NCBI GenBank assembly: GCA_902599955.1 | Contig: CACKHK010000006.1 | Location: forward strand, 1-55,554 | Origin: an uncultured Pelagibacteraceae bacterium | Lineage (GTDB): Bacteria; Pseudomonadota; Alphaproteobacteria; Pelagibacterales; Pelagibacteraceae | Direction of reading: 5' to 3' | Length of the DNA: 55,554 nucleotides | Shown: piece after piece, positions 1 through 55,554 of the stretch | Layout: each line of letters begins with the position of its first letter | Numbering within the stretch: position 1 is the stretch's first letter | Made by a program: the position numbers and the translations under genes | The notes under the pieces: generated by a model | Seen by the model: only the letters and a program-made list of their open reading frames with translations | The model's database searches: none | Told to the model about the DNA's origin: nothing

Positions 1-270
1 TCTGTTTTTGGTATTTCTAAAGATAGTGCAGAGAGTCACCAAAAATGGAGTAAAAAACTTAAGTTAAAATTTGAGTTGTTGGCTGATGAAGATAAAGTTT
101 CTCTAAAAGCTTACAAAGTGTGGGCCAAAAAGAAATTTATGGGCAGAGAGTTTATGGGAACTATAAGAAGTACTTTTGTAATTCAAAAAAACAAAATTAT
201 TAAAGAATGGACAAATGTTAAAGCAGCAGGACATGCTCAAGAGGTTTTAAATTTTATTAAGTGTGTTTGA
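1..270 (+). CDS. bcp: Peroxiredoxin, Bcp/PrxQ type (3' part only)
   Basis: The frame is open from base 1, so the 5' end lies outside the window. The 89 visible residues read like the C-terminal half of thioredoxin-dependent Bcp peroxiredoxins: VFGIS near the start, an LLADED stretch, then a GREFMGTIRSTFVI strand and a closing VKAAGHAQEVL helix. The family reduces hydroperoxides in the cytoplasm using thioredoxin. The peroxidatic cysteine lies in the missing part, so activity cannot be judged. An internal TTG at 76 is in frame but is not a believable start because homology extends upstream of it. A strong hairpin terminator follows. Confidence 0.85.
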   Translation, partial: SVFGISKDSAESHQKWSKKLKLKFELLADEDKVSLKAYKVWAKKKFMGREFMGTIRSTFVIQKNKIIKEWTNVKAAGHAQEVLNFIKCV

Positions 271-273
271 TGA

Positions 274-299
274 AAAAGGCCCCTTTTCAGGGGCCTTTT
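274..299. terminator. Bidirectional intrinsic terminator between bcp and amtB
   Basis: There is a perfect 10-bp stem, AAAAGGCCCC at 274-283 and GGGGCCTTTT at 290-299, with a 6-base loop. T-rich sequence follows on the plus strand, and the A run at 273-277 supplies a T run for minus-strand transcripts. It sits between the convergent ends of the peroxiredoxin and the ammonium channel and can serve both. Confidence 0.9.
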
Positions 300-329
300 C
301 TTAACTATAGAGAGAGAGATAGTTATTCT

Positions 330-1631
330 TTAGTCTCTTATTGCGTATGCAATTACACCAGACTCTGAAACGTCAGTTCCAAGTCTTTCAGCTTCTTTAC
401 TCAATCTAATACCCATTGTACCTTTCATAATTCCCCAAACTATTAGTGAAACTATAAATACAAATGCATTGATTGATATTACTCCAAGGAGCTGCGCACC
501 GAATGATGCATCGCCATTTGTAAGTGGAACAGCTAGTGTACCCCATACTCCAGCGAATAAGTGAGCTGGAATTGCTCCAACTACATCATCGATTTTAAGT
601 GAGAATAATAATTTAGTTCCGAAGACAACTATTAGTCCCCCAATTGCACCTATAAGAATTGCTGCTAGCGGTGAAGGCATTAATGGTTCAGCTGTAATTG
701 CTACTAGACCACCAATTGCTCCATTAAGCATTTGTATAACGTCAGTTTTACCTGCCATTAATCTAGTTATTGCTCCAGCTGCTAATACACCACCACAGGC
801 TGCTAAGTTTGTATTAATGAAAATATTTGATACTGCAACTGCATCGTCAAATGTTCCCATAGCTAATTGTGATCCACCGTTAAATCCGAACCAACCTAAC
901 CATAAAATAAATACACCAACTGTTACCAATGGTACAGATGACGCCGCAAATGGCTTCATAGGTTTAGCTGCTCCAGATTTATCAAATCTACCTGTTCTAG
1001 CTCCTAAAAGAATTGCACCAGCTAATGCTGCAGCACCTCCAGTTGAGTGAACAAGAGTAGAGCCAGCAAAGTCTGAGAAACCAGCAGCTGCTAACCAGCC
1101 ACCTCCCCACTGCCAACCCATAACGATTGGATAAATAATACCTGAAAGAATAGCTGCAAATAAAAAGAATGGCCATAATTTAATTCTTTCAGCTAGTGTT
1201 CCAGATACAATTGAAACTGTTGTTGCACAGAATACCATTTGGAAATACCAATCTGATCCATCAGCATAGCCAGTATCGACTGAACTTGCATCTGACCAAG
1301 GAGTAAAGCTTCCAATATATCCACCTTCTGGAATTCCGTATGCTAAATTATATCCAACCATCCAGAACATTATTCCAGCTATTGAAAATAATCCGATATT
1401 TTTGGCACATATCACTGATACACTTTTTGATGTTACCATTCCTGATTCGAGCATGGCAAATCCAGCTGCCATAAACATTACTAGAAAACCACAGACCAAG
1501 AAAAGAAATGTATTGAATATGAAACCTACCTCAGCTGAAACTGTAGTTTCAGCATAACCAGTGCTAGTCATATTAAGTAAGAAGAATAAACTTACTAATG
1601 GACCAACCAGTTTTTTTAAAAGTTTAACCAT
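330..1631 (-). CDS. amtB: Ammonium transporter, Amt/Mep/Rh family
   Basis: This is a 433-residue inner-membrane channel for ammonium uptake. An N-terminal signal-like segment ending near GYAETT is followed by about 11 membrane helices. Family hallmarks are visible: AGFAMLESGMV in the first conserved helix, the first pore histidine in LVHSTGGAAALAG, and the second in AHLFAGVWGTLAVP. Length matches the family (400-450). The ATG at 1631 is preceded by GGAGGTG, one of the best ribosome binding sites in the window. No GlnK (PII) gene is adjacent, although many bacteria pair the two. A 15-base palindrome upstream (1709-1723) may be regulatory. Confidence 0.95.
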   Translation of the reverse strand: MVKLLKKLVGPLVSLFFLLNMTSTGYAETTVSAEVGFIFNTFLFLVCGFLVMFMAAGFAMLESGMVTSKSVSVICAKNIGLFSIAGIMFWMVGYNLAYGIPEGGYIGSFTPWSDASSVDTGYADGSDWYFQMVFCATTVSIVSGTLAERIKLWPFFLFAAILSGIIYPIVMGWQWGGGWLAAAGFSDFAGSTLVHSTGGAAALAGAILLGARTGRFDKSGAAKPMKPFAASSVPLVTVGVFILWLGWFGFNGGSQLAMGTFDDAVAVSNIFINTNLAACGGVLAAGAITRLMAGKTDVIQMLNGAIGGLVAITAEPLMPSPLAAILIGAIGGLIVVFGTKLLFSLKIDDVVGAIPAHLFAGVWGTLAVPLTNGDASFGAQLLGVISINAFVFIVSLIVWGIMKGTMGIRLSKEAERLGTDVSESGVIAYAIRD

Positions 1632-1708
1632 TTCACCTCCGTTTAATTAAAGGTGCTGTTATATTTTTAAAAAAAATTAAAATCTATTGATTGTTAATTA
1701 AAAGAGAT

Positions 1709-1723
1709 ATGCAGTATTTGCAT
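1709..1723. promoter_or_regulatory. Palindrome upstream of amtB, possible operator
   Basis: ATGCA-N5-TGCAT is a perfect inverted repeat about 80 bases upstream of the amtB start, with TATAAC (minus strand, 1658-1663) as a possible -10 downstream of it. The position suits an activator or repressor site. No regulator is identified, and a 5+5 palindrome can occur by chance in AT-rich DNA. Confidence 0.25.
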
Positions 1724-1746
1724 GTAGTTTATCAATTACTTTAATA

Positions 1747-1792
1747 AAAAAACAGCCTCTATTAAATTGGTGTTTAATAAAGGCTGTTTTTT
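1747..1792 (-). terminator. Intrinsic terminator downstream of HU
   Basis: A long stem-loop: 1747-1758 pairs with 1781-1792 (core CAGCCT/AGGCTG flanked by A/T runs) and an inner arm 1760-1766 pairs with 1773-1779, with one mismatch between them. A T run follows on the minus strand. It lies 8 bases after the HU stop codon. Confidence 0.85.
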
Positions 1793-1799
1793 AAAAAGT

Positions 1800-2075
1800 T
1801 TATTTGTTAAAAACTTCTTTAAGCGCTTTAGCAGGTAAAAACTTTACCTTTTGAGAGGCTGCGATTTGGATTTGCTCTCCAGTTCTTGGATTTCGTCCAA
1901 TTCGGGCTTTTCTTTTAGCCACTTTATATGTTCCAAAACCAGCTATTTTCACATTATCGTCGCCTTTTAAAGCATCCAAAATAGTGTTGGTAATTGTATC
2001 AAAAGTTCGCTCGGCATCAGCTTTGCTTTGATTTAATGACCCAGCTAGTTTCGCTATAAGTTGTTTTTTGTTCAT
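1800..2075 (-). CDS. hupB: HU-family DNA-binding protein
   Basis: A 91-residue nucleoid protein that bends DNA without sequence specificity. It starts MNKKQLIAKLAG, and the beta-arm signature region GFGTYKVAKRKARIGRNPRTG with the NPRTGE tip is intact; length equals the family norm (90-99). The ATG at 2075 is preceded by CGGAGC, a reasonable ribosome binding site. It has its own terminator, so it is probably monocistronic. HU versus IHF: the sequence reads as HU, and a partner-specific assignment is not possible from the sequence alone. Confidence 0.93.
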   Translation of the reverse strand: MNKKQLIAKLAGSLNQSKADAERTFDTITNTILDALKGDDNVKIAGFGTYKVAKRKARIGRNPRTGEQIQIAASQKVKFLPAKALKEVFNK

Positions 2076-2226
2076 TTTAGCTCCGGTTTTAAAGGTTATG
2101 CTTATATACTTAACAAAATCATTGATAATTCAAGCTTTTTTTTTGTGTCTAAAATATTTTTTGGCACAACATATAGTTTTAAAAAAACGTTAATTTATGT
2201 AGCTTTTTTAACTGTCAAAAATGCCT

Positions 2227-3333
2227 TTAAAATAAGCCTAAATCTTTAAGGTCGTTGAAAGTCGCAAAAAACATCAAAGTTAATAATAAAAACATTCCGA
2301 TTCGAAAAAAACCTTCTTGAGTTTTTTGGCTTAACGGCTTTCCTAATACTTTTTCAAAGGCGTAAAACATTAAGTGACCACCATCTAAAAGTGGGATGGG
2401 AAATAGATTTATTAGACCTAGACTAATTGAAATATAAGCCATCATACTAATAAATGGGAGTATTCCAAACTCTGCAACTTGACCTGAAATTTTAGCTATT
2501 CTAATAGGCCCTCCTAATTGAGAACTGTCTCCAGAGCCAGTAATCATTGAACCCATATATTTAAGAGAAGAAGTGGTAACAAAGTAAACTTCTTTAAAAG
2601 ACTCAATTAATGCCCTCGCTGGTCCTAATTTTTTATGATTTATTTCATTGTTATAAGGACTAAGTTTTATGCCAATAATTCTTTTTTTAATTTTGTTTCC
2701 TAGATTATCATCTCCTGCAAAAATTTTTGGTTTTACTTTTAATAATAATTCTTGATCATATCTAGAAACTTTAAAATCAACTATTTCAGATGTTGACATT
2801 AAAATTAGTTTAGAAACGTCAAGAATACTCTCTACTTTGTTATTATCTATCTCAAGTATTATGTCATTTTTTTTCATTCCAGCAATTTCTGCAGGGCTGT
2901 CTTTTTGAACCTCATCGATAATTGCTGGGGTAAAGTCTTTTCCAGCAAACATATATATGAATAAAAAAATAAATATTGCTAAAACAAAGTTTGCAATTGG
3001 ACCACCTGCAACAATCAATGATCTTTGATACAACGGTTTTGTGACAAAAAGCTTTTCTTGATCTTCTTTATTGTATTTTTTTAAAAGTTCTTCTTGATCA
3101 GCCTGGGAAAAAACATTTCGATCTCCAAAAAATTTAACATAACCGCCAAGGGGTATCCAGCAAATTTTCCATCTTGTTCCAGATTTGTCATTCCAACCAA
3201 ATAATTCTTTTCCAAAACCTATAGAAAAGTCAGTTACTCCAACACCATATTTCTTTGCAAAATAGTAATGTCCATATTCATGAATAAAAACAACTACTAT
3301 GATCAATACAATAAATGGCAAAATAAAACTCAT
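2227..3333 (-). CDS. rseP: Membrane zinc metalloprotease, RseP/site-2 protease family
   Basis: A 368-residue M50 intramembrane protease. The zinc motif HEYGH lies at residues 18-22 inside the first membrane segment; a single PDZ region covers roughly residues 125-190; the third zinc ligand motif PIPLLDGGH is near residue 320 in the last helices. In the family this enzyme cleaves membrane-anchored anti-sigma factors and remnant signal peptides. In many proteobacteria rseP lies next to dxr and bamA; here it stands apart, between HU and the ThiV-like symporter. Only one PDZ copy is evident, against two in E. coli RseP. Confidence 0.9.
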   Translation of the reverse strand: MSFILPFIVLIIVVVFIHEYGHYYFAKKYGVGVTDFSIGFGKELFGWNDKSGTRWKICWIPLGGYVKFFGDRNVFSQADQEELLKKYNKEDQEKLFVTKPLYQRSLIVAGGPIANFVLAIFIFLFIYMFAGKDFTPAIIDEVQKDSPAEIAGMKKNDIILEIDNNKVESILDVSKLILMSTSEIVDFKVSRYDQELLLKVKPKIFAGDDNLGNKIKKRIIGIKLSPYNNEINHKKLGPARALIESFKEVYFVTTSSLKYMGSMITGSGDSSQLGGPIRIAKISGQVAEFGILPFISMMAYISISLGLINLFPIPLLDGGHLMFYAFEKVLGKPLSQKTQEGFFRIGMFLLLTLMFFATFNDLKDLGLF

Positions 3334-3376
3334 AACTTTTATAATATATTTATATAAACAGGATGTAAATGATGGT

Positions 3377-4807
3377 TTATTTTAGTCTCCAAGTTAAAAT
3401 AGGTAAAAATGTTGCAACAATAAAAGAACAAAATAGTAAGGATTGAGAGATAAATATAGGCAAAAAGTCTATTGGCAATATTATTCCAACCAAAATTGAT
3501 TTTGAAAAGTCTGGACTTGGAAAAAAAAGAATTCCTCCAACCAAGCCAACTATAATTGAAACATATGCATTTTTTTCATTAAATTGTTTGGAGTAAAAAC
3601 CATAAAAAACACTTAATACAGCTGCACAACAAAATAAATCAGCTAATAAAAATAAATACAAAATACTTAACCCCTGTGATGCCACAAAGAATGAGATCAA
3701 AGATATTAATATTATTATTTGCTTAGATAATTTAAAATAATCACCTTTAAATTTGATAACTTTATTTCCATCAACAATTATTAAACTAGAAATAGCGTTT
3801 ACCAAAGTATCTATGCTGCTTACTGTTAATGAAATAGCTAGAATTATTATTATAATTGATAAAAAAAGAGCATTTTCTTTAAGTAGCAAAGAAAAAAATG
3901 CTAGATCAGGAATAAGATTTGAATTTTGAGAAGTTGCAATTAACCCTGTAAATCCCATCAAAAATACAATTGGTATAATGATTAAAAATGAGAAAATTAG
4001 ACTACTTTTTAAAACTTTATTGTCTTTAGCTGCATAAACTCTTTGCCAATTTCCTTGATGAAAAAGATTTGTTGCTGCAACAGCTATAAAAAAAGTTAAA
4101 CCTGCAGTAAGATTTGGCAAATAGTTTAAACTTAATAAATTAGGTTTATTTTGTTTGATAAATTCAAAGCTAAACTCATTAGAGTTTAAAGATATCAAAT
4201 ACGAAAATGATATTATTAAAAGTAAACTAAAAACTGTAAACTGAATGTTATCTGTAAATATTGAAGCTCTTAATCCACCATACAATGTGTATAAAAGAGA
4301 GCTAATGATCACTATTGATGCTGTTATCCATAAGTTTGTTCCAGATATATAATTGATTAATATAGAAACAGCTGTCACCTCTGCTATTAAAAAAATGGAC
4401 ATGTAAAAAATGGATAAAAATAAAATCAGTTTAAACAATTTTGCACCAAATCTATATCTTATAACTTCAATTAAAGATTTGCCTCTTGGATATTTGTCTC
4501 TAAAATTTTTTCCTAAATAGATGAGAGCAAAAAGAGGAAATGCTGTTCCTAAAGAATATCCGATAACTGCACCTATGCCTCCCCAAGTTGCAGCAGATGC
4601 AGGACCAAACAATATCCATGCACCTAAAGCAGATGCGACCAAACTGGCTGTTAAAGAAAAAGTACCAACAGATCTACTTGCAACTAAATAATTATTAAGT
4701 CCTTGATACTTTTTAGAGTAAAGAATTCCAATTATTACAAAAATAATACTAATTGCTAAAGTTAATATTATTGCTGACGATTGACTGATGATATTTACTT
4801 GCTCCAT
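3377..4807 (-). CDS. thiV: Sodium:solute symporter under a TPP riboswitch; probable thiamin-precursor (HMP) transporter
   Basis: A 476-residue SSS-family symporter with about 13 hydrophobic helices and an SSS-like LVASALGAWILFGPA segment near residue 55. The decisive clue is the TPP aptamer that ends only a few bases before its ATG. SAR11 bacteria are known to lack thiC and to need the thiamin pyrimidine precursor HMP, and a riboswitch-linked SSS protein (ThiV) was proposed as its importer. The substrate is therefore inferred from regulation plus published SAR11 physiology; the protein alone would only be called a sodium symporter. No other thiamin gene is adjacent. Confidence 0.82.
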   Translation of the reverse strand: MEQVNIISQSSAIILTLAISIIFVIIGILYSKKYQGLNNYLVASRSVGTFSLTASLVASALGAWILFGPASAATWGGIGAVIGYSLGTAFPLFALIYLGKNFRDKYPRGKSLIEVIRYRFGAKLFKLILFLSIFYMSIFLIAEVTAVSILINYISGTNLWITASIVIISSLLYTLYGGLRASIFTDNIQFTVFSLLLIISFSYLISLNSNEFSFEFIKQNKPNLLSLNYLPNLTAGLTFFIAVAATNLFHQGNWQRVYAAKDNKVLKSSLIFSFLIIIPIVFLMGFTGLIATSQNSNLIPDLAFFSLLLKENALFLSIIIIILAISLTVSSIDTLVNAISSLIIVDGNKVIKFKGDYFKLSKQIIILISLISFFVASQGLSILYLFLLADLFCCAAVLSVFYGFYSKQFNEKNAYVSIIVGLVGGILFFPSPDFSKSILVGIILPIDFLPIFISQSLLFCSFIVATFLPILTWRLK

Positions 4808-4808
4808 T

Positions 4809-4873
4809 ATTCCCTTTCTGAATTACCGGACAGGTTCATTGGGTTTTTCTCAGCCTATACTGGCACCCCATGT
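4809..4873 (-). promoter_or_regulatory. TPP (thiamin pyrophosphate) riboswitch
   Basis: On the minus strand the conserved TPP elements appear in order: GGGGTGCC, GGCTGAGA, ACCC, TGAACCTG, CCGGTAAT and AGGGAA. The aptamer is compact, and its conserved 3' GGGA lies 3 bases before the ATG at 4807. The only possible Shine-Dalgarno is therefore part of the aptamer itself. This suggests translational control in which ligand binding hides the ribosome site, with no separate expression platform. The aptamer call rests on motif order; the mechanism is inference. Confidence 0.93.
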
Positions 4874-4922
4874 GTCAATATAAAGTATTTTTTTTATTTT
4901 AAAAACACATAATTTAATTTTT

Positions 4923-5315
4923 ATGATTAGAAAAATTTTAATACTTACAATTTTTCTATTTGCATTTAGTGCGAATGCAATGGAAAAGAAAACTACATTT
5001 GACCAAAAATTGTTTAATAAAGCCCAATCAGAGGGTAAAGTTATAGTGATTAGCTCTTGGATAGAATATTGTTCATCGTGTGCAAAACAAATGAAAATAT
5101 TGCAAACTGCCAAAAAAGAAGGTGAATTATCAGATATTAAATTTGATAATATTGAGTATTTTTCATTTGATGTAACAAATAGAGATATTGCTGATGCTTT
5201 TAAAGTACTTTATCAGACTACTCTATTAATTTTTAAGGATGGTAAAGAAGTCTATAGAAGCATTGGCGAAACTACAGAAGATTTGATTTATGAGGCTTTA
5301 AAAGCTTCAATTTAA
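4923..5315 (+). CDS. Periplasmic thioredoxin-like protein
   Basis: 130 residues with a clear signal peptide (MIRKILILTIFLFAFSANA) and a thioredoxin fold. The redox pair is C50-S-S-C53 in the context IEYCSSCAKQM, and a cis-proline-like TTLLIFKDGKEVYRSIG strand-turn-strand lies near the C-terminus. It resembles the C-terminal thioredoxin domain of DsbD or DUF255-like proteins and may reduce or isomerise disulfides outside the cytoplasm. It diverges from the riboswitch-controlled symporter with about 50 bases between, and converges on the ABC permease. The partner is unknown; a CcdA gene exists at 49140-49847 but is not linked. Confidence 0.75.
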   Translation: MIRKILILTIFLFAFSANAMEKKTTFDQKLFNKAQSEGKVIVISSWIEYCSSCAKQMKILQTAKKEGELSDIKFDNIEYFSFDVTNRDIADAFKVLYQTTLLIFKDGKEVYRSIGETTEDLIYEALKASI

Positions 5316-5338
5316 AAAATTACAAAAATTATTAAATA

Positions 5339-7864
5339 TTACTCATTTCTAACAAGCGGATAAACTTTTGGACTTAAATATTTAAAGTTTGTCATTATTA
5401 TAAGAGCAAGTGTTGTTAAACCTACACCAAGTATAACATATAAAAATATATCAAATTCGAATAACCAATTGAGTTGAAATATATTTTCAATAATAAACTT
5501 TGATGCTATTGCAGAAAAAATAGTAGAAAATAATATTATAGACAAAAAAGATATTATGAATTCAATAATTGAAGAAATAATAATTTCTTTCTTTGAAAAG
5601 CCTAAAATTTTGAAAATAAGATTTTGAAATGTTTTAATTTTTCCTTGAACAATAATTGCACTTGAAATTACAACTAAGCCAATAATTACTGTGACAGCTG
5701 AAATTATACTAACCGCTACAAATACTTTATTAAGCACATCAGTTACTTTTGACAAATAATCAGAAATTTTTATTATTGATACACTCGGGAATTGATCTAA
5801 GAAATTAACTTCATTGAAATTTTCAGTTTCTTTAAATTTTATTGTTGATAGGTACTCATGTGGAATATTTTTTGCGAATTGTGGATTAAGCAACATTGCA
5901 AAGTTAATACTTAAATCTTGATAATTCACCAATCTAAAATTAACTACTTCTCCTTCAATTTCTCTACCATAAATTCTAAGTGTAAACTTATCACCAATTT
6001 TTACTCCAAAGTCTTTTGCAACTTTGCTATCTAATGAAATTTGCAATTTGTTAGGTTGTGAAGTGTCCCACCAACTACCCTCTAAAATTGGATTATCTTT
6101 TGGAATTGTATCTGTCCAAGAAACTCTTCTATCATTCATAATTACCCAATAACTATCATTAGTATTTGATATATAGGTGTTAGGATCTACTCCATTAATC
6201 TTAACAATTCCAGCTGACACCATAGGAACAATTTCTATTACGGCATCTTCATCTGTTTCATTAATGACTTTTTGAAATAAATCTTTCTGATTATTTTGAA
6301 TACCTAAAAAGAAATAATCAGGAGCAATATCTGGAATTGATTTTGCAATTTCTCTTTTAAAATTAGAGCCTACAAATGCTAAAGTAAGCAACAATGTCAT
6401 TCCTAATCCAAGAGACATAACAGTTATTGGAGTAATACTTTTTGATTGTGTAATATTTTTAACCGCTATTTTTGACGAAATTCCAAGATTAGTTAGATTG
6501 TTCCTTAGTAATAATATTATTAAACGGGAAACATAAAAAAACATAGCTAAGCATACAAAAAAAGAGGCAAAATAAATAAAGCTGTAATATGGAAGAGAGG
6601 ACCTATATGCAAATAAAATAATTAAAATAGCTAGTAGAAATAAACTTAATATTATTGATTTTTTTGAATACTTAAACTGCAAACTTTGAAAAACATTTCT
6701 AAACAAACTAGAGGCTTTAATTTGGTCAATAGAATTAACTGTAGGGATTGAAAATATAATTATTACCAATAATCCAACTAAAAAAACTATTGATAAATTT
6801 GTTAATGAAAAAGAGGCCTCAATATTTAATCCAAGTCCATCTGATATATATTTATCTACAATTGGCACCAATAGAAAACTTAATCCATAAGCAATTAGTG
6901 AAATAACAAATAAAATAATAAATAATTGCAAATAATAAACGGTCTTAATATTTAAAGAATTAATCCCTATTGCTTTTTGAACTGCAATTGATGAATTTTT
7001 TTGATTAATAAATGAAAGAAGGGTATTTGCAATTCCTATTCCAGCAATAAGCATAGCGCTTATGGATACCAATGACAAAAATTGTGAAAAATTATCAATA
7101 ATTCTTTTAATTCCTCCAGCAGAATTTTCTGGATATCTTATTTTTACTTTATTATCATCTTTAAAAATATTTATAATTTTATTTATTTTATTATCTTTGT
7201 TTTCGTTACTATCAAATCTAATTTTGTATTCGTAATTTAAAAAGCTTCCCAAAGTATTTAGTTCTAAATTATCTAATGTTTTTTTTCCTGTAAGGGCAAA
7301 ATCACCAAAAACAAAAGCTCCACCAATATCTGGCATAGCTTTCACAATACCAATAACTTTAAATTCTTTATTTTGAACTTTAACGATATCATTAATTTTA
7401 AGTTTTAAGTTCTTAAATATATTTTCGTTTACCATTATGGTATTTTCAATTTTATTTAAATTTTTTAATGATCCACTTGGTTCATAAATTACATCTCCAT
7501 ATAGAGGGTAATTTTGATCTACTGCTTTAATTCTTGTAAATGATGTTTTATTATTTTTTTTTTTGGTTGTTGAAATCATTGTACTGAATTCAACCATTTG
7601 CGATACTGTGGAAAAACTTCTAACCTGATTGATTAAACTTCTGTCACCTTCTTTATTATTGTAATCAATTTCTAAATCCCCTCCTAAAAGAACTTTTGAA
7701 TTTTCATCAAGTTCATTTTCTAAACTATCCTCGATAGTAAGAATGGCACTAAGTATAAATAGGCTTATTAATAATGTAATAATAATACTTAGTATTTTTG
7801 AGTAACTTCTAGATAAATCTCGAAATGCGTATCCAGAGTAAAGACTTAAATCATTTATTTTCAC
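5339..7864 (-). CDS. ybbP: ABC transporter permease, YbbP/FtsX-MacB family
   Basis: 841 residues with two FtsX-type modules. One N-terminal helix is followed by an extracytoplasmic region, then four-helix groups around residues 260-440 and again at 720-840. This duplicated layout is that of YbbP-type permeases. The gene overlaps the 3' end of its ATPase by 14 bases, so the two are translationally coupled. Together with the adjacent divergent tesA this reproduces the ybbA-ybbP/tesA neighbourhood of E. coli. The cargo is unknown; export of a lipid or envelope molecule is inferred from the family. Confidence 0.85.
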   Translation of the reverse strand: MKINDLSLYSGYAFRDLSRSYSKILSIIITLLISLFILSAILTIEDSLENELDENSKVLLGGDLEIDYNNKEGDRSLINQVRSFSTVSQMVEFSTMISTTKKKNNKTSFTRIKAVDQNYPLYGDVIYEPSGSLKNLNKIENTIMVNENIFKNLKLKINDIVKVQNKEFKVIGIVKAMPDIGGAFVFGDFALTGKKTLDNLELNTLGSFLNYEYKIRFDSNENKDNKINKIINIFKDDNKVKIRYPENSAGGIKRIIDNFSQFLSLVSISAMLIAGIGIANTLLSFINQKNSSIAVQKAIGINSLNIKTVYYLQLFIILFVISLIAYGLSFLLVPIVDKYISDGLGLNIEASFSLTNLSIVFLVGLLVIIIFSIPTVNSIDQIKASSLFRNVFQSLQFKYSKKSIILSLFLLAILIILFAYRSSLPYYSFIYFASFFVCLAMFFYVSRLIILLLRNNLTNLGISSKIAVKNITQSKSITPITVMSLGLGMTLLLTLAFVGSNFKREIAKSIPDIAPDYFFLGIQNNQKDLFQKVINETDEDAVIEIVPMVSAGIVKINGVDPNTYISNTNDSYWVIMNDRRVSWTDTIPKDNPILEGSWWDTSQPNKLQISLDSKVAKDFGVKIGDKFTLRIYGREIEGEVVNFRLVNYQDLSINFAMLLNPQFAKNIPHEYLSTIKFKETENFNEVNFLDQFPSVSIIKISDYLSKVTDVLNKVFVAVSIISAVTVIIGLVVISSAIIVQGKIKTFQNLIFKILGFSKKEIIISSIIEFIISFLSIILFSTIFSAIASKFIIENIFQLNWLFEFDIFLYVILGVGLTTLALIIMTNFKYLSPKVYPLVRNE

Positions 7865-8525
7865 TTATTACTCCATCTTTAATAATGATTTTTCTTTTTG
7901 TTAAATTAGCCAAATTATTATCGTGGGTAACCATTATTAAACTTGCATTTTCATCTTCAATATAATTAAAAAGTAAACTAGAAATTTTATCTGTATTTTC
8001 ACTATCTAAGTTACCAGTAGGCTCATCCGCTAAAATTAGCTCTGGTTTCATTGCAACAGACCTTGCAATGGCAACCCTCTGTTGTTCGCCTCCTGAAAGT
8101 TGGCTTGGAAAATTATTAAATCTATTACTTAAACCAAACCTATCTAAAATTTCTTTTGCTTTCACTGTTGGATTATCAAATTTATTTATTTCTAAGGATA
8201 GGCTAACATTTTCAAGTGCAGTATAATTTGGTATTAAATAAAAGGATTGAAATACTATTCCTATATTTTTTCTTCTAATTTTAGAAATTTCATCCTCATT
8301 CATTTTAGACAACTCTGAATCTCTAAAAAAAATATTTCCTGATGATACTTTTTCTAGACCTCCGATCAACATGATTAAACTTGTTTTGCCTGAACCACTT
8401 TCACCAACTACTGAAATAGTTTCTTTATTATCTGCTTCGAAACTAATATTTTTTAAAATATTTATAGACTTGCTGTCTATTGTATAATTTAAATTAACAT
8501 TAGATAATTTTAAAAGTTTACTCAT
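7851..8525 (-). CDS. ybbA: ABC transporter ATPase, YbbA/LolD type
   Basis: 224 residues from the ATG at 8525 ([12 protein letters not shown]). Walker A is GESGSGKTS, the Q-loop is FQSFYLIP, the signature is [14 protein letters not shown], Walker B is [13 protein letters not shown] and the H-loop is MVTHD. This is a MacB/LolD-class ATPase for the YbbP-like permease encoded just after it. An in-frame upstream ATG at 8582 would lie within tesA on the other strand and adds 19 residues unlike any family N-terminus, so it is rejected. The chosen ATG overlaps the ATG of tesA within CATG. Confidence 0.9.
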
Positions 8526-9135
8526 GATAAAAAAATTAATTATAAAAATAATTGTTTTATTAATACCAGCATTTGTAGCCAAAGCCGATTACAAAGTTGT
8601 CTTATTTGGTGATAGCCTTATGTCAGGTTATGGTTTAGATAAAAAATATCATTTATCGAATGTGCTTGAGAAAAATTTAAATAAAAAAGGCTTAAAAGTA
8701 AAAGTGATCAATGCGAGTGTATCAGGGGATACATCTGCTGGAGGTTTAAACAGGATTGACTGGACAATTAGTGAAAAGAATATTGATATAATTTTATTAT
8801 GCCTTGGTGCAAATGATATGTTGCGTGGAATTAGCCCAAATGAAACCAAAAAAAATTTAGATCAAATTATAATAAAAATATTAAATAAAAAAATTCAAAT
8901 AGTTATTGCTGGAATGATTGCACCTGAAAGTCATGGGAAAGATTATAAAAATGAATTTGATAAAATTTTTAAAAGTTTGTCTGTCAAATATGAAATGGAT
9001 TTAATACCTTTCTTGCTAGATGGAGTTGCTTTAAATCCTAATTTAAATTTAGATGATGGTATGCATCCAAATGAAAAAGGTGTCATAGTAATAAGTAAAA
9101 ATATAGAGAAAAAACTACTTAATATTCTTGATTAA
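8524..9135 (+). CDS. tesA: SGNH-family thioesterase/arylesterase, TesA-like
   Basis: 203 residues with a signal peptide (cleavage near VAKA-DYK). SGNH blocks are complete: the nucleophile in GDSLMSGYG (Ser31), a block-II glycine in ASVSGDTSAGG, Asn97 in LGANDMLRG, and the D178/H181 pair in DGMHPNEKG. The family hydrolyses acyl-CoA thioesters, lysophospholipids or aryl esters in the periplasm. The start codon overlaps that of the divergent ATPase gene. The 3' end overlaps the convergent alanine dehydrogenase by 4 bases. Confidence 0.9.
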   Translation: MIKKLIIKIIVLLIPAFVAKADYKVVLFGDSLMSGYGLDKKYHLSNVLEKNLNKKGLKVKVINASVSGDTSAGGLNRIDWTISEKNIDIILLCLGANDMLRGISPNETKKNLDQIIIKILNKKIQIVIAGMIAPESHGKDYKNEFDKIFKSLSVKYEMDLIPFLLDGVALNPNLNLDDGMHPNEKGVIVISKNIEKKLLNILD

Positions 9136-10247
9136 TTTAACGCATCTCGAGCAGTTAAATAATCATATCCAAAAACGTCCGCAACTGCCTTATATGTAAT
9201 TTGTCCTTTATGCACATTTAGTCCAGCTAAAAAATTATGATCATCTTTTAATGCTTTATGATATCCATCATTTGCTAGTTTTGTTAAGAAAGGTAAAGTT
9301 GCTTTATTTAATGCTAAAGTTGAAGTTCTAGGTACTCCACCTGGCATATTTGCAACACAATAATGTACAATGTCATCAACAATATAAGTTGGTTCTGCAT
9401 GAGTTGTGGGTTTGCTTGTTTCAACACATCCACCTTGATCAATTGCAACATCGACAATAACTGATCCACGTTTCATATTTTTAATCATTTTCTTAGTAAC
9501 TAATTTAGGAGCCTCCGCACCTGGAATCAAAACTCCACCAACTAAAAGATCACATTTAGAAATTAATTTTTCCAAGTCTGTCTTATCACTTAATTGAGGA
9601 ATAATTTTATCACCAAACATTTCAGTCAATTGTTTTAATCTAGCCTCTGATTTATCAACAACATGTACTTTTGCTCTCATTCCAGTTGCTATCATTGCAG
9701 CATTTTCACCAACTACACCTCCACCAAGTATAACTACTTCTGCTGGATCTCCACCAGGAGCACCTCCTAACAATATTCCTCTGCCCTTTTGATTTTTTTC
9801 TAAACAATGTGCACCTGCTTGTACTGACATTCTACCAGCAACAGCGCTCATGGGCGCTAATAGAGGCAGTCTTCCATTATCATCTGTAACAGTTTCATAA
9901 GCTATACAAACTGATTTTGAATCTACTAATCCCTTGGTTAATTCTTTTGCTGCTGCTAAGTGTAGGTAAGTAAAAACTATTTGATTTTCTTTAATCATTT
10001 TGACTTCATTTGAAAGAGGTTCTTTTACTTTTACAATTACATCCGCATCATTAAATATATCCTCTGCTTGATTAACTACTTTTGCTCCAGCAGACTTGTA
10101 TTGATCGTTTTCAAAACCTGCTTCGTATCCTCCATTATTTTCAACTAATACTTCATGACCATTAGATATAAGGGTTTTAACGCTTTCAGGAGTTAAGCCG
10201 ACTCTGTTTTCTTGAGGTTTTATTTCCTTTGGAACACCTATTTTCAT
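9132..10247 (-). CDS. ald: Alanine dehydrogenase
   Basis: 371 residues, the family length. The N-terminal MKIGVPKEIKPQENRVGLTPE is diagnostic (quoted part: KEIKPQENRVGLTP), the NAD site is VVILGGGVVGENA, and the substrate-binding KVKEP and YLHLA segments are present. It oxidises L-alanine to pyruvate and ammonium. It lies 9 bases after the omega-amino-acid:pyruvate aminotransferase and would regenerate the pyruvate that enzyme consumes, releasing the amino nitrogen as ammonium. This pairing is typical of taurine and beta-alanine degradation clusters. Confidence 0.93.
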   Translation of the reverse strand: MKIGVPKEIKPQENRVGLTPESVKTLISNGHEVLVENNGGYEAGFENDQYKSAGAKVVNQAEDIFNDADVIVKVKEPLSNEVKMIKENQIVFTYLHLAAAKELTKGLVDSKSVCIAYETVTDDNGRLPLLAPMSAVAGRMSVQAGAHCLEKNQKGRGILLGGAPGGDPAEVVILGGGVVGENAAMIATGMRAKVHVVDKSEARLKQLTEMFGDKIIPQLSDKTDLEKLISKCDLLVGGVLIPGAEAPKLVTKKMIKNMKRGSVIVDVAIDQGGCVETSKPTTHAEPTYIVDDIVHYCVANMPGGVPRTSTLALNKATLPFLTKLANDGYHKALKDDHNFLAGLNVHKGQITYKAVADVFGYDYLTARDALN

Positions 10248-10256
10248 ATAAGTGAG

Positions 10257-11600
10257 TTAGTTTTTTTTACTTTTAGAGTAATTCGTAATTCCTGTTCTAA
10301 GTTTATCGATTATTTCATCAATATGTTTCTTTTCACAAATGAACATTGGAGCAATAATTAAGCAATCTCCAGTAGCTTTAAAATTGACGCCAGCTTCATA
10401 ACAATGTTTAAAACAAGTAAATCCAGCCGCTCCTGGTTTTTTATCCATTTTAATGTCAATTCCACCCATCATTCCATATCCTCTTATATTATCCACTACA
10501 TCAATATCTTTTAAAGACATTAAGCCTTCTTGAAAGTAAGGAGCCAAATTTTTTGCTCTATTAAATATGTCTTCCTTATCAAAAATATCTTGGACAGCTA
10601 ATCCTGCTGCAACAGAAACTGGTATCCCAGAATAAGTATAGCCATGAAATAGTTCAATTGAACCTTTTGGTGACCCATCCATTACTGTGTCATAAATTTC
10701 TTCCTTGCAAGCAACAGCTCCTAGAGGACTAATTCCATTTGTTGTAGCTTTAGCCATAGTAATTATATCAGGTGTTACTCCGTACTCTTGAGATGCAAAT
10801 GGTGAACCTGTTCTTCCCCACCCTGTAATTACTTCATCAAAAATTAAAAGAATACCGTGTTTGTCACATATCTCTCTAAGTCTTTGCAAGTATCCTTTTG
10901 GAGGAACAAGTGTTCCTGTTGATCCTGCAATCGGTTCAACTATGCATGCAGCAATATTTTCAGATCCAAAGTTAGTACAAATTCTTTCAAGATCTTCAGC
11001 TATCTCAGCTCCAGTTTCTGGTTGTCCAGAAACAAATTTATGTTCTGCTAAATGAGTATGTCTCATGTGAACAACTCCTGGCATTAAAACACTTGCAAAA
11101 GTTTTGACGTTATTAATCATTCCACCAACTGAGGTAGCACCAATATTCATACCGTGGTAAGCTCTTTCTCTTCCTACAAATCTAAATCTTTGTCCTTCAC
11201 CCCTAGCCTTATGATAAGCAACTGAAATTTTAATTGCTGTTTCAACAGCAGTTGATCCACATATAGTATAAAAAATTCTATTCAAATTTCCTGGTGTATG
11301 TTTTGAAATTCTTGTGGCAAGTTCAAATGAACCACCAAAGCCTTGTTGAAAGGGTTGAGCGTAATCAACAGTTCTTAATTGTTTTGTTATAGCCTCAATA
11401 ATTTCTTCTCTTCCATGGCCTAATGGATTACAAAATAAACCCGAACTCGCATCTATTTGAGTTTGTCCTTGATGATTTTTTAAATAAACTCCTTTTGCCT
11501 CTACTATCAATCTTGGATTTGCTTTAAAATCTCTATTTGAAGAGAATGGCATCCAATGTTCATTTAATGAATTTGGTATTTGTGGTTTTTCAGAACTCAT
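10257..11600 (-). CDS. Class III aminotransferase: taurine- or beta-alanine:pyruvate type
   Basis: 447 residues with the PLP-enzyme layout of omega-amino-acid:pyruvate aminotransferases: LNEHWMPFSSNRDFKANPRL near the N-terminus, the cofactor aspartate in LLIFDEVITGWGRTG, and the Schiff-base lysine in ITMAKATTNGISPLGAV (around residue 290). It moves an amino group from an omega-amino acid to pyruvate, giving alanine. Divergent TauABC-like genes and the adjacent alanine dehydrogenase favour taurine, which would give sulfoacetaldehyde; beta-alanine or GABA remain possible. No sulfoacetaldehyde acetyltransferase (xsc) is in the window. Confidence 0.85.
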   Translation of the reverse strand: MSSEKPQIPNSLNEHWMPFSSNRDFKANPRLIVEAKGVYLKNHQGQTQIDASSGLFCNPLGHGREEIIEAITKQLRTVDYAQPFQQGFGGSFELATRISKHTPGNLNRIFYTICGSTAVETAIKISVAYHKARGEGQRFRFVGRERAYHGMNIGATSVGGMINNVKTFASVLMPGVVHMRHTHLAEHKFVSGQPETGAEIAEDLERICTNFGSENIAACIVEPIAGSTGTLVPPKGYLQRLREICDKHGILLIFDEVITGWGRTGSPFASQEYGVTPDIITMAKATTNGISPLGAVACKEEIYDTVMDGSPKGSIELFHGYTYSGIPVSVAAGLAVQDIFDKEDIFNRAKNLAPYFQEGLMSLKDIDVVDNIRGYGMMGGIDIKMDKKPGAAGFTCFKHCYEAGVNFKATGDCLIIAPMFICEKKHIDEIIDKLRTGITNYSKSKKN

Positions 11601-11732
11601 AATTATTTAAAAATTGTTAATTATACTCTCTCATAGACTAATTTAAAAAAATAGAAAATAATTAATGCGCACATTTAATATGTGTTTAGGTAATATAGCA
11701 TACAACCTACAATTGAACCCATTTTAGACATC

Positions 11733-11775
11733 TTCATTTACCTGTGGTTATGATGCCTACAAAATTCATTTACTT
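11733..11775. promoter_or_regulatory. Direct repeat upstream of tauA-like gene, possible regulator site
   Basis: TTCATTTACCT at 11733 and TTCATTTACTT at 11765 are direct repeats spaced 32 bases (about three helical turns) in the 228-base divergent region between the aminotransferase and the binding protein. TTGAAC also occurs twice (11713, 11786). A shared regulator of both operons is plausible; in AT-rich DNA the support is modest. Confidence 0.25.
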
Positions 11776-11828
11776 ATATTCAAAATTGAACTTAAATAAC
11801 CCTAATTAAATTTAATTAAGGAGACAAA

Positions 11829-12770
11829 ATGAAGAAAATAATTAGTTTTATTTTAGGAAGTTTATTTGCTCTTAACCTATCAATTTCAGCTGCAAATGCT
11901 GCTGCAAATGAAGTTAGGGTTGCATACTTTCTAGAATGGCCTAGTCCAAATCTAGAGGACATGCAAAAAAAGAATTTTGCTAAAGCTCTTGGAGTTCCAG
12001 TAAAATGGACGAACTTCACAAATGGTGGAGCAATGACAGATGCAATGCTAGCAGGAGACATTGATATATCATATTCACAAGGTCTAGTGCCTTTTATTAA
12101 TGCTGTAAAATCTAATGCACCTATCAAGTTAGTTGATATTGCTATGGAATATGGAATGGGCGGAACTACTTGTGTTACATCTAACGCTTCTGGAATTACA
12201 AAAGCAAATGCAACAGAATTAGAAGGTAAAAAAGTTGCAGTTCCACTGGGAACAATGGCTGAATATGTATTTGATGAAAGTATGAAAGTTGTTGGAGCTG
12301 ACAGAAGTAAAATGGATATAATTCAAATGGACCCTGAAGAAGGTGCTGCTGCGTTAGTAAGTGGTGATGTTGTAATGGCATGTTTATTTGGTGGTAACTC
12401 TATCAAAGCAGCGGTTGCTGTTGGTTCAAGATTGCTAACAGTAGATGAGGCAAGAGCAGCTGGAATTCTAGGAATAGATATTACTTCAGTAACTGATAAA
12501 TTTATGAAGGAAAATCCTGGAATGTTAAGAACTTTCATAGAAGTAACTCATGAAGCAAATGACAGATACAGAGCAGGTAAGAGTGATATGAATGCTATGT
12601 CTAAAGCTTCTGAAATGAAAGTTGCAGATATGAAAGAAACATTAAGTGGATTTAAATTCTTAACTCCTGAAGAAACTAAACAATCTATGGAAAGTGGAAA
12701 CCTTGATGCATTCTTAAAAGGAATGGGAACGCCTGGTGGAAATGTAGATACAAGTTTCTTACCTTTATAA
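11829..12770 (+). CDS. tauA: ABC transporter substrate-binding protein, TauA-like
   Basis: 313 residues with a signal peptide (cleavage near SAANAA). The mature part follows the NMT1/TauA pattern: RVAYFLEWPSPN at the start, the GDIDISYSQGLVPF loop, and a KKVAVPLGT strand. It should bind taurine or a related small sulfonate in the periplasm. AGGAG stands 7 bases before the ATG. It leads the importer operon, and a perfect hairpin separates it from the ATPase gene, consistent with high binding-protein expression. The substrate is inferred from family resemblance and the divergent aminotransferase. Confidence 0.82.
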   Translation: MKKIISFILGSLFALNLSISAANAAANEVRVAYFLEWPSPNLEDMQKKNFAKALGVPVKWTNFTNGGAMTDAMLAGDIDISYSQGLVPFINAVKSNAPIKLVDIAMEYGMGGTTCVTSNASGITKANATELEGKKVAVPLGTMAEYVFDESMKVVGADRSKMDIIQMDPEEGAAALVSGDVVMACLFGGNSIKAAVAVGSRLLTVDEARAAGILGIDITSVTDKFMKENPGMLRTFIEVTHEANDRYRAGKSDMNAMSKASEMKVADMKETLSGFKFLTPEETKQSMESGNLDAFLKGMGTPGGNVDTSFLPL

Positions 12771-12791
12771 TTTAAAGAGTAGAAATATTTT

Positions 12792-12825
12792 ATAGGCGCT
12801 AACTAAAATTAGCGCCTATTTTTTT
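12792..12825 (+). terminator. Hairpin with T run between tauA and tauB, probable attenuator
   Basis: Perfect 11-bp stem ATAGGCGCTAA (12792-12802) / TTAGCGCCTAT (12809-12819) with a 6-base loop, followed by six Ts. It fits an intrinsic terminator that stops most transcripts after the binding-protein gene while some read through into tauBC. Confidence 0.9.
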
Positions 12826-12850
12826 AATAAAATTTTTATATAGTTATCTT

Positions 12851-13648
12851 ATGAGTGACTTAGTTTCCCAAGATCTAAACATGATCTTTAAAACACCAAA
12901 AGGCGAGACTGTTCATGCATTAAAAGATGTAAGTTTCACTCTGAAAAAAGGTGAACTACTTACAGTCCTAGGACCTTCGGGTTGTGGGAAAACTACACTT
13001 TTAAATATAGCAGCTGGATTTTTAAGACCGACGTCTGGTTCTATCGTTCTTGGCGGAAAGGAAATTAATGGCCCTGGTGTAGAACGAGGAATGGTATTCC
13101 AACAGGGAGCTTTATTTGAATGGTTAACGGTTGCTGAAAATGTTGATTTCGGCCTAAGGATGAAAAAAGAAGATCCAATTAAAACAGCTAAAAAAGTTGA
13201 TGAATGGCTAGAAATTGTTGGATTAAAAGGTTTTGGTAACACTCCTACATACCAATTATCAGGAGGCATGCAGCAGAGAGTTGCACTTGCAAGATGTCTA
13301 ATAAACGATCCAGATTTAATATTAATGGATGAACCATTGGGTGCTCTTGATGCTTTAACAAGAGAAAAAATGCAATCTTTAGTTCTTAAAATTTGGAAAG
13401 AAACAGGAAAAACAATTATTTTAATTACTCACTCGGTGGAGGAGGCATTGCTGCTCGGTGAAAGATTATATGTGATGGCGCCAAGACCAGGCAGGATACA
13501 TAAAGAATACAATCTTCCTTTTGCGGAAATGGGTTTAAAAGAGGATTTAAGAGAAATTAAAAAGAATAAAGAATTTTCATCTAAACGTGAGGAAATATTA
13601 TCCATGATTTGGAACATGGAAGAAGAAATAATGGGGAAAGAAAATTAA
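12851..13648 (+). CDS. tauB: ABC importer ATPase, TauB-like
   Basis: 265 residues of the nitrate/sulfonate/taurine ATPase family. Walker A is GPSGCGKTT, the Q-loop is FQQGALFEW, the signature is LSGGMQQRVALAR, Walker B is LILMDEPLGALDA and the switch histidine is LITHSVEEAL. It ends directly against the permease start: TAA at 13646-13648, then ATG at 13649. It powers uptake together with the preceding binding protein and the following permease. Confidence 0.9.
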   Translation: MSDLVSQDLNMIFKTPKGETVHALKDVSFTLKKGELLTVLGPSGCGKTTLLNIAAGFLRPTSGSIVLGGKEINGPGVERGMVFQQGALFEWLTVAENVDFGLRMKKEDPIKTAKKVDEWLEIVGLKGFGNTPTYQLSGGMQQRVALARCLINDPDLILMDEPLGALDALTREKMQSLVLKIWKETGKTIILITHSVEEALLLGERLYVMAPRPGRIHKEYNLPFAEMGLKEDLREIKKNKEFSSKREEILSMIWNMEEEIMGKEN

Positions 13649-15574
13649 ATGTTAACCCAAATAGTAACAATACTAATCTTTGTATCTATTATTGGATGTA
13701 TACTTTATGGGAGAAGACTTATTCAAACTGAAAAAGTTGATGCAGTATTTGGTAATCCAGAAAGAGCCAAAGGAGGAACACACTGGGTTATCGTTGGTAG
13801 TGCTGCAATATTATTAGTTTGGCTTTATTATTCATGGGATATTGCAAAAGGATTCTATCCAAAATCTGCAAATGAATTATGTCAAGTTGCAAAAATTAAT
13901 GAATCATTATTAGGATTAAAATATCAATTTCCTATTGAAGAAAGAGAGTTTAAAAGTACTTCAATTATTAAAATCGAGAACAAAAATCTAAAAAAAATTA
14001 CATCTGAAATACAGAATTCTAAAGATTTAAATAATCAACAAAAAACAATTTTAGTTGGTTTTATAAATAAGACTAAACAATTAATACCTCTTTTAACAAA
14101 TGAAGATTTAATTGAAATGGATACAAAAATTAAAATTGATGAGATGACTAAAGAAATAAGACTCTTAAGTTCTAATTTTAAAAAGCAAGATTATCCGTTT
14201 GAAACTAATGATCAAAAAAATGATAGACTTGAAGCAATTTCAGAACAAGGTGAATGGGGTATAATTACAGTAAGATCTGGAACTGGATCAATAGAAAATA
14301 CAATAGAAGTCCCATTTGTTGCTGAAACAGCAAAAGGATTGAAATTTCAAGCAGCAGCTGAAGAACTTAAAATCATAAATGATAAATTTTTTAAGTTGAG
14401 AAATCACAATCCACAATTCAAAAATTCTATAAAACAATTAAAAGATGAAGTAAAAGCTTATAGAAAAAATCTAGATGACTCTGAAGAAATTGCATCTGAT
14501 TATGCAAAGAATATTGTCAAAATTGCAAGAAGAATAGAGTTTGCAAGTATCTATCCACCAAATGCTCTAAATGAAATGCAAAAAGCAATTATTGAATTTG
14601 ATAACCTTCAGGAAAGTGAGCAAGCTGGCCTAAGATTAATTGACATTCTTTTATTTCCAGCTGGAACAATTGTTGCTAGTGGACCAAGTTGTTCTGAACA
14701 AGGATCAGGAAGATGGCTTCCTAAACCTTCAGATACTTTTAATAAATTTATATTAATGTCTAAACCAAGTGTAGGTTATAAAAATATCCCTCTTCTTTGG
14801 ATAGAAATGATAGATGTTAGCTCAATTATTGGATTTATTTTACCAGATTGGATTGCTGATATTTTACCAGGTGAATATCCTGTTCATACCAGTGAGGGTA
14901 TTGTTAAAGAAAACTTTAAAGGAAAAGTATTAAAAATTGTAACAGGTGATTTTAAATTATTTAAGATACCTGTTCCTTATGGTCATATCTGGGACTCCTT
15001 CTTAAGAGTATTTTTAGGATTAGTTTTTGGAATAATTATTGGAGTACCATTGGGTTTATTTATGGGACTAAATAGATTTGCCAAAGGTTTCTTTGACCCT
15101 TTAATCGAACTATACAGACCTGTGCCACCATTAGCTTGGGCACCTTTAATAATTTCTGTTCTTGGAATTGATAATACAGGTAAAGTATTTTTATTATTTA
15201 TGGTTTCATTATCAATTATGATTATATCAGCTAGAGCTGGAGCATCTGGGACACAACTTTCTAAAATTCATGCTGCACATTCGCTTGGAGCATCAAAAAG
15301 ACAAATACTAAGGCATGTTATTTTTCCAAATTCTTTACCTGAAATTCTTACCGGAATAAGAGTCGCTGTAGGGATGTGTTGGGGAACTTTAGTTGCAGCA
15401 GAATTTTTAGCTGGAACAACAGGTATTGGTTTTGTTGAAAATGTTGCAAAAAAATATTTTCAATATGAGGTAATTTGGATAACAATATTTATAATGGGTA
15501 TGCTTGGTTTATTGTTTGACGTGACCTTAAGAAAAATAATAGACAAAACTATACCTTGGAGAGGCAAAGGTTAA
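13649..15574 (+). CDS. tauC: ABC importer permease, TauC-like, with a large extra N-terminal region
   Basis: 641 residues, whereas TauC/SsuC permeases are usually near 260-290. The canonical permease core occupies about residues 447-641, including the EAA loop GASKRQILRHVIFPNSLPEILTG (core HVIFPNSLPEILTG). Before it come two membrane segments (about 4-22 and 44-64) and a hydrophilic, lysine/glutamate-rich region of some 380 residues with helical character. There is no frameshift: a single frame runs through. The insertion may be extracytoplasmic and assist docking of the binding protein, but that is inference. Confidence 0.85.
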   Translation: MLTQIVTILIFVSIIGCILYGRRLIQTEKVDAVFGNPERAKGGTHWVIVGSAAILLVWLYYSWDIAKGFYPKSANELCQVAKINESLLGLKYQFPIEEREFKSTSIIKIENKNLKKITSEIQNSKDLNNQQKTILVGFINKTKQLIPLLTNEDLIEMDTKIKIDEMTKEIRLLSSNFKKQDYPFETNDQKNDRLEAISEQGEWGIITVRSGTGSIENTIEVPFVAETAKGLKFQAAAEELKIINDKFFKLRNHNPQFKNSIKQLKDEVKAYRKNLDDSEEIASDYAKNIVKIARRIEFASIYPPNALNEMQKAIIEFDNLQESEQAGLRLIDILLFPAGTIVASGPSCSEQGSGRWLPKPSDTFNKFILMSKPSVGYKNIPLLWIEMIDVSSIIGFILPDWIADILPGEYPVHTSEGIVKENFKGKVLKIVTGDFKLFKIPVPYGHIWDSFLRVFLGLVFGIIIGVPLGLFMGLNRFAKGFFDPLIELYRPVPPLAWAPLIISVLGIDNTGKVFLLFMVSLSIMIISARAGASGTQLSKIHAAHSLGASKRQILRHVIFPNSLPEILTGIRVAVGMCWGTLVAAEFLAGTTGIGFVENVAKKYFQYEVIWITIFIMGMLGLLFDVTLRKIIDKTIPWRGKG

Positions 15575-15590
15575 AAATAAATTTTAATAA

Positions 15591-16100
15591 CTAAACCTTT
15601 TTGAAAAAACCAATTGCAGCACCAATGGTTGTCAAAAATCCAGCTAAAGGTAAGATTGCAACTGCATATTTTTTGGGCATATAATTTGGTTTGAACTCAA
15701 TACCTTGCATACTAATTTCAAAATACCACATTTCCCAGTACTTTCCTCGCATACCCTCTACAAGTTCAATTCCATAAATAATTAAGACTACACCAATTAT
15801 CATAATCATAATTTTCCAGAACTGACGTATATATAAAGAAAATCTGTCTGGTAATTTTTCATAAATTAAATTTAAAGCTACATGTTCATTATCTCTTGCT
15901 GTGAGAGAAAGTGCTATAAACATCAACCAAATATTACTTAACACTGTTAGCAAATCCCCCCAAACAGGAGGGTTATTAAAAACATACCGCATTGTAACAT
16001 TGTAAAGAGTGAAACCAACCATCGCAGCTAGCAAGAGTGAGCACATAGCTTCCAACGTGCGGTGAACAAAACGGTCAATGTTATTTAAAAAATTTTTCAT
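15591..16100 (-). CDS. dctQ: TRAP transporter small membrane subunit, DctQ family
   Basis: 169 residues with four predicted helices, matching DctQ. The hallmark MVGFTLYNVTMRYVFNNPPVWGDLL lies in the first third (key part YNVTMRYVFNNPPVWGD). It starts 4 bases after the large subunit ends, and converges with the tauC-like gene with 16 bases between. With DctM and DctP it forms a sodium-driven uptake system for an organic acid or sulfonate. Confidence 0.88.
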   Translation of the reverse strand: MKNFLNNIDRFVHRTLEAMCSLLLAAMVGFTLYNVTMRYVFNNPPVWGDLLTVLSNIWLMFIALSLTARDNEHVALNLIYEKLPDRFSLYIRQFWKIMIMIIGVVLIIYGIELVEGMRGKYWEMWYFEISMQGIEFKPNYMPKKYAVAILPLAGFLTTIGAAIGFFKKV

Positions 16101-16104
16101 ATAA

Positions 16105-17388
16105 CTAATTACTCAATAGGTTTGGAAGAAACATTGTCAACTGAGGGATAATAAGAATAAAAAATAAAAGTAAAAATAATCCAATCAGATAAGGAATTAA
16201 CGCTATAGCAACCTTTTCAAGGCGGACTTGTGCAATTGTTGCAGATGTAAAGTAGGCAACACCAACTGGTGGTGTTACTGATCCAATTAAGAAACCAACT
16301 ATTACAACCATAGCTGCTTGCACCTCTGGAAATCCTGCTTGAGACATAACATTCACTAGTACTGGACCAACAATGATAATGTTAACTGCTGAGTCCATTA
16401 CCGTTCCAAGAAGAAAGATGAATAATATCAAAGCTAAAATAAACAATATAGGAGAGTCTGCTAAGCCTAAAAGCCAGGTTTCGAGGTCACCAATTGCTCC
16501 AAGGGAAGTAAGCAACCAACTAAAGGGTCCTGATGCAGCAATTATAATAAAAACCATTGCTGAATTACGGAATGCTCGACGAAAAGCACCAGTACAATCT
16601 TTCCACTTGATAGTTCGATAAACAAATACACCTGTAAATAAAGCAACCAAAGCAGTTATGGCTCCTGCCTCAACAACCGATGCTACACCACCCATAACTG
16701 AACCTACTAAAACTAAAGGTATTAAAAGGGCGAATGAAGATCTATATAATTCTTTTCCAGCTCGTCGTACTGAGAATGGTTCATCGCTTCGCTCAAAGTT
16801 ATATTTAACTGCGAAGTAATGATTGATTACCATTATCACAACACCAATCAAGATCCCTGGTATAATCCCAGCTGCAAATAAAGATGCAATCGAGATTTCA
16901 GTTGCGTTAGCAAGTACAATCATCATGATACTAGGCGGAATGATCCCTCCTATTGTAGAACTTACTCCTGTAACCGCTGCTGAAAATGCAGCAGGGTAAC
17001 CAGCTTTTTTCATTGCTGGCAGAACTAATGCTCCAACTGTAGCTGTATCTGCTACAACAGATCCATTCATTCCAGCAAAAAACATACTCACAAGTACATT
17101 TACCTGAGCCAACCCTCCTCTAATACGACCAATTAATGCCCTACTTAAAGCAACTAAACGGTCAGTAATCGTTGCACTTGTCATTAATTCACCCGTCAAC
17201 ATAAAGAATGCTATTGCTGTTAATGGCACTGAGTCAATAGCGGTAAACATTTGACTTGGAATTAAAACAAGAGGAACAGCGTCTGTTAGTAAAATGTAAA
17301 CAAATGGTATAAGTATTAATATAAATCCAATAGGAGCTCCTAATAAAATAAGAAAAAGGAGTACTACGAGTAAAATAATACTTTCCAT
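16105..17388 (-). CDS. dctM: TRAP transporter large membrane subunit, DctM family
   Basis: 427 residues and about 12 helices, the family norm. Typical segments are visible: LVLLFLILLGAPIGF at the start, MFFAGMNGSVVADTATVGAL in the first scoop motif region, and GSVTPPVGVAYF near the C-terminus. It provides the sodium-coupled translocation path. It lies between the binding-protein gene and dctQ, separated from the former by a hairpin. Confidence 0.92.
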   Translation of the reverse strand: MESIILLVVLLFLILLGAPIGFILILIPFVYILLTDAVPLVLIPSQMFTAIDSVPLTAIAFFMLTGELMTSATITDRLVALSRALIGRIRGGLAQVNVLVSMFFAGMNGSVVADTATVGALVLPAMKKAGYPAAFSAAVTGVSSTIGGIIPPSIMMIVLANATEISIASLFAAGIIPGILIGVVIMVINHYFAVKYNFERSDEPFSVRRAGKELYRSSFALLIPLVLVGSVMGGVASVVEAGAITALVALFTGVFVYRTIKWKDCTGAFRRAFRNSAMVFIIIAASGPFSWLLTSLGAIGDLETWLLGLADSPILFILALILFIFLLGTVMDSAVNIIIVGPVLVNVMSQAGFPEVQAAMVVIVGFLIGSVTPPVGVAYFTSATIAQVRLEKVAIALIPYLIGLFLLLFFILIIPQLTMFLPNLLSN

Positions 17389-17419
17389 AAATATTTTTAA
17401 GTTATGACTTGTTTTTTTT

Positions 17420-17458
17420 AAAGACCATCTAATTCTTAAAAAGAACTAAATGGTCTTT
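17420..17458 (-). other. Hairpin between dctP and dctM
   Basis: AAAGACCA (17420-17427) pairs with TGGTCTTT (17451-17458), and an inner TTCT/AGAA arm extends the stem with two mismatches. On the coding (minus) strand it is followed by A residues rather than Ts, so it is more likely an RNA-processing or 3'-end stabilising hairpin than a Rho-independent terminator. Confidence 0.6.
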
Positions 17459-17477
17459 ATATAGTTTTTCGAACGAT

Positions 17478-18518
17478 TTATAGAGCTCCTGCTGCTTCTA
17501 ACTGAGCAACAAATCCATCCATACCTTGTTCTAGAAGTACTCTTTTAGCTACTGCAGGTTCGAAAGTGCCCTTAGCGTCTAACCAGGCACCAATTGCACC
17601 TGCTCTCCACTTAGTCATTTCCGCTTCTGTTGGTACATACCACTCTTTAGCAGATGCTTTAATTGCATCTTCACCATTTTTAATCCAAGCGTTATCTAAC
17701 TCGTTTACTTTTTCTCCATAAGCATCGGCTGCTTCGTGTAACCATTTTCTTTGTTGATCAGTCAATGCATTATATTGCTTAGCATCCATCGCTAAAATAT
17801 TTCCAGACCACATTCCACCAATCTCAGTAAAATATTTTGCAACTTCATGAAGTTTTGCAACATGCTGCCATGGACTTGCAACATACTGTCCTTCAACTAC
17901 ACCAGATTGAAGACCTTGATATAATTGACTCCAGTCATAAGGTGTTGGAGTTGCGCCCCAATTTTTAACTAACATGAATTCAACCGGACTCTTAGTAGTT
18001 CTCCATTTAAGTCCTTTCATATCATCTGGTTCATGAACAGGTTTAGTTGCATTTCCAAGCTGTCTAAATCCACCACTTGAATAAACTGAAAGGCAAATAT
18101 GACCTGCATTTTCAAGAGCGAGTTTACACTGTCTTTCAGCTAACCATTCATCTGAGATTCTTTTCGCATCTTCAAGTGATTTGAAAATAAATGGTAAATC
18201 GAAAATTGCTAACTCTGGACCAAAATTACCGTAATTTGCAGTAGAACTAGTCCACAAAGCAATAAGTCCTTGGTTGGCTTGTTCACCACATTTTTGCTCT
18301 GCACATAAACTTCTTTGGTAATGAGGTTCAATTTTCATTTTACCTCCAGATGCTTTCTCCATTGCTGGTATCAATGCCTGGTCTATTGCGTCACCAATTG
18401 GCATACCCAATCTTCCAGTTGTACCAAGCTTTAGAGTTATCTCTGCATAAGCAGCTTGAGCAAAAAATGCAATGGCAAAACCTGTGAGTAATGTCTTACA
18501 AATTTTTTTAATATACAT
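17478..18518 (-). CDS. dctP: TRAP transporter periplasmic binding protein, DctP family
   Basis: 346 residues with a signal peptide ending at AYAEITL. DctP features: LGTTGRLGMPIGDA near the start, the conserved arginine segment GLKWRTTKSP, and the LQSGVVEGQYVASP loop. The ligand cannot be read from the sequence; dicarboxylates, keto acids, sugar acids and sulfonates such as dihydroxypropanesulfonate are all bound by family members. GGAGAT precedes the ATG by about 7 bases. The first gene of the operon is the binding protein, as in the tau and pro systems here. Confidence 0.9.
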   Translation of the reverse strand: MYIKKICKTLLTGFAIAFFAQAAYAEITLKLGTTGRLGMPIGDAIDQALIPAMEKASGGKMKIEPHYQRSLCAEQKCGEQANQGLIALWTSSTANYGNFGPELAIFDLPFIFKSLEDAKRISDEWLAERQCKLALENAGHICLSVYSSGGFRQLGNATKPVHEPDDMKGLKWRTTKSPVEFMLVKNWGATPTPYDWSQLYQGLQSGVVEGQYVASPWQHVAKLHEVAKYFTEIGGMWSGNILAMDAKQYNALTDQQRKWLHEAADAYGEKVNELDNAWIKNGEDAIKASAKEWYVPTEAEMTKWRAGAIGAWLDAKGTFEPAVAKRVLLEQGMDGFVAQLEAAGAL

Positions 18519-18733
18519 ATATTTATCTCCTATAATTTAATTAAATTATTGATATTTAAATTCAAATCGAGCGCGAAGTAAAACAAAAAAGATAACTTTA
18601 TTATAAAAATGGGTTTGCAATCAAAAGTTGTATTATTAATTTTTAGTTAATCTATTTATTTTAGTCTAAAGGTGCCTTAGATTTAAAATTATTAAATAAA
18701 ATAAAATAAATTTAAATTTATAGAAAGAATTTT

Positions 18734-20221
18734 ATGAGCTCAGGAAACAAATATAAATCAATAGCCAATAAACTCAAATTTGAAGGAAGAGCATTCATCA
18801 ATGGTAAATATGTAAACGCAATCGATGGAAAAAAGTTTGAAACTATCAATCCTGCAACGGGTAAAAAACTTTGCGCTGTTGCAAAATGTAATCACAAAGA
18901 TGTTGATTTAGCAGTTAAAGTCTCAAGAAAAGCTTTCAATAGTGGGGTTTGGTCCAAGAGTTCACCTGAACATAGAAAAGAAGTTTTATTAAAATTTGCT
19001 GAACTACTTAGAAAACATGGTGAAGAGAATTCAGTTTTAGAATGTATAGATACAGGAAAACTTATTGGAGACTGTATTAATGAGGTTGCAAATGATGCAC
19101 CAATGCATTTTCAGTGGTATGGAGAATTAATTGATAAAGTATTTGGGAAAGTTGGCCCAACTGAACCATCCATTACAAGTTTAATTGTTAAAGAACCAAT
19201 AGGAGTTGTTGCTGGAATTGTTCCTTGGAACTTTCCGTTAATGATGGCTGTATGGAAGATGGCACCAGCTCTTGCAGCGGGTTGCTCGGTAATAATTAAG
19301 CCAGCAGAAGATACACCGCTTACAGCAATTAGAGTTGCTAAAATTGGAAAAGAAGCTGGAATACCAGATGGTGTTTTAAATGTACTTCCAGGTTATGGTG
19401 ATGTTGGAGAGGCTCTAGGTAGACACAAAGATGTTGATGCAGTTTCTTTTACTGGATCAACTGAAGTGGGTGGTTATTTCTTAAAATACTCGAGTGAAAG
19501 TAATTTAAAACCTGTCGCATTAGAAATGGGAGGAAAAAGTCCATTTATAGTTTTAGAAGATGCTAAAATTACAGAGGATCTAATTGATAATGCTATGAAT
19601 TCTGCATTTTGGAACGGTGGACAAAACTGTTCAGCAAATATGAGACAGATAGTACATAAAAAAGTAAAAGACGAATTTTTAGACAAAGTTATAAAAAAAG
19701 TTAAAAAACTAAAAGTAGGAGATCCGTTAGATTTAAAATCGAATATGGGATCTATGATTTCAAAAGGGCATTTACAAACTGTTGATGGATACATCCAAAG
19801 AGGTATAGATGAAGGTGCAAAACTTTTATCTGGAGGAGTTTCAAGTAAAAACCAAAAAGGTTTTTATGCAAAACCGACACTTTTTGATGGATTAAAAGAA
19901 AATATGACTATTGCTCAAGAGGAAATATTTGGACCAGTGCTTGGTGTTTTGACAGTTAAAAATGACGAGGAAGCTTTGAAAATTGCAAGTAATTCGAAGT
20001 ATGGATTACATGCTAGTGTATTTACACAGGACATAAATAGAGCGTTTCACTTAGCAAAAAGTTTGCCTTGTGGAACTGTATCAGTAAATACTTTTTCTGA
20101 AGGAGATATTAAAACTCCATTTGGGGGCTATAAGCAATCAGGTTCATTAAGTAGAGATCAAGGTACTGAGGCTCTAAATTCGTTTCTTCAAACAAAAACA
20201 ATTTGGATAAGTCATAGTTAA
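18734..20221 (+). CDS. NAD(P)-dependent aldehyde dehydrogenase
   Basis: 495 residues, standard ALDH length. The active-site glutamate lies in LEMGGKSPF and the nucleophile in FWNGGQNCSANMR; the cofactor segment is IVPWNFPLMMAVWKMAPALAAG (key part PWNFPLMMAVWKMAPA). The closest style is the betaine/gamma-glutamyl-aminobutyraldehyde group, so an amino- or aryl-aldehyde is plausible, but specificity cannot be assigned. It is the first gene of a three-gene operon with an epoxide hydrolase and an LDH2-type dehydrogenase. The 215-base region upstream holds the promoters of this operon and of the divergent TRAP operon; I see no clear operator there. Confidence 0.9.
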   Translation: MSSGNKYKSIANKLKFEGRAFINGKYVNAIDGKKFETINPATGKKLCAVAKCNHKDVDLAVKVSRKAFNSGVWSKSSPEHRKEVLLKFAELLRKHGEENSVLECIDTGKLIGDCINEVANDAPMHFQWYGELIDKVFGKVGPTEPSITSLIVKEPIGVVAGIVPWNFPLMMAVWKMAPALAAGCSVIIKPAEDTPLTAIRVAKIGKEAGIPDGVLNVLPGYGDVGEALGRHKDVDAVSFTGSTEVGGYFLKYSSESNLKPVALEMGGKSPFIVLEDAKITEDLIDNAMNSAFWNGGQNCSANMRQIVHKKVKDEFLDKVIKKVKKLKVGDPLDLKSNMGSMISKGHLQTVDGYIQRGIDEGAKLLSGGVSSKNQKGFYAKPTLFDGLKENMTIAQEEIFGPVLGVLTVKNDEEALKIASNSKYGLHASVFTQDINRAFHLAKSLPCGTVSVNTFSEGDIKTPFGGYKQSGSLSRDQGTEALNSFLQTKTIWISHS

Positions 20222-20224
20222 TTG

Positions 20225-21394
20225 ATGATTAAACAATACAAAATAAGTGTGCCTAAAAGCACACTTAATGACATCTATAAAAAAGTAAGAAACTTTCCAT
20301 GGAGTGCTGCTCAAAATATGAATGGTTGGGAGTATGGAACCAACTTAAATTATTTAAAGAGTATATCTAAATACTGGATTACAAAGTATAATTGGAAAAA
20401 ATTTGAAAACAAAATCAATTCATTTAAAAATTATAAAACTAGAGTTGAAGATATAAACCTACATTTTATTTTTGAAAAAAGTAAAAATCTAAATTCTAGA
20501 CCATTATTACTTTTACATGGATGGCCAGGCAGTATTACAGAATTTTTAGATATCATTCCAAGACTTGCTCACCCAGAAAAATATGGAGGAAAAATTGAAG
20601 ACGGATTTGATGTAATTGTTCCCTCTTTACCAGGATTTGGATTTTCATCTCAAATCAAAAAAGCCTTAGGTCCAAGAAAAATTGGAAAAATATTAAATAA
20701 ATTTATGGTTAAAAACTTAGGCTATAAAAATTATTTTGTACAAGGTGGTGATTGGGGAGCAACTATTGCTGGATGGATTGGTCTTGATAGCTCAAAGAAT
20801 TGTAAAGGAATACATATAAATTGCTTACCACTTAGACATCCAAAAGGAACAAAAAATATTAAAGAGAAAAAATGGGAAAAAAAATTTAACTTTGATCAAA
20901 TTATGCAAGAGGGATATAGAACCCAACAAGCTACAAAGCCTCAAACCTTGTCTTATGCAATGATAGATAGTCCTGTAGGTACAGCAGCATGGATTTTGGA
21001 AAAATTTCATGGTTGGTCTGATCTTAAAATGGGTAAAATAGAAAAGACATTCTCAAAAGACGAACTTTTATCAAATATAATGATTTATATAATAACAAAG
21101 AGTTTTAACACTGCTAGCTGGATATATTTTGGTAGAAGAAAAGAAGGTGGAAGATCTTTTCCAAAAAATTTTAAAAAAATAAATGTACCAACAGCAATAG
21201 CAATTTTTCCAAAAGAAATGCTTGAGTGGCCTCCTAAATCATACGTGAATAGAATTTTTAATATAAAAAGATGGAAGAAATTTCCCAACGGTGGTCATTT
21301 TGCAGCTTTGGAGGAACCAGATTATTTAGTGAGTGATATACTTTCATTTTTTAATAAAGATTTAAAAAACGTAAAATGGAAAAAAATAAATTAA
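20225..21394 (+). CDS. Epoxide hydrolase, EHN plus alpha/beta-hydrolase fold
   Basis: 389 residues from ATG 20225 (a TTG lies one codon upstream). The N-terminal EHN segment (residues about 5-110) contains the WRxxY-like WEYGTNLNYLKS region. The hydrolase domain has the oxyanion HGWPGSITEF motif, the nucleophile aspartate in VQGGDWGATIAGW, and the C-terminal histidine in GGHFAALEEPD. These match microsomal-type epoxide hydrolases, which convert epoxides to diols. It starts 3 bases after the aldehyde dehydrogenase stop and overlaps the next gene by 19 bases. Confidence 0.88.
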   Translation: MIKQYKISVPKSTLNDIYKKVRNFPWSAAQNMNGWEYGTNLNYLKSISKYWITKYNWKKFENKINSFKNYKTRVEDINLHFIFEKSKNLNSRPLLLLHGWPGSITEFLDIIPRLAHPEKYGGKIEDGFDVIVPSLPGFGFSSQIKKALGPRKIGKILNKFMVKNLGYKNYFVQGGDWGATIAGWIGLDSSKNCKGIHINCLPLRHPKGTKNIKEKKWEKKFNFDQIMQEGYRTQQATKPQTLSYAMIDSPVGTAAWILEKFHGWSDLKMGKIEKTFSKDELLSNIMIYIITKSFNTASWIYFGRRKEGGRSFPKNFKKINVPTAIAIFPKEMLEWPPKSYVNRIFNIKRWKKFPNGGHFAALEEPDYLVSDILSFFNKDLKNVKWKKIN

Positions 21395-22380
21395 AAAAAA
21401 TCATTGTTGAAATATTCAGGAAATATAAACTTTCGAGAAGTCATTCAAAAATATGTGCAGACGCAATAATTAATGCTGAGTTAGTTGGGGCTCCTACACA
21501 TGGTTTATCAAGACTAAAAATGTATTGTGACCGTATAAATCATAATTTAATTAACCCTAAACCAAAAATAAAAATTAAAAATATTTCACAATCTGTGGCT
21601 CACATAAATGGTGATGATAGCATTGGTTTTGTTGCAGCTGATATAGGAATAAAAAAAGCAATAAAAAATGCCAAGAAAACTGGAATAGGATTGGTGGCTG
21701 TTAAAAATAGCGGTCATTATGGAATGTCTGGATATTACGCAGAACAAGCAGTAAAGAAAAATATGATGGCTTTAGTTTTTACTAATGCACCGCCTGCAAT
21801 AGCTCCGCATGGAGCTATCAAATCTTTATTTGGAACAAATCCTATTTGCTTTGGATCGCCAACAGGATCAAAAGCACCTTTCATATTAGATACATCTGTT
21901 TCAATGATCAATAGAGGAAAAATAAGAGTTGCATCAAGAACAAATTCAAAAATACCTGAAGGTGTTGCTTTAGATAGATTTGGTAACCCTACCACTAATG
22001 CCATGAAAGCTCTTGAGGGCGTTCAACTTCCTATTGCAGGATTTAGAGGTTCTGGCCTTGCATGGATGGTTGATATTTTGAGTGGAGTTTATACTGGGGG
22101 TAATCATGGTGGAAAAGTAAAAGATCCATTCGACGATTTTTCTGGGCCACAAAATATTGGTCATTTATTTATAGTAATGAAAGCAAATTTATTTCAATCA
22201 AATTTTAAAAAAAGAATTAAAGAAAATATTAAAAGAATAAAGAAGCTTCCTAAACTAAAAGGACTAAAAGAAATATTGTACCCTGGAGAAAATAAATTAA
22301 GAAGATTTAAAAAAAATTCTAAATCTGAAATTCAAATTCCAGCAAATATAAAAGAAGATATTCGAACTCTTTTAAAATAG
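21376..22380 (+). CDS. LDH2/malate dehydrogenase-type NAD(P) oxidoreductase
   Basis: 334 residues of the LDH2/MDH2 family (malate, ureidoglycolate, 2,3-diketogulonate, sulfolactate and cyclic imino acid reductases). Landmarks are the THGLSRL motif, the catalytic histidine in VKNSGHYGMSGYYAEQA, and PIAGFRGSGLAWMVDILSG toward the C-terminus. The middle is slightly shorter than in typical 340-355-residue members. It is translationally coupled to the epoxide hydrolase. The substrate is unknown; sulfolactate (ComC-like) is worth testing given the HpsN-like gene 3.5 kb downstream. Confidence 0.85.
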   Translation: MEKNKLKKIIVEIFRKYKLSRSHSKICADAIINAELVGAPTHGLSRLKMYCDRINHNLINPKPKIKIKNISQSVAHINGDDSIGFVAADIGIKKAIKNAKKTGIGLVAVKNSGHYGMSGYYAEQAVKKNMMALVFTNAPPAIAPHGAIKSLFGTNPICFGSPTGSKAPFILDTSVSMINRGKIRVASRTNSKIPEGVALDRFGNPTTNAMKALEGVQLPIAGFRGSGLAWMVDILSGVYTGGNHGGKVKDPFDDFSGPQNIGHLFIVMKANLFQSNFKKRIKENIKRIKKLPKLKGLKEILYPGENKLRRFKKNSKSEIQIPANIKEDIRTLLK

Positions 22381-22389
22381 TAAAAATTT

Positions 22390-22725
22390 TTAGCCAGCTC
22401 GCCCTAAATAATTTACCATTATAACTCCTGTCACGATCAGACAAATTCCAATAAAACCATACATATTAGGAACTTGATTGTATTTTAACATGCCAAAGAT
22501 TACTACTCCTGCTACTGTTAAACCACTATAAGTAGAGTAACTAAAAGCAACAGGTATTACAGACATTGCTTTTGCTAAGGAAAACATCGTTACAGTCATC
22601 AACAGTAAACAAGCAATTGTAGGGGTTAGTTTTGTAAATCCTTCAGAAATTTTTGCAAAACTATTTGCTGCTATTCCAGTGGTTATTCCTAAAGCTAATA
22701 TTAGATATCCAGTAAATGGTTTCAT
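22390..22725 (-). CDS. SMR/EmrE-like four-helix membrane protein lacking the catalytic glutamate
   Basis: 111 residues with four hydrophobic helices and clear SMR architecture: KISEGFTKLTP after helix 1, IPVAFSYSTYSG in the helix-3 region, and a LIVTGVIMVNYLGR ending. Aligned by eye to EmrE (AEVIGTTLMKFSEGF), the essential Glu14 is glycine here (TGIAANSFAKISEGF). A proton-coupled drug antiport mechanism as in EmrE is therefore unlikely. A paralogue with the same change lies at 45347-45685. Function unknown. Confidence 0.82.
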   Translation of the reverse strand: MKPFTGYLILALGITTGIAANSFAKISEGFTKLTPTIACLLLMTVTMFSLAKAMSVIPVAFSYSTYSGLTVAGVVIFGMLKYNQVPNMYGFIGICLIVTGVIMVNYLGRAG

Positions 22726-22814
22726 AACTTTATTATTTACTAATTATTATTTATTACAACAGTTGATATGCCTTTAAGTAATTGAATTTAATTTAAATTA
22801 TGAACCTAAAAGAC

Positions 22815-23027
22815 TTAATTAGACACAAAGTATCCAATAGTGCCTAGGACTATGAAAAACATTAAAACGAAAACTCTATTCTTTAAAGTTTCTTTTTTTT
22901 CTTTTTGAATAATTCTGAGTTTGAGAGCACTGATATTTATTTTTTGAGGGGCATCAATATTTACGTCACCTGTTAATTGAGAAGAAATTTCAATATCAGA
23001 TGCTCTACTACTTTTATTATAACTCAT
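22815..23027 (-). CDS. Small C-tail-anchored membrane protein, unknown
   Basis: 70 residues. A charged N-terminal part is followed by a single hydrophobic segment at about residues 50-68 (VFVLMFFIVLGTIGYFV), so it would be tail-anchored. The N-terminal region, with a SSQLTGDVNIDA stretch, has no motif I recognise. It lies alone between the SMR-like gene and the divergent regulator, whose paired operator-like sites it shares. It is real by length and hydrophobic pattern, but not by recognised homology. Confidence 0.55.
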   Translation of the reverse strand: MSYNKSSRASDIEISSQLTGDVNIDAPQKINISALKLRIIQKEKKETLKNRVFVLMFFIVLGTIGYFVSN

Positions 23028-23072
23028 ATGATTTTATTTAAACACATGTTTAATTTGTAAAAATTAATTCTG

Positions 23073-23119
23073 TGTCCAAAATGGGTTGTTCGCAATTAAT
23101 TTTATGTCCATTTTGGGTT
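23073..23119. promoter_or_regulatory. Paired operator-like sites in front of the double winged-helix regulator
   Basis: TGTCCAAAATGGGTT (23073-23087) and TGTCCATTTTGGGTT (23105-23119) match at 12 of 15 positions and are spaced exactly 32 bases. Their cores CCAAAATGG and CCATTTTGG are reverse complements of each other. GC content is above the surroundings. They sit 29 bases before the regulator start and in front of the divergent small membrane protein, a typical autoregulation layout. Confidence 0.5.
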
Positions 23120-23148
23120 TAGAATAATAGAGTGGTTATCTGTAAAAA

Positions 23149-24081
23149 ATGACTAAAATCCTAAATAATCTCATAAAAAAAAATATTCAAAAATTAATCA
23201 CAGGAAATTTTGAAAAACTTGCCCCAACATACTACAGATTAATATCTGAATGGATGAATTCTTCATATGAAGTTTTTAACGATATAGATAAGTACAGGAT
23301 AATTCTTTATCTAATAAACAAAGATTTTGAGCACTACATACAAATTAAAAAAATAGAGAGCTATGATAATTTTTTTATATTTGATAAATCTTTGGAATTA
23401 GATCGAATTAATATAATAGAAATATCAAAAAGTTTAAATATTCCAAAGGAAAGTACTAGAAGAAAAATTCTCGACCTTGAAAAATTAAACGTTCTTCAAA
23501 AAATTGGAAAAAAAATTTATATAGATAGGTCAGCTTATAGACTGGTACAACCTAAAAATACTCTTAAAAATTTGAGCGCATTATTATCAAAAATTTCTGA
23601 AATATTGAAAATAGAAAATTTAATAAACAAATCTTTAAATGTCGACGAAGTATCAGATCATTTAAAGGATAACTTTTCATATTGTTGGTACTATTTTTAT
23701 ATATTTATTTTTACTTTAACCTTAAGATGGAAAAAGCAATTAGGAGATCTTGAAATTTATTCAGTGGGCATGGTTATAACATGTCACTCAATAGTAAATA
23801 AATCTTATGAGGGTGTTGGTTTAAATTTTTCAGAATGGGATAAAGATATGGTAAATGTTGAAGAAGGTGGGGTAAATACTATGTCAATTTCTGAGATAAC
23901 TCATATTCCAAGACCTACAGTTGTAAGAAAATTGAATTATTTGTTAAAAAATAAATACATTAGCATTAATAAAAAAAAACAATTCACTATAAATATGAAA
24001 GATCAAGCATTAAGCGATACTATTAAAATTCAAGAACAAAATATCTCTTCTTTGTCAGATTTAGTTTGTAAAATATTTTGA
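23149..24081 (+). CDS. Putative transcription regulator with two winged-helix segments
   Basis: 310 residues without a family name I can assign. Two helix-turn-helix-like stretches are visible. One is around residues 100-125 (NIIEISKSLNIPKESTRRKI followed by LEKLNVLQK), the other around residues 244-270 (SISEITHIPRPTVVRKLNYL followed by LLKNKYI). Both have the Lrp/MarR-style wing that follows. The middle (170-230) is hydrophobic and aromatic and may be a dimer or ligand module. Paired inverted sites directly upstream suggest it regulates itself and the divergent gene. Confidence 0.65.
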   Translation: MTKILNNLIKKNIQKLITGNFEKLAPTYYRLISEWMNSSYEVFNDIDKYRIILYLINKDFEHYIQIKKIESYDNFFIFDKSLELDRINIIEISKSLNIPKESTRRKILDLEKLNVLQKIGKKIYIDRSAYRLVQPKNTLKNLSALLSKISEILKIENLINKSLNVDEVSDHLKDNFSYCWYYFYIFIFTLTLRWKKQLGDLEIYSVGMVITCHSIVNKSYEGVGLNFSEWDKDMVNVEEGGVNTMSISEITHIPRPTVVRKLNYLLKNKYISINKKKQFTINMKDQALSDTIKIQEQNISSLSDLVCKIF

Positions 24082-24092
24082 AAAAGTAAAAA

Positions 24093-24941
24093 TTATTTAG
24101 CTCTTCGAAGTATAAAAATTAAAGCGAAGCCAGTTAAGTACATTATAAGAGCATATGCTGCTGTTGGTATCATATAAGCAATATCATTAAACATTTGTGT
24201 TGCTACAAACACTGCCAAAGTTCCATTTTGTAAACCACATTCTATCGCAATACATTTTCTTTGCTTCATTCCAGTTGCAAAGAATTTGGCTATATAATAA
24301 GCAAGTATCATCATCACAACGTTCAATACTAATACTGCAAAGCCTGCTTGTTTTAAGTAATTAAAAATATTTTCTCTTTCTTCAATCCAAATTGCAGCAA
24401 ATACAATAACGAACAAAGCTGTTGTTATTTTATTAACAATCGAAAGATTTGAGGAAATCAAATTATCTGCAAATTTTCTAATAATCATGCCTAAAATTAC
24501 TGGCACAGTAACAACCAATGCCATTTTAAGTGTAATTGCTGTCATAGTAATATCTGCTGAGATATTAGTAACTCCAAGTAAATCAGCTGATTTTAAAACA
24601 ATAAATGGAACTGAAATTATACTAATTAAACTAATTATTGCAGTTAATGAAATGGACAAAGCCACATCACCATTTGCAAATTTGGTCATAACATTTGTTG
24701 TAACGCCCCCTGGTGCAGCAGCAATAATCATAATGCCTAATGCAATCTCAACAGGCAAATTTAATATTAATATTAAAATATACGCAACTATCGGCAAAAG
24801 TAACAGTTGGCAGAAAAATCCAATTACAAAGTCTTTAGGATTATTTATCACCCTTAAAAAGTCTCTTCCAGTTAGACCTAACCCTAGACCTAACATTATA
24901 AGTGCTAAAGCGATTGGAGCTATTTTTGTAACTATTTCCAC
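24093..24941 (-). CDS. Bile acid:sodium symporter (BASS) family transporter
   Basis: 282 residues, about 9 helices. The family motifs are visible: GLTGRDFLRVINNPKDFVIGF near the start (key GLTGRDF), AAAPGGVTTNVMTKFANGDVALS in the core (key APGGVTTNVMTKFA), and the crossover region CIAIECGLQNGTLAVFVA. Bacterial members carry organic anions such as pyruvate, pantoate or sulfonates with sodium; the substrate here is unknown. It diverges from the phosphotransacetylase-like gene with about 60 bases between. Confidence 0.87.
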   Translation of the reverse strand: MEIVTKIAPIALALIMLGLGLGLTGRDFLRVINNPKDFVIGFFCQLLLLPIVAYILILILNLPVEIALGIMIIAAAPGGVTTNVMTKFANGDVALSISLTAIISLISIISVPFIVLKSADLLGVTNISADITMTAITLKMALVVTVPVILGMIIRKFADNLISSNLSIVNKITTALFVIVFAAIWIEERENIFNYLKQAGFAVLVLNVVMMILAYYIAKFFATGMKQRKCIAIECGLQNGTLAVFVATQMFNDIAYMIPTAAYALIMYLTGFALIFILRRAK

Positions 24942-25004
24942 TTTTTGTCCTTATACTATATTTGTTATATTAGTTTTTTAATCATTTTAGTATATATAAA
25001 TTTA

Positions 25005-25916
25005 ATGCTTTCAGATAAATCAACAGTTTGTCCGCTTAATTTATTAGATATTGCTCATCAAAAGAGAGGAATTAAAGCTGCAATTGTGAATGCTGGTAAG
25101 GAACTACCAATGCTCTCCGTTATGGATGCCGTTAAAGAAAAATTAATAGTCCCTGTTTTGATAGGTGATGAAGGGGAAATTAAAAAGATAGCTGAAGAAT
25201 TAAAATTTGATATTTCTGATTATGAAATTGTTCATGAACCAATTGAAAATAATACTGCCAAAGTTGCTGCTAAACTAGCAGGCGATGGTGATGTGAAGAT
25301 TATAGTCAAAGGTCATATACATACTGATGTGTTAATGAAAGAAGTTTTGTTAAGAAAATATAACTTAATAGGAAAAACAAGATTAAGCCATATTTGGCAT
25401 ATGACATTGGATAAAGAAGACGATCCTCTAATAATTACTGATGGTGCATTAAATGTTAATCCTAATGTCAAAACAAAAATGCATATTTTAAAAAATGTTA
25501 TAGATTTTTGTCACAGAATAAAAATTGCAAGACCTAAAGTTTCTATTTTGTCAGCCACAGAGGAAGTTTTAGATAGTATGCAAAGTTCTGTTGATGCTAA
25601 GGAAATTTGTAGATTGGCTAGCAAAGAAAATTTTAATGCAGATATATTTGGTCCCCTAGCGTTTGATAATAGTGTTTCTAAAAAATCGGCAACTATAAAA
25701 GGAATTAAAAATGAAGTTGCAGGAGATGCAGATGTTTTATTAGTTCCAAATGTAGAGGCTGGAAACGCTTTAGTAAAGATGATGATATATTTTATGGGAG
25801 CTTGTGCAGCTGGTGTAGTTGTTGGTGGTAAGGTCCCTGTTGTAATAACAAGTAGATCAGATGATGCGACAGCAAGACTAGCCTCAATTGCTGCAGCTGT
25901 GGTAGCTTTAGATTAA
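25005..25916 (+). CDS. Phosphate acetyl/butyryltransferase family enzyme
   Basis: 303 residues from ATG 25005. A longer frame from 24945 adds 20 hydrophobic residues unlike the family. The PTA_PTB domain spans the protein, with AAIVNAGKELPML at the start, VKGHIHTDVLMKEVL in the middle, and a GACAAGVVVGGKVPVVITSR segment near the C-terminus (key VGGKVPVVITSRSD). Such enzymes interconvert acyl-CoA and acyl-phosphate. Pta is the partner of sulfoacetaldehyde acetyltransferase in taurine degradation, which fits the neighbourhood, but no xsc or ackA is seen here and butyryl specificity cannot be excluded. Confidence 0.82.
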   Translation: MLSDKSTVCPLNLLDIAHQKRGIKAAIVNAGKELPMLSVMDAVKEKLIVPVLIGDEGEIKKIAEELKFDISDYEIVHEPIENNTAKVAAKLAGDGDVKIIVKGHIHTDVLMKEVLLRKYNLIGKTRLSHIWHMTLDKEDDPLIITDGALNVNPNVKTKMHILKNVIDFCHRIKIARPKVSILSATEEVLDSMQSSVDAKEICRLASKENFNADIFGPLAFDNSVSKKSATIKGIKNEVAGDADVLLVPNVEAGNALVKMMIYFMGACAAGVVVGGKVPVVITSRSDDATARLASIAAAVVALD

Positions 25917-25958
25917 ATGAATATTGAAAAAAAATAATAATTAAATTAGGATTTAAAT

Positions 25959-27245
25959 ATGGCAATAACTTACTTAAAAAAATCACCAAAAACTTCATCA
26001 ACTGATGATACAAAGACCAGAGAGATTGTTGAAAATATTCTTAAAGATATTGAAAAAACTAAAGAAGAAGGATGTATCGAACTATCAAAAAAATTTGATA
26101 AATATGAAGGTGAAGTAATTGTTACGAGAGAAAAAATTGAAGAAATCAAAAAAAATTTAGATCCTAAGACTAAAGATGATATTCAATTTTCTCATGAAAG
26201 AGTAAGAAAATTTGCTGAAGCACAATTAAAAAACTATGGTCAGGATTTTGAAGTAGAGTTATCAGATGGCTTATATGCTGGACAAAAATTAATTCCAGTT
26301 AATACTGCAGGTTGTTATGTTCCTGCAGGTAGATACGCTCACATAGCATCAGCAGTGATGAGCGTAACAACAGCAAAGGTAGCTGGTGTAAAAAATATTA
26401 TTGTTTGTAGTTCTCCAAAATCAGGTGTGGGTGTTCATCCTGCGATAGTCTATACTGCGGATTTATGTGGCGCAGATGTAATAATGAACTTAGGTGGTGT
26501 GCAAGCTATAGCGGCAATGACTTATGGTCTTTTTGGAAACGCGCCTGCGGATATGCTTGTAGGCCCAGGTAATCAATTTGTTGCAGAGTCAAAAAGAATT
26601 CTGTTTGGAAAAGTTGGGATTGATTTATTTGCAGGTCCTACAGAAATCGCAGTTATAGCCGACGATACAGCTGATCCAGAATTGGTAGCTTTTGATTTAG
26701 TTGGACAAGCAGAGCATGGATATAATTCTCCAGCTTGGTTATTTACAACTTCCAAAAAACTTGCTGATTATGTAATACAAAGAGTTCCAGAGCTTATTGC
26801 AGATCTGCCAGATTTACCAAGAGAAAACTCCGGTGCTGCTTGGAGAGACTATGGTGAAGTTATTCTTTGTGACACAGACGAGGAAATGGCTAAAATAAGT
26901 GATGACTATGCTCCTGAGCATTTAGAAATTCAAACTAAAAATCTTAAATGGTTCCATGACAGATTAAAAAATTATGGATCATTATTTATTGGAGAAGAGA
27001 CTACAGTTGCTTATGGTGATAAATGTTCTGGTACAAACCATATTTTACCTACTAAGGGTGCAGGAAAATATACTGGTGGTTTGTTTGTTGGAAAATTTAT
27101 TAAAACATTAAGTTTTCAAAGAATGACTAAAGAGTCTACAAAAGAAGTAGGAGCAGCATGTGCTAGAATTTCAAGATATGAAGGTATGGAGGCCCATGCA
27201 AGAACTGGGGATGTAAGGCTTAGAAAATACGGATTTCAAAATTAG
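25959..27245 (+). CDS. hpsN: Histidinol-dehydrogenase-superfamily enzyme, probably sulfopropanediol dehydrogenase (HpsN-like)
   Basis: 428 residues with the HisD fold and zinc ligands: LVGQAEHGYNS, DYAPEHLEIQ and EGMEAHARTGDVRL. The active-site region reads CSGTNHILPTKGAGKYTGG followed by LFVGKFIKTLSFQRM. From memory, true HisD proteins have a different stretch after GTNHVLPT, whereas the KYTGG...VGKFIKT pattern is what I associate with HpsN, which oxidises dihydroxypropanesulfonate to sulfolactate. It lies 42 bases after the phosphotransacetylase-family gene and no his genes are nearby. The subfamily call is from remembered motifs and needs a tree. Confidence 0.7.
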   Translation: MAITYLKKSPKTSSTDDTKTREIVENILKDIEKTKEEGCIELSKKFDKYEGEVIVTREKIEEIKKNLDPKTKDDIQFSHERVRKFAEAQLKNYGQDFEVELSDGLYAGQKLIPVNTAGCYVPAGRYAHIASAVMSVTTAKVAGVKNIIVCSSPKSGVGVHPAIVYTADLCGADVIMNLGGVQAIAAMTYGLFGNAPADMLVGPGNQFVAESKRILFGKVGIDLFAGPTEIAVIADDTADPELVAFDLVGQAEHGYNSPAWLFTTSKKLADYVIQRVPELIADLPDLPRENSGAAWRDYGEVILCDTDEEMAKISDDYAPEHLEIQTKNLKWFHDRLKNYGSLFIGEETTVAYGDKCSGTNHILPTKGAGKYTGGLFVGKFIKTLSFQRMTKESTKEVGAACARISRYEGMEAHARTGDVRLRKYGFQN

Positions 27246-27249
27246 TTTT

Positions 27250-28149
27250 TTAAACTCTTGAAAATAATAAAAGAGTAACCCCAAAAACAAAAATTATAAT
27301 TCCTATTATTTCTGTTGCTTTTACTTTTTCTTTAAAGAAATATCTTGATGAAAAATAGCTAAATAACAATTCAATTTGTCCAACTGCCCTAACAAATGAT
27401 GCTTGGATTAATGTAAAAGCATAAAACCACGATAAAGATGCAAAAAAACCACCTATACCTATTAGCATACAATCATATTTATCATTATAAAGTTTTCTAA
27501 ATTCTTCTTTCTCAAATATTAAGAGATAAATAGTTAAGATTATTGTAGGAATCAAAAGTCCAAATAGTAAAGTTGCTATTACTTTTTCAAAGTTTGACTC
27601 AAAATTTTCTAAAGAGAGGGCCGCAGATCTAAAATAAACAATACTCAAAGCTAAAAATAAACCTGAGATTAATCCAATTAATGTAGTTTTAGAAAAAATA
27701 TTTTGAAAAAAAAATTTTAAGTTTTTTATAGATAAAATAATTACTCCCAGAGTTGAAATTAAAATTCCACTTATTCCTATAATATTTAGTTTTTCACTAA
27801 GAATTAAATATTCAAATAAAGCGACTTGTAAAACCTCTGTCTTACTAAGTGAAGTACCTACTACAAAATTTGAAAATTTAAAAAGGTAGAGTAAAACGAA
27901 TGTAAAAATAACTTGAAAAATTGATGCTAATGTAACATTGATTAAAAAACCTGGTTGAATAAGTATTTCTCTAATAATTGCGAATTCTCTAAAATAAACA
28001 AAAAATAATATTAAGGCTAAAGGTAGAGCAAAGGAAAATCTTACATATGTTGAAGCAATTGTAGAAACATCTTTATTAATTTTTTTCTGAAATGATGATC
28101 TTAAATTTTGAAAAAAAGCAGCGATGACTGTAACTATAATCCAATTCAT
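27250..28149 (-). CDS. DMT-superfamily (EamA) transporter
   Basis: 299 residues and about ten helices arranged as two EamA repeats of five. Typical ends of the repeats are visible: IIGISGILISTLGVIILS around residue 130 and IIGIIIFVFGVTLLLFSRV at the C-terminus. Such proteins export or import metabolites; no substrate can be proposed. It converges with the HpsN-like gene with 4 bases between them, and lies 32 bases from the end of the MalK-type ATPase on the same strand. Confidence 0.85.
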   Translation of the reverse strand: MNWIIVTVIAAFFQNLRSSFQKKINKDVSTIASTYVRFSFALPLALILFFVYFREFAIIREILIQPGFLINVTLASIFQVIFTFVLLYLFKFSNFVVGTSLSKTEVLQVALFEYLILSEKLNIIGISGILISTLGVIILSIKNLKFFFQNIFSKTTLIGLISGLFLALSIVYFRSAALSLENFESNFEKVIATLLFGLLIPTIILTIYLLIFEKEEFRKLYNDKYDCMLIGIGGFFASLSWFYAFTLIQASFVRAVGQIELLFSYFSSRYFFKEKVKATEIIGIIIFVFGVTLLLFSRV

Positions 28150-28181
28150 TGAGATAAAGTTTATTTAATTTTTAAATAAAT

Positions 28182-29231
28182 TTAAATTCTTTTTCCATTT
28201 TCATCAAATATAAAAATATCTTTAAAATTAAATTTAAGTTCGTTTTGAAAATCTACCTGACTTGATATTTTTGCACTAAGTTCTAAATTATTATTACTCA
28301 TGTAAACTATTTTTTCATTTCCTAAATTTTCAACCAGTTCAATTTTAGGTTTAAATTTAAATTCAGATGACTCTGATGAATTAAAATGTTCAGGTCTAAT
28401 ACCAACGGAATAATTTCTTTTACTAAATTTAATTTTCTCAAAAGTTATTTCATTTCCTAAAAAATTTATTTTATTTTCTGAAATTATATTTTCATTTTGT
28501 ATAGGTAAAATATTCATTTTTGGTGTTCCGATAAATTGTGCTACAAAAATATTTGATGGATTATTATAAATTTCATCAGGATTTCCAACTTGTTCAATAT
28601 TTCCATGATTTAGAATTACAATTCTATCGGCTAAAGTCATTGCCTCAACTTGATCATGGGTAACATATATCATGTTCGTTTTAATTTGATTATGAAGTTT
28701 TGATATTTCTACTCTCATCTCGGCTCTTAAAGCTGCATCCAAATTAGATAATGGCTCATCGAATAAAAATATTTTAGGGTTTCTAGTAATTGCACGTCCA
28801 ATTGCAACTCTTTGCCTTTGACCCCCAGATAACTGTTTAGGTTTTCTTTCAAGTAACTCCTCAATTTTTAAAATTTTAGCTGCTTGCATAACTTTTGTTT
28901 CAATTTCTTGCTTAGATTTCTTTTCAATCTTTAACCCAAATGACATATTTTCATAAACATTCATGTGTGGATATAGAGCATAGGATTGAAATACCATCGC
29001 TGTTTGTCTTTTTGAGGGATGAAGATCATTAATTTTTTGATCATTTATAAATATTTCACCCTCATCAATTTTCTCTAAACCTGCTATCATTCTTAATAAA
29101 GTTGACTTTCCACAACCAGATGGACCAACTAATACAAGAAATTCATCATCTTTCCCTATTAAATTAAAATCAGTTATAATTTTGTTTGATCCAAAAGATT
29201 TATTTACGCCAGTGAATTTTATATTTGCCAT
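28182..29231 (-). CDS. ugpC: ABC importer ATPase, MalK/UgpC type
   Basis: 349 residues of the CUT1 sugar/glycerol-phosphate ATPase class. Walker A is GPSGCGKST, the signature is LSGGQRQRVAIGRA, Walker B is IFLFDEPLSNLDA, and the H-loop is YVTHDQVEAMTLADR. The C-terminal third (from about 240) is the TOBE/OB regulatory region with SVGIRPEH. No permease or binding protein is adjacent, so it may serve transporters elsewhere, as MsmK-like ATPases do. There is no Shine-Dalgarno; a small frame ending TGA-A-ATG directly before it may couple its translation. Confidence 0.87.
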   Translation of the reverse strand: MANIKFTGVNKSFGSNKIITDFNLIGKDDEFLVLVGPSGCGKSTLLRMIAGLEKIDEGEIFINDQKINDLHPSKRQTAMVFQSYALYPHMNVYENMSFGLKIEKKSKQEIETKVMQAAKILKIEELLERKPKQLSGGQRQRVAIGRAITRNPKIFLFDEPLSNLDAALRAEMRVEISKLHNQIKTNMIYVTHDQVEAMTLADRIVILNHGNIEQVGNPDEIYNNPSNIFVAQFIGTPKMNILPIQNENIISENKINFLGNEITFEKIKFSKRNYSVGIRPEHFNSSESSEFKFKPKIELVENLGNEKIVYMSNNNLELSAKISSQVDFQNELKFNFKDIFIFDENGKRI

Positions 29232-29232
29232 T

Positions 29233-29406
29233 TCAACTTTTAACTTTTTCTAAAATATCTATGCCTATTTTTTTTAAGATATGAATTATATCAATTGGTA
29301 ACCTATTTTCACGAATTTTTCTTTCATCATGATGATAAAATCTATTAATCTAGATGTATTGCCTTCCCGGGCGATTATCACCGCTCCAGGAAGTACAAGG
29401 ATTCAT
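29233..29406 (-). pseudogene. Possible 57-codon micro-gene interrupted by TAG, upstream of the MalK-type ATPase
   Basis: From ATG 29406 the minus-strand frame reads MNPCTSWSGDNRPGRQYI, meets TAG at 29350-29352, then continues for 38 codons (INRFYHHDERKIRENRLPI and onward) to TGA at 29233-29235. That stop lies one base before the ATPase ATG. The open second half and its exact abutment are coding-like; the TAG is one substitution from CAG or TGG. No family recognised. The alternative is a non-coding leader containing the hairpin at 29363-29393. Confidence 0.35.
29363..29393 (-). other. GC-rich hairpin in the leader of the MalK-type ATPase
   Basis: The minus-strand RNA forms an 11-bp stem, CUUCCUGG-(bulged A)-GCG pairing with CGC-CCGGGAAG, around the loop GUGAUAAU. 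One pair is a U-G wobble that would be a C-A mismatch on the plus strand, so the structure favours a minus-strand transcript. It is far more GC-rich than its surroundings. A second small stem AUCUA/UAGAU follows. There is no T run, so a terminator for pseudoazurin is unlikely. Confidence 0.4.
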
Positions 29407-29447
29407 TTATAAAAGTTAAACGTCTTAACTCAATAATATTTGATGAT

Positions 29448-29891
29448 TTATAGTTGGTCTATTAAACCTGGTGCTAATTTCTTAGATTTAGATGAAAATC
29501 TTAACTTTTTAATAGCATCTAGGTTAGATTTATCGTTTCCAACAACCACAAAACCAATCATTCCCATATTTTTGTGTGGTGTACACCAGTAAGCATAAAT
29601 TCCTGGGACCTCGAACTTGTATTCAACATCCTTATTAAACTTTGATTTAAACTTACCAACTCCATCTGGTACACCCTTTTTTATGAATTCAACGTTATGT
29701 CCCTTATCTGTTGCCTTCCAAAGAACTGTATCTCCAGGGTTAACTCTTACTATTTTAGGCTCAAAAACATTTGATTCTTTATCAAGCCTATTAAGCATTT
29801 CCACTGTTACATCCGCACCTAAAGCTATATTCGTAAAAAATATACTGATTAATATTATAAATGAACTTGTTAATTTATTATATTTAGTCAT
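29448..29891 (-). CDS. Pseudoazurin-type blue copper protein
   Basis: 147 residues from ATG 29891 (a TTG frame reaches 29918 but adds residues before the signal peptide). The signal peptide ends near NIALGADVTVEM. The type-1 copper ligands are present: His in DKGHNVEFI, then Cys, His and Met in YAYWCTPHKNMGM. The C-terminal helical tail is typical of pseudoazurin. It is a periplasmic electron carrier; the partner (for example a cytochrome oxidase or nitrite reductase) is not in the window. Confidence 0.9.
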   Translation of the reverse strand: MTKYNKLTSSFIILISIFFTNIALGADVTVEMLNRLDKESNVFEPKIVRVNPGDTVLWKATDKGHNVEFIKKGVPDGVGKFKSKFNKDVEYKFEVPGIYAYWCTPHKNMGMIGFVVVGNDKSNLDAIKKLRFSSKSKKLAPGLIDQL

Positions 29892-29956
29892 AGCGGTGAT
29901 ATATTCTTTTAAAGTCAATAAACAATAACTATATGGTGTAACAAGTTGACACGTCT

Positions 29957-31126
29957 TTAATTGGTTTTATCTAATAATCTATCAGCCCTCATAGTAGTGA
30001 AAATTATTATTATTAAAAATGGGATACATAATATGTTCATTATTTTCCAACTTGTAAAACTTAAAATAATACCTGCTGTTAAACTTGCAGTAGCTTGAAC
30101 TGAAAAAACTATAAAATCATTAAAACCTTGTGCTCTAAATCTTTCTTCTTCTTTATAGTTTAAAACTAATAAACTTGTTCCAGATATAAACAGAAAGTTC
30201 CACCCAAGACCCAAAAAAATTAATGAAAAAAGATAATTTATGACTGTTTGATCAAAATAACTAAGTAAAATTGTAAAGATAAAAAATAAAACACCAAAAT
30301 ACATTATTTTACTGTGTCCATATTTTTTTATTAGATTTCCTGTAACTAAAGCAGGAAGGAACATGCTTATGATATGTAATTGAATTACAAAACTTGTATT
30401 ATTTAAGGACATATTATCATGAACATGCATACTGATAGGAGTAGCTGTCATTAAAAATGACATCACCGCATAAGCAAAAGATGAGGATACAAGAGCTTGC
30501 AAAAATCTAGGCTGATATATCAATTCTAAAATTGTTCTACCCTTTGATGTTTTTTTGTTATTTATAACTTTATTTTCCTTATAAAAAATTAAAAAAATAA
30601 CAGAGGATAAAGTTAATAAAGATAGACAGAGATAAGAACCAACATATAAACTTTCTGTAATTATATCTTTTCCTAAATTTGCTAAGTTTGGACCCAATAA
30701 AGCTGACAAAATCCCCGCAAAAAGTAATAAGGAAATAGCCTTTGGTGCAAGTTTTTTATCAACACTCTCAGCTGCAGCAAAACGATACTGATGAGCAAAA
30801 GCCATTCCAAATCCAAGGCAAAAACAAGAAAATGAATACAGAATAAAGTTTTGCCTATATACAGAATATGCTGCTAATAATGCAAATAATGAAGTTGTTA
30901 TAGATGAAAGTATAAATCCTTTTTTTCTTCCGGTAATACTCATTATTTTAGAAGCAGCAATAATAAAAATAGCTGTACCCACAATTGATAATGACATTGG
31001 TAATGTTGAAAGAGATTTAATTGGACTGATACTAGTTCCAATAATTCCACTTAAAAATACAGTCACAGGTGCAACAGAAAATGCAAATGCGTTGCTTGCA
31101 AATAGCAACCATACATTTTTGTTCAT
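29957..31126 (-). CDS. Major facilitator superfamily transporter
   Basis: 389 residues with about 12 hydrophobic helices in two halves separated by a charged loop near residue 195 (NKVINNKKTSKGR). The helix 2-3 loop ITGRKKGFIL stands in for motif A. This is an MFS efflux-type permease of unknown substrate. It starts 7 bases after ProW ends on the same strand and could be cotranscribed with the betaine system, though that may be coincidental. Confidence 0.82.
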   Translation of the reverse strand: MNKNVWLLFASNAFAFSVAPVTVFLSGIIGTSISPIKSLSTLPMSLSIVGTAIFIIAASKIMSITGRKKGFILSSITTSLFALLAAYSVYRQNFILYSFSCFCLGFGMAFAHQYRFAAAESVDKKLAPKAISLLLFAGILSALLGPNLANLGKDIITESLYVGSYLCLSLLTLSSVIFLIFYKENKVINNKKTSKGRTILELIYQPRFLQALVSSSFAYAVMSFLMTATPISMHVHDNMSLNNTSFVIQLHIISMFLPALVTGNLIKKYGHSKIMYFGVLFFIFTILLSYFDQTVINYLFSLIFLGLGWNFLFISGTSLLVLNYKEEERFRAQGFNDFIVFSVQATASLTAGIILSFTSWKIMNILCIPFLIIIIFTTMRADRLLDKTN

Positions 31127-31133
31127 TAAGATA

Positions 31134-32642
31134 TTATACTCTTTTCTTACCTTGAACTACTCTGTCCAATATTAAAGCAACAAATAATATTGCAACACCA
31201 GCTAAAATTCCTTGTCCAACATTTGCATATTGAAGTGCCTCTAGCACGTCTTGGCCTAAACCTTTTGCTCCTATAAGTGAGGCTACAACAACCATTGCTA
31301 AACTTAACATCACAGTTTGATTTACACCAGCAAGTATTGATGGGGTTGCAAGTGGCAAATCTACTTTTCTAAGAAGATACCATTTAGATGCTCCGTAAGC
31401 TATTGCTGCCTCTCTAATAGTTTCAGGAACACCCCTTAATCCTAAAACAGTAAGTCTTACAACTGGTGTACCTCCAAAAATCATTGTAATAATTACTGCT
31501 GCAACCTTACCTGTTCCAAAAAATGCAATAACAGGAATCATAAATACAAATGCAGGCATTGTTTGCATAAAGTCCATAATTGGTCTTATCATCGAATAAA
31601 ATCTTTGACGTCTTGCACAATAAATTCCTAAAGGTATACCAATAACAATACTTAGAATTGCAGCTGTACCAAGTAAAGCAAGTGTTGTCATTGCTTTAAC
31701 CCAAAATCCCAAAAAACCCATGTAAGCTAAAAATCCTGCTGAGTATATTGCGGTTCTTATACCTGCTGATAAAGCTGTTAAAACTACAATGGTAGTTATA
31801 ATCACAATCCAAGGTGTTTTTACAAACAAAAGTTCTAAAAAGTCTAAAACAGATCTAATTCCAATTGTTATTGCAGTAAATACAGCATCTCCTTTTATAA
31901 CTGCATAATCAAAAATCGTTTCAACCCATTTTATAGATGTAAGTCTTATTTCTGGATGAGTAGGAAAATCATTCATTATTGAGAAGAAACCTGGAAAGCT
32001 ATAATGTATTACTGAAAAAAACATTATAATTATAGTAAAACCAATGCTTAATAAATAATTTTTTGTTTTCATTCCAGGACTAATCGATTTATTTGATAAC
32101 CATTCAGAGTATCTTTTTTCTAAAACTGTATTTGCTAATATTCCTTGAACAAATTTTACAAAAATCAATAATAAAATTCCTGAAATAGTAATCCATATTG
32201 CTGAAGCCTCAATTTGCTGAACATCAACTACATATTCCTTCATTGCGTCTTCGAGTGATTTAATTGCCCTCTCGTATACTTCGACCTTATCTGGGTTGTT
32301 TTCTTTTGCAGCCTCTAATTGTTTGTATCTAAAATCGATAGTTGATTGAATTTTATCAATTTTTTCTAAGGCATCTTTAGTAATGTTTCCAAATAGGCCT
32401 CTAATTATTTGAACAACAGCAAATGTTTCGATTATTAAAAATGCTAACGCATAATTCCAAATATTTCTTAATCCAAACCACATTGGCCCAAATAATGCGG
32501 CAAATAAATTAAAAGAAAAAGAATAGGAGGGTTTGCTTCCAATTTTTTTAAATTCATCAATGTAGTAATCTGGATTAGAAATCACAAAATTTTTAATTAA
32601 TTCAGATCTAGATAAATTTTTAATTTCTTTACTCACTATCAT
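31134..32642 (-). CDS. proW: Glycine betaine/proline ABC permease, ProW-like, with long N-terminal extension
   Basis: About 500 residues. ATG 32642 is listed, but AAGGGA lies too close to it and better serves the GTG at 32636 (SKEIKNLSRSEL). The permease core is the C-terminal 200 residues, with the EAA loop GASKWYLLRKVDLPLATPSI. The first 300 residues hold extra helices and a charged coiled-coil-like stretch at about 90-150. E. coli ProW is about 354 residues, so the extension is unusual. It overlaps the ATPase gene and imports betaine-like osmolytes or DMSP. Confidence 0.85.
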   Translation of the reverse strand: MIVSKEIKNLSRSELIKNFVISNPDYYIDEFKKIGSKPSYSFSFNLFAALFGPMWFGLRNIWNYALAFLIIETFAVVQIIRGLFGNITKDALEKIDKIQSTIDFRYKQLEAAKENNPDKVEVYERAIKSLEDAMKEYVVDVQQIEASAIWITISGILLLIFVKFVQGILANTVLEKRYSEWLSNKSISPGMKTKNYLLSIGFTIIIMFFSVIHYSFPGFFSIMNDFPTHPEIRLTSIKWVETIFDYAVIKGDAVFTAITIGIRSVLDFLELLFVKTPWIVIITTIVVLTALSAGIRTAIYSAGFLAYMGFLGFWVKAMTTLALLGTAAILSIVIGIPLGIYCARRQRFYSMIRPIMDFMQTMPAFVFMIPVIAFFGTGKVAAVIITMIFGGTPVVRLTVLGLRGVPETIREAAIAYGASKWYLLRKVDLPLATPSILAGVNQTVMLSLAMVVVASLIGAKGLGQDVLEALQYANVGQGILAGVAILFVALILDRVVQGKKRV

Positions 32643-33681
32643 TCCCTTCAACAACTGCTTTCAGCAAATCTGATTGTGTAATTATACCAACATCTAAGTT
32701 GTCATTATTTGTAACTATTATTGGTTTATCTTCTGATACTGACGTTTCAATAAGTTTGCTTAATATGTCGTTTTCATTAACTCTTTCATTATTGTTTACA
32801 TTATCTCCAAAAGTTTTCTTATATTCTATGATAGATTGCATAATTGTCTTAGCCTGAACGACTTTTAATCTTGAAATTCCTTTTACAAAATCTGCAACAT
32901 ATTCATCAGATGGATTTACTACTATTTCCTCTGGTGTTCCAATTTGTACTACCTCTCCATCTCTCATTATAGCTATTCTGTGCCCTACTCTTACCGCTTC
33001 ATCTAAATCGTGAGTTATAAATACTGTTGTTTTTTTCATTTGCTTTGAAAGTTTTATAAATTCACTCTGAAGTTGTCGTCTAATTAAAGGGTCTAAAGCA
33101 CTGAAAGGTTCATCCATTAAAAGAAATTCTGGATCTGCTGCTAATGCTCTAGCTAGACCTACTCTTTGCTGCATTCCTCCAGATAATTCATGAGCATATT
33201 TATTTCCCCATCCTTGTAATTCAACAATGTTTAAAATTTTATTTGCAGCATCTAACCTATCATTTTTGCTAACACCTCTAATCTCCAAAGGCATAGCTAT
33301 ATTATCTAAAACTGACCTGTGAGGCATTAATGCAAAATTTTGAAAAACCATACCGATCTTTTTGTTTCTTAATTCTTGAAGGTTTTCCTTATTGAATTGC
33401 ATTACATCCTGATTGTTTATTAATATTTTTCCAGATGTTGGCTCTAATAATCTATTTATATGTCTAACAAGTGTTGATTTCCCACTTCCAGATAAACCCA
33501 TTACGCAAAATATTTCACCCTTCTTAACATCAAATGAAACATCCGAAACACCAATTACAGAATTATATTTCTCCAATGCTTCTTGTTTTGAAATTTTTTT
33601 ATTTTGGATTGCATCTAAGGCGTCTTGTGATGTATTACCAAATATTTTCCAGACATTTTGAATTTGTATAGCTGCTTCCAT
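32629..33681 (-). CDS. proV: Glycine betaine/proline ABC ATPase with CBS-like tail, ProV-like
   Basis: 350 residues. The ProV-specific N-terminal block with KIFGNTSQDALDAIQ precedes Walker A GLSGSGKST; the signature is LSGGMQQRVGLARA, Walker B is FLLMDEPFSALDP and the switch is FITHDLDEAV. The final 80 residues resemble one CBS domain (PIIVTNNDNLDVGIITQSDLL), which senses ionic strength or nucleotides in the family. It starts 81 bases after the binding-protein stop, across a hairpin. Confidence 0.92.
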   Translation of the reverse strand: MEAAIQIQNVWKIFGNTSQDALDAIQNKKISKQEALEKYNSVIGVSDVSFDVKKGEIFCVMGLSGSGKSTLVRHINRLLEPTSGKILINNQDVMQFNKENLQELRNKKIGMVFQNFALMPHRSVLDNIAMPLEIRGVSKNDRLDAANKILNIVELQGWGNKYAHELSGGMQQRVGLARALAADPEFLLMDEPFSALDPLIRRQLQSEFIKLSKQMKKTTVFITHDLDEAVRVGHRIAIMRDGEVVQIGTPEEIVVNPSDEYVADFVKGISRLKVVQAKTIMQSIIEYKKTFGDNVNNNERVNENDILSKLIETSVSEDKPIIVTNNDNLDVGIITQSDLLKAVVEGNDSE

Positions 33682-33715
33682 GAAAATATTTTAACTTAAA
33701 ATAAGTGAAAATGAT

Positions 33716-33740
33716 ACCTGGCAACCAATGGTCGCCAGGT
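33716..33740 (-). other. Hairpin between proX and proV
   Basis: ACCTGGC (33716-33722) pairs with GCCAGGT (33734-33740), with an inner ACC/GGT pair set closing a 3-base loop across one mismatch. Without a clear T run on the minus strand it resembles a 3'-stabilising or attenuating stem more than a full terminator. The position matches the hairpins after tauA and dctP. Confidence 0.65.
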
Positions 33741-33762
33741 AAATTAATTTTTATTAACTAAA

Positions 33763-34725
33763 TTATAAACCTAACCAGCCGTCAACTGTTGATTTATTTT
33801 TAGACATCCAATCTCTAGCAACTTCTCCTGGATCTCTTTTTTGCACAGAAACTTCATATGCCATCCAAGAAACATCATCTGCTGTTATTTGGAAGTTTTT
33901 GAAAAATTCTACAATTGCTGGAGATTTACTCTCTAGAGATGTACCCCATCCAATTTGAATTTGTTTCAAAGCATCCTTTGAGGCAACATATGATTTTTGA
34001 TACCAGTCAGCGTCAGCTTTTGGTTGGATCATTTTATATTTCGCAGGATCATATGCTGGTTCTTCAAGCATAACTACGTCTGCCATTCCCCAAATTGCAT
34101 GTGGCTTGTAACAATAAAATGCATAACCCTCACCTTTTTTAATAGAGTCAAGAACTCTAGCATTTTTCACTGCTTCTGCAGCCCTAATAGGTTCAATTCC
34201 AGCATCATATAATTTATAGTCTCTTAATTTAACTTGGTTAACATTTGCTGAAGCCCATCCATCTGCACCAATCCAAAATTCACCTTTGCCATTTCCATCA
34301 CTATCCATTGCTTTGACAACTTCTGGTCTACCTAAATCTTCTATTGCAGTGATATTCATTTTTTTTGCAAATTGTTGAGATACACAATATCCTTGGTTAC
34401 CCTCGTAAGGATTTTTACTTAATTTTAGAGTTCCTTTTGGTACTAGATCATTTGTGTATGCTTCTTGGTTTGGAAGCCATATATCAGGATGTACTTCAAT
34501 CTCACCTTTACTTCTATCAATTGCTCCATAGATAGCAGTATTATTTCCTGGAACTAATTCTGCTTCACCACCCATTTTATCTATAACAACTGCTGCAAGT
34601 AAATTTGCAATTGCAGTAGCACCAGTCCATCCTGGATCACCAATTTTTACTTTTTCTGCAAAACTTGAAGCTGGTAGAAATAGTGAAATTACCCCAGCAA
34701 CAAGTATCTTCTTAATTATATTCAT
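33763..34725 (-). CDS. proX: Glycine betaine-type substrate-binding protein, ProX/OpuAC family
   Basis: 320 residues with a signal peptide (cleavage near SSFAEKVKIG). The OpuAC fold features are GDPGWTGATAIANLLAAVV at the start (key GDPGWTGA), aromatic-rich ligand loops such as EFWIGADGWASANV and YAFYCYKPHAIWGM, and a long C-terminal helix set with DWMSKNKS. It should bind a quaternary ammonium or sulfonium compound through tryptophan/tyrosine cages (betaine, choline, proline betaine or DMSP). It is first in the proXVW order. Confidence 0.9.
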   Translation of the reverse strand: MNIIKKILVAGVISLFLPASSFAEKVKIGDPGWTGATAIANLLAAVVIDKMGGEAELVPGNNTAIYGAIDRSKGEIEVHPDIWLPNQEAYTNDLVPKGTLKLSKNPYEGNQGYCVSQQFAKKMNITAIEDLGRPEVVKAMDSDGNGKGEFWIGADGWASANVNQVKLRDYKLYDAGIEPIRAAEAVKNARVLDSIKKGEGYAFYCYKPHAIWGMADVVMLEEPAYDPAKYKMIQPKADADWYQKSYVASKDALKQIQIGWGTSLESKSPAIVEFFKNFQITADDVSWMAYEVSVQKRDPGEVARDWMSKNKSTVDGWLGL

Positions 34726-34839
34726 ATTTTCCTCAGGTTTATTTAATTTATAAACCTAAATTTAACTTTTTTTTAATTTTAGAGTCAATGATTACAGTAT
34801 TGAAAAATGTTAATTCAGATATGCAAAAACCTAAAATGA

Positions 34840-35598
34840 TCAAGTATTATTCAAAAAATTCTGCACAGTTTTATTAAACTTTTCTGGCTCCTCAAGATGT
34901 ACGTTATGACAGCAATCTTTAAATATTTCTATTTTACAATTTGGAATATTATTATTCAGCATAGAAACTTGATCAAAATTATAAGATCTATCCTTGTCAC
35001 CCCAAATTACTAGGGTTTCATTTTTAATATCTTTTAAATTTTCTAGTCCATTCCAGTCTCTCATTGCAACTAGTGCATTATGAGCAGTTTCTTCAGTTAT
35101 GTGTTTGACTGCATTCTCACACAAATAATAATTTTTATCTTTATCTCCATCGACAAACCATTTTGGTGGTATTCTTTTTACTTGTTCTTTTATACCCTCT
35201 TCTCGAAGTTTTTTAATAGAGGTATTTATGGGTTCAAACCTACCTGGAATATCACCAATAGGTCCGGTAGCAAAACAAATTAATTTATTTATTCTTTCTC
35301 CACATAATTTTGCAATTTCTTGTACTATCATTCCTCCCATTGAATGACCCATTAAATTAAATTTTTCTATTTCCTTTTTATCAATTTCTTTAATAATGAA
35401 TTTTGCCATTAAGTTTATGCTGTTAAAAGATTTTGCTTTATGACTTTCGCCAAACCCTGGTAAAGCTGGAGAAATAACTCTAAAATTTTTACATAAATAA
35501 TCTTTTTGAAATTTCCACATTTCTGAAGACCCAAGGTATCCATGTACTAAAATCAGTGGAAATCCTGATCCAATATCATCTGTATAAATTTCTTGCAT
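34840..35598 (-). CDS. Alpha/beta hydrolase
   Basis: 252 residues from ATG 35598 (MQEIYTDDIGSGFPL); an in-frame ATG at 35649 adds 17 residues not seen in the family. The oxyanion loop is LVHGYLGSSEMW, the nucleophile elbow is LMGHSMGGMIVQE, the acid lies in VIWGDKDRSYN and the histidine in DCCHNVHLEEPEKF. All three catalytic residues are intact. The substrate is unknown: esters, lactones and C-C bonds are all cleaved by relatives. It has a short divergent gap to the racemase gene. Confidence 0.85.
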   Translation of the reverse strand: MQEIYTDDIGSGFPLILVHGYLGSSEMWKFQKDYLCKNFRVISPALPGFGESHKAKSFNSINLMAKFIIKEIDKKEIEKFNLMGHSMGGMIVQEIAKLCGERINKLICFATGPIGDIPGRFEPINTSIKKLREEGIKEQVKRIPPKWFVDGDKDKNYYLCENAVKHITEETAHNALVAMRDWNGLENLKDIKNETLVIWGDKDRSYNFDQVSMLNNNIPNCKIEIFKDCCHNVHLEEPEKFNKTVQNFLNNT

Positions 35599-35657
35599 AA
35601 TTATTTTTAAAATATAGTTGTATAATGTAACTTTTAAAACAAAATTCAAAAAATATT

Positions 35658-36365
35658 ATGATTGGTATTCTTGGAGGAATGGGAACACAAGCTGGTTTAG
35701 ATTTTTGCAATAAACTAGCTAAAATAAATAGAGGTAAACTAGATCAAGACTACCCAATGTTTGTTTTGTACAATAAATCTAATACACCTAAACGTCCAGA
35801 AAATATAAAAAAATATTATAATGTATTAAATGCTTTGGTTGAAGGTTGTAAGAGATTACAAAAAAATGGTTGCAAATTTATTGTAATGCCATGCAATACT
35901 GCTCACTACTGGTACGATGATCTAAGTAAAAAAATTAAAATACCAATTCTTAGTATGCCTAAAGAAGTATACTTAGAAACCTTAAAAAGTTGTAAAAAAA
36001 ATTCTAAAATAGGGATATTATCTACTGAGGCTACATTAAACACAAAAGTCTATAATAAATACTTTGATAAAAGTTTTAATTTAGTAAGTCCAGCTTCCAG
36101 TCTACAAAAATCATCCGTAAATAAATCAATTAAATTTGTTAAAATGGGTAAAATAAAAGAAGCTGAGAAAGCAATTAGGCCAGCAGTAAATTATCTTATG
36201 AAAATCAAATGTAAGAAAATCATTTTAGGATGCACAGAATTACCTATTGCAATTTTTGCTTATAAATCTTTTAAAAAAATCAAACAATCTAAAATTTTTG
36301 TTGATCCTAATCTTCTTGTGGCTAACGTTTCAATGAAAAAATATAAAAAATTAAAAAAACAATAA
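35658..36365 (+). CDS. Aspartate/glutamate racemase family protein
   Basis: 235 residues with the N-terminal GILGGMGTQAGLDF and the two active-site cysteines: VMPCNTAHYW near residue 80 and ILGCTELPIA near residue 195. This is a cofactor-independent racemase of the Asp/Glu type. The family also includes hydantoin racemases and maleate isomerases, but the GGMGT start and CNTAH motif favour aspartate racemase. Lysine and asparagine content is high in the C-terminal third, in line with the base composition. Confidence 0.85.
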   Translation: MIGILGGMGTQAGLDFCNKLAKINRGKLDQDYPMFVLYNKSNTPKRPENIKKYYNVLNALVEGCKRLQKNGCKFIVMPCNTAHYWYDDLSKKIKIPILSMPKEVYLETLKSCKKNSKIGILSTEATLNTKVYNKYFDKSFNLVSPASSLQKSSVNKSIKFVKMGKIKEAEKAIRPAVNYLMKIKCKKIILGCTELPIAIFAYKSFKKIKQSKIFVDPNLLVANVSMKKYKKLKKQ

Positions 36366-36397
36366 CCCAGTTTCAGTATTCATTAACTAAAACTGAG
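36366..36397 (-). terminator. Probable terminator for the 1-Cys peroxiredoxin gene
   Basis: The minus-strand RNA gives an unbroken 12-bp stem between 36386-36397 and 36366-36377 with an 8-base loop. Two pairs are G-U wobbles that would be mismatches on the plus strand, so the hairpin suits the peroxiredoxin transcript. A U-rich tract follows inside the end of the convergent racemase gene. Confidence 0.55.
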
Positions 36398-36420
36398 ATT
36401 ATTGTATCTTTTTTAACCCT

Positions 36421-37080
36421 TTATTTTGAAGGGTCAGGTACTTTTCTTAAATATGGTTTAACAGTTTCCCAACCATCTGGATAAATTTTCTTAGCCTCTT
36501 CATCTTTAACTGCTGGAAGAATAACTACATCTTCACCTTTTTTCCAATTAGCTGGTGTTGCAACTTTATGTTTTGCAGTCAGCTGCATTGAGTCTATGGC
36601 TCTCAAAATTTCATGGAAATTTCTACCTGTAGCCATTGGGTAAGTTAAATAAAGACCAATTCTTTTATCTGGTCTTACAACAAAAATAGTTCTTACAGTC
36701 TCATTATCAACTGCAGTACGACCCATTGATGTTGTCCCTGCATCGGCCTCTAACATATTGAAAAGTTTTGCAACTTTTAAATCTTCATCAGCGATAATAG
36801 GATAATCAGGCATCGTTCCAGATACATCTTTGATATCTTCTAACCATTTTTTGTGATCCTCAACTCCATCTACACTTAGTCCGATTACTTTTACATTTCT
36901 TGCATCAAACTCAGCTTTCATTTGTCCTAATGAACCTAATTCTGTAGTACAAACTGGTGTAAAATCTTTTGGGTGAGAAAATAATACGCCCCAGCTATCT
37001 CCAAGCCACTCATGAAAAGAGATATCTCCTTCAGTAGTTTTGCATTGAAAGTCAGGACACATACTGTTTATTTTTAACAT
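36421..37080 (-). CDS. 1-Cys peroxiredoxin, Prx6 type
   Basis: 219 residues. The peroxidatic cysteine is Cys44 in HPKDFTPVCTTELG, and the long C-terminal extension typical of Prx6 is present, including PANWKKGEDVVILPAV and a closing YLRKVPDPS. No second redox cysteine of a 2-Cys type is evident. It reduces hydroperoxides in the cytoplasm. AAGGAGAG precedes the ATG. It diverges from the sulfide:quinone oxidoreductase gene, and a shared response to reactive sulfur or oxygen is conceivable. Confidence 0.93.
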   Translation of the reverse strand: MLKINSMCPDFQCKTTEGDISFHEWLGDSWGVLFSHPKDFTPVCTTELGSLGQMKAEFDARNVKVIGLSVDGVEDHKKWLEDIKDVSGTMPDYPIIADEDLKVAKLFNMLEADAGTTSMGRTAVDNETVRTIFVVRPDKRIGLYLTYPMATGRNFHEILRAIDSMQLTAKHKVATPANWKKGEDVVILPAVKDEEAKKIYPDGWETVKPYLRKVPDPSK

Positions 37081-37211
37081 TCTTCACTCTCCTTTTAATT
37101 AATTAGAACCATTATAAATTATTGATTAGGTTTATCAACGATATTTAAGTTTGAAAAAACAACTTATAAGACGTGTATCTTAAGCAAATTATAAGTGTTA
37201 GGTTTTTTGAT

Positions 37212-38453
37212 ATGAATAACTCTAATCACTCAAACATTTTGATTATCGGTGGCGGATGCGCTGGTATATCAGTTGCCACAAGACTAAAAAGTTTAAAGTC
37301 TGACTTATCAATATCAATTATAGAACCTTCGGAAAAATCATTATATCAAGCAGCATGGACTTTAGTAGGTGCAGGTGCTTATGATGTAAACAGCACTATA
37401 AAACCAATGTCATCTGTAATGCCTAGTTATGTTAATTGGATTAAAGAATATGCTGAAAGTTTTTCTCCAGAGTCTAATTCTGTAAAGACTTCAGGTGGTG
37501 AATATTCTTATGATTATTTAGTAGTTTGTCCTGGTCTAAAAATTAACTTTGATGGAGTGGCAGGGTTAAAAGAAACTTTAGGAAAAAATAATGTTTGTAC
37601 CAATTACAGTTCAGATATGGCTGTTTATACTTGGGAATGTTTAAAGAATTTGCAGGGAGGAACTTTACTATTTACTGAGCCTCCAATGCCAATTAAATGT
37701 GCTGGTGCTCCGCAAAAAATTGCTTATTTAGCTGCAGATCACATGAAAAAAAAAGGTGCTCTTAAAGATAGTAATTTAGAATTTTTGTGTGCAAAGCCTG
37801 TAATATTTGGTGTGCCTCATTTTCAAGGGCCACTAAATGAAATTTGTGACTCATATGGAATTAAAAGAAGTTTTCAACATAATTTAATTTCAATTAATGG
37901 TGAAGCAAAAGAAGCTGTATTCAAACAATCAGATAAAGATGGAAATACAAAAGAAGTAACAAGAAAATTTGATTTTATACATGTTACACCACCTCAAACT
38001 GCACCTGAATTTATAAAAAATAGTCCATTAGCTGATGCTGGTGGATGGGTTGATGTAGATCATAAAGAAGGGACATTAAGACATACTAAATATGAAAATA
38101 TTTACAGTTTAGGAGATGTAATGAATGCACCTAATGCAAAAACAGGTGCAGCAGTAAGAAAACAAGCACCGATAGTTGCTCATAACATTGTAAAAGATAT
38201 TAATAAATCATCTGAAGCATATAGACTTTACGATGGATACGGAGCTTGTCCTCTAACAGTTGCATATGGAAAAGTAATGTTAGCTGAATTTTGTTATGGA
38301 GGAAAAGTTACTCCAAGCTTTCCTTTTGATCCTACAAAACCAAGTTCAATGTACTGGCAAATGAAATTTAGACTTTTTCCTTGGTTGCAATGGAATGTGA
38401 TGTTTAAAGGAAAAGAATGGAGCAAGCCTAATCATAAAGCTATTGAAAATTAG
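37212..38453 (+). CDS. sqr: Sulfide:quinone oxidoreductase, SQRDL-like (type II)
   Basis: 413 residues from ATG 37212. The FAD site is ILIIGGGCAGISVATRL. Family-specific segments are PPMPIKCAGAPQKIAYLAADH (key IKCAGAPQKIAY), HVTPPQTAPEF, a WVDVDH stretch, and GDVMNAPNAKTGAAVRKQAP. The C-terminal YDGYGACPLTVAYGKVMLAEF matches mitochondrial-type SQR. It oxidises sulfide to a persulfide and passes electrons to quinone at the inner membrane. It is followed by a persulfide dioxygenase gene, its usual metabolic partner. Confidence 0.9.
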   Translation: MNNSNHSNILIIGGGCAGISVATRLKSLKSDLSISIIEPSEKSLYQAAWTLVGAGAYDVNSTIKPMSSVMPSYVNWIKEYAESFSPESNSVKTSGGEYSYDYLVVCPGLKINFDGVAGLKETLGKNNVCTNYSSDMAVYTWECLKNLQGGTLLFTEPPMPIKCAGAPQKIAYLAADHMKKKGALKDSNLEFLCAKPVIFGVPHFQGPLNEICDSYGIKRSFQHNLISINGEAKEAVFKQSDKDGNTKEVTRKFDFIHVTPPQTAPEFIKNSPLADAGGWVDVDHKEGTLRHTKYENIYSLGDVMNAPNAKTGAAVRKQAPIVAHNIVKDINKSSEAYRLYDGYGACPLTVAYGKVMLAEFCYGGKVTPSFPFDPTKPSSMYWQMKFRLFPWLQWNVMFKGKEWSKPNHKAIEN

Positions 38454-38488
38454 TATTAATTTTATAAAATTTTAATTATTTTATAATT

Positions 38489-39181
38489 ATGATTTTCGAA
38501 CAACTATTTGATACTAAATCCTCAACATACACTTATATCATTTCTAGTGGAAAAGGACGTGAGGCATTAATCATAGATCCAGTAATTGAGCATACTGATG
38601 AATACATAAAAGTTTTAGAAAATTTAGAATTAAAACTTGTTAAAGTAATTGATACCCATATTCATGCAGATCATGTAACTGGATTAAACGAATTAAACAA
38701 AAGAACAAACTGCACTCGTATAATGGGTGAAAATTCTAAATCTGAAGTTATTGATATTAAATTAAAAGATGAAGAAAATGTAGGCATTGAAAATATTAAC
38801 CTTAAAGCTATTTATACACCTGGTCATACTGACTGTTCTTATAGCTATCTGATGAAAGATAGAGTTTTTACAGGGGATACTCTTTTAATTAATGGAACAG
38901 GCAGAACCGACTTTCAAAATGGCAGTGCTCATGAGGCTTATGAGTCATTATTTGGAAAATTGTTAAAACTTCCTGAAGAAACGCTTGTATACCCTGCCCA
39001 TGATTATAATGGAAAAAAAAATTCAACAATAGGCAATGAAAAGAATAATAATCCTCGATTACAAGTTAGCTCAAAGGAGGAATATGCAGAAATTATGGAT
39101 AATCTTAATCTAGCCAATCCAAAAATGATGGATATAGCAGTTCCTGCAAATCTAAAGGGATTAACGCTTAAAGAACTCTAA
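38489..39181 (+). CDS. Persulfide dioxygenase-like metallo-beta-lactamase-fold protein, ETHE1 family
   Basis: 230 residues. The metal motif THIHADHVTGLNEL lies near residue 58, then TPGHTDCSYSYL, FTGDTLLINGTGRTDFQNGS and YPAHDYNGKKNSTIGNEK. This set is the ETHE1/Blh pattern: a mononuclear iron enzyme that oxidises glutathione persulfide to sulfite. The rhodanese domain seen in some fusions is absent. Placed 35 bases after SQR, it completes a sulfide oxidation pair. Confidence 0.9.
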   Translation: MIFEQLFDTKSSTYTYIISSGKGREALIIDPVIEHTDEYIKVLENLELKLVKVIDTHIHADHVTGLNELNKRTNCTRIMGENSKSEVIDIKLKDEENVGIENINLKAIYTPGHTDCSYSYLMKDRVFTGDTLLINGTGRTDFQNGSAHEAYESLFGKLLKLPEETLVYPAHDYNGKKNSTIGNEKNNNPRLQVSSKEEYAEIMDNLNLANPKMMDIAVPANLKGLTLKEL

Positions 39182-39235
39182 AATCAGGGGTATTATTAGT
39201 ATTGTTTTTAAAAAATATACAATTATATAACTTCT

Positions 39236-39346
39236 ATGGCATGCAATAATATACACTGTAAATGTAAAGACTGTTCTTGTGACAGATGCGTTTGTAAAAA
39301 CTGTGATTGCAAACCATCATCAGAAAACTGCTGTTGTAACAAGTAG
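39236..39346 (+). CDS. 36-residue peptide with 12 cysteines, metallothionein-like
   Basis: ATG 39236 to TAG 39344-39346. The peptide has Cys at positions 3, 8, 10, 13, 15, 18, 20, 23, 25 and 32-34, i.e. one third of all residues. The core CKCKDCSCDRCVCKNCDC alternates C-x-C and C-x-x-C pairs like metallothioneins, and aromatic residues are absent. So many Cys codons in AT-rich DNA are unlikely by chance. It lies between persulfide dioxygenase and cysE on the same strand. Binding of copper or zinc, or of reactive sulfur, is inferred. The ribosome site is weak. Confidence 0.75.
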   Translation: MACNNIHCKCKDCSCDRCVCKNCDCKPSSENCCCNK

Positions 39347-39376
39347 TTAAATTTTAATAACTAATCTTAAATTAAC

Positions 39377-39958
39377 ATGAATGATTTTTTAGAGTCGATA
39401 ATTAAAAGAGATCCTGCTGCAAGATCAAAGTTGAGTTTAATACTAACTTATCCTGGTGTTAAAGCTGTGTTTTTTCATAGAATTGCTAATTTTTTTTCAA
39501 TTGCAAAATTTCATCTTGTTGCAAGAATAATTTCTCAGTTCTCAAGATTTTTAACAGGCATAGAAATCCATCCAAATGCTAAAATTGGTAAAAATCTTTT
39601 TTTAGATCATGGCATGGGAGTAGTTATTGGGGAAACATCTGATATTGGAGATAATGTTACCATCTATCACATGGCAACATTAGGCGGAATTGCTCCAAGT
39701 ATAAATTCAGATGATCAAAGAAATGTTAAGAGACACCCAACTCTAAAAGAAAATGTTGTTGTAGGATCTGGTGCACAAATACTTGGGCCAGTTGTAGTTG
39801 GTAAAAATGCAAAAATTGGAGCTAATGCTGTTGTTACAAAAGATGTTCCAGAAAATGCAGTAATGGTTGGAATTCCTGCAAAAAATGTTGGAACTGCATC
39901 AGAAGAATTTAAACCCTATGGTGTTGCACCAGGAGGTGATACAAAACTTGATGTATGA
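39377..39958 (+). CDS. cysE: Serine O-acetyltransferase
   Basis: 193 residues, a short form without the long N-terminal helical domain of enteric CysE. The left-handed beta-helix is clear: [36 protein letters not shown] and the [21 protein letters not shown] repeats (each shown in part). The catalytic histidine lies in [11 protein letters not shown]. It makes O-acetylserine for cysteine synthesis. Its TGA overlaps the ATG of cysK (ATGA), so the two are coupled. Confidence 0.92.
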
Positions 39959-40956
39959 AAACTTTACAAAATAATTTTGTCGAAGCAATAGGAAACACTC
40001 CTTTATTTAAATTAAAAGCCGCATCAGAAATTACTGGTTGTAATATTTATGGAAAAGCAGAGTACCTTAATCCAGGTGGCTCTGTAAAAGATAGAGCAGC
40101 TCTAGCATTAATAAGGGATGCTGAAGAAAAAAAATTAATTTCAAAAGGTGGAACAATTGTTGAAGGAACTGCTGGTAATACTGGAATTGGATTATGTCTT
40201 TTAGGAAATTCTATTGGTTATAAAACTATAATCGTAATGAATGATAATCAAACACAAGAAAAAAAAGATTTATTAAGAAATATTGGGGCTGATTTAAGGT
40301 TAGTTCCACCAAAACCTTATAAAGATGAAAATAACTTTGTTAAATATGCAGGAAGATTGGCTGACAAATTGAAAAGTAGTAACAATCACGGTGTAGTTTG
40401 GGCTAATCAATTTGACAATACAGCCAATTCTAAAGGTCATTATGAAACAACAGGGCCAGAAATATGGGAACAGACTGATGGCAAAATAGATGGTTTTGTA
40501 TGTTCATCTGGTACTGGTGGTACAATTGCAGGTGTAAGTAGTTTTTTAAAAGAAAAGAATAAAGATATTAAAATATATTTATCAGATCCAACAGGTTCCT
40601 CTCTATATAGTTACGTTGAAAATGGTGAATTAAAGAGTGAAGGTGGTTCAATAACTGAAGGTATTGGATCTAGTAGAGTTACTGCTAATTTTGCAAAAGC
40701 ACGTATTGATGGAGCATTTTCAATAAGTGATCATGAGTCTTTACCTGTTTTATTCGATTTAATTGAAAAAGAAGGTTTAAGTTTAGGTACAAGTTGTGGA
40801 GTGAACATTGCTGGAGCAATAAGATTGGGTAAACTTTTAGGACCAGGTAAAACGATTGTCACAATTCTTTGTGATAAATCTGATAAATACAACTCAAAGA
40901 TGTTCAATAAATCTTTTTTAAAAGAAAAAGGTCTTCCCTATCCTCACTGGATATAA
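39955..40956 (+). CDS. cysK: Cysteine synthase A family (O-acetylserine sulfhydrylase)
   Basis: 333 residues. The PLP lysine is Lys45 in [13 protein letters not shown]; the phosphate loop is [11 protein letters not shown] and the substrate loop [10 protein letters not shown]. It joins O-acetylserine and sulfide to make cysteine. Its place behind SQR, persulfide dioxygenase and CysE means sulfide in this cell can either be oxidised or assimilated. SAR11 is known to lack assimilatory sulfate reduction, so sulfide here would come from reduced organic sulfur. Confidence 0.92.
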
Positions 40957-40972
40957 TCACGCATAGCAGTAC

Positions 40973-41005
40973 TGTAATAAATTCATTACATTTCTATCAT
41001 ATAAT
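40973..41005 (+). promoter_or_regulatory. Palindromic operator plus -10 box upstream of the small-protein operon
   Basis: TGTAATAAATTCATTACA (40973-40990) is an 18-base inverted repeat with 8 of 9 pairs matching. It covers the place where a -35 element would sit for the TATAAT at 41000-41005. The first gene begins at 41041 with a strong GGAG ribosome site. The layout is that of a repressor (MarR, TetR or GntR size) blocking the promoter. No regulator gene is adjacent. Confidence 0.55.
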
Positions 41006-41040
41006 AACTCTAATATAACAATTAATTTAAAGGAGAAACT

Positions 41041-41424
41041 ATGGACGTAAAAGAGCAAACTAAAAAAGCATATGAACTATTTGGTTCAGGAGATATGGAA
41101 ACATTTTTTAATGATATGATCGATGATGAAATCGTTTGGACTTTTCCAGGTAAAGAAGGTGTACATCCACTTTCTGGAGTTCACAAAGGGAAACAAGCTA
41201 TGATGGCTGCAATGTCTAAAATCCCAGCTACTTGGCCAAATTTCCATTTAAAAGTTTTAGATATGATAAGTGAAGGAAATAAAGTTTTTGCAAGAGTTCA
41301 TGCAACTGCGGATAACATGGATACTATGTTTGGTCACTATTTTGAAGTAAGTGATGAGGGAAAAACTAAAGTTATGATGACTTTTGATGATACGCTTAGC
41401 ATGTTCAATGCAATGAAGAAGTAA
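41041..41424 (+). CDS. NTF2/SnoaL-like protein
   Basis: 127 residues. Pattern of a SnoaL-type cone fold: an N-terminal helix with the AYELFGSGDMETFFNDM signature, then DDEIVWTFPGKEGVHPLSGVHKG and beta-strands carrying MISEGNKVFARVHATA (key parts shown). Members are isomerases, dehydratases or ligand-binding proteins; the pocket residues do not identify a reaction. It is the first gene of a run of small genes, with AAAGGAGAAACT before ATG. Confidence 0.8.
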   Translation: MDVKEQTKKAYELFGSGDMETFFNDMIDDEIVWTFPGKEGVHPLSGVHKGKQAMMAAMSKIPATWPNFHLKVLDMISEGNKVFARVHATADNMDTMFGHYFEVSDEGKTKVMMTFDDTLSMFNAMKK

Positions 41425-41432
41425 GGAACAAT

Positions 41433-41762
41433 ATGTCAATTTTAGAAAAACTTAATAAAGCAATCATGGAAAAAGATGGTGCAGCAGCAGCTGAGATTAT
41501 TCATGATGATTATAAGAGATATTCTCATCTTCAGGGAGCCTATACTGAAAGTGGAAAAACAGGTATGATTGAAGCAATTAACAAAGGTTTCATGAAAGTT
41601 GATAAATATAGAATTTTATATGAAAACGATGAAATAGGTTTTGATCATTCTATTGTTACTTATGCCGAAGATGGAAATAAAGAGGCTTTAATGTGTTATT
41701 GGAAATTTAAAGATGGTAAAATCATTGAACTCGAAACAGGCGCAACCAAAATACCAAAATAA
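41433..41762 (+). CDS. NTF2/SnoaL-like protein, paralogue of 44487-44807
   Basis: 109 residues starting MSILEKLNKAIMEKD. It shares the start (MSILEK), the IHDDY/LHDDF block, YENDE(I/V)G, and the LETGAT..PK ending with the protein encoded at 44487-44807, so the two arose by duplication within the operon. The fold is a short NTF2-like cone. No enzyme signature is recognised. It begins 8 bases after the preceding stop, with AAGGA upstream. Confidence 0.75.
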   Translation: MSILEKLNKAIMEKDGAAAAEIIHDDYKRYSHLQGAYTESGKTGMIEAINKGFMKVDKYRILYENDEIGFDHSIVTYAEDGNKEALMCYWKFKDGKIIELETGATKIPK

Positions 41763-41788
41763 TTATAAACTAACAGAAGGAGTTTAAT

Positions 41789-42139
41789 ATGAGTAGTATT
41801 GAAGTTAAAACCTTTGATAAAGCAGATGAGGTAGTTGATAAGTTTAATAATGCTAAAATAGAAGCAGTTAAAGTAGGCGGTCAAAGAGTAGTTAGATTAC
41901 ATTTAAAACCAGGATGGAAATGGTCTACAGATGTTAAGCCACATATTGGAACTGACAGTTGTCAGGCAAACCATATTGGAATTATCACAAAGGGATCTGT
42001 TTGTGCAAAACACGATGATGGAACAGAGGTTACATATAAAGCAGGAGATTCTTACTCCGTAACACCAGGTCATGACGCTTGGGTAGTTGGCAATGAACCT
42101 GTTGAAGCATATGAGTTTGCCGGGGTTTGGGGAGAATAA
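41789..42139 (+). CDS. Cupin-fold protein
   Basis: 116 residues. The cupin barrel is suggested by LHLKPGWKWSTDVKPHIGTD, the CQANHIGIITKGSVCAKHDDG strand-turn region (key NHIGIITKGS) and AGDSYSVTPGHDAWVVGNEP. Histidines in NH and PGHDAWV positions could bind a metal. It might bind a small ligand or act as an isomerase or oxygenase. AGAAGGAG precedes the start, and the next gene begins 1 base after its stop. Confidence 0.75.
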   Translation: MSSIEVKTFDKADEVVDKFNNAKIEAVKVGGQRVVRLHLKPGWKWSTDVKPHIGTDSCQANHIGIITKGSVCAKHDDGTEVTYKAGDSYSVTPGHDAWVVGNEPVEAYEFAGVWGE

Positions 42140-42140
42140 A

Positions 42141-42410
42141 ATGGTAAAAATGGTTGGTAACTTTGAAGTAAAAGACTGGGCTCACTGGAAAAAAATGTTT
42201 GATGAGCACTCTGGTCCTAGGGAAGCAGCAGGTATTAAAACTATTTACGTAGGTAATGAAATAGAAAATCCAAATAAAGTACATATTGTGATGGAAACAC
42301 CAGCAGCAGACACTATGCAAAAATTTATGCAGAATCCAGAGAATGCTAAAGTAATTGCGGAATCTGGTCATAAACAAGAGACAACAGTAATGAGCGTTTG
42401 CTCAGATTAA
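42141..42410 (+). CDS. Small alpha/beta-barrel-like protein (ABM/DUF3764-like)
   Basis: 89 residues from ATG 42141, directly after the cupin stop. The pattern MVKMVGNFEVKDWAHWKKMF, then GIKTIYVGNEIENPNKVHIVME and a helix AAADTM-like region reads beta-alpha-beta-beta-alpha-beta, the dimeric ferredoxin-like fold of antibiotic-biosynthesis monooxygenase relatives. No catalytic residue set is recognisable. GGGAGAAT lies just upstream within the cupin 3' end. Confidence 0.65.
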   Translation: MVKMVGNFEVKDWAHWKKMFDEHSGPREAAGIKTIYVGNEIENPNKVHIVMETPAADTMQKFMQNPENAKVIAESGHKQETTVMSVCSD

Positions 42411-42435
42411 ATTAGCAAAAAAAAGGAGATATATT

Positions 42436-42729
42436 ATGTTTGTAAAAATAGAACAAAAACTCTCAAAAGGTTTTAATTCTTGGAAGGAAATGATGCTTGC
42501 AAATAGTGAGAAACTTAAAAAGTATGGAATGACTATAGCTTTTGCAGGTGCAGATAAAGAAGATGATAATGCTATGACTGTAGTTATTCATTTTGAATCA
42601 CCTGAGGGCTTAAAAGGTTTTGGTGGAGATGCAGAACTAACTCAAGCAAGAATAGATTCTGGAGTAATAATGGACCAATCTAAAATGACCATGATGACTG
42701 ATGAATCTGTGATGAACCACAAAGGATAA
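42436..42729 (+). CDS. Small alpha/beta-barrel-like protein
   Basis: 97 residues. FVKIEQKLSKGFNSWKEMM, then GMTIAFAGADKEDDNAMTVV and a helix FESPEGLKGFGGDAELTQ suggest the same ferredoxin-like topology as the preceding protein, with which it shares the W-K-x-M helix start and a VV(I)HFE(S)-like central strand. It is methionine-rich toward the end (MDQSKMTMMTDESVM), which might mean metal binding or nothing. AAAAGGAG precedes the ATG. Function unknown. Confidence 0.65.
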   Translation: MFVKIEQKLSKGFNSWKEMMLANSEKLKKYGMTIAFAGADKEDDNAMTVVIHFESPEGLKGFGGDAELTQARIDSGVIMDQSKMTMMTDESVMNHKG

Positions 42730-42734
42730 TTCTA

Positions 42735-43220
42735 ATGATGAAAAAAATATATGTAATTATGTTGTTTTTAATATTTACAACATCAAGTTTTGCAGACGGT
42801 CATAAAGGAAAAATTGATCTTAAAGGTTTTATTGTTGGAGATAACAAATTTCTTACTGATAACGAGGGTAACTTTTTAACTTTTACTTACGATGGAGTTG
42901 GAGGATTAATGGCAGTCGAAGGTACAACATTCATGGATAATGCTTCACAATATTGTCTTGGCGCAGGCACAATCCCAGGAAAGGGATTTGAAATGGGACA
43001 CTGTAAAATAAATCAAATGGATGGGGATACTATTTTTACATACTACGAAATTCCACTTGGAGACTCAATGAATGGTACATTTAAATGTTTAGGGGGAACA
43101 GGAAAATATAAAGGAATAGAATGTAGTGGCTGAACAGGGTACACACCAATTAACTCAGCCCAAGAAAATAAATTTGCCTCATCAATTTATTTTAAAGGTG
43201 GATATTCTTTAATGAAATAA
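42735..43220 (+). pseudogene. Secreted small protein with an in-frame TGA (TGG to TGA or readthrough)
   Basis: The frame starts at 42735 with a signal peptide (FTTSSFADGHKG) and runs 132 codons to TGA at 43131-43133. The same frame then continues for 28 more codons (TGYTPINSAQENKFASSIYF and onward) to TAA at 43218-43220. Without the extension an unusual 140-base gap would separate it from the next gene in an operon of tiny gaps. The residue at the TGA would plausibly be Trp (SG-W-TG). Four cysteines suggest disulfides in the periplasm. Family not recognised. Confidence 0.6.
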
Positions 43221-43273
43221 TTGAATAATCATAAGATTGATTTAAAATACGAAATAAAAAAAAGGAGAAAAAA

Positions 43274-43561
43274 ATGAAATATTATATGGTAACTCACACT
43301 TTTAAATCTAAAGAAATGAAAGACAAATTTAACGAGGTTTTAGGCGGCATGTCCAGAGAAGATATGATTAAATCTTCCACTAGCGATAAAGCTAAATGCC
43401 AAATGACATATTACACTCCAGGTGATACTATGACAATGTTTTGTCATTGGATGGCAGAAAGTACTGATGCTATTAATGAACAGCTTACTCAGATGAATGA
43501 TTTTTTTGAACCTCACCAATTTACTGAGGTTAAAGAAGAAGTTTTCGATTTTAACAAATAG
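43274..43561 (+). CDS. Small alpha/beta-barrel-like protein, DUF3303-like
   Basis: 95 residues. MKYYMVTHTFKSKEMKDKF starts a beta-alpha unit; KCQMTYYTPGDTMTMFCHWM forms the central hairpin; a long acidic helix TDAINEQLTQMNDFFEPHQF follows. The YMV(T)HTF start and the MFCHW(M)AES strand resemble DUF3303-type proteins. AAAAAGGAG precedes the ATG. Function unknown. Confidence 0.7.
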   Translation: MKYYMVTHTFKSKEMKDKFNEVLGGMSREDMIKSSTSDKAKCQMTYYTPGDTMTMFCHWMAESTDAINEQLTQMNDFFEPHQFTEVKEEVFDFNK

Positions 43562-43570
43562 GAGGAAAAA

Positions 43571-43861
43571 ATGGAAAAAGAAGTTTTAGTGATCGTAGAT
43601 TTGAAAGAAGGAAAACTTGAAAAATTTATGGGATGGATGCAATCAGATGAGGGTATGAGTGTAAGAAAATCAGCAGCTCATCCAGAAAAAACTATAGGAG
43701 CAGTAAAGCCAGATAAAAGTGGCGTAATGTTTAAGGTATTTGTTCATAATATGGAAAAAATGAAAGAACTAATATCTGGTACACATCCAGTTGGAAAGGA
43801 AATTTACGATGAATGTGTTATCAAAATGACTGCTTGGGATTTAACAAAGGTTGAAATGTAA
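43571..43861 (+). CDS. Small alpha/beta-barrel-like protein
   Basis: 96 residues. EKEVLVIVDLKEGKLEKFMG opens with a strand and helix, KTIGAVKPDKSGVMFKVFVH is the central hairpin and NMEKMKELISGTHPVGKEIY the second helix, again a ferredoxin-like layout. TAGGAGGAAAAA before the ATG is nearly the full anti-Shine-Dalgarno complement. It ends one base before the next start region. Function unknown. Confidence 0.65.
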   Translation: MEKEVLVIVDLKEGKLEKFMGWMQSDEGMSVRKSAAHPEKTIGAVKPDKSGVMFKVFVHNMEKMKELISGTHPVGKEIYDECVIKMTAWDLTKVEM

Positions 43862-43862
43862 T

Positions 43863-44186
43863 ATGGCGAAATTTTATTTGGTTGGCAAAATAAGTGCAGA
43901 ATTAATGAAAAGAATGCAAAATGATCCAACTGCAGATAGATATGCATCGACTAAGAAAGTTACTGAGGCGGCTGGTTTAAAATTGATCAGCTATGAATGG
44001 GTAAGAGGTAGATTTGATGTTATCTCATGTGTCGAGGGAGATTATGAACAAGCACTTTCCTTGAAGATTGCATTTAAAAATTCAGGTCTTATGGATGATT
44101 TGATGGTACATGAAGTTATTGACTACAATAAAGCTTTTCAAAATGCTGCAGATGCCACAAAGTCTGTTATTAAACCAGGAGAATAA
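43863..44186 (+). CDS. GYD-like small alpha/beta protein
   Basis: 107 residues from ATG 43863 (a frame from 43851 would begin inside the previous gene). MAKFYLVGKISAELMKRM, then AAGLKLISYEWVRGRFDVIS and ALSLKIAFKNSGLMDDLMVH resemble GYD-domain proteins, with a (G)RFDVI(S)CVEGDY strand in place of the usual G-x-YD motif. It likely forms a dimer or larger ring. The ribosome site is poor, so translation is probably coupled to the preceding gene, whose stop overlaps this region. Confidence 0.7.
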   Translation: MAKFYLVGKISAELMKRMQNDPTADRYASTKKVTEAAGLKLISYEWVRGRFDVISCVEGDYEQALSLKIAFKNSGLMDDLMVHEVIDYNKAFQNAADATKSVIKPGE

Positions 44187-44188
44187 TT

Positions 44189-44476
44189 ATGAGTGGTTAT
44201 GCGATCTTTAACCTTAATGTTAACAATCCAGAAAATTATAAGGAATACATAGACAAAGTTAAACCCACTGCAGAAAAATTTGGTGGAGAGTATCTTGTGA
44301 GAGGTGGTACTAGCGAGACTATTGAAGGGTCATGGCAACATCCAAGGACAGTTGTGATAAAATTTCCAAGTTACGAGAAAGCAAAAGAATGGTATAATTC
44401 TGAGGAATATAAACCAATAAAACAAATTCGGTTAGATAACGCAGATTCTAATGGAATGATAATTGAAGGAGTTTAA
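44189..44476 (+). CDS. DUF1330-family protein
   Basis: 95 residues. GYAIFNLNVNNPENYKEYID, GGEYLVRGGTSETIEGSWQH, RTVVIKFPSYEKAKEWYNSE and EYKPIKQIRLDNADSNGMII form the complete DUF1330 pattern (each shown in part), including the conserved R-G-G, P-S and WY-S-EY-K-P elements. Biochemical role in the family is not established. AGGAGAATAATT before the ATG lies in the end of the preceding gene. This is the most confidently recognised of the six barrel-like proteins. Confidence 0.85.
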   Translation: MSGYAIFNLNVNNPENYKEYIDKVKPTAEKFGGEYLVRGGTSETIEGSWQHPRTVVIKFPSYEKAKEWYNSEEYKPIKQIRLDNADSNGMIIEGV

Positions 44477-44486
44477 AGGAGATAAA

Positions 44487-44807
44487 ATGTCAATATTAGA
44501 AAAATACAGTGCTGCATTAAAAAATAAAGATGAAGCAGCTATGAATGAACTTTTGCATGATGATTTCAAATTCACAATGCATAAATCAGGAAATACTTTA
44601 GGTAAAGCTGAAGTGATCAAATGGGCGATGAGTGGTGATATTAATCAAAGAGATACTAGAGTTGTATATGAAAATGACGAAGTGGGTGTACACCACGCAT
44701 TTGTAACATTTGATGATGGAAATACTGAAGCAGTAATGGCAGTCTACAAATATGATAATGGAAAAATCATGAGTTTAGAGACTGGCGCAACACCAATGCC
44801 TAAATAA
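44487..44807 (+). CDS. NTF2/SnoaL-like protein, paralogue of 41433-41762
   Basis: 106 residues from ATG 44487 (AAAGGAGATAAA upstream); a frame from 44463 begins inside DUF1330. MSILEKYSAALKNKDEAAMN, ELLHDDFKF, VVYENDEVGVHHAFVTFDDG and the LETGATPMPK ending pair it with the second gene of the operon. The TAA shares one base with the ATG of the cupredoxin gene. Function unknown. Confidence 0.75.
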   Translation: MSILEKYSAALKNKDEAAMNELLHDDFKFTMHKSGNTLGKAEVIKWAMSGDINQRDTRVVYENDEVGVHHAFVTFDDGNTEAVMAVYKYDNGKIMSLETGATPMPK

Positions 44808-45304
44808 TGAAAAAACTTATACTTTTATTTATTTTTATCGCCTTTAATTCTAATGCAGCTTCAATGAAGATGATTGGATCTAAGGGTAATCCAAATGATG
44901 TTACTAGAGTAATAGAAGTAAAGATGTATGACAATTATTATGAGCCAAGTTCAATTCAAGTTAAAAAAGGTGAAACAGTAAAAATAATTGTTAAAAATTT
45001 AGGTGAACTGGTACATGAATATAATATTGGCACTAAAAAGATGCATATTGATCACCAACCCGAAATGGCAAGATTAATTGAACACGATATTCTTTTAGGC
45101 GACCGTATTGATCATAAAAAAATGAAAGAAATGTCTAAAAAAGATCACTCATTAGGCCATAAACACGCAAATAGTGTAATGCTAGAGCCAAATAAAACAG
45201 GAGAAATTATTTGGAAGTTTTCAAAAGATATTTCTTTAGAAATGGCGTGTAATATTCCGGGTCATTATGAAACTGGAATGGTTGGGCCAATTATTATTGA
45301 ATAA
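44807..45304 (+). CDS. Periplasmic cupredoxin-like copper-binding protein
   Basis: 165 residues with a signal peptide (cleavage near FNSNAASMK). The cupredoxin fold shows VKMYDNYYEPSSIQVKKGET, a His in GELVHEYNIG, and Cys, His and Met ligands in EMACNIPGHYETGMVGPI. A His/Met/Lys-rich insertion in the middle (KKMHIDHQPEMARLIEHD, then DHKKMKEMSKKDHSLGHKH) could bind extra copper. It resembles plastocyanin/azurin-like proteins of copper handling. It ends the small-gene operon and is its second exported product. Confidence 0.85.
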   Translation: MKKLILLFIFIAFNSNAASMKMIGSKGNPNDVTRVIEVKMYDNYYEPSSIQVKKGETVKIIVKNLGELVHEYNIGTKKMHIDHQPEMARLIEHDILLGDRIDHKKMKEMSKKDHSLGHKHANSVMLEPNKTGEIIWKFSKDISLEMACNIPGHYETGMVGPIIIE

Positions 45305-45346
45305 TATAATTTTATAGATATTAATTTTAGATAATATTATTCTTAA

Positions 45347-45685
45347 TTGATGAGTAATATAACAGCTTATATAATCTTAATTATTGCAGTTGCTCTTGGT
45401 ACAGCATCAAATGGTTTTGCCAAAGCTGCAAATGGTTTTACAATATTTTTACCAAGTGTCTTTACAGCAATAACAATAGTTGCATGTATGTATACACTAT
45501 CCTTAGTTATGAAAACTATTCCTGTTAGCGTAACATATGCTTCATTCGCAGGCTTATGTATAATAGCTACTTCTATTGTGGGAATTTATAAATTTAATCA
45601 AATTCCTGACTTTTTTACAATTATAGGTCTAATACTAATTATATCTGGAGTTTTAATTGTTAATTTAGTAGGAAAATCAAATTAA
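45347..45685 (+). CDS. SMR/EmrE-like four-helix membrane protein lacking the catalytic glutamate (second copy)
   Basis: 112 residues, four helices, same architecture as the protein at 22390-22725. Helix 1 reads ALGTASNGFAKAANGFT where EmrE has AEVIGTTLMKFSEGFT, so Glu14 is again glycine, and G-x-A-x-N-x-FAK is shared by both copies. IPVSVTYASFAG and ISGVLIVNLVGKS match helix 3 and the C-terminus. An unusual SMR branch with another mechanism or substrate is likely. Confidence 0.8.
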   Translation: MMSNITAYIILIIAVALGTASNGFAKAANGFTIFLPSVFTAITIVACMYTLSLVMKTIPVSVTYASFAGLCIIATSIVGIYKFNQIPDFFTIIGLILIISGVLIVNLVGKSN

Positions 45686-45688
45686 ATA

Positions 45689-46033
45689 TTAAAGTTCATC
45701 TGGCAGATCATGCTTACCGTCATCTTTTAAATTGATCATATATTCTTTAACTACAAAATCTAAATTTAGATCTGAGTATAAATGTGGAAACATGTTGCCA
45801 TCAGTTGATTGCTCCCAAACCAGATTTTTTAATTTTAGAGCATCCACTTTAAGAATTATTAAATTAGTTTGATTAACATAAAACTTATTTAGTGTTTGCT
45901 TGATCTGATCTTTGTCTGAAAAATGAATATAACCATCTTTTAAATCTAATGTAGTGCCTTTAAAAATATTATTTTGTTTTGCATTACTCCACTCTGATTT
46001 TGTGCATATCTTGTAGACAAAATCGAAATTCAT
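45689..46033 (-). CDS. DUF952-family protein
   Basis: 114 residues. VYKICTKSEWSNAKQ, the DGYIHFSDKDQIKQTLNKF block and LVWEQSTDGNMFPHLYSDL are the DUF952 signature (the IHFS, LVWE and FPHLY elements). The family is related to ADP-ribosyl-transferase-like folds but its role is not established. It lies last in a four-gene minus-strand run, 1 base after the AhpD-like gene. Confidence 0.87.
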   Translation of the reverse strand: MNFDFVYKICTKSEWSNAKQNNIFKGTTLDLKDGYIHFSDKDQIKQTLNKFYVNQTNLIILKVDALKLKNLVWEQSTDGNMFPHLYSDLNLDFVVKEYMINLKDDGKHDLPDEL

Positions 46034-46034
46034 T

Positions 46035-46421
46035 TTATTTTAAAAAGTTATCTACCTCTACTTGATAACCTTCAACTAAACGATTTGTTTCATTTGCCAT
46101 TCCAACTATTGCGATCATTTCGTTTATCATTCCATCTGTTGCACCTTTTTTTCTTGCTGCTAAGGAATGAGATTTAATACAATATTCACAATTGTTAGTA
46201 ATTGAAACTGCAACATAAATAAGCTCCTTTACAGCAGGATCTAATTCACCTTTTCCCATTACTTGTTGTAATGATCTCCAAGTTCTTTCTAATGTTTCTG
46301 GACTATTAGCCATAGTTTTCCAAAAATTCGGAATTTCAGTTATTTGTCGAGCTTCTTTTATTTCATCAAAAATTTCTTTTACTTTGCCAGTTGCATCTTT
46401 TTCTTCAATTGGTTTGAACAT
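46035..46421 (-). CDS. AhpD/carboxymuconolactone decarboxylase-like protein
   Basis: 128 residues, all-helical. The AhpD-type redox motif is NCEYCIKSHSLAARK (C-x-x-C followed by the conserved SH). PIEEKDATGKVKEIFDEIK at the start and LVEGYQVEVDNFL at the end are typical of peroxidase-related CMD proteins. It likely reduces peroxides or is a lactonase relative; the CxxC favours a peroxidase role. GGAGGAAAT precedes the ATG. Confidence 0.85.
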   Translation of the reverse strand: MFKPIEEKDATGKVKEIFDEIKEARQITEIPNFWKTMANSPETLERTWRSLQQVMGKGELDPAVKELIYVAVSITNNCEYCIKSHSLAARKKGATDGMINEMIAIVGMANETNRLVEGYQVEVDNFLK

Positions 46422-46432
46422 CTTATTTCCTC

Positions 46433-47164
46433 CTATTTTTTGTTTATGATATCACTCTTAAATTTTGTATACAAAATTTTTGAATAATTATTCATATCTT
46501 GCATATTTTCTTTAGCTTCTTTATCAAATTTTTCTAGCGCACCTTGTCCTAATTGGTTTTCTAAAGATGCTTTATACTCAGGTACGCACCCCCAATCATT
46601 TACTGTTGTATCCTTAATCTCTATGTGGAATTGGATACCATAAGCACTATTTTTATATCTAAATATCTGATATTTTGTCTCTTTTGATGAAGCAATTAAT
46701 GTTACATCTTTATTTTTTTCTAATTCTTTAACTTCATAAGAGTGCCATTGTAATGATGTAATTTTTTCTGGAAAATCTGCAAAAAGTATATCTTTCTTTT
46801 TTTCATCCAAAAAATTTATATCCATCATTCCAATTTCTGGATTATTAGTTTTAACTACTTTTCCTCCAATTACTTCTCCTAGTAATTGACATCCTAGACA
46901 AAAACCTAAGTATGGCTTATTTAATTCTACAACAAACTCTTTAATTTTATTTTTTTCATCAATAAGCCAAGGATAATCCTTTTCCATCCATGTATCCATA
47001 GGTCCGCCCATACATAGCATTCCGTCAAAAAAATTTAGATTATTTGGAATTTTTTCACCTTCATCTAATTCAATTGTTCTAATATTAACTCCATCTTTGA
47101 TCATTAAATCTTTTATATAACCGGGATCTTCAATTTTAATGTGTTGAAGAACAAGAATTTCCAT
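46433..47164 (-). CDS. Class I glutamine amidotransferase-like protein
   Basis: 243 residues. The nucleophile elbow is YLGFCLGCQLLGEVIGG, and the catalytic His and Glu lie in YGIQFHIEI. The N-terminal GGPMDTWMEKDYPWL segment is seen in stand-alone GMP-synthase-like or gamma-glutamyl hydrolase relatives (GuaA-like amidotransferases without a synthase domain). It probably releases ammonia from glutamine or cleaves a gamma-glutamyl bond; the acceptor is unknown. It begins 2 bases after the phosphatase gene ends. Confidence 0.85.
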   Translation of the reverse strand: MEILVLQHIKIEDPGYIKDLMIKDGVNIRTIELDEGEKIPNNLNFFDGMLCMGGPMDTWMEKDYPWLIDEKNKIKEFVVELNKPYLGFCLGCQLLGEVIGGKVVKTNNPEIGMMDINFLDEKKKDILFADFPEKITSLQWHSYEVKELEKNKDVTLIASSKETKYQIFRYKNSAYGIQFHIEIKDTTVNDWGCVPEYKASLENQLGQGALEKFDKEAKENMQDMNNYSKILYTKFKSDIINKK

Positions 47165-47166
47165 TA

Positions 47167-47970
47167 TTAAACGACGGGTTTTAGCAAACCTAATATTTTT
47201 TTATGAATTGTTTTATTGGATGATACCACTACATGTCCTGCCTGTTTTGCATTTTGATTGTCCCAAGTTGTTACAATACCACCAGCAGCATTAATAATTG
47301 GTATTAGTGGATGAATGTCCCAAATTTTATTATTACATTGTATGACAACATCAATTCTACCTTCACATATCTGAGCATATGATAATGCATCTGAACAAGG
47401 AAATTGTATTAATTTAAGAAGTTTTGGAATTTTTTTTTGTTTATATAAAGAAATAGCTCCATGAAAACCAGCAGTTAATTTGATATCTTTAAATTTAACA
47501 TTCTTGTTGACTGATATTTGTTTTCTTTTTTTATTTTCAACAACATATGCAATTTTTGAAGATTGATTATAATAATATTTGTTTAACATTGGGAAGTTTG
47601 CCAAACCAAATATTGGATTGCTTTTGTAATTTACTGATATTAAGTTACTCCAAGTAGGACTTCCTATGACAAATGACCTGGTTCCATCTATGGGATCAAT
47701 TACCCAACTAAAATCACTTTTAGTTTTTTTGTAACCAAATTCTTCTCCAATAATTTCATGACCAGGAAATTTTTTGCCTATCTTTGCTCTAATGAATTTT
47801 TCAAAAGCTTTATCGCATGTAGTAACAGGGTCATATCCTTTGCCAAGTAATTTATTATTAACTTTAAAAGGCTTATTAAGTTTTTTAAAATAAAAATTTG
47901 TTAAATCAATTGCTAGTTGGTTCAAAAACTTTGGAAATTCATTATTTTTAATTATTAGATTGCTATCCAT
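47167..47970 (-). CDS. Inositol monophosphatase-family phosphatase (possibly histidinol-phosphatase, HisN-like)
   Basis: 267 residues. Metal-binding motifs are intact: the Glu pair in EIIGEEFGY, WVIDPIDGTRSFVIGSPTW and, near the C-terminus, KIWDIHPLIPIINAAGGIVT. The DPIDGTRSF (rather than DPLDGT-NF) form is frequent in HisN-type histidinol-phosphatases. Alternatives are inositol-1-phosphatase or a 3'(2'),5'-bisphosphate nucleotidase relative. It heads a minus-strand run of four genes. Confidence 0.82.
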   Translation of the reverse strand: MDSNLIIKNNEFPKFLNQLAIDLTNFYFKKLNKPFKVNNKLLGKGYDPVTTCDKAFEKFIRAKIGKKFPGHEIIGEEFGYKKTKSDFSWVIDPIDGTRSFVIGSPTWSNLISVNYKSNPIFGLANFPMLNKYYYNQSSKIAYVVENKKRKQISVNKNVKFKDIKLTAGFHGAISLYKQKKIPKLLKLIQFPCSDALSYAQICEGRIDVVIQCNNKIWDIHPLIPIINAAGGIVTTWDNQNAKQAGHVVVSSNKTIHKKILGLLKPVV

Positions 47971-48031
47971 AATTCTAAATACTACTTAATTTCTCTTGAT
48001 TAAAGATATTTTTTAATTAATGCTCAATTTT

Positions 48032-49138
48032 ATGAAAATTGAATTAGATAATAATAAGGTTTTCTTTAGAGATGAAAATCTGAATGAAGAAATTCATCCT
48101 TTTTGGCTTAGAGAAAGAGTAGAAAATGTTGAATTATTAGATCAAAAAACACAGCAGAGACTATTTGATCCAAGCACCATGGAATCAGACGTCATTATAA
48201 AGTCAGCAATAATTGAAAAGGACCTCTTAAACATAACTTTTTCAGATGGAATAGAAACTAAAATTGATATTAATAAAATAATTCGAGAATTTAAAAATTC
48301 CAACTCAATTATTAAAATTAAAGAAAAAGTAAAATGGACTTCTTCACTTAATGATGTAAAAAAATTTAATTTTCATGAGAATATTTATGAAAGTGTTGAA
48401 ATGCATGAATTACTTGCTTCTTTTTACAAGTATGGATTTGCAATTTTAAAGAATGTTCCAACTCACAATAATTATTTAATCAAATTTGCCAACTCTGTGG
48501 GCAGTGTTAGAAGAACTAATTTCGGTGAACACTTTAATGTTTCGTCAAAACCTAATCCTAATGATCTTGCATATACACCTTTGCCTTTGGCTCCTCATAC
48601 CGATAATCCATATAGAAATCCAGTCCCTTGTATTCAGATATTGCATTGTATTGAGAATGAAGTAACCGGTGGTTTATCTACGTTGGTTGATGGTTATACT
48701 GTTACTGAAGATTTAAAAAAAGACTTTCCTGAATATTATGAAATATTAACTAAAGTAAAAGTAAAATTTAAATTTATTGATAAAGATGTGATTTTAGAAG
48801 ACTGGTCTGAATTAATAGAGCTCGATGAAAACAAGAATTTTAAACAGGTTAGATTTAGTCCTCGGCTTGATTACGTACCGGTTTTAAAAAAAGAGGAACT
48901 AGACCTTTATTATAAGGCTAGAAAAAAATTATCTGATTTATATAACTCTGATTTCTATAGAATAGAATTTAGATTAATGTCCGGAGATTTAATTATGATG
49001 GATAATTATAGATTGCTTCATGGTAGAACAGAATTTAATCCGAATGAGGGTAAAAGATTTTTACAAGGGTGCTATATTGAATATGATAGTACTGATAGCA
49101 AGCTTAGACATTTACAAAGAAAGTTTAATATAAATTAA
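48032..49138 (+). CDS. Gamma-butyrobetaine dioxygenase-like 2-oxoglutarate oxygenase
   Basis: 368 residues from ATG 48032 (a frame from 48020 adds 4). An N-terminal DUF971-like zinc module, here without obvious cysteines, covers about 1-85 with the conserved HPFWLRERVEN segment. The catalytic domain has the iron site HTDNPYRNPVPCIQILHC with the second His in DNYRLLHGRTEF and an arginine nearby. This is the BBOX/TMLH layout: hydroxylation of gamma-butyrobetaine or trimethyllysine. The substrate is inferred, and fits a cell that imports betaines. Confidence 0.83.
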   Translation: MKIELDNNKVFFRDENLNEEIHPFWLRERVENVELLDQKTQQRLFDPSTMESDVIIKSAIIEKDLLNITFSDGIETKIDINKIIREFKNSNSIIKIKEKVKWTSSLNDVKKFNFHENIYESVEMHELLASFYKYGFAILKNVPTHNNYLIKFANSVGSVRRTNFGEHFNVSSKPNPNDLAYTPLPLAPHTDNPYRNPVPCIQILHCIENEVTGGLSTLVDGYTVTEDLKKDFPEYYEILTKVKVKFKFIDKDVILEDWSELIELDENKNFKQVRFSPRLDYVPVLKKEELDLYYKARKKLSDLYNSDFYRIEFRLMSGDLIMMDNYRLLHGRTEFNPNEGKRFLQGCYIEYDSTDSKLRHLQRKFNIN

Positions 49139-49139
49139 T

Positions 49140-49847
49140 TTAACCTATGCTTTGTAAAAAAGGCATATACTCAAGAAGATAATAACCTAAAGCTTGCAAC
49201 TGATTGGTAATCATTAGTACTCCTGTAATTAACAGTAGAGATCCACCAAACATATTTATCATCTTCATCTTCGCTTTTAGATTTTTAGAAAAAATCATAA
49301 ATTTTTGTATCAAGTAACCTGATAGAACAAAGGGAATTGCTAGTCCAAGAGAATAAAATGATAAAAGACCAATTCCTTTATTAATACTATCTTCGGTTGA
49401 AGCGATTGCGAGAATTGATCCTAAAATTGGACCAATACAAGGTGTCCAGCCAAATCCAAAAGCCATACCAATTAATATTGAACTTATTATTCCAGTATTG
49501 TTATTTGTCTGAAATCTCTTCTCATAATTTAAAAACTTAAGATTTATGAGCCCTAATATTTGTAAAGAAAATATTATAATGATTATTCCAGCTCCAATTC
49601 TGAGTTGATAAGAGTTTTCTAATACTAAAGAGCCTAAAAATGTAGCTGTAGCTCCAAAACTTATGAATACAATAGAAAATCCGACTGCAAATAAAATAAT
49701 AGGAAAAATATTTACAGTTTTTTTTTCAAGTAATTCATTAAGAGTTGATCCTGATATATATGATATATATCCTGGTATTAGAGGCAGAACACATGGAGAT
49801 AAAAAGCTAAGCAAACCAGCTCCAAAAGCTAAAATAAATTCAATCAT
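49140..49847 (-). CDS. ccdA: Cytochrome c biogenesis/thiol-reducing membrane protein CcdA
   Basis: 235 residues with six helices. The redox cysteines lie in LSPCVLPLIPGYISY (helix 1) and GWTPCIGPILGSIL (helix 4), both with the family's proline context. It carries electrons from cytoplasmic thioredoxin to periplasmic thiol proteins. The exported thioredoxin at 4923-5315 or cytochrome c maturation proteins could be recipients. Its ATG overlaps the last base of the PEP carboxylase stop; it converges on the oxygenase gene with 1 base between. Confidence 0.93.
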   Translation of the reverse strand: MIEFILAFGAGLLSFLSPCVLPLIPGYISYISGSTLNELLEKKTVNIFPIILFAVGFSIVFISFGATATFLGSLVLENSYQLRIGAGIIIIIFSLQILGLINLKFLNYEKRFQTNNNTGIISSILIGMAFGFGWTPCIGPILGSILAIASTEDSINKGIGLLSFYSLGLAIPFVLSGYLIQKFMIFSKNLKAKMKMINMFGGSLLLITGVLMITNQLQALGYYLLEYMPFLQSIG

Positions 49848-52534
49848 TATCCAGTATTTTTGATAGCTGCAGAAATACCTGCTATTGATGCCATCATTGC
49901 ATCATTTAAATATTTTTTATCTTTTTTATTTAAATTTCTTTTTAAAAGCTTATTCATCACTACTGCCTGTAAAACATTAAGGATTTCAGAATATATGTTT
50001 CTAATAATTGCTGGACCTCTAAAAATTTTTCTTTGTTTAAAAATTTCTTTTGGTGTTATTTGATCATTCAATTTTTTAACAGCATCAAATTGAAATCTTA
50101 ATTTTTTTCCAACTCTGATAAGTTTATCATCAGCTAGGTTTTTTTCGTAAATTTTTGATATTTCTGGGTCTACCTTAGAAATTACCATGTCAAGCAAGTC
50201 CATTGTTGAATTAAAATAAGGCCAGTTTTTTTCCATATCAATAAGTGTTTTTTTAAATTTCTTTATAGATGAATATCTTAAGGCCTCAGCAGTACCTAAC
50301 CAAGCGGGTAACATTAATCTAATTTGTGTCCAGGCAAAAACCCAAGGAATAGCTCTTAAACTATTTATATTATCAACATTTTTTCTTTTAGAAGGTCTAG
50401 AGCCAATTGCTAATTTCCCTAGTGCCATATGAGGAGTTACGGTTTTAAAATATCTTATAAAATCTGAACTTTGATTTATATTTTTTCGATAAGAACTTGT
50501 TGATATCTCAGACATACTTTGAATTAATTGTCTCCAACTGTCTTTTGGTTTTGGAGGTGGGTTTAAAGTAGCTTCCATAACAGATCCTATATAACTGCAC
50601 AGATTATATTTTGCTAAAGGCTCATAACCATATTTTTGCTGTATTACTTCTCCTTGATCGGTTATTCGAATTTTACCATTGACCGATCCAGCTGGTTGTG
50701 ATCTCAGTGTTGCTTGTATCGGTCCACCACCTCTTCCTGCAGACCCTCCTCTTCCATGAAAAAATGTAACGTCTATTTTAAATTTTTTAGCAAGTTTAAT
50801 TATTTCTTCCTGTAATTTAAATTGATGCCAACTCGCAGAAAGCTTTCCAGCATCTTTACTTGAGTCAGAGTACCCAATCATAATTTCTTGCTTGTTATTA
50901 ATATCTTTTCTGTACCATTTTAATGAAAAAAGTTTTTCCATTATTGGTTTTGCATTTATCAGATCATCAAGTGTTTCGAAAAGAGGAACTACTCTAAGTC
51001 TATTCTCAATTTTTGCTTCTTTTTGAAAAAACATGACTGATAATATATCAGAGGCCGAAGATGTCATTGAGATTACATATGCTCCTAAGCACTCCTTAGG
51101 TTGACTTGCTAATACTTTAAAAGTAGACCAAACCTCTTTATTATCTTTATTTTTAAATTGAAAATTTTTTAATACATTTTTACTTTGCATTTTGTTCGAT
51201 AAATAGTTAATTTTTTGGTCCTCATCCCAAGTAGAATAATTCTGGTTTAGTTTTTTCTTTATATATTCTGCTAATAATTGAGAATGTCTTGAAGACTCTT
51301 GTCTTATATCAAGTCGTGCAAGATTTATTCCAAAACACTTAGCTCTTCGCATTAAATCTAATAAATCACCACTTGCTATATTTTCACTTTGGTTTTGTTC
51401 TAACGATTCTCTTACAACTCTCAATGGTTTTAAAATTTCTTCTCTCTCTGATAGTAGATCTTTTTCATTCAATGGTTTATTGTTTGCCAAGTAACCTTCT
51501 ATTGCTCTATGTGTTTTTCTTAATTTATCCCTTAAAGGTCTTAGATAAACTCTATAAGGCTCGAATGTTCTTCCTGTAGTTTTTAATATTTTTTTTGAAC
51601 ATTTTTCCATAGAGTAAGATCTAATTAACTTTGTCATTGACTTCTCATAAAGTTTAGCTGCCTCCCACCTTGATAACAAAATAACTCTTTTAGTAACTTC
51701 TGCAGTAACAAATGGATTGCCATCTCTATCACCACCCATCCACGATCCAAACTCAATAGGATTAAAATTTTTAGGCAAACCTTTACCCATATTTTTTTCA
51801 AATATTTGATTTAATCTTCTATAAACTTTTGGAATTGTATCCCACAGGCTATCTTCAATAATTGCTAGTCCCCATCTTGCCTCCTCTGCAGGAGTTGGTT
51901 TAGATCTTTTGATTTCGTCTGTATTCCATATAATTGTGATTTCGTCAAAAACCTTACGATCTAAAACTTTTAATTTTGAGGGATAATTTTTAAGTAAGTT
52001 TCTTTGTTCTAATATTTCTGTTAAAGAATGGTATTTCTGTATCAAAGTTCTTCTTTTTACTTCGGTTGGATGTGCCGTGAGTACAATTCCTATATTTAGA
52101 CTTTTTGCAATATTATAAATTTTATTATTAGATATTTTTTTATTTTTGAAAAAATTTTCAAATATTTCTTCTATGAAAATATTTTGAAATTTTTTCTCCT
52201 GTTTAACGTTCTCATAAAGATCTAGAGTTCTAGAAGCATCAATTGACTCAGCCAAATTATAAAAGTTCATAAAATGATTAAATGCGCGAGTTAATTTAAA
52301 TAATAAATGTGGTGGTAATTTTTTAATTTCGTTTAAAATTTTTTTAAATGGATCTTTACGATTTTTGTTGGCAATATTTGCTTTGGAAAGTAATCTAATT
52401 TTTTCAACTAGATCATAGAATTTCTGTCCCTCTTGTTCTTTAATTACTCTTCCTAATATGTTTCCTAAAAATCGAACATCATCTCTAAGAGATTTTGTGG
52501 GTATTCTTTCATAGTAGAGGTCTCTTTTTAACAT
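49847..52534 (-). CDS. ppc: Phosphoenolpyruvate carboxylase
   Basis: 895 residues, the family size. Catalytic landmarks in order: the essential histidine in GIVLTAHPTEVKRRT, the MGGDRDGNPFVT loop, the FHGRGGSAGRGGGP arginine loop, GYSDSSKDAG, and a C-terminal AxIAGISAAIKNTG end typical of the enzyme's carboxyl terminus. It fixes bicarbonate onto PEP to give oxaloacetate for the TCA cycle. It overlaps the lactonase gene by 26 bases on the same strand, so it may be cotranscribed with the sugar-acid genes. Confidence 0.95.
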   Translation of the reverse strand: MLKRDLYYERIPTKSLRDDVRFLGNILGRVIKEQEGQKFYDLVEKIRLLSKANIANKNRKDPFKKILNEIKKLPPHLLFKLTRAFNHFMNFYNLAESIDASRTLDLYENVKQEKKFQNIFIEEIFENFFKNKKISNNKIYNIAKSLNIGIVLTAHPTEVKRRTLIQKYHSLTEILEQRNLLKNYPSKLKVLDRKVFDEITIIWNTDEIKRSKPTPAEEARWGLAIIEDSLWDTIPKVYRRLNQIFEKNMGKGLPKNFNPIEFGSWMGGDRDGNPFVTAEVTKRVILLSRWEAAKLYEKSMTKLIRSYSMEKCSKKILKTTGRTFEPYRVYLRPLRDKLRKTHRAIEGYLANNKPLNEKDLLSEREEILKPLRVVRESLEQNQSENIASGDLLDLMRRAKCFGINLARLDIRQESSRHSQLLAEYIKKKLNQNYSTWDEDQKINYLSNKMQSKNVLKNFQFKNKDNKEVWSTFKVLASQPKECLGAYVISMTSSASDILSVMFFQKEAKIENRLRVVPLFETLDDLINAKPIMEKLFSLKWYRKDINNKQEIMIGYSDSSKDAGKLSASWHQFKLQEEIIKLAKKFKIDVTFFHGRGGSAGRGGGPIQATLRSQPAGSVNGKIRITDQGEVIQQKYGYEPLAKYNLCSYIGSVMEATLNPPPKPKDSWRQLIQSMSEISTSSYRKNINQSSDFIRYFKTVTPHMALGKLAIGSRPSKRKNVDNINSLRAIPWVFAWTQIRLMLPAWLGTAEALRYSSIKKFKKTLIDMEKNWPYFNSTMDLLDMVISKVDPEISKIYEKNLADDKLIRVGKKLRFQFDAVKKLNDQITPKEIFKQRKIFRGPAIIRNIYSEILNVLQAVVMNKLLKRNLNKKDKKYLNDAMMASIAGISAAIKNTG

Positions 52535-53420
52535 TTTTTATTACAAATTTTTTTTGATTTATACCAATAGCATTAGTTTGTATTTTAAATAAACTTCCTG
52601 AAAATTTAAATTTTTTAATTTCACTGTTTTTCATGCCTTTTAAAGCAGATGTGACAAATAAATCTGAATTTTTTGGACCACCAAAAGCACAATTAGTAAC
52701 ATTTTTAGCGGGTAAATTGATCTTATGTATCTGTTTGGCAAATTTATTTAAAACACTTACGCAAGCTCCATGATACTGGCATACCCATAAATTTCCAGCT
52801 TTATCTAAGGTCATGCCATCTGGCACTCCTTCCTTATTTGAAAATCTTTTAAATATTTTTTTACTTATTATATCTTGATTTTTATCTATCTTAATTTTGT
52901 AGATTATTCTTTTTCTACTATCTGTATGATAAAAGTTTTTTTTATCAATAAAAGCAGGTCCATTAGTAATCATGTAATCGTCATCTACTTTTTTAAGATT
53001 AAATTTTTTATCTAGGCAATAAAGAGCTCCATTTGGGATATTTCTTTCGGGGTTATCCATGGTTCCAAACCATAGTTTTCCATTTAGATCTGTTTTGCCA
53101 TCATTAATCCTGTTCATTTTTAATGGCTTTTCAATGGCTATTGATTTAATTTTTTTTTTACTTTTTAGATTTACTATTCTTAATTCACCTTGGAGACCTA
53201 ATATAAATATATTATTTTTTATATGAGCTAAAAATCCTATTTCTTTATTTACTTTAATAGTTTCTTTTTTTTTATTTTTTATATTTAAAATATGAATTCT
53301 TTTTTTTTTGATGTCTGTAATATAAATTGAGTTATGCTCTTTGACCCACAAAGTACCTTCACCTAATGTACATTTTAAATTCCACAAAACTTCAGGTTTT
53401 GAAGTTATAATCTTAGCCAT
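52509..53420 (-). CDS. SMP-30/gluconolactonase-family lactonase
   Basis: 303 residues, six-bladed propeller pattern. Metal ligands: the glutamate in CTLGEGTLWV, Asn in MNRINDGKTDLNGKLWFGTM, Asn in YMITNGPAFI, and Asp in KEGVPDGMTLDKAGNLWV. The family hydrolyses sugar lactones or phosphotriesters. It overlaps the dehydratase gene by 8 bases and precedes ppc. In context it would open a sugar-acid lactone made by a dehydrogenase. Confidence 0.88.
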   Translation of the reverse strand: MAKIITSKPEVLWNLKCTLGEGTLWVKEHNSIYITDIKKKRIHILNIKNKKKETIKVNKEIGFLAHIKNNIFILGLQGELRIVNLKSKKKIKSIAIEKPLKMNRINDGKTDLNGKLWFGTMDNPERNIPNGALYCLDKKFNLKKVDDDYMITNGPAFIDKKNFYHTDSRKRIIYKIKIDKNQDIISKKIFKRFSNKEGVPDGMTLDKAGNLWVCQYHGACVSVLNKFAKQIHKINLPAKNVTNCAFGGPKNSDLFVTSALKGMKNSEIKKFKFSGSLFKIQTNAIGINQKKFVIKNVKKRPLL

Positions 53421-54585
53421 TATACTCGTATTCTTTTATAAAATCTTTTTTTGGATTAATTCCAATTCCTATATTTTCTAATGGTGAAGCAAATCCATCT
53501 TTATCTTTAACCTGATCTAAAATTGAAAATTTTTCTTCAGCAAGATCTGTAATAAAAATATTTTTTTCAGTAGTATCGAATTCTAACATTGATTTTGTTG
53601 GAAATAGTCCACCTGGCATATCTGGTAAAGAAGTAAGTAAATGCAAATTTACTGCTACACTTAAAGCTGAACCCCATACATGATTAACAATTGGGATGAA
53701 ATTCGACTGAGCTAATGCTGATACTTTTAAATATTCTGTTATTCCACCTAAACCGCAAACCTCAGGTTGAGCTATATCAATACATTTATTTTTTATAAGT
53801 TGGTTCCAACCATATTTTGTAAATTCTGCCTCACCTCCAGCAATATTAGTCTTTAATTTCTCTTTAAGTTCTTTGTAACCATCATAATCCTCTGGAGCCA
53901 CAGGTTCTTCAAACCAGTAAATATTCATTTCATCTAGTCCTTTTCCAACATACAAGGCATCATTTTTATTATAAGCATGATTTGCATCCACCATCAATTT
54001 AAATTCAGATCCAATTGCATCTCTTACAGCACTAACTAACTTTAAATCTTCTTTAGGACCTATGCCAATTTTCATTTTCATAGCTTTAAAATTCTTTTCT
54101 TTTATTTGACTAGCCTCATTTTTGAATAATTCACAAAGTTCATCGACTGTTTTTTTTTGCAACATCATGCCGTAGCCGTAAACTGGAATTTTATCATTAG
54201 TTTTGCCTCCTATTAGTTGATAAAGAGGTAAATTAGATTTTTTTGCCAATATATCCCATAATGCTATATCAATTCCTGACAATGCTTGAATTGGCATTCC
54301 CTTTTGACCGCTGTCTCTGAGTAAATTGTATACTTTGTGCCAAATATATTCTTTGTTAAGTGGATCATCTCCTTTTATTAAAGGTTGAATAACTTTTTCT
54401 ACAATATATTTATTTGCAAGAGCTATATTTCCAGGTCCAAAACATTCTCCCCAACCTGTAATACCTTCGTCTGTCTCTACTTCAACTAAGTGAGCAGTTC
54501 TATGTTTATAATATTGTTGTGAGTATCCTAGCTCTTTGTCTAACTCATATCTAAGTACATGACTTTTGATTGAGATTATTTTCAC
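53413..54585 (-). CDS. Enolase-superfamily sugar-acid dehydratase (mandelate racemase group)
   Basis: 390 residues. The capping domain begins KIISIKSHVLRYELD; the barrel has the K-x-K acid/base motif in FKAMKMKIGIG, metal ligands in MVDANHAYNK, WFEEPVAPED and GGEAEFTKYG, and the His partner in IPIVNHVWGSALS. This is the mandelate racemase subgroup used by galactonate, fuconate, rhamnonate and related dehydratases. Substrate not assignable; it forms a 2-keto-3-deoxy acid. It starts 5 bases after the FAH-family gene. Confidence 0.87.
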   Translation of the reverse strand: MKIISIKSHVLRYELDKELGYSQQYYKHRTAHLVEVETDEGITGWGECFGPGNIALANKYIVEKVIQPLIKGDDPLNKEYIWHKVYNLLRDSGQKGMPIQALSGIDIALWDILAKKSNLPLYQLIGGKTNDKIPVYGYGMMLQKKTVDELCELFKNEASQIKEKNFKAMKMKIGIGPKEDLKLVSAVRDAIGSEFKLMVDANHAYNKNDALYVGKGLDEMNIYWFEEPVAPEDYDGYKELKEKLKTNIAGGEAEFTKYGWNQLIKNKCIDIAQPEVCGLGGITEYLKVSALAQSNFIPIVNHVWGSALSVAVNLHLLTSLPDMPGGLFPTKSMLEFDTTEKNIFITDLAEEKFSILDQVKDKDGFASPLENIGIGINPKKDFIKEYEYNG

Positions 54586-54590
54586 AAATT

Positions 54591-55433
54591 TTAAACAGCA
54601 ACTACTTTAGAGTTCTGTTCTCCTAAGTTCTCTATTGATAGTTTCATTTGGTCACCTGCTTTAAGAAATACTTGTGGTTTTCTACCCATTCCAACTCCTG
54701 GGGGTGTTCCAGTTGTAATTATATCCCCTGGTTGTAATGACATAAATTTACTTACATAAGATACAATGATATCAACGTTAAAGATCATAGTACTTGTATT
54801 TCCCGTTTGCATTCTCTCACCATTTACATCTAACATCATTTTTAAATTATTTATGTCCTTAATTTCATCCTTAGTTACTAAGTAAGGTCCAGTGGGTCCG
54901 TAAGTATCGTGAGATTTACCTTTAACCCATTGTCCCATTTTCTCAATTTGCCACTCCCTTTCACTAACATCGTTTACTAAACAATATCCTAAAATATGAT
55001 CTTGTGATTGGTCTTCTGAAATATGTTTTGCTTCTTTTCCTATTACAATTCCAAGTTCAACTTCCCAATCTAGTTTTTTTGATCCTGAAACTATTTCTAC
55101 ATCATCATTAGGACCACACATTGAACTAGTAGCCTTCATAAACATAATTGGTTCTTTTGGAATTTCAGCCCCAACTTCAGCAGCATGGTCTGAATAATTA
55201 AGCCCTATTGCAACAAACTTTCCTGGACTTGTAATGCAAGAACCTACTCTTTGACCTGGTGAAATTTCAGGAAGACTTGATATATCAACGCTTTGAATTT
55301 TTGAAATTGTTTCAAAATTTAAATTATGTGGGTTTAAATCACTTACATGTGAACTAATATCTCTTATTTTTCCATCACCATCTAATATTGCTGGTTTTTC
55401 TTTTCCCTTTTCACCGACTCTTAATAGTTTCAT
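54591..55433 (-). CDS. Fumarylacetoacetate-hydrolase-family protein
   Basis: 280 residues. The active-site region is GKFVAIGLNYSDHAAEVGAE, followed by EPIMFMKATSSMCGPNDDVE, the metal-site strand KLDWEVELGIVIGKEA and DIITTGTPPGVGMGRKP near the end. Members split diketo acids or are ureidoglycolate lyases; with a sugar-acid dehydratase and SDR beside it, 2,4-diketo-3-deoxy-L-fuconate hydrolase activity is a good hypothesis. AAAGGAGAC precedes the ATG. Confidence 0.88.
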   Translation of the reverse strand: MKLLRVGEKGKEKPAILDGDGKIRDISSHVSDLNPHNLNFETISKIQSVDISSLPEISPGQRVGSCITSPGKFVAIGLNYSDHAAEVGAEIPKEPIMFMKATSSMCGPNDDVEIVSGSKKLDWEVELGIVIGKEAKHISEDQSQDHILGYCLVNDVSEREWQIEKMGQWVKGKSHDTYGPTGPYLVTKDEIKDINNLKMMLDVNGERMQTGNTSTMIFNVDIIVSYVSKFMSLQPGDIITTGTPPGVGMGRKPQVFLKAGDQMKLSIENLGEQNSKVVAV

Positions 55434-55449
55434 TATGTCTCCTTTATAT

Positions 55450-55554
55450 TTAAATTGTCATTCCACCATCCACAGAAAAAGTATTTCCTGTTGTAAATGT
55501 TGATTCATCACTAGCTAAATAAATAGCAAAATCAGCTATTTCTTGTGCAGTTCC
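55450..55554 (-). CDS. Short-chain dehydrogenase/reductase (3' end only)
   Basis: The last 34 codons are in the window and the gene continues past its right edge. AQEIADFAIYLASDESTFTT followed by GNTFSVDGGMTI is the classic C-terminus of classical SDR oxidoreductases (the asp-ser-xx-tyr-tg and vDGG elements). It lies 16 bases upstream of the FAH-family gene on the same strand, so it is probably the first or an early enzyme of the same pathway: a sugar or 2-keto-3-deoxy-acid dehydrogenase. Confidence 0.85.
   Translation of the reverse strand, partial: GTAQEIADFAIYLASDESTFTTGNTFSVDGGMTI

Follow-up and report, generated by a model that had tools for sequence, protein, structure and literature searches.

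A flexible operon-like array of small-protein genes at a fixed site in Pelagibacter genomes

The array and its genes

The window, a stretch of 55,554 nucleotides from an uncultured Pelagibacteraceae bacterium (contig CACKHK010000006.1), contains twelve open reading frames (ORFs) of 89–165 aa on the forward strand between positions 41041 and 45304 (g1–g12, Table 1). All twelve read open from ATG to a single stop. A preliminary description of this DNA reported twelve consecutive same-strand small genes with short gaps, and this is borne out, with gaps of −1 to 26 bp except for one of 140 bp. Small ORFs (≤165 aa) are rare outside the array, where they make up 7 of the 48 other window ORFs of at least 80 aa. 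The chance that a given run of twelve would consist entirely of small ORFs is P ~4e-8, or 2e-6 over all window positions.

The array is operon-like and composed of small binding folds. Its genes share a strand, are separated by short gaps and have conserved neighbours, while the membrane protein gene c24 lies on the opposite strand in some genomes. Promoter and terminator scans gave no more matches than in shuffled sequences. The GC content of the array (0.32–0.34) is slightly above that of most of the window. The strongest positive GC skew of the window also coincides with the array, although this says little.

Table 1. Array genes and their borders in the window, with the number of closed loci (of 76) that carry each family.
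Feature	Length (aa)	Position	Strand	Gap to next array gene (bp)	Loci (of 76)	Basis or remark
cysE and cysK, left border		39377..40956	+			limits variable site
g1, SnoaL/NTF2-like	127	41041..41424	+	8	28 (one entered by hand)	Pfam SnoaL_2 2.1e-11, above cut-off
g2, NTF2-like, g11 paralogue	109	41433..41762	+	26	16	SnoaL/NTF2 Pfam match below cut-off
g3, small cupin	116	41789..42139	+	1	39 (sample partly picked by g3)	Pfam cupin match below cut-off
g4, DUF3764	89	42141..42410	+	25		Pfam 2.3e-10, above cut-off
g5, DUF3764-like	97	42436..42729	+	5		Pfam 5.7e-5, just below cut-off
g6, putative exported beta-barrel, allene-oxide-cyclase-like	132	42735..43133	+	140		AlphaFold model of intact relative L057
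g7, SCO4226-like	95	43274..43561	+	9	25	Pfam 5.3e-4, below cut-off
g8, predicted dimeric alpha+beta barrel-type, no Pfam name	96	43571..43861	+	1	61	AlphaFold model
g9, GYD-domain-like	107	43863..44186	+	2	36	Pfam GYD 6e-6, below cut-off
g10, DUF1330	95	44189..44476	+	10	46	Pfam 7.6e-34
g11, NTF2-like	106	44487..44807	+	−1	73 (sample partly picked by g11)	SnoaL/NTF2 Pfam, above cut-off
g12, putative exported, cupredoxin-like	165	44807..45304	+		18	Pfam Cupredoxin_1 3.6e-8, above cut-off
SMR-family transporter gene, right border		45350..45685	+			Pfam 7.2e-13

Ribosome sites are stronger in the array than elsewhere in the window, as previously noted, with a median duplex energy of −8.3 versus −2.9 for the 49 other window genes, each given the best of three starts (Mann-Whitney P = 9e-4). 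Exceptions within the array are g12, which has none (+1.5), and the weaker g9 (−3.8), g2 (−5.1) and g6 (−5.6), while several window genes outside the array match its ribosome-site strength. Across the Pelagibacter loci described below, medians range from −8.3 to −10.2 for g1, g3, g4, g5, g8 and g11, compared to −2.3 for cysK and −0.4 for the SMR gene. Strong sites are not general across these loci: g12 and the array families c29 and c74 have none, and g9 and g10 are middling. The flanking gene CMD also has a strong site.

Folds of the array proteins

The composition first proposed for the array, namely three NTF2-like, one cupin, six dimeric-barrel-type and two exported proteins, holds, with one of the six barrels modelled. 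The NTF2-like g2 and g11 were also correctly recognised as internal paralogues and share 47% identity. By sequence, the nearest solved relative of g1 is 1tuh (E 1.1e-4), which we take to be the integron cassette protein Bal32a. Solved relatives were also found for g10 (2fiu and 3lo3) and g12 (4hcf, E 5e-4), while the same type of search returned nothing for g3 (profile), g4, g11 or the family c40, and only implausible matches, if any, for g7 and g8. Matches of another family, c48, to designed 'Pizza' proteins were short and judged to be chance. No NCBIfam equivalog was found above cut-off for ten array proteins (all but g11 and g12).

For g8, which has no Pfam match above cut-off, the AlphaFold model (pLDDT 94.3) matched 7w6d in Foldseek (1.7e-4). 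In VIA, it reached Z 9.0 to both 9lmn (3.4 Å, 88 aligned) and 3gz7 (2.6 Å, 87 aligned), scores nearly equalled by other ferredoxin-like proteins. The modelled g8 monomer thus has the ferredoxin-like alpha+beta fold of the dimeric alpha+beta barrel superfamily. The remaining five barrel-type members (g4, g5, g7, g9 and g10) presumably share this fold, judging from knowledge of their families.

Both g6 and g12 are predicted to be exported, each with a putative signal peptide recognised by inspection. In the window, g6 ends at an in-frame TGA (43131–43133), and the same frame continues to 43220. Because this stop stands where six relatives read Ser (five) or Thr (one), g6 is 29 residues short in the window genome. 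When the frame is counted to 43220, the 140-bp gap after g6 shrinks to 53 bp. The stop went unremarked in the preliminary description. An intact relative (L057) was modelled with eight strands (pLDDT 84.5) and matched 7x7z in Foldseek (2.0e-5). Its best VIA match was 2q03 (Z 14.5; 2.4 Å, 123 aligned), and further matches were 7x81 PloI4 (Z 13.5; 3.5 Å, 128 aligned) and the pyocyanin demethylase 5k21 (Z 12.2; 2.7 Å, 117 aligned). Based on this model, the predicted fold of the g6 family is an allene-oxide-cyclase/dirigent-like eight-stranded barrel.

A fixed site with fluid content

Absence from related genomes had been named as the result that would speak against the array. Instead, it was found across Pelagibacter at one site, between cysK and the SMR transporter gene, in 76 closed loci. 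These remained from 124 sources after removal of 46 without cysK and two (L064 and L065) whose contigs end before the SMR gene. Two loci (L148 and L160) have no SMR match, and DUF952 served as the end of their interval. In L059, the cysK ORF runs in frame into g1, so g1 and g2 of this locus were added manually. Loci were picked via g3, g11 or cysK rather than at random, so the frequencies of g3 and g11 are inflated. One family, c81, had no model in the locus annotation.

The array spans roughly 1.4–5 kb across SAR11 genomes and holds up to a dozen genes. These are drawn from a pool of 22 families, mostly small and mostly single-domain proteins of the NTF2, dimeric alpha+beta barrel, cupin, exported barrel and small membrane types, with the DSBA-like family c29 present in 30 of the 76 arrays. 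Some inserts look on reading like unrelated enzymes, including alpha-hydroxyacid and beta-hydroxyacid dehydrogenase-like ORFs and the enolase-superfamily-like c101.

Conservation of gene order across SAR11 had been suggested as a check. Relative order is largely kept: with minus-strand genes excluded, it agrees in 2075 of 2172 gene-pair co-occurrences (95.5%), versus a mean of 60% and a maximum of 63% in 200 shuffles. However, content is not fixed: since the 76 loci hold 57 distinct ordered contents, no set of genes is conserved as a whole. A single fixed complex of these twelve parts, as one earlier idea implied, is therefore unsupported, with only g11, the most constant member, near-constant (73/76). 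Content differs at every level of divergence among locus pairs. Eight contents occur among the 16 loci with cysK at least 98% identical (aa) to the window, and only 18 of 183 locus pairs with cysK ≥98% have identical family sets. Turnover acts on individual genes, through gain, loss or replacement with a divergent allele, leaving each genome with its own subset in a largely common order.

No convincing boundary repeats or tRNA genes marking a mobile element were found. Carriage by viruses was also considered and rejected, as scans of viral contigs with g3 as a single sequence, a g3 profile and a g8 profile confirmed no relative. Phage records gave two distant DUF1330 matches only.

The same families in other lineages

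Array families also occur side by side elsewhere. For example, g1 adjoins g3 in 10 of 11 loci of a second SAR11 family, the remaining locus (L051) having the cupin without other array families. Another alphaproteobacterial family has the arrangements g8-g3-c40-g11, g8-g3-g11 and g8-g11. A class-level search gave 15 places outside the window's genome, from which the best 11 were fetched and the four weakest left. Outside the order, 7 of 11 cupin loci, from four families, carry a further member, always within ~2.5 kb, and the other four have the cupin without other array families. A phylum-wide search with g3 added five more genomes, none of them from another class, in which the cupin stands alone within 1.5 kb on each side.

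Among hand-picked neighbours at the 11 loci outside the order, HxlR and GST genes were each seen in at least two and a GFA gene in at least one. In a wider scan, g3 was found with a GFA-family gene in 34 of 80 loci (28 adjacent and six one gene away; one member checked by Pfam), and at this GFA site it stands apart from the array families. No GSH- or aldehyde-related gene and no HxlR-type regulator is present among g1–g12. These three gene types turned up in only a few lineages, and the neighbour scan was hand-picked rather than systematic, which counts against the small-molecule reading given below.

Mosaic alleles and selection

Neighbouring genes of the array can differ widely in divergence. 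In one locus (L033), nucleotide identity to the window is 100% for g7, 77% for g9, 67% for g10 and 96% for g11. Across close pairs of loci (cysK ≥95% aa; 21 copies outside the interval removed and the first SMR gene used), identity fell below 80% aa in 57/128 pairs for g10, 56/108 for g1, 42/81 for g2, 66/241 for g8, 60/227 for g9, 81/138 for c13 and 106/191 for c24. Other members are not mosaic (g4 0/60, g7 0/21, g12 0/108, g11 4/308 and g3 15/160), and the flanking genes gave 0/313 for cysE and 12/298 for the SMR gene. Several neighbouring array genes thus recombine independently, whereas cysE does not and the SMR gene does so rarely. The downstream HisN is mosaic as well (73/191 pairs), so recombination extends beyond the array genes.

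These observations could indicate a site permissive to recombination, at which small and cheap genes turn over near-neutrally and share a tolerance of insertions rather than a function. Content that varies at all divergences, the recombining HisN and the inserts that read as unrelated enzymes are all consistent with this. However, median dN/dS is 0.05–0.49 for the array families tested, which are under purifying selection, and the lowest value belongs to the strongly conserved g3 (0.05). Several strong ribosome sites, a mostly common strand and a common relative order also argue against near-neutral turnover, as does the co-occurrence of the same families at unrelated sites in other lineages. 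In addition, a streamlined genome such as that of SAR11 tends not to retain neutral DNA. On balance, we consider a near-neutral spot unlikely.

Comparison with known systems

A SAR11 small-protein array at the cysK–SMR site was not found described in the literature, in agreement with the initial impression that no known system has such a composition. The closest likeness is to SAR11 flexible islands, which in the available parts of the descriptions have a fixed site, variable content in close relatives and exchange by homologous recombination (PMC2217521; PMC7318151). The array likewise keeps its site while content differs in close relatives (57 contents in 76 loci; eight among the 16 closest). 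In the same parts of these sources, HVR1–4 and flexible islands hold surface-polysaccharide, transport/secretion or unknown genes, HVR3 is filed as 'unknowns', and the cysK–SMR site is not named (PMC2217521; PMC7318151); cysK is also absent from the main text of PMC2217521 as available. In contrast to the islands described there, the array is operon-like and ordered, with small-protein genes mostly on one strand and several strong ribosome sites.

Integron cassette arrays are a second comparison, to which the presumed cassette protein nearest to g1 adds a likeness. Like the array, they comprise sets of small proteins with small-molecule pockets, according to the available part of PMC3548836. 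However, the window gaps of −1 to 53 bp (with g6 counted to 43220) are too short for attC, and order is conserved. No attC-type sites were found, gaps being at most 26 bp bar one and repeats being short or within paralogous genes. An integrase was absent from the recognised families and from the unknown ORFs read at 10 loci.

Another comparison is with operons for aldehyde and electrophile detoxification under HxlR/MarR-type regulators. GFA, GST, VOC, DSBA-like thioredoxin-fold and SMR-type partners near array families in relatives resemble such operons, whereas the window site has no recognised regulator and the array no enzyme of proven detoxifying activity.

Polyketide pathways are known to use SnoaL, dimeric-barrel and allene-oxide-cyclase-like barrel folds in their cyclases and oxygenases. 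The array could accordingly be a natural-product tailoring cluster that makes or modifies a secreted compound through such folds. The SnoaL fold would apply to g1, g2 and g11, the OAC/ABM fold to g8 and the AOC barrel of Diels-Alderases to g6. Structures similar to g8 and g6 include cyclases of polyketides and other natural products (7w6d, 9lmn and 7x81), and g1 matches the putative polyketide cyclase 6hnl. However, structural matches of g6 and g8 are mostly at 6–19% identity, and a common fold does not prove a common reaction. No biosynthetic scaffold enzyme (PKS, NRPS or terpene synthase) was seen among recognised families or the unknown ORFs read at 10 loci, and content changes from genome to genome, unlike that of a pathway. 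A tailoring role is therefore distinctly unlikely.

The resemblance of g7 to the nickel-responsive SCO4226 family (5e-4), together with the cupin and the cupredoxin-like, putatively exported g12, might suggest an operon for handling nickel or copper. This is very unlikely, as g7 and g12 occur in only 25 and 18 of the 76 loci, g7 is below the Pfam cut-off and most members have no metal-linked family. Least probable of all is a polyimmunity or defence island whose small proteins each counter a different toxin or phage attack: such loci typically show the mosaic, strain-specific small-protein content seen here, but ten array proteins (all but g5 and g11) had no match to known defence proteins in PADLOC at 1e-3, PHROG gave one weak match among ten proteins (g7, 6.9e-4), the viral-contig scans confirmed no g3 or g8 relative, and none of the array families is known as an immunity family.

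A possible role in small-molecule chemistry

Both functions suggested in the preliminary description, small-molecule processing and a redundant set of binders, survive the comparison. Our preferred reading, held tentatively and with slightly less than even confidence, is that the flexible, recombining operon at this fixed Pelagibacter site serves to bind or transform small molecules of a reactive or foreign kind, such as aldehydes, quinones, other electrophiles or lipophilic toxins. Its genes would be exchanged by ordinary homologous recombination, given that no recombinase was recognised among the inspected interval ORFs and that the gaps could not accommodate attC-type sites. The proteins would be made in quantity, with each module adding one more ligand. 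Exported members would have a periplasmic role, while the SMR pump encoded alongside might export the remainder. Shifting chemical exposure would then favour shifting subsets of genes.

Weighing against this reading, the folds are permissive and leave the chemistry unfixed, some cupins stand without other array families, and several members lack strong ribosome sites or mosaic alleles. HxlR, GST and GFA neighbours, the DSBA-like c29, VOC and SMR were counted as hints of chemistry for this reading. A more specific and more doubtful version is that the ligands are electrophiles. More speculative still, and somewhat unlikely as a whole, is an integrase-free cassette array, a strongly translated and recombining repertoire of small-molecule binders selected for diversity, through which individual SAR11 lineages tune their tolerance to changing seawater chemistry, including algal, bacterial or photochemical toxins. 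If true, the array would resemble a variable defence locus, but directed at chemicals and housed in a streamlined genome.

SAR11 ranks with the most abundant groups of bacteria in the sea, and its genome is highly streamlined, so a changing small-protein locus of ~1.4–5 kb probably pays. The locus also groups several orphan families (DUF1330, GYD, DUF3764, SCO4226-like, and small proteins of the SnoaL and cupin types) as a guild that has defined partners and can be tested. Natural differences in gene presence between close relatives could link array families to chemical exposure.

Content and order of the array

The array is a genuine operon that occurs widely and varies to an unusual degree, and it represents a variant of the flexible islands of SAR11; the structural claims made on it are nearly certain. 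In the window (source genome of 1.04 Mb, 71% complete, with uncultured Pelagibacteraceae of SAR11 as its closest named relatives), it is bordered by cysE-cysK on the left and the SMR transporter gene on the right. An ORF check bore out the twelve small same-strand genes (g1-g12) as described, and so many consecutive genes of ≤165 aa are far from what chance would give there. The strong ribosome sites of the preliminary description were confirmed for the operon, with some exceptions; over many genomes, such sites suggest that the proteins may be abundant, as for binders. The exported-barrel gene g6 is cut by an in-frame TGA, leaving its product 29 residues short. This position holds Ser in five and Thr in one of the six relatives checked, and a stop in none; the stop may reflect genuine decay of the gene or an artefact of single-cell amplification or of assembly.

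Across 76 closed loci, intervals between cysK and SMR (or a substitute), no two intervals are identical; each holds 2 to 12 recognised genes, and 57 distinct ordered contents occur. All 10 cysK intervals found in 12 genomes picked among those without a g3 match contained 3 to 8 families of the same pool.

Gene families at the cysK-SMR site (loci of 76; sample biased towards g3 and g11; exported and membrane labels of pool families assigned by eye)
Family	Type	Loci
g11	NTF2-like	73
g8	barrel-type	61
g10	DUF1330	46
c13	small exported	45
c24	membrane	42
g3	cupin	39
g9	GYD	36
c29	DSBA-like	30
g1	NTF2-like	28
g6	exported barrel	26
g7	SCO4226-like	25
c33	DUF2798	24
c40		22
g5	DUF3764-type	19
g4	DUF3764-type	18
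g12	cupredoxin	18
g2	NTF2-like	16
c74	TPR	16
c89		9
c48		4
c114	exported cupin	4
c101		2

Whether gene order is kept in SAR11, a point raised in the preliminary description, can be answered positively: 2075 of 2172 pair co-occurrences (95.5%) follow the majority order, against a mean of 60% in shuffled loci, and exceptions mostly involve g3, g6, g7, g8 or c13. Four loci (L147, L180, L181, L182) carry an ORF of 386-389 codons close to cysK, resembling by eye FMN-dependent alpha-hydroxyacid dehydrogenases in L147 and L180.

Variation and recombination

The 16 loci nearest the window show 8 contents. Nucleotide identity to the window can change sharply between neighbours, for example in L033 (g7 100%, g8 98%, g9 77%, g10 67%, g11 96%) or L058 (g1 69% next to cysK 94%). 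Among pairs with cysK ≥95% identical in amino acids, g1, g2, g8, g9, g10, c13 and c24 fall below 80% in 26-59%, cysE in 0/313 and SMR in 12/298. Past SMR, HisN (73/191) and TauD (15/114) also diverge, while five array members stay stable: g4 (0/60), g7 (0/21), g12 (0/108), g11 (4/308) and g3 (15/160). Recombination thus extends beyond the array and does not affect all of its genes. The array families tested have median dN/dS values between 0.05 and 0.49. Given the very short gaps and that no recombinase was recognised at the site, exchange by homologous recombination at shared genes would be the simplest mechanism. Promiscuous recombination has been reported for SAR11 (PMC12374537). Integron cassette collections come closest to the array in content, yet the array is not one; the full-text literature covered on either, with most subscription papers outside its scope, yielded no description of it.

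The same families elsewhere

Within the order, a second family has g1 next to g3 in 10 of 11 loci (exception L051); g9, an ABM-like gene, c48 and g5 are further members in several of them (g9-ABM-g1-g3-c48-g5 in L093; g3 last in L048). Three 1.4 Mb genomes of another alphaproteobacterial family hold g8-g3-c40-g11, g8-g3-g11 and g8-g11; among 385 genomes sampled from the class, g8 matches reaching E 1e-8 were limited to this trio, the window's genome and one congener. L091, from an alphaproteobacterium named as uncultured, also has g8-g3-g11. Outside the order, the 11 cupin loci come from 10 genomes; seven of these loci, from four families, include at least one further member, always within ~2.5 kb. 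L202, L203, L205 and L208 have none, and a phylum-wide search gave five genomes with the cupin alone within 1.5 kb.

A scan of 80 g3 loci placed 39 at the cysK/SMR site, 34 with a GFA-family gene nearby (adjoining in 28, one gene away in 6) and 7 elsewhere. Where present, the intervening gene appears by eye to be VOC-type, and the g3-GFA pair is divergent from umuD/umuC-like genes, also by eye. Hand-picked neighbours of the cupin outside the order include HxlR regulators (L206, L207), GST (L202, L204) and GFA (L206). The HxlR-type regulators are a possible handle on the inducing signal.

Folds and possible function

Pfam relates g1, g2 and g11 to SnoaL/NTF2 proteins, g3 to cupins, g12 to cupredoxins, g4/g5 to DUF3764, g7 to SCO4226-like proteins, g9 to GYD and g10 to DUF1330, with the matches of g2, g3, g5, g7 and g9 under curated cut-offs. 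Pfam gave no credible family for g8; its AlphaFold model (pLDDT 94.3) resembles dimeric alpha+beta barrels, the nearest structures including olivetolic acid cyclase and ABM-type proteins at low identity. An intact g6 relative (pLDDT 84.5) is modelled as a barrel of eight strands that resembles PloI4 and dirigent proteins, with pyocyanin demethylase scoring slightly lower. A common fold is no proof of function for these or other members.

Handling of small molecules is the probable role, as suggested by the recurrent partners, the pocket-type folds, the neighbouring SMR gene and the exported members. Aldehydes, quinones or other electrophiles are tentative targets, suggested by the GFA, GST, HxlR and VOC neighbours; the role of GFA in formaldehyde is disputed. 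In Ca. P. ubique, sulfur stress is reported not to raise expression of cysK and cysE (PMC5069961), so the array is not an obvious sulfur-starvation island.

Coordinates of individual features
Feature	Locus	Position (strand)	Observation
g6 stop	window	43131-43133	in-frame TGA
Carboxymuconolactone-decarboxylase-family gene	window	46035-46421 (-)	flanking; ribosome site equally strong, median -10.2 over 27 loci
c24 (~138 aa)	L085	5889-6302 (-)	example of one genome group; adjoins cysK
c24	L037	5569-5982 (+)	example of another group; within array
g3-GFA	34 loci between L089 and L130	cupin mostly near 8001	SAR11 site other than cysK-SMR
HxlR-type regulator	L206	4148-4621 (-)	beside same small-protein families; larger-genome alphaproteobacterium
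HxlR-type regulator	L207	7322-7768 (+)	as for L206
c48-family gene	L052	9456-9881	exported version at g7's place in window; signal-peptide-like N-terminus (by eye), lacking in c48 relatives from another SAR11 family
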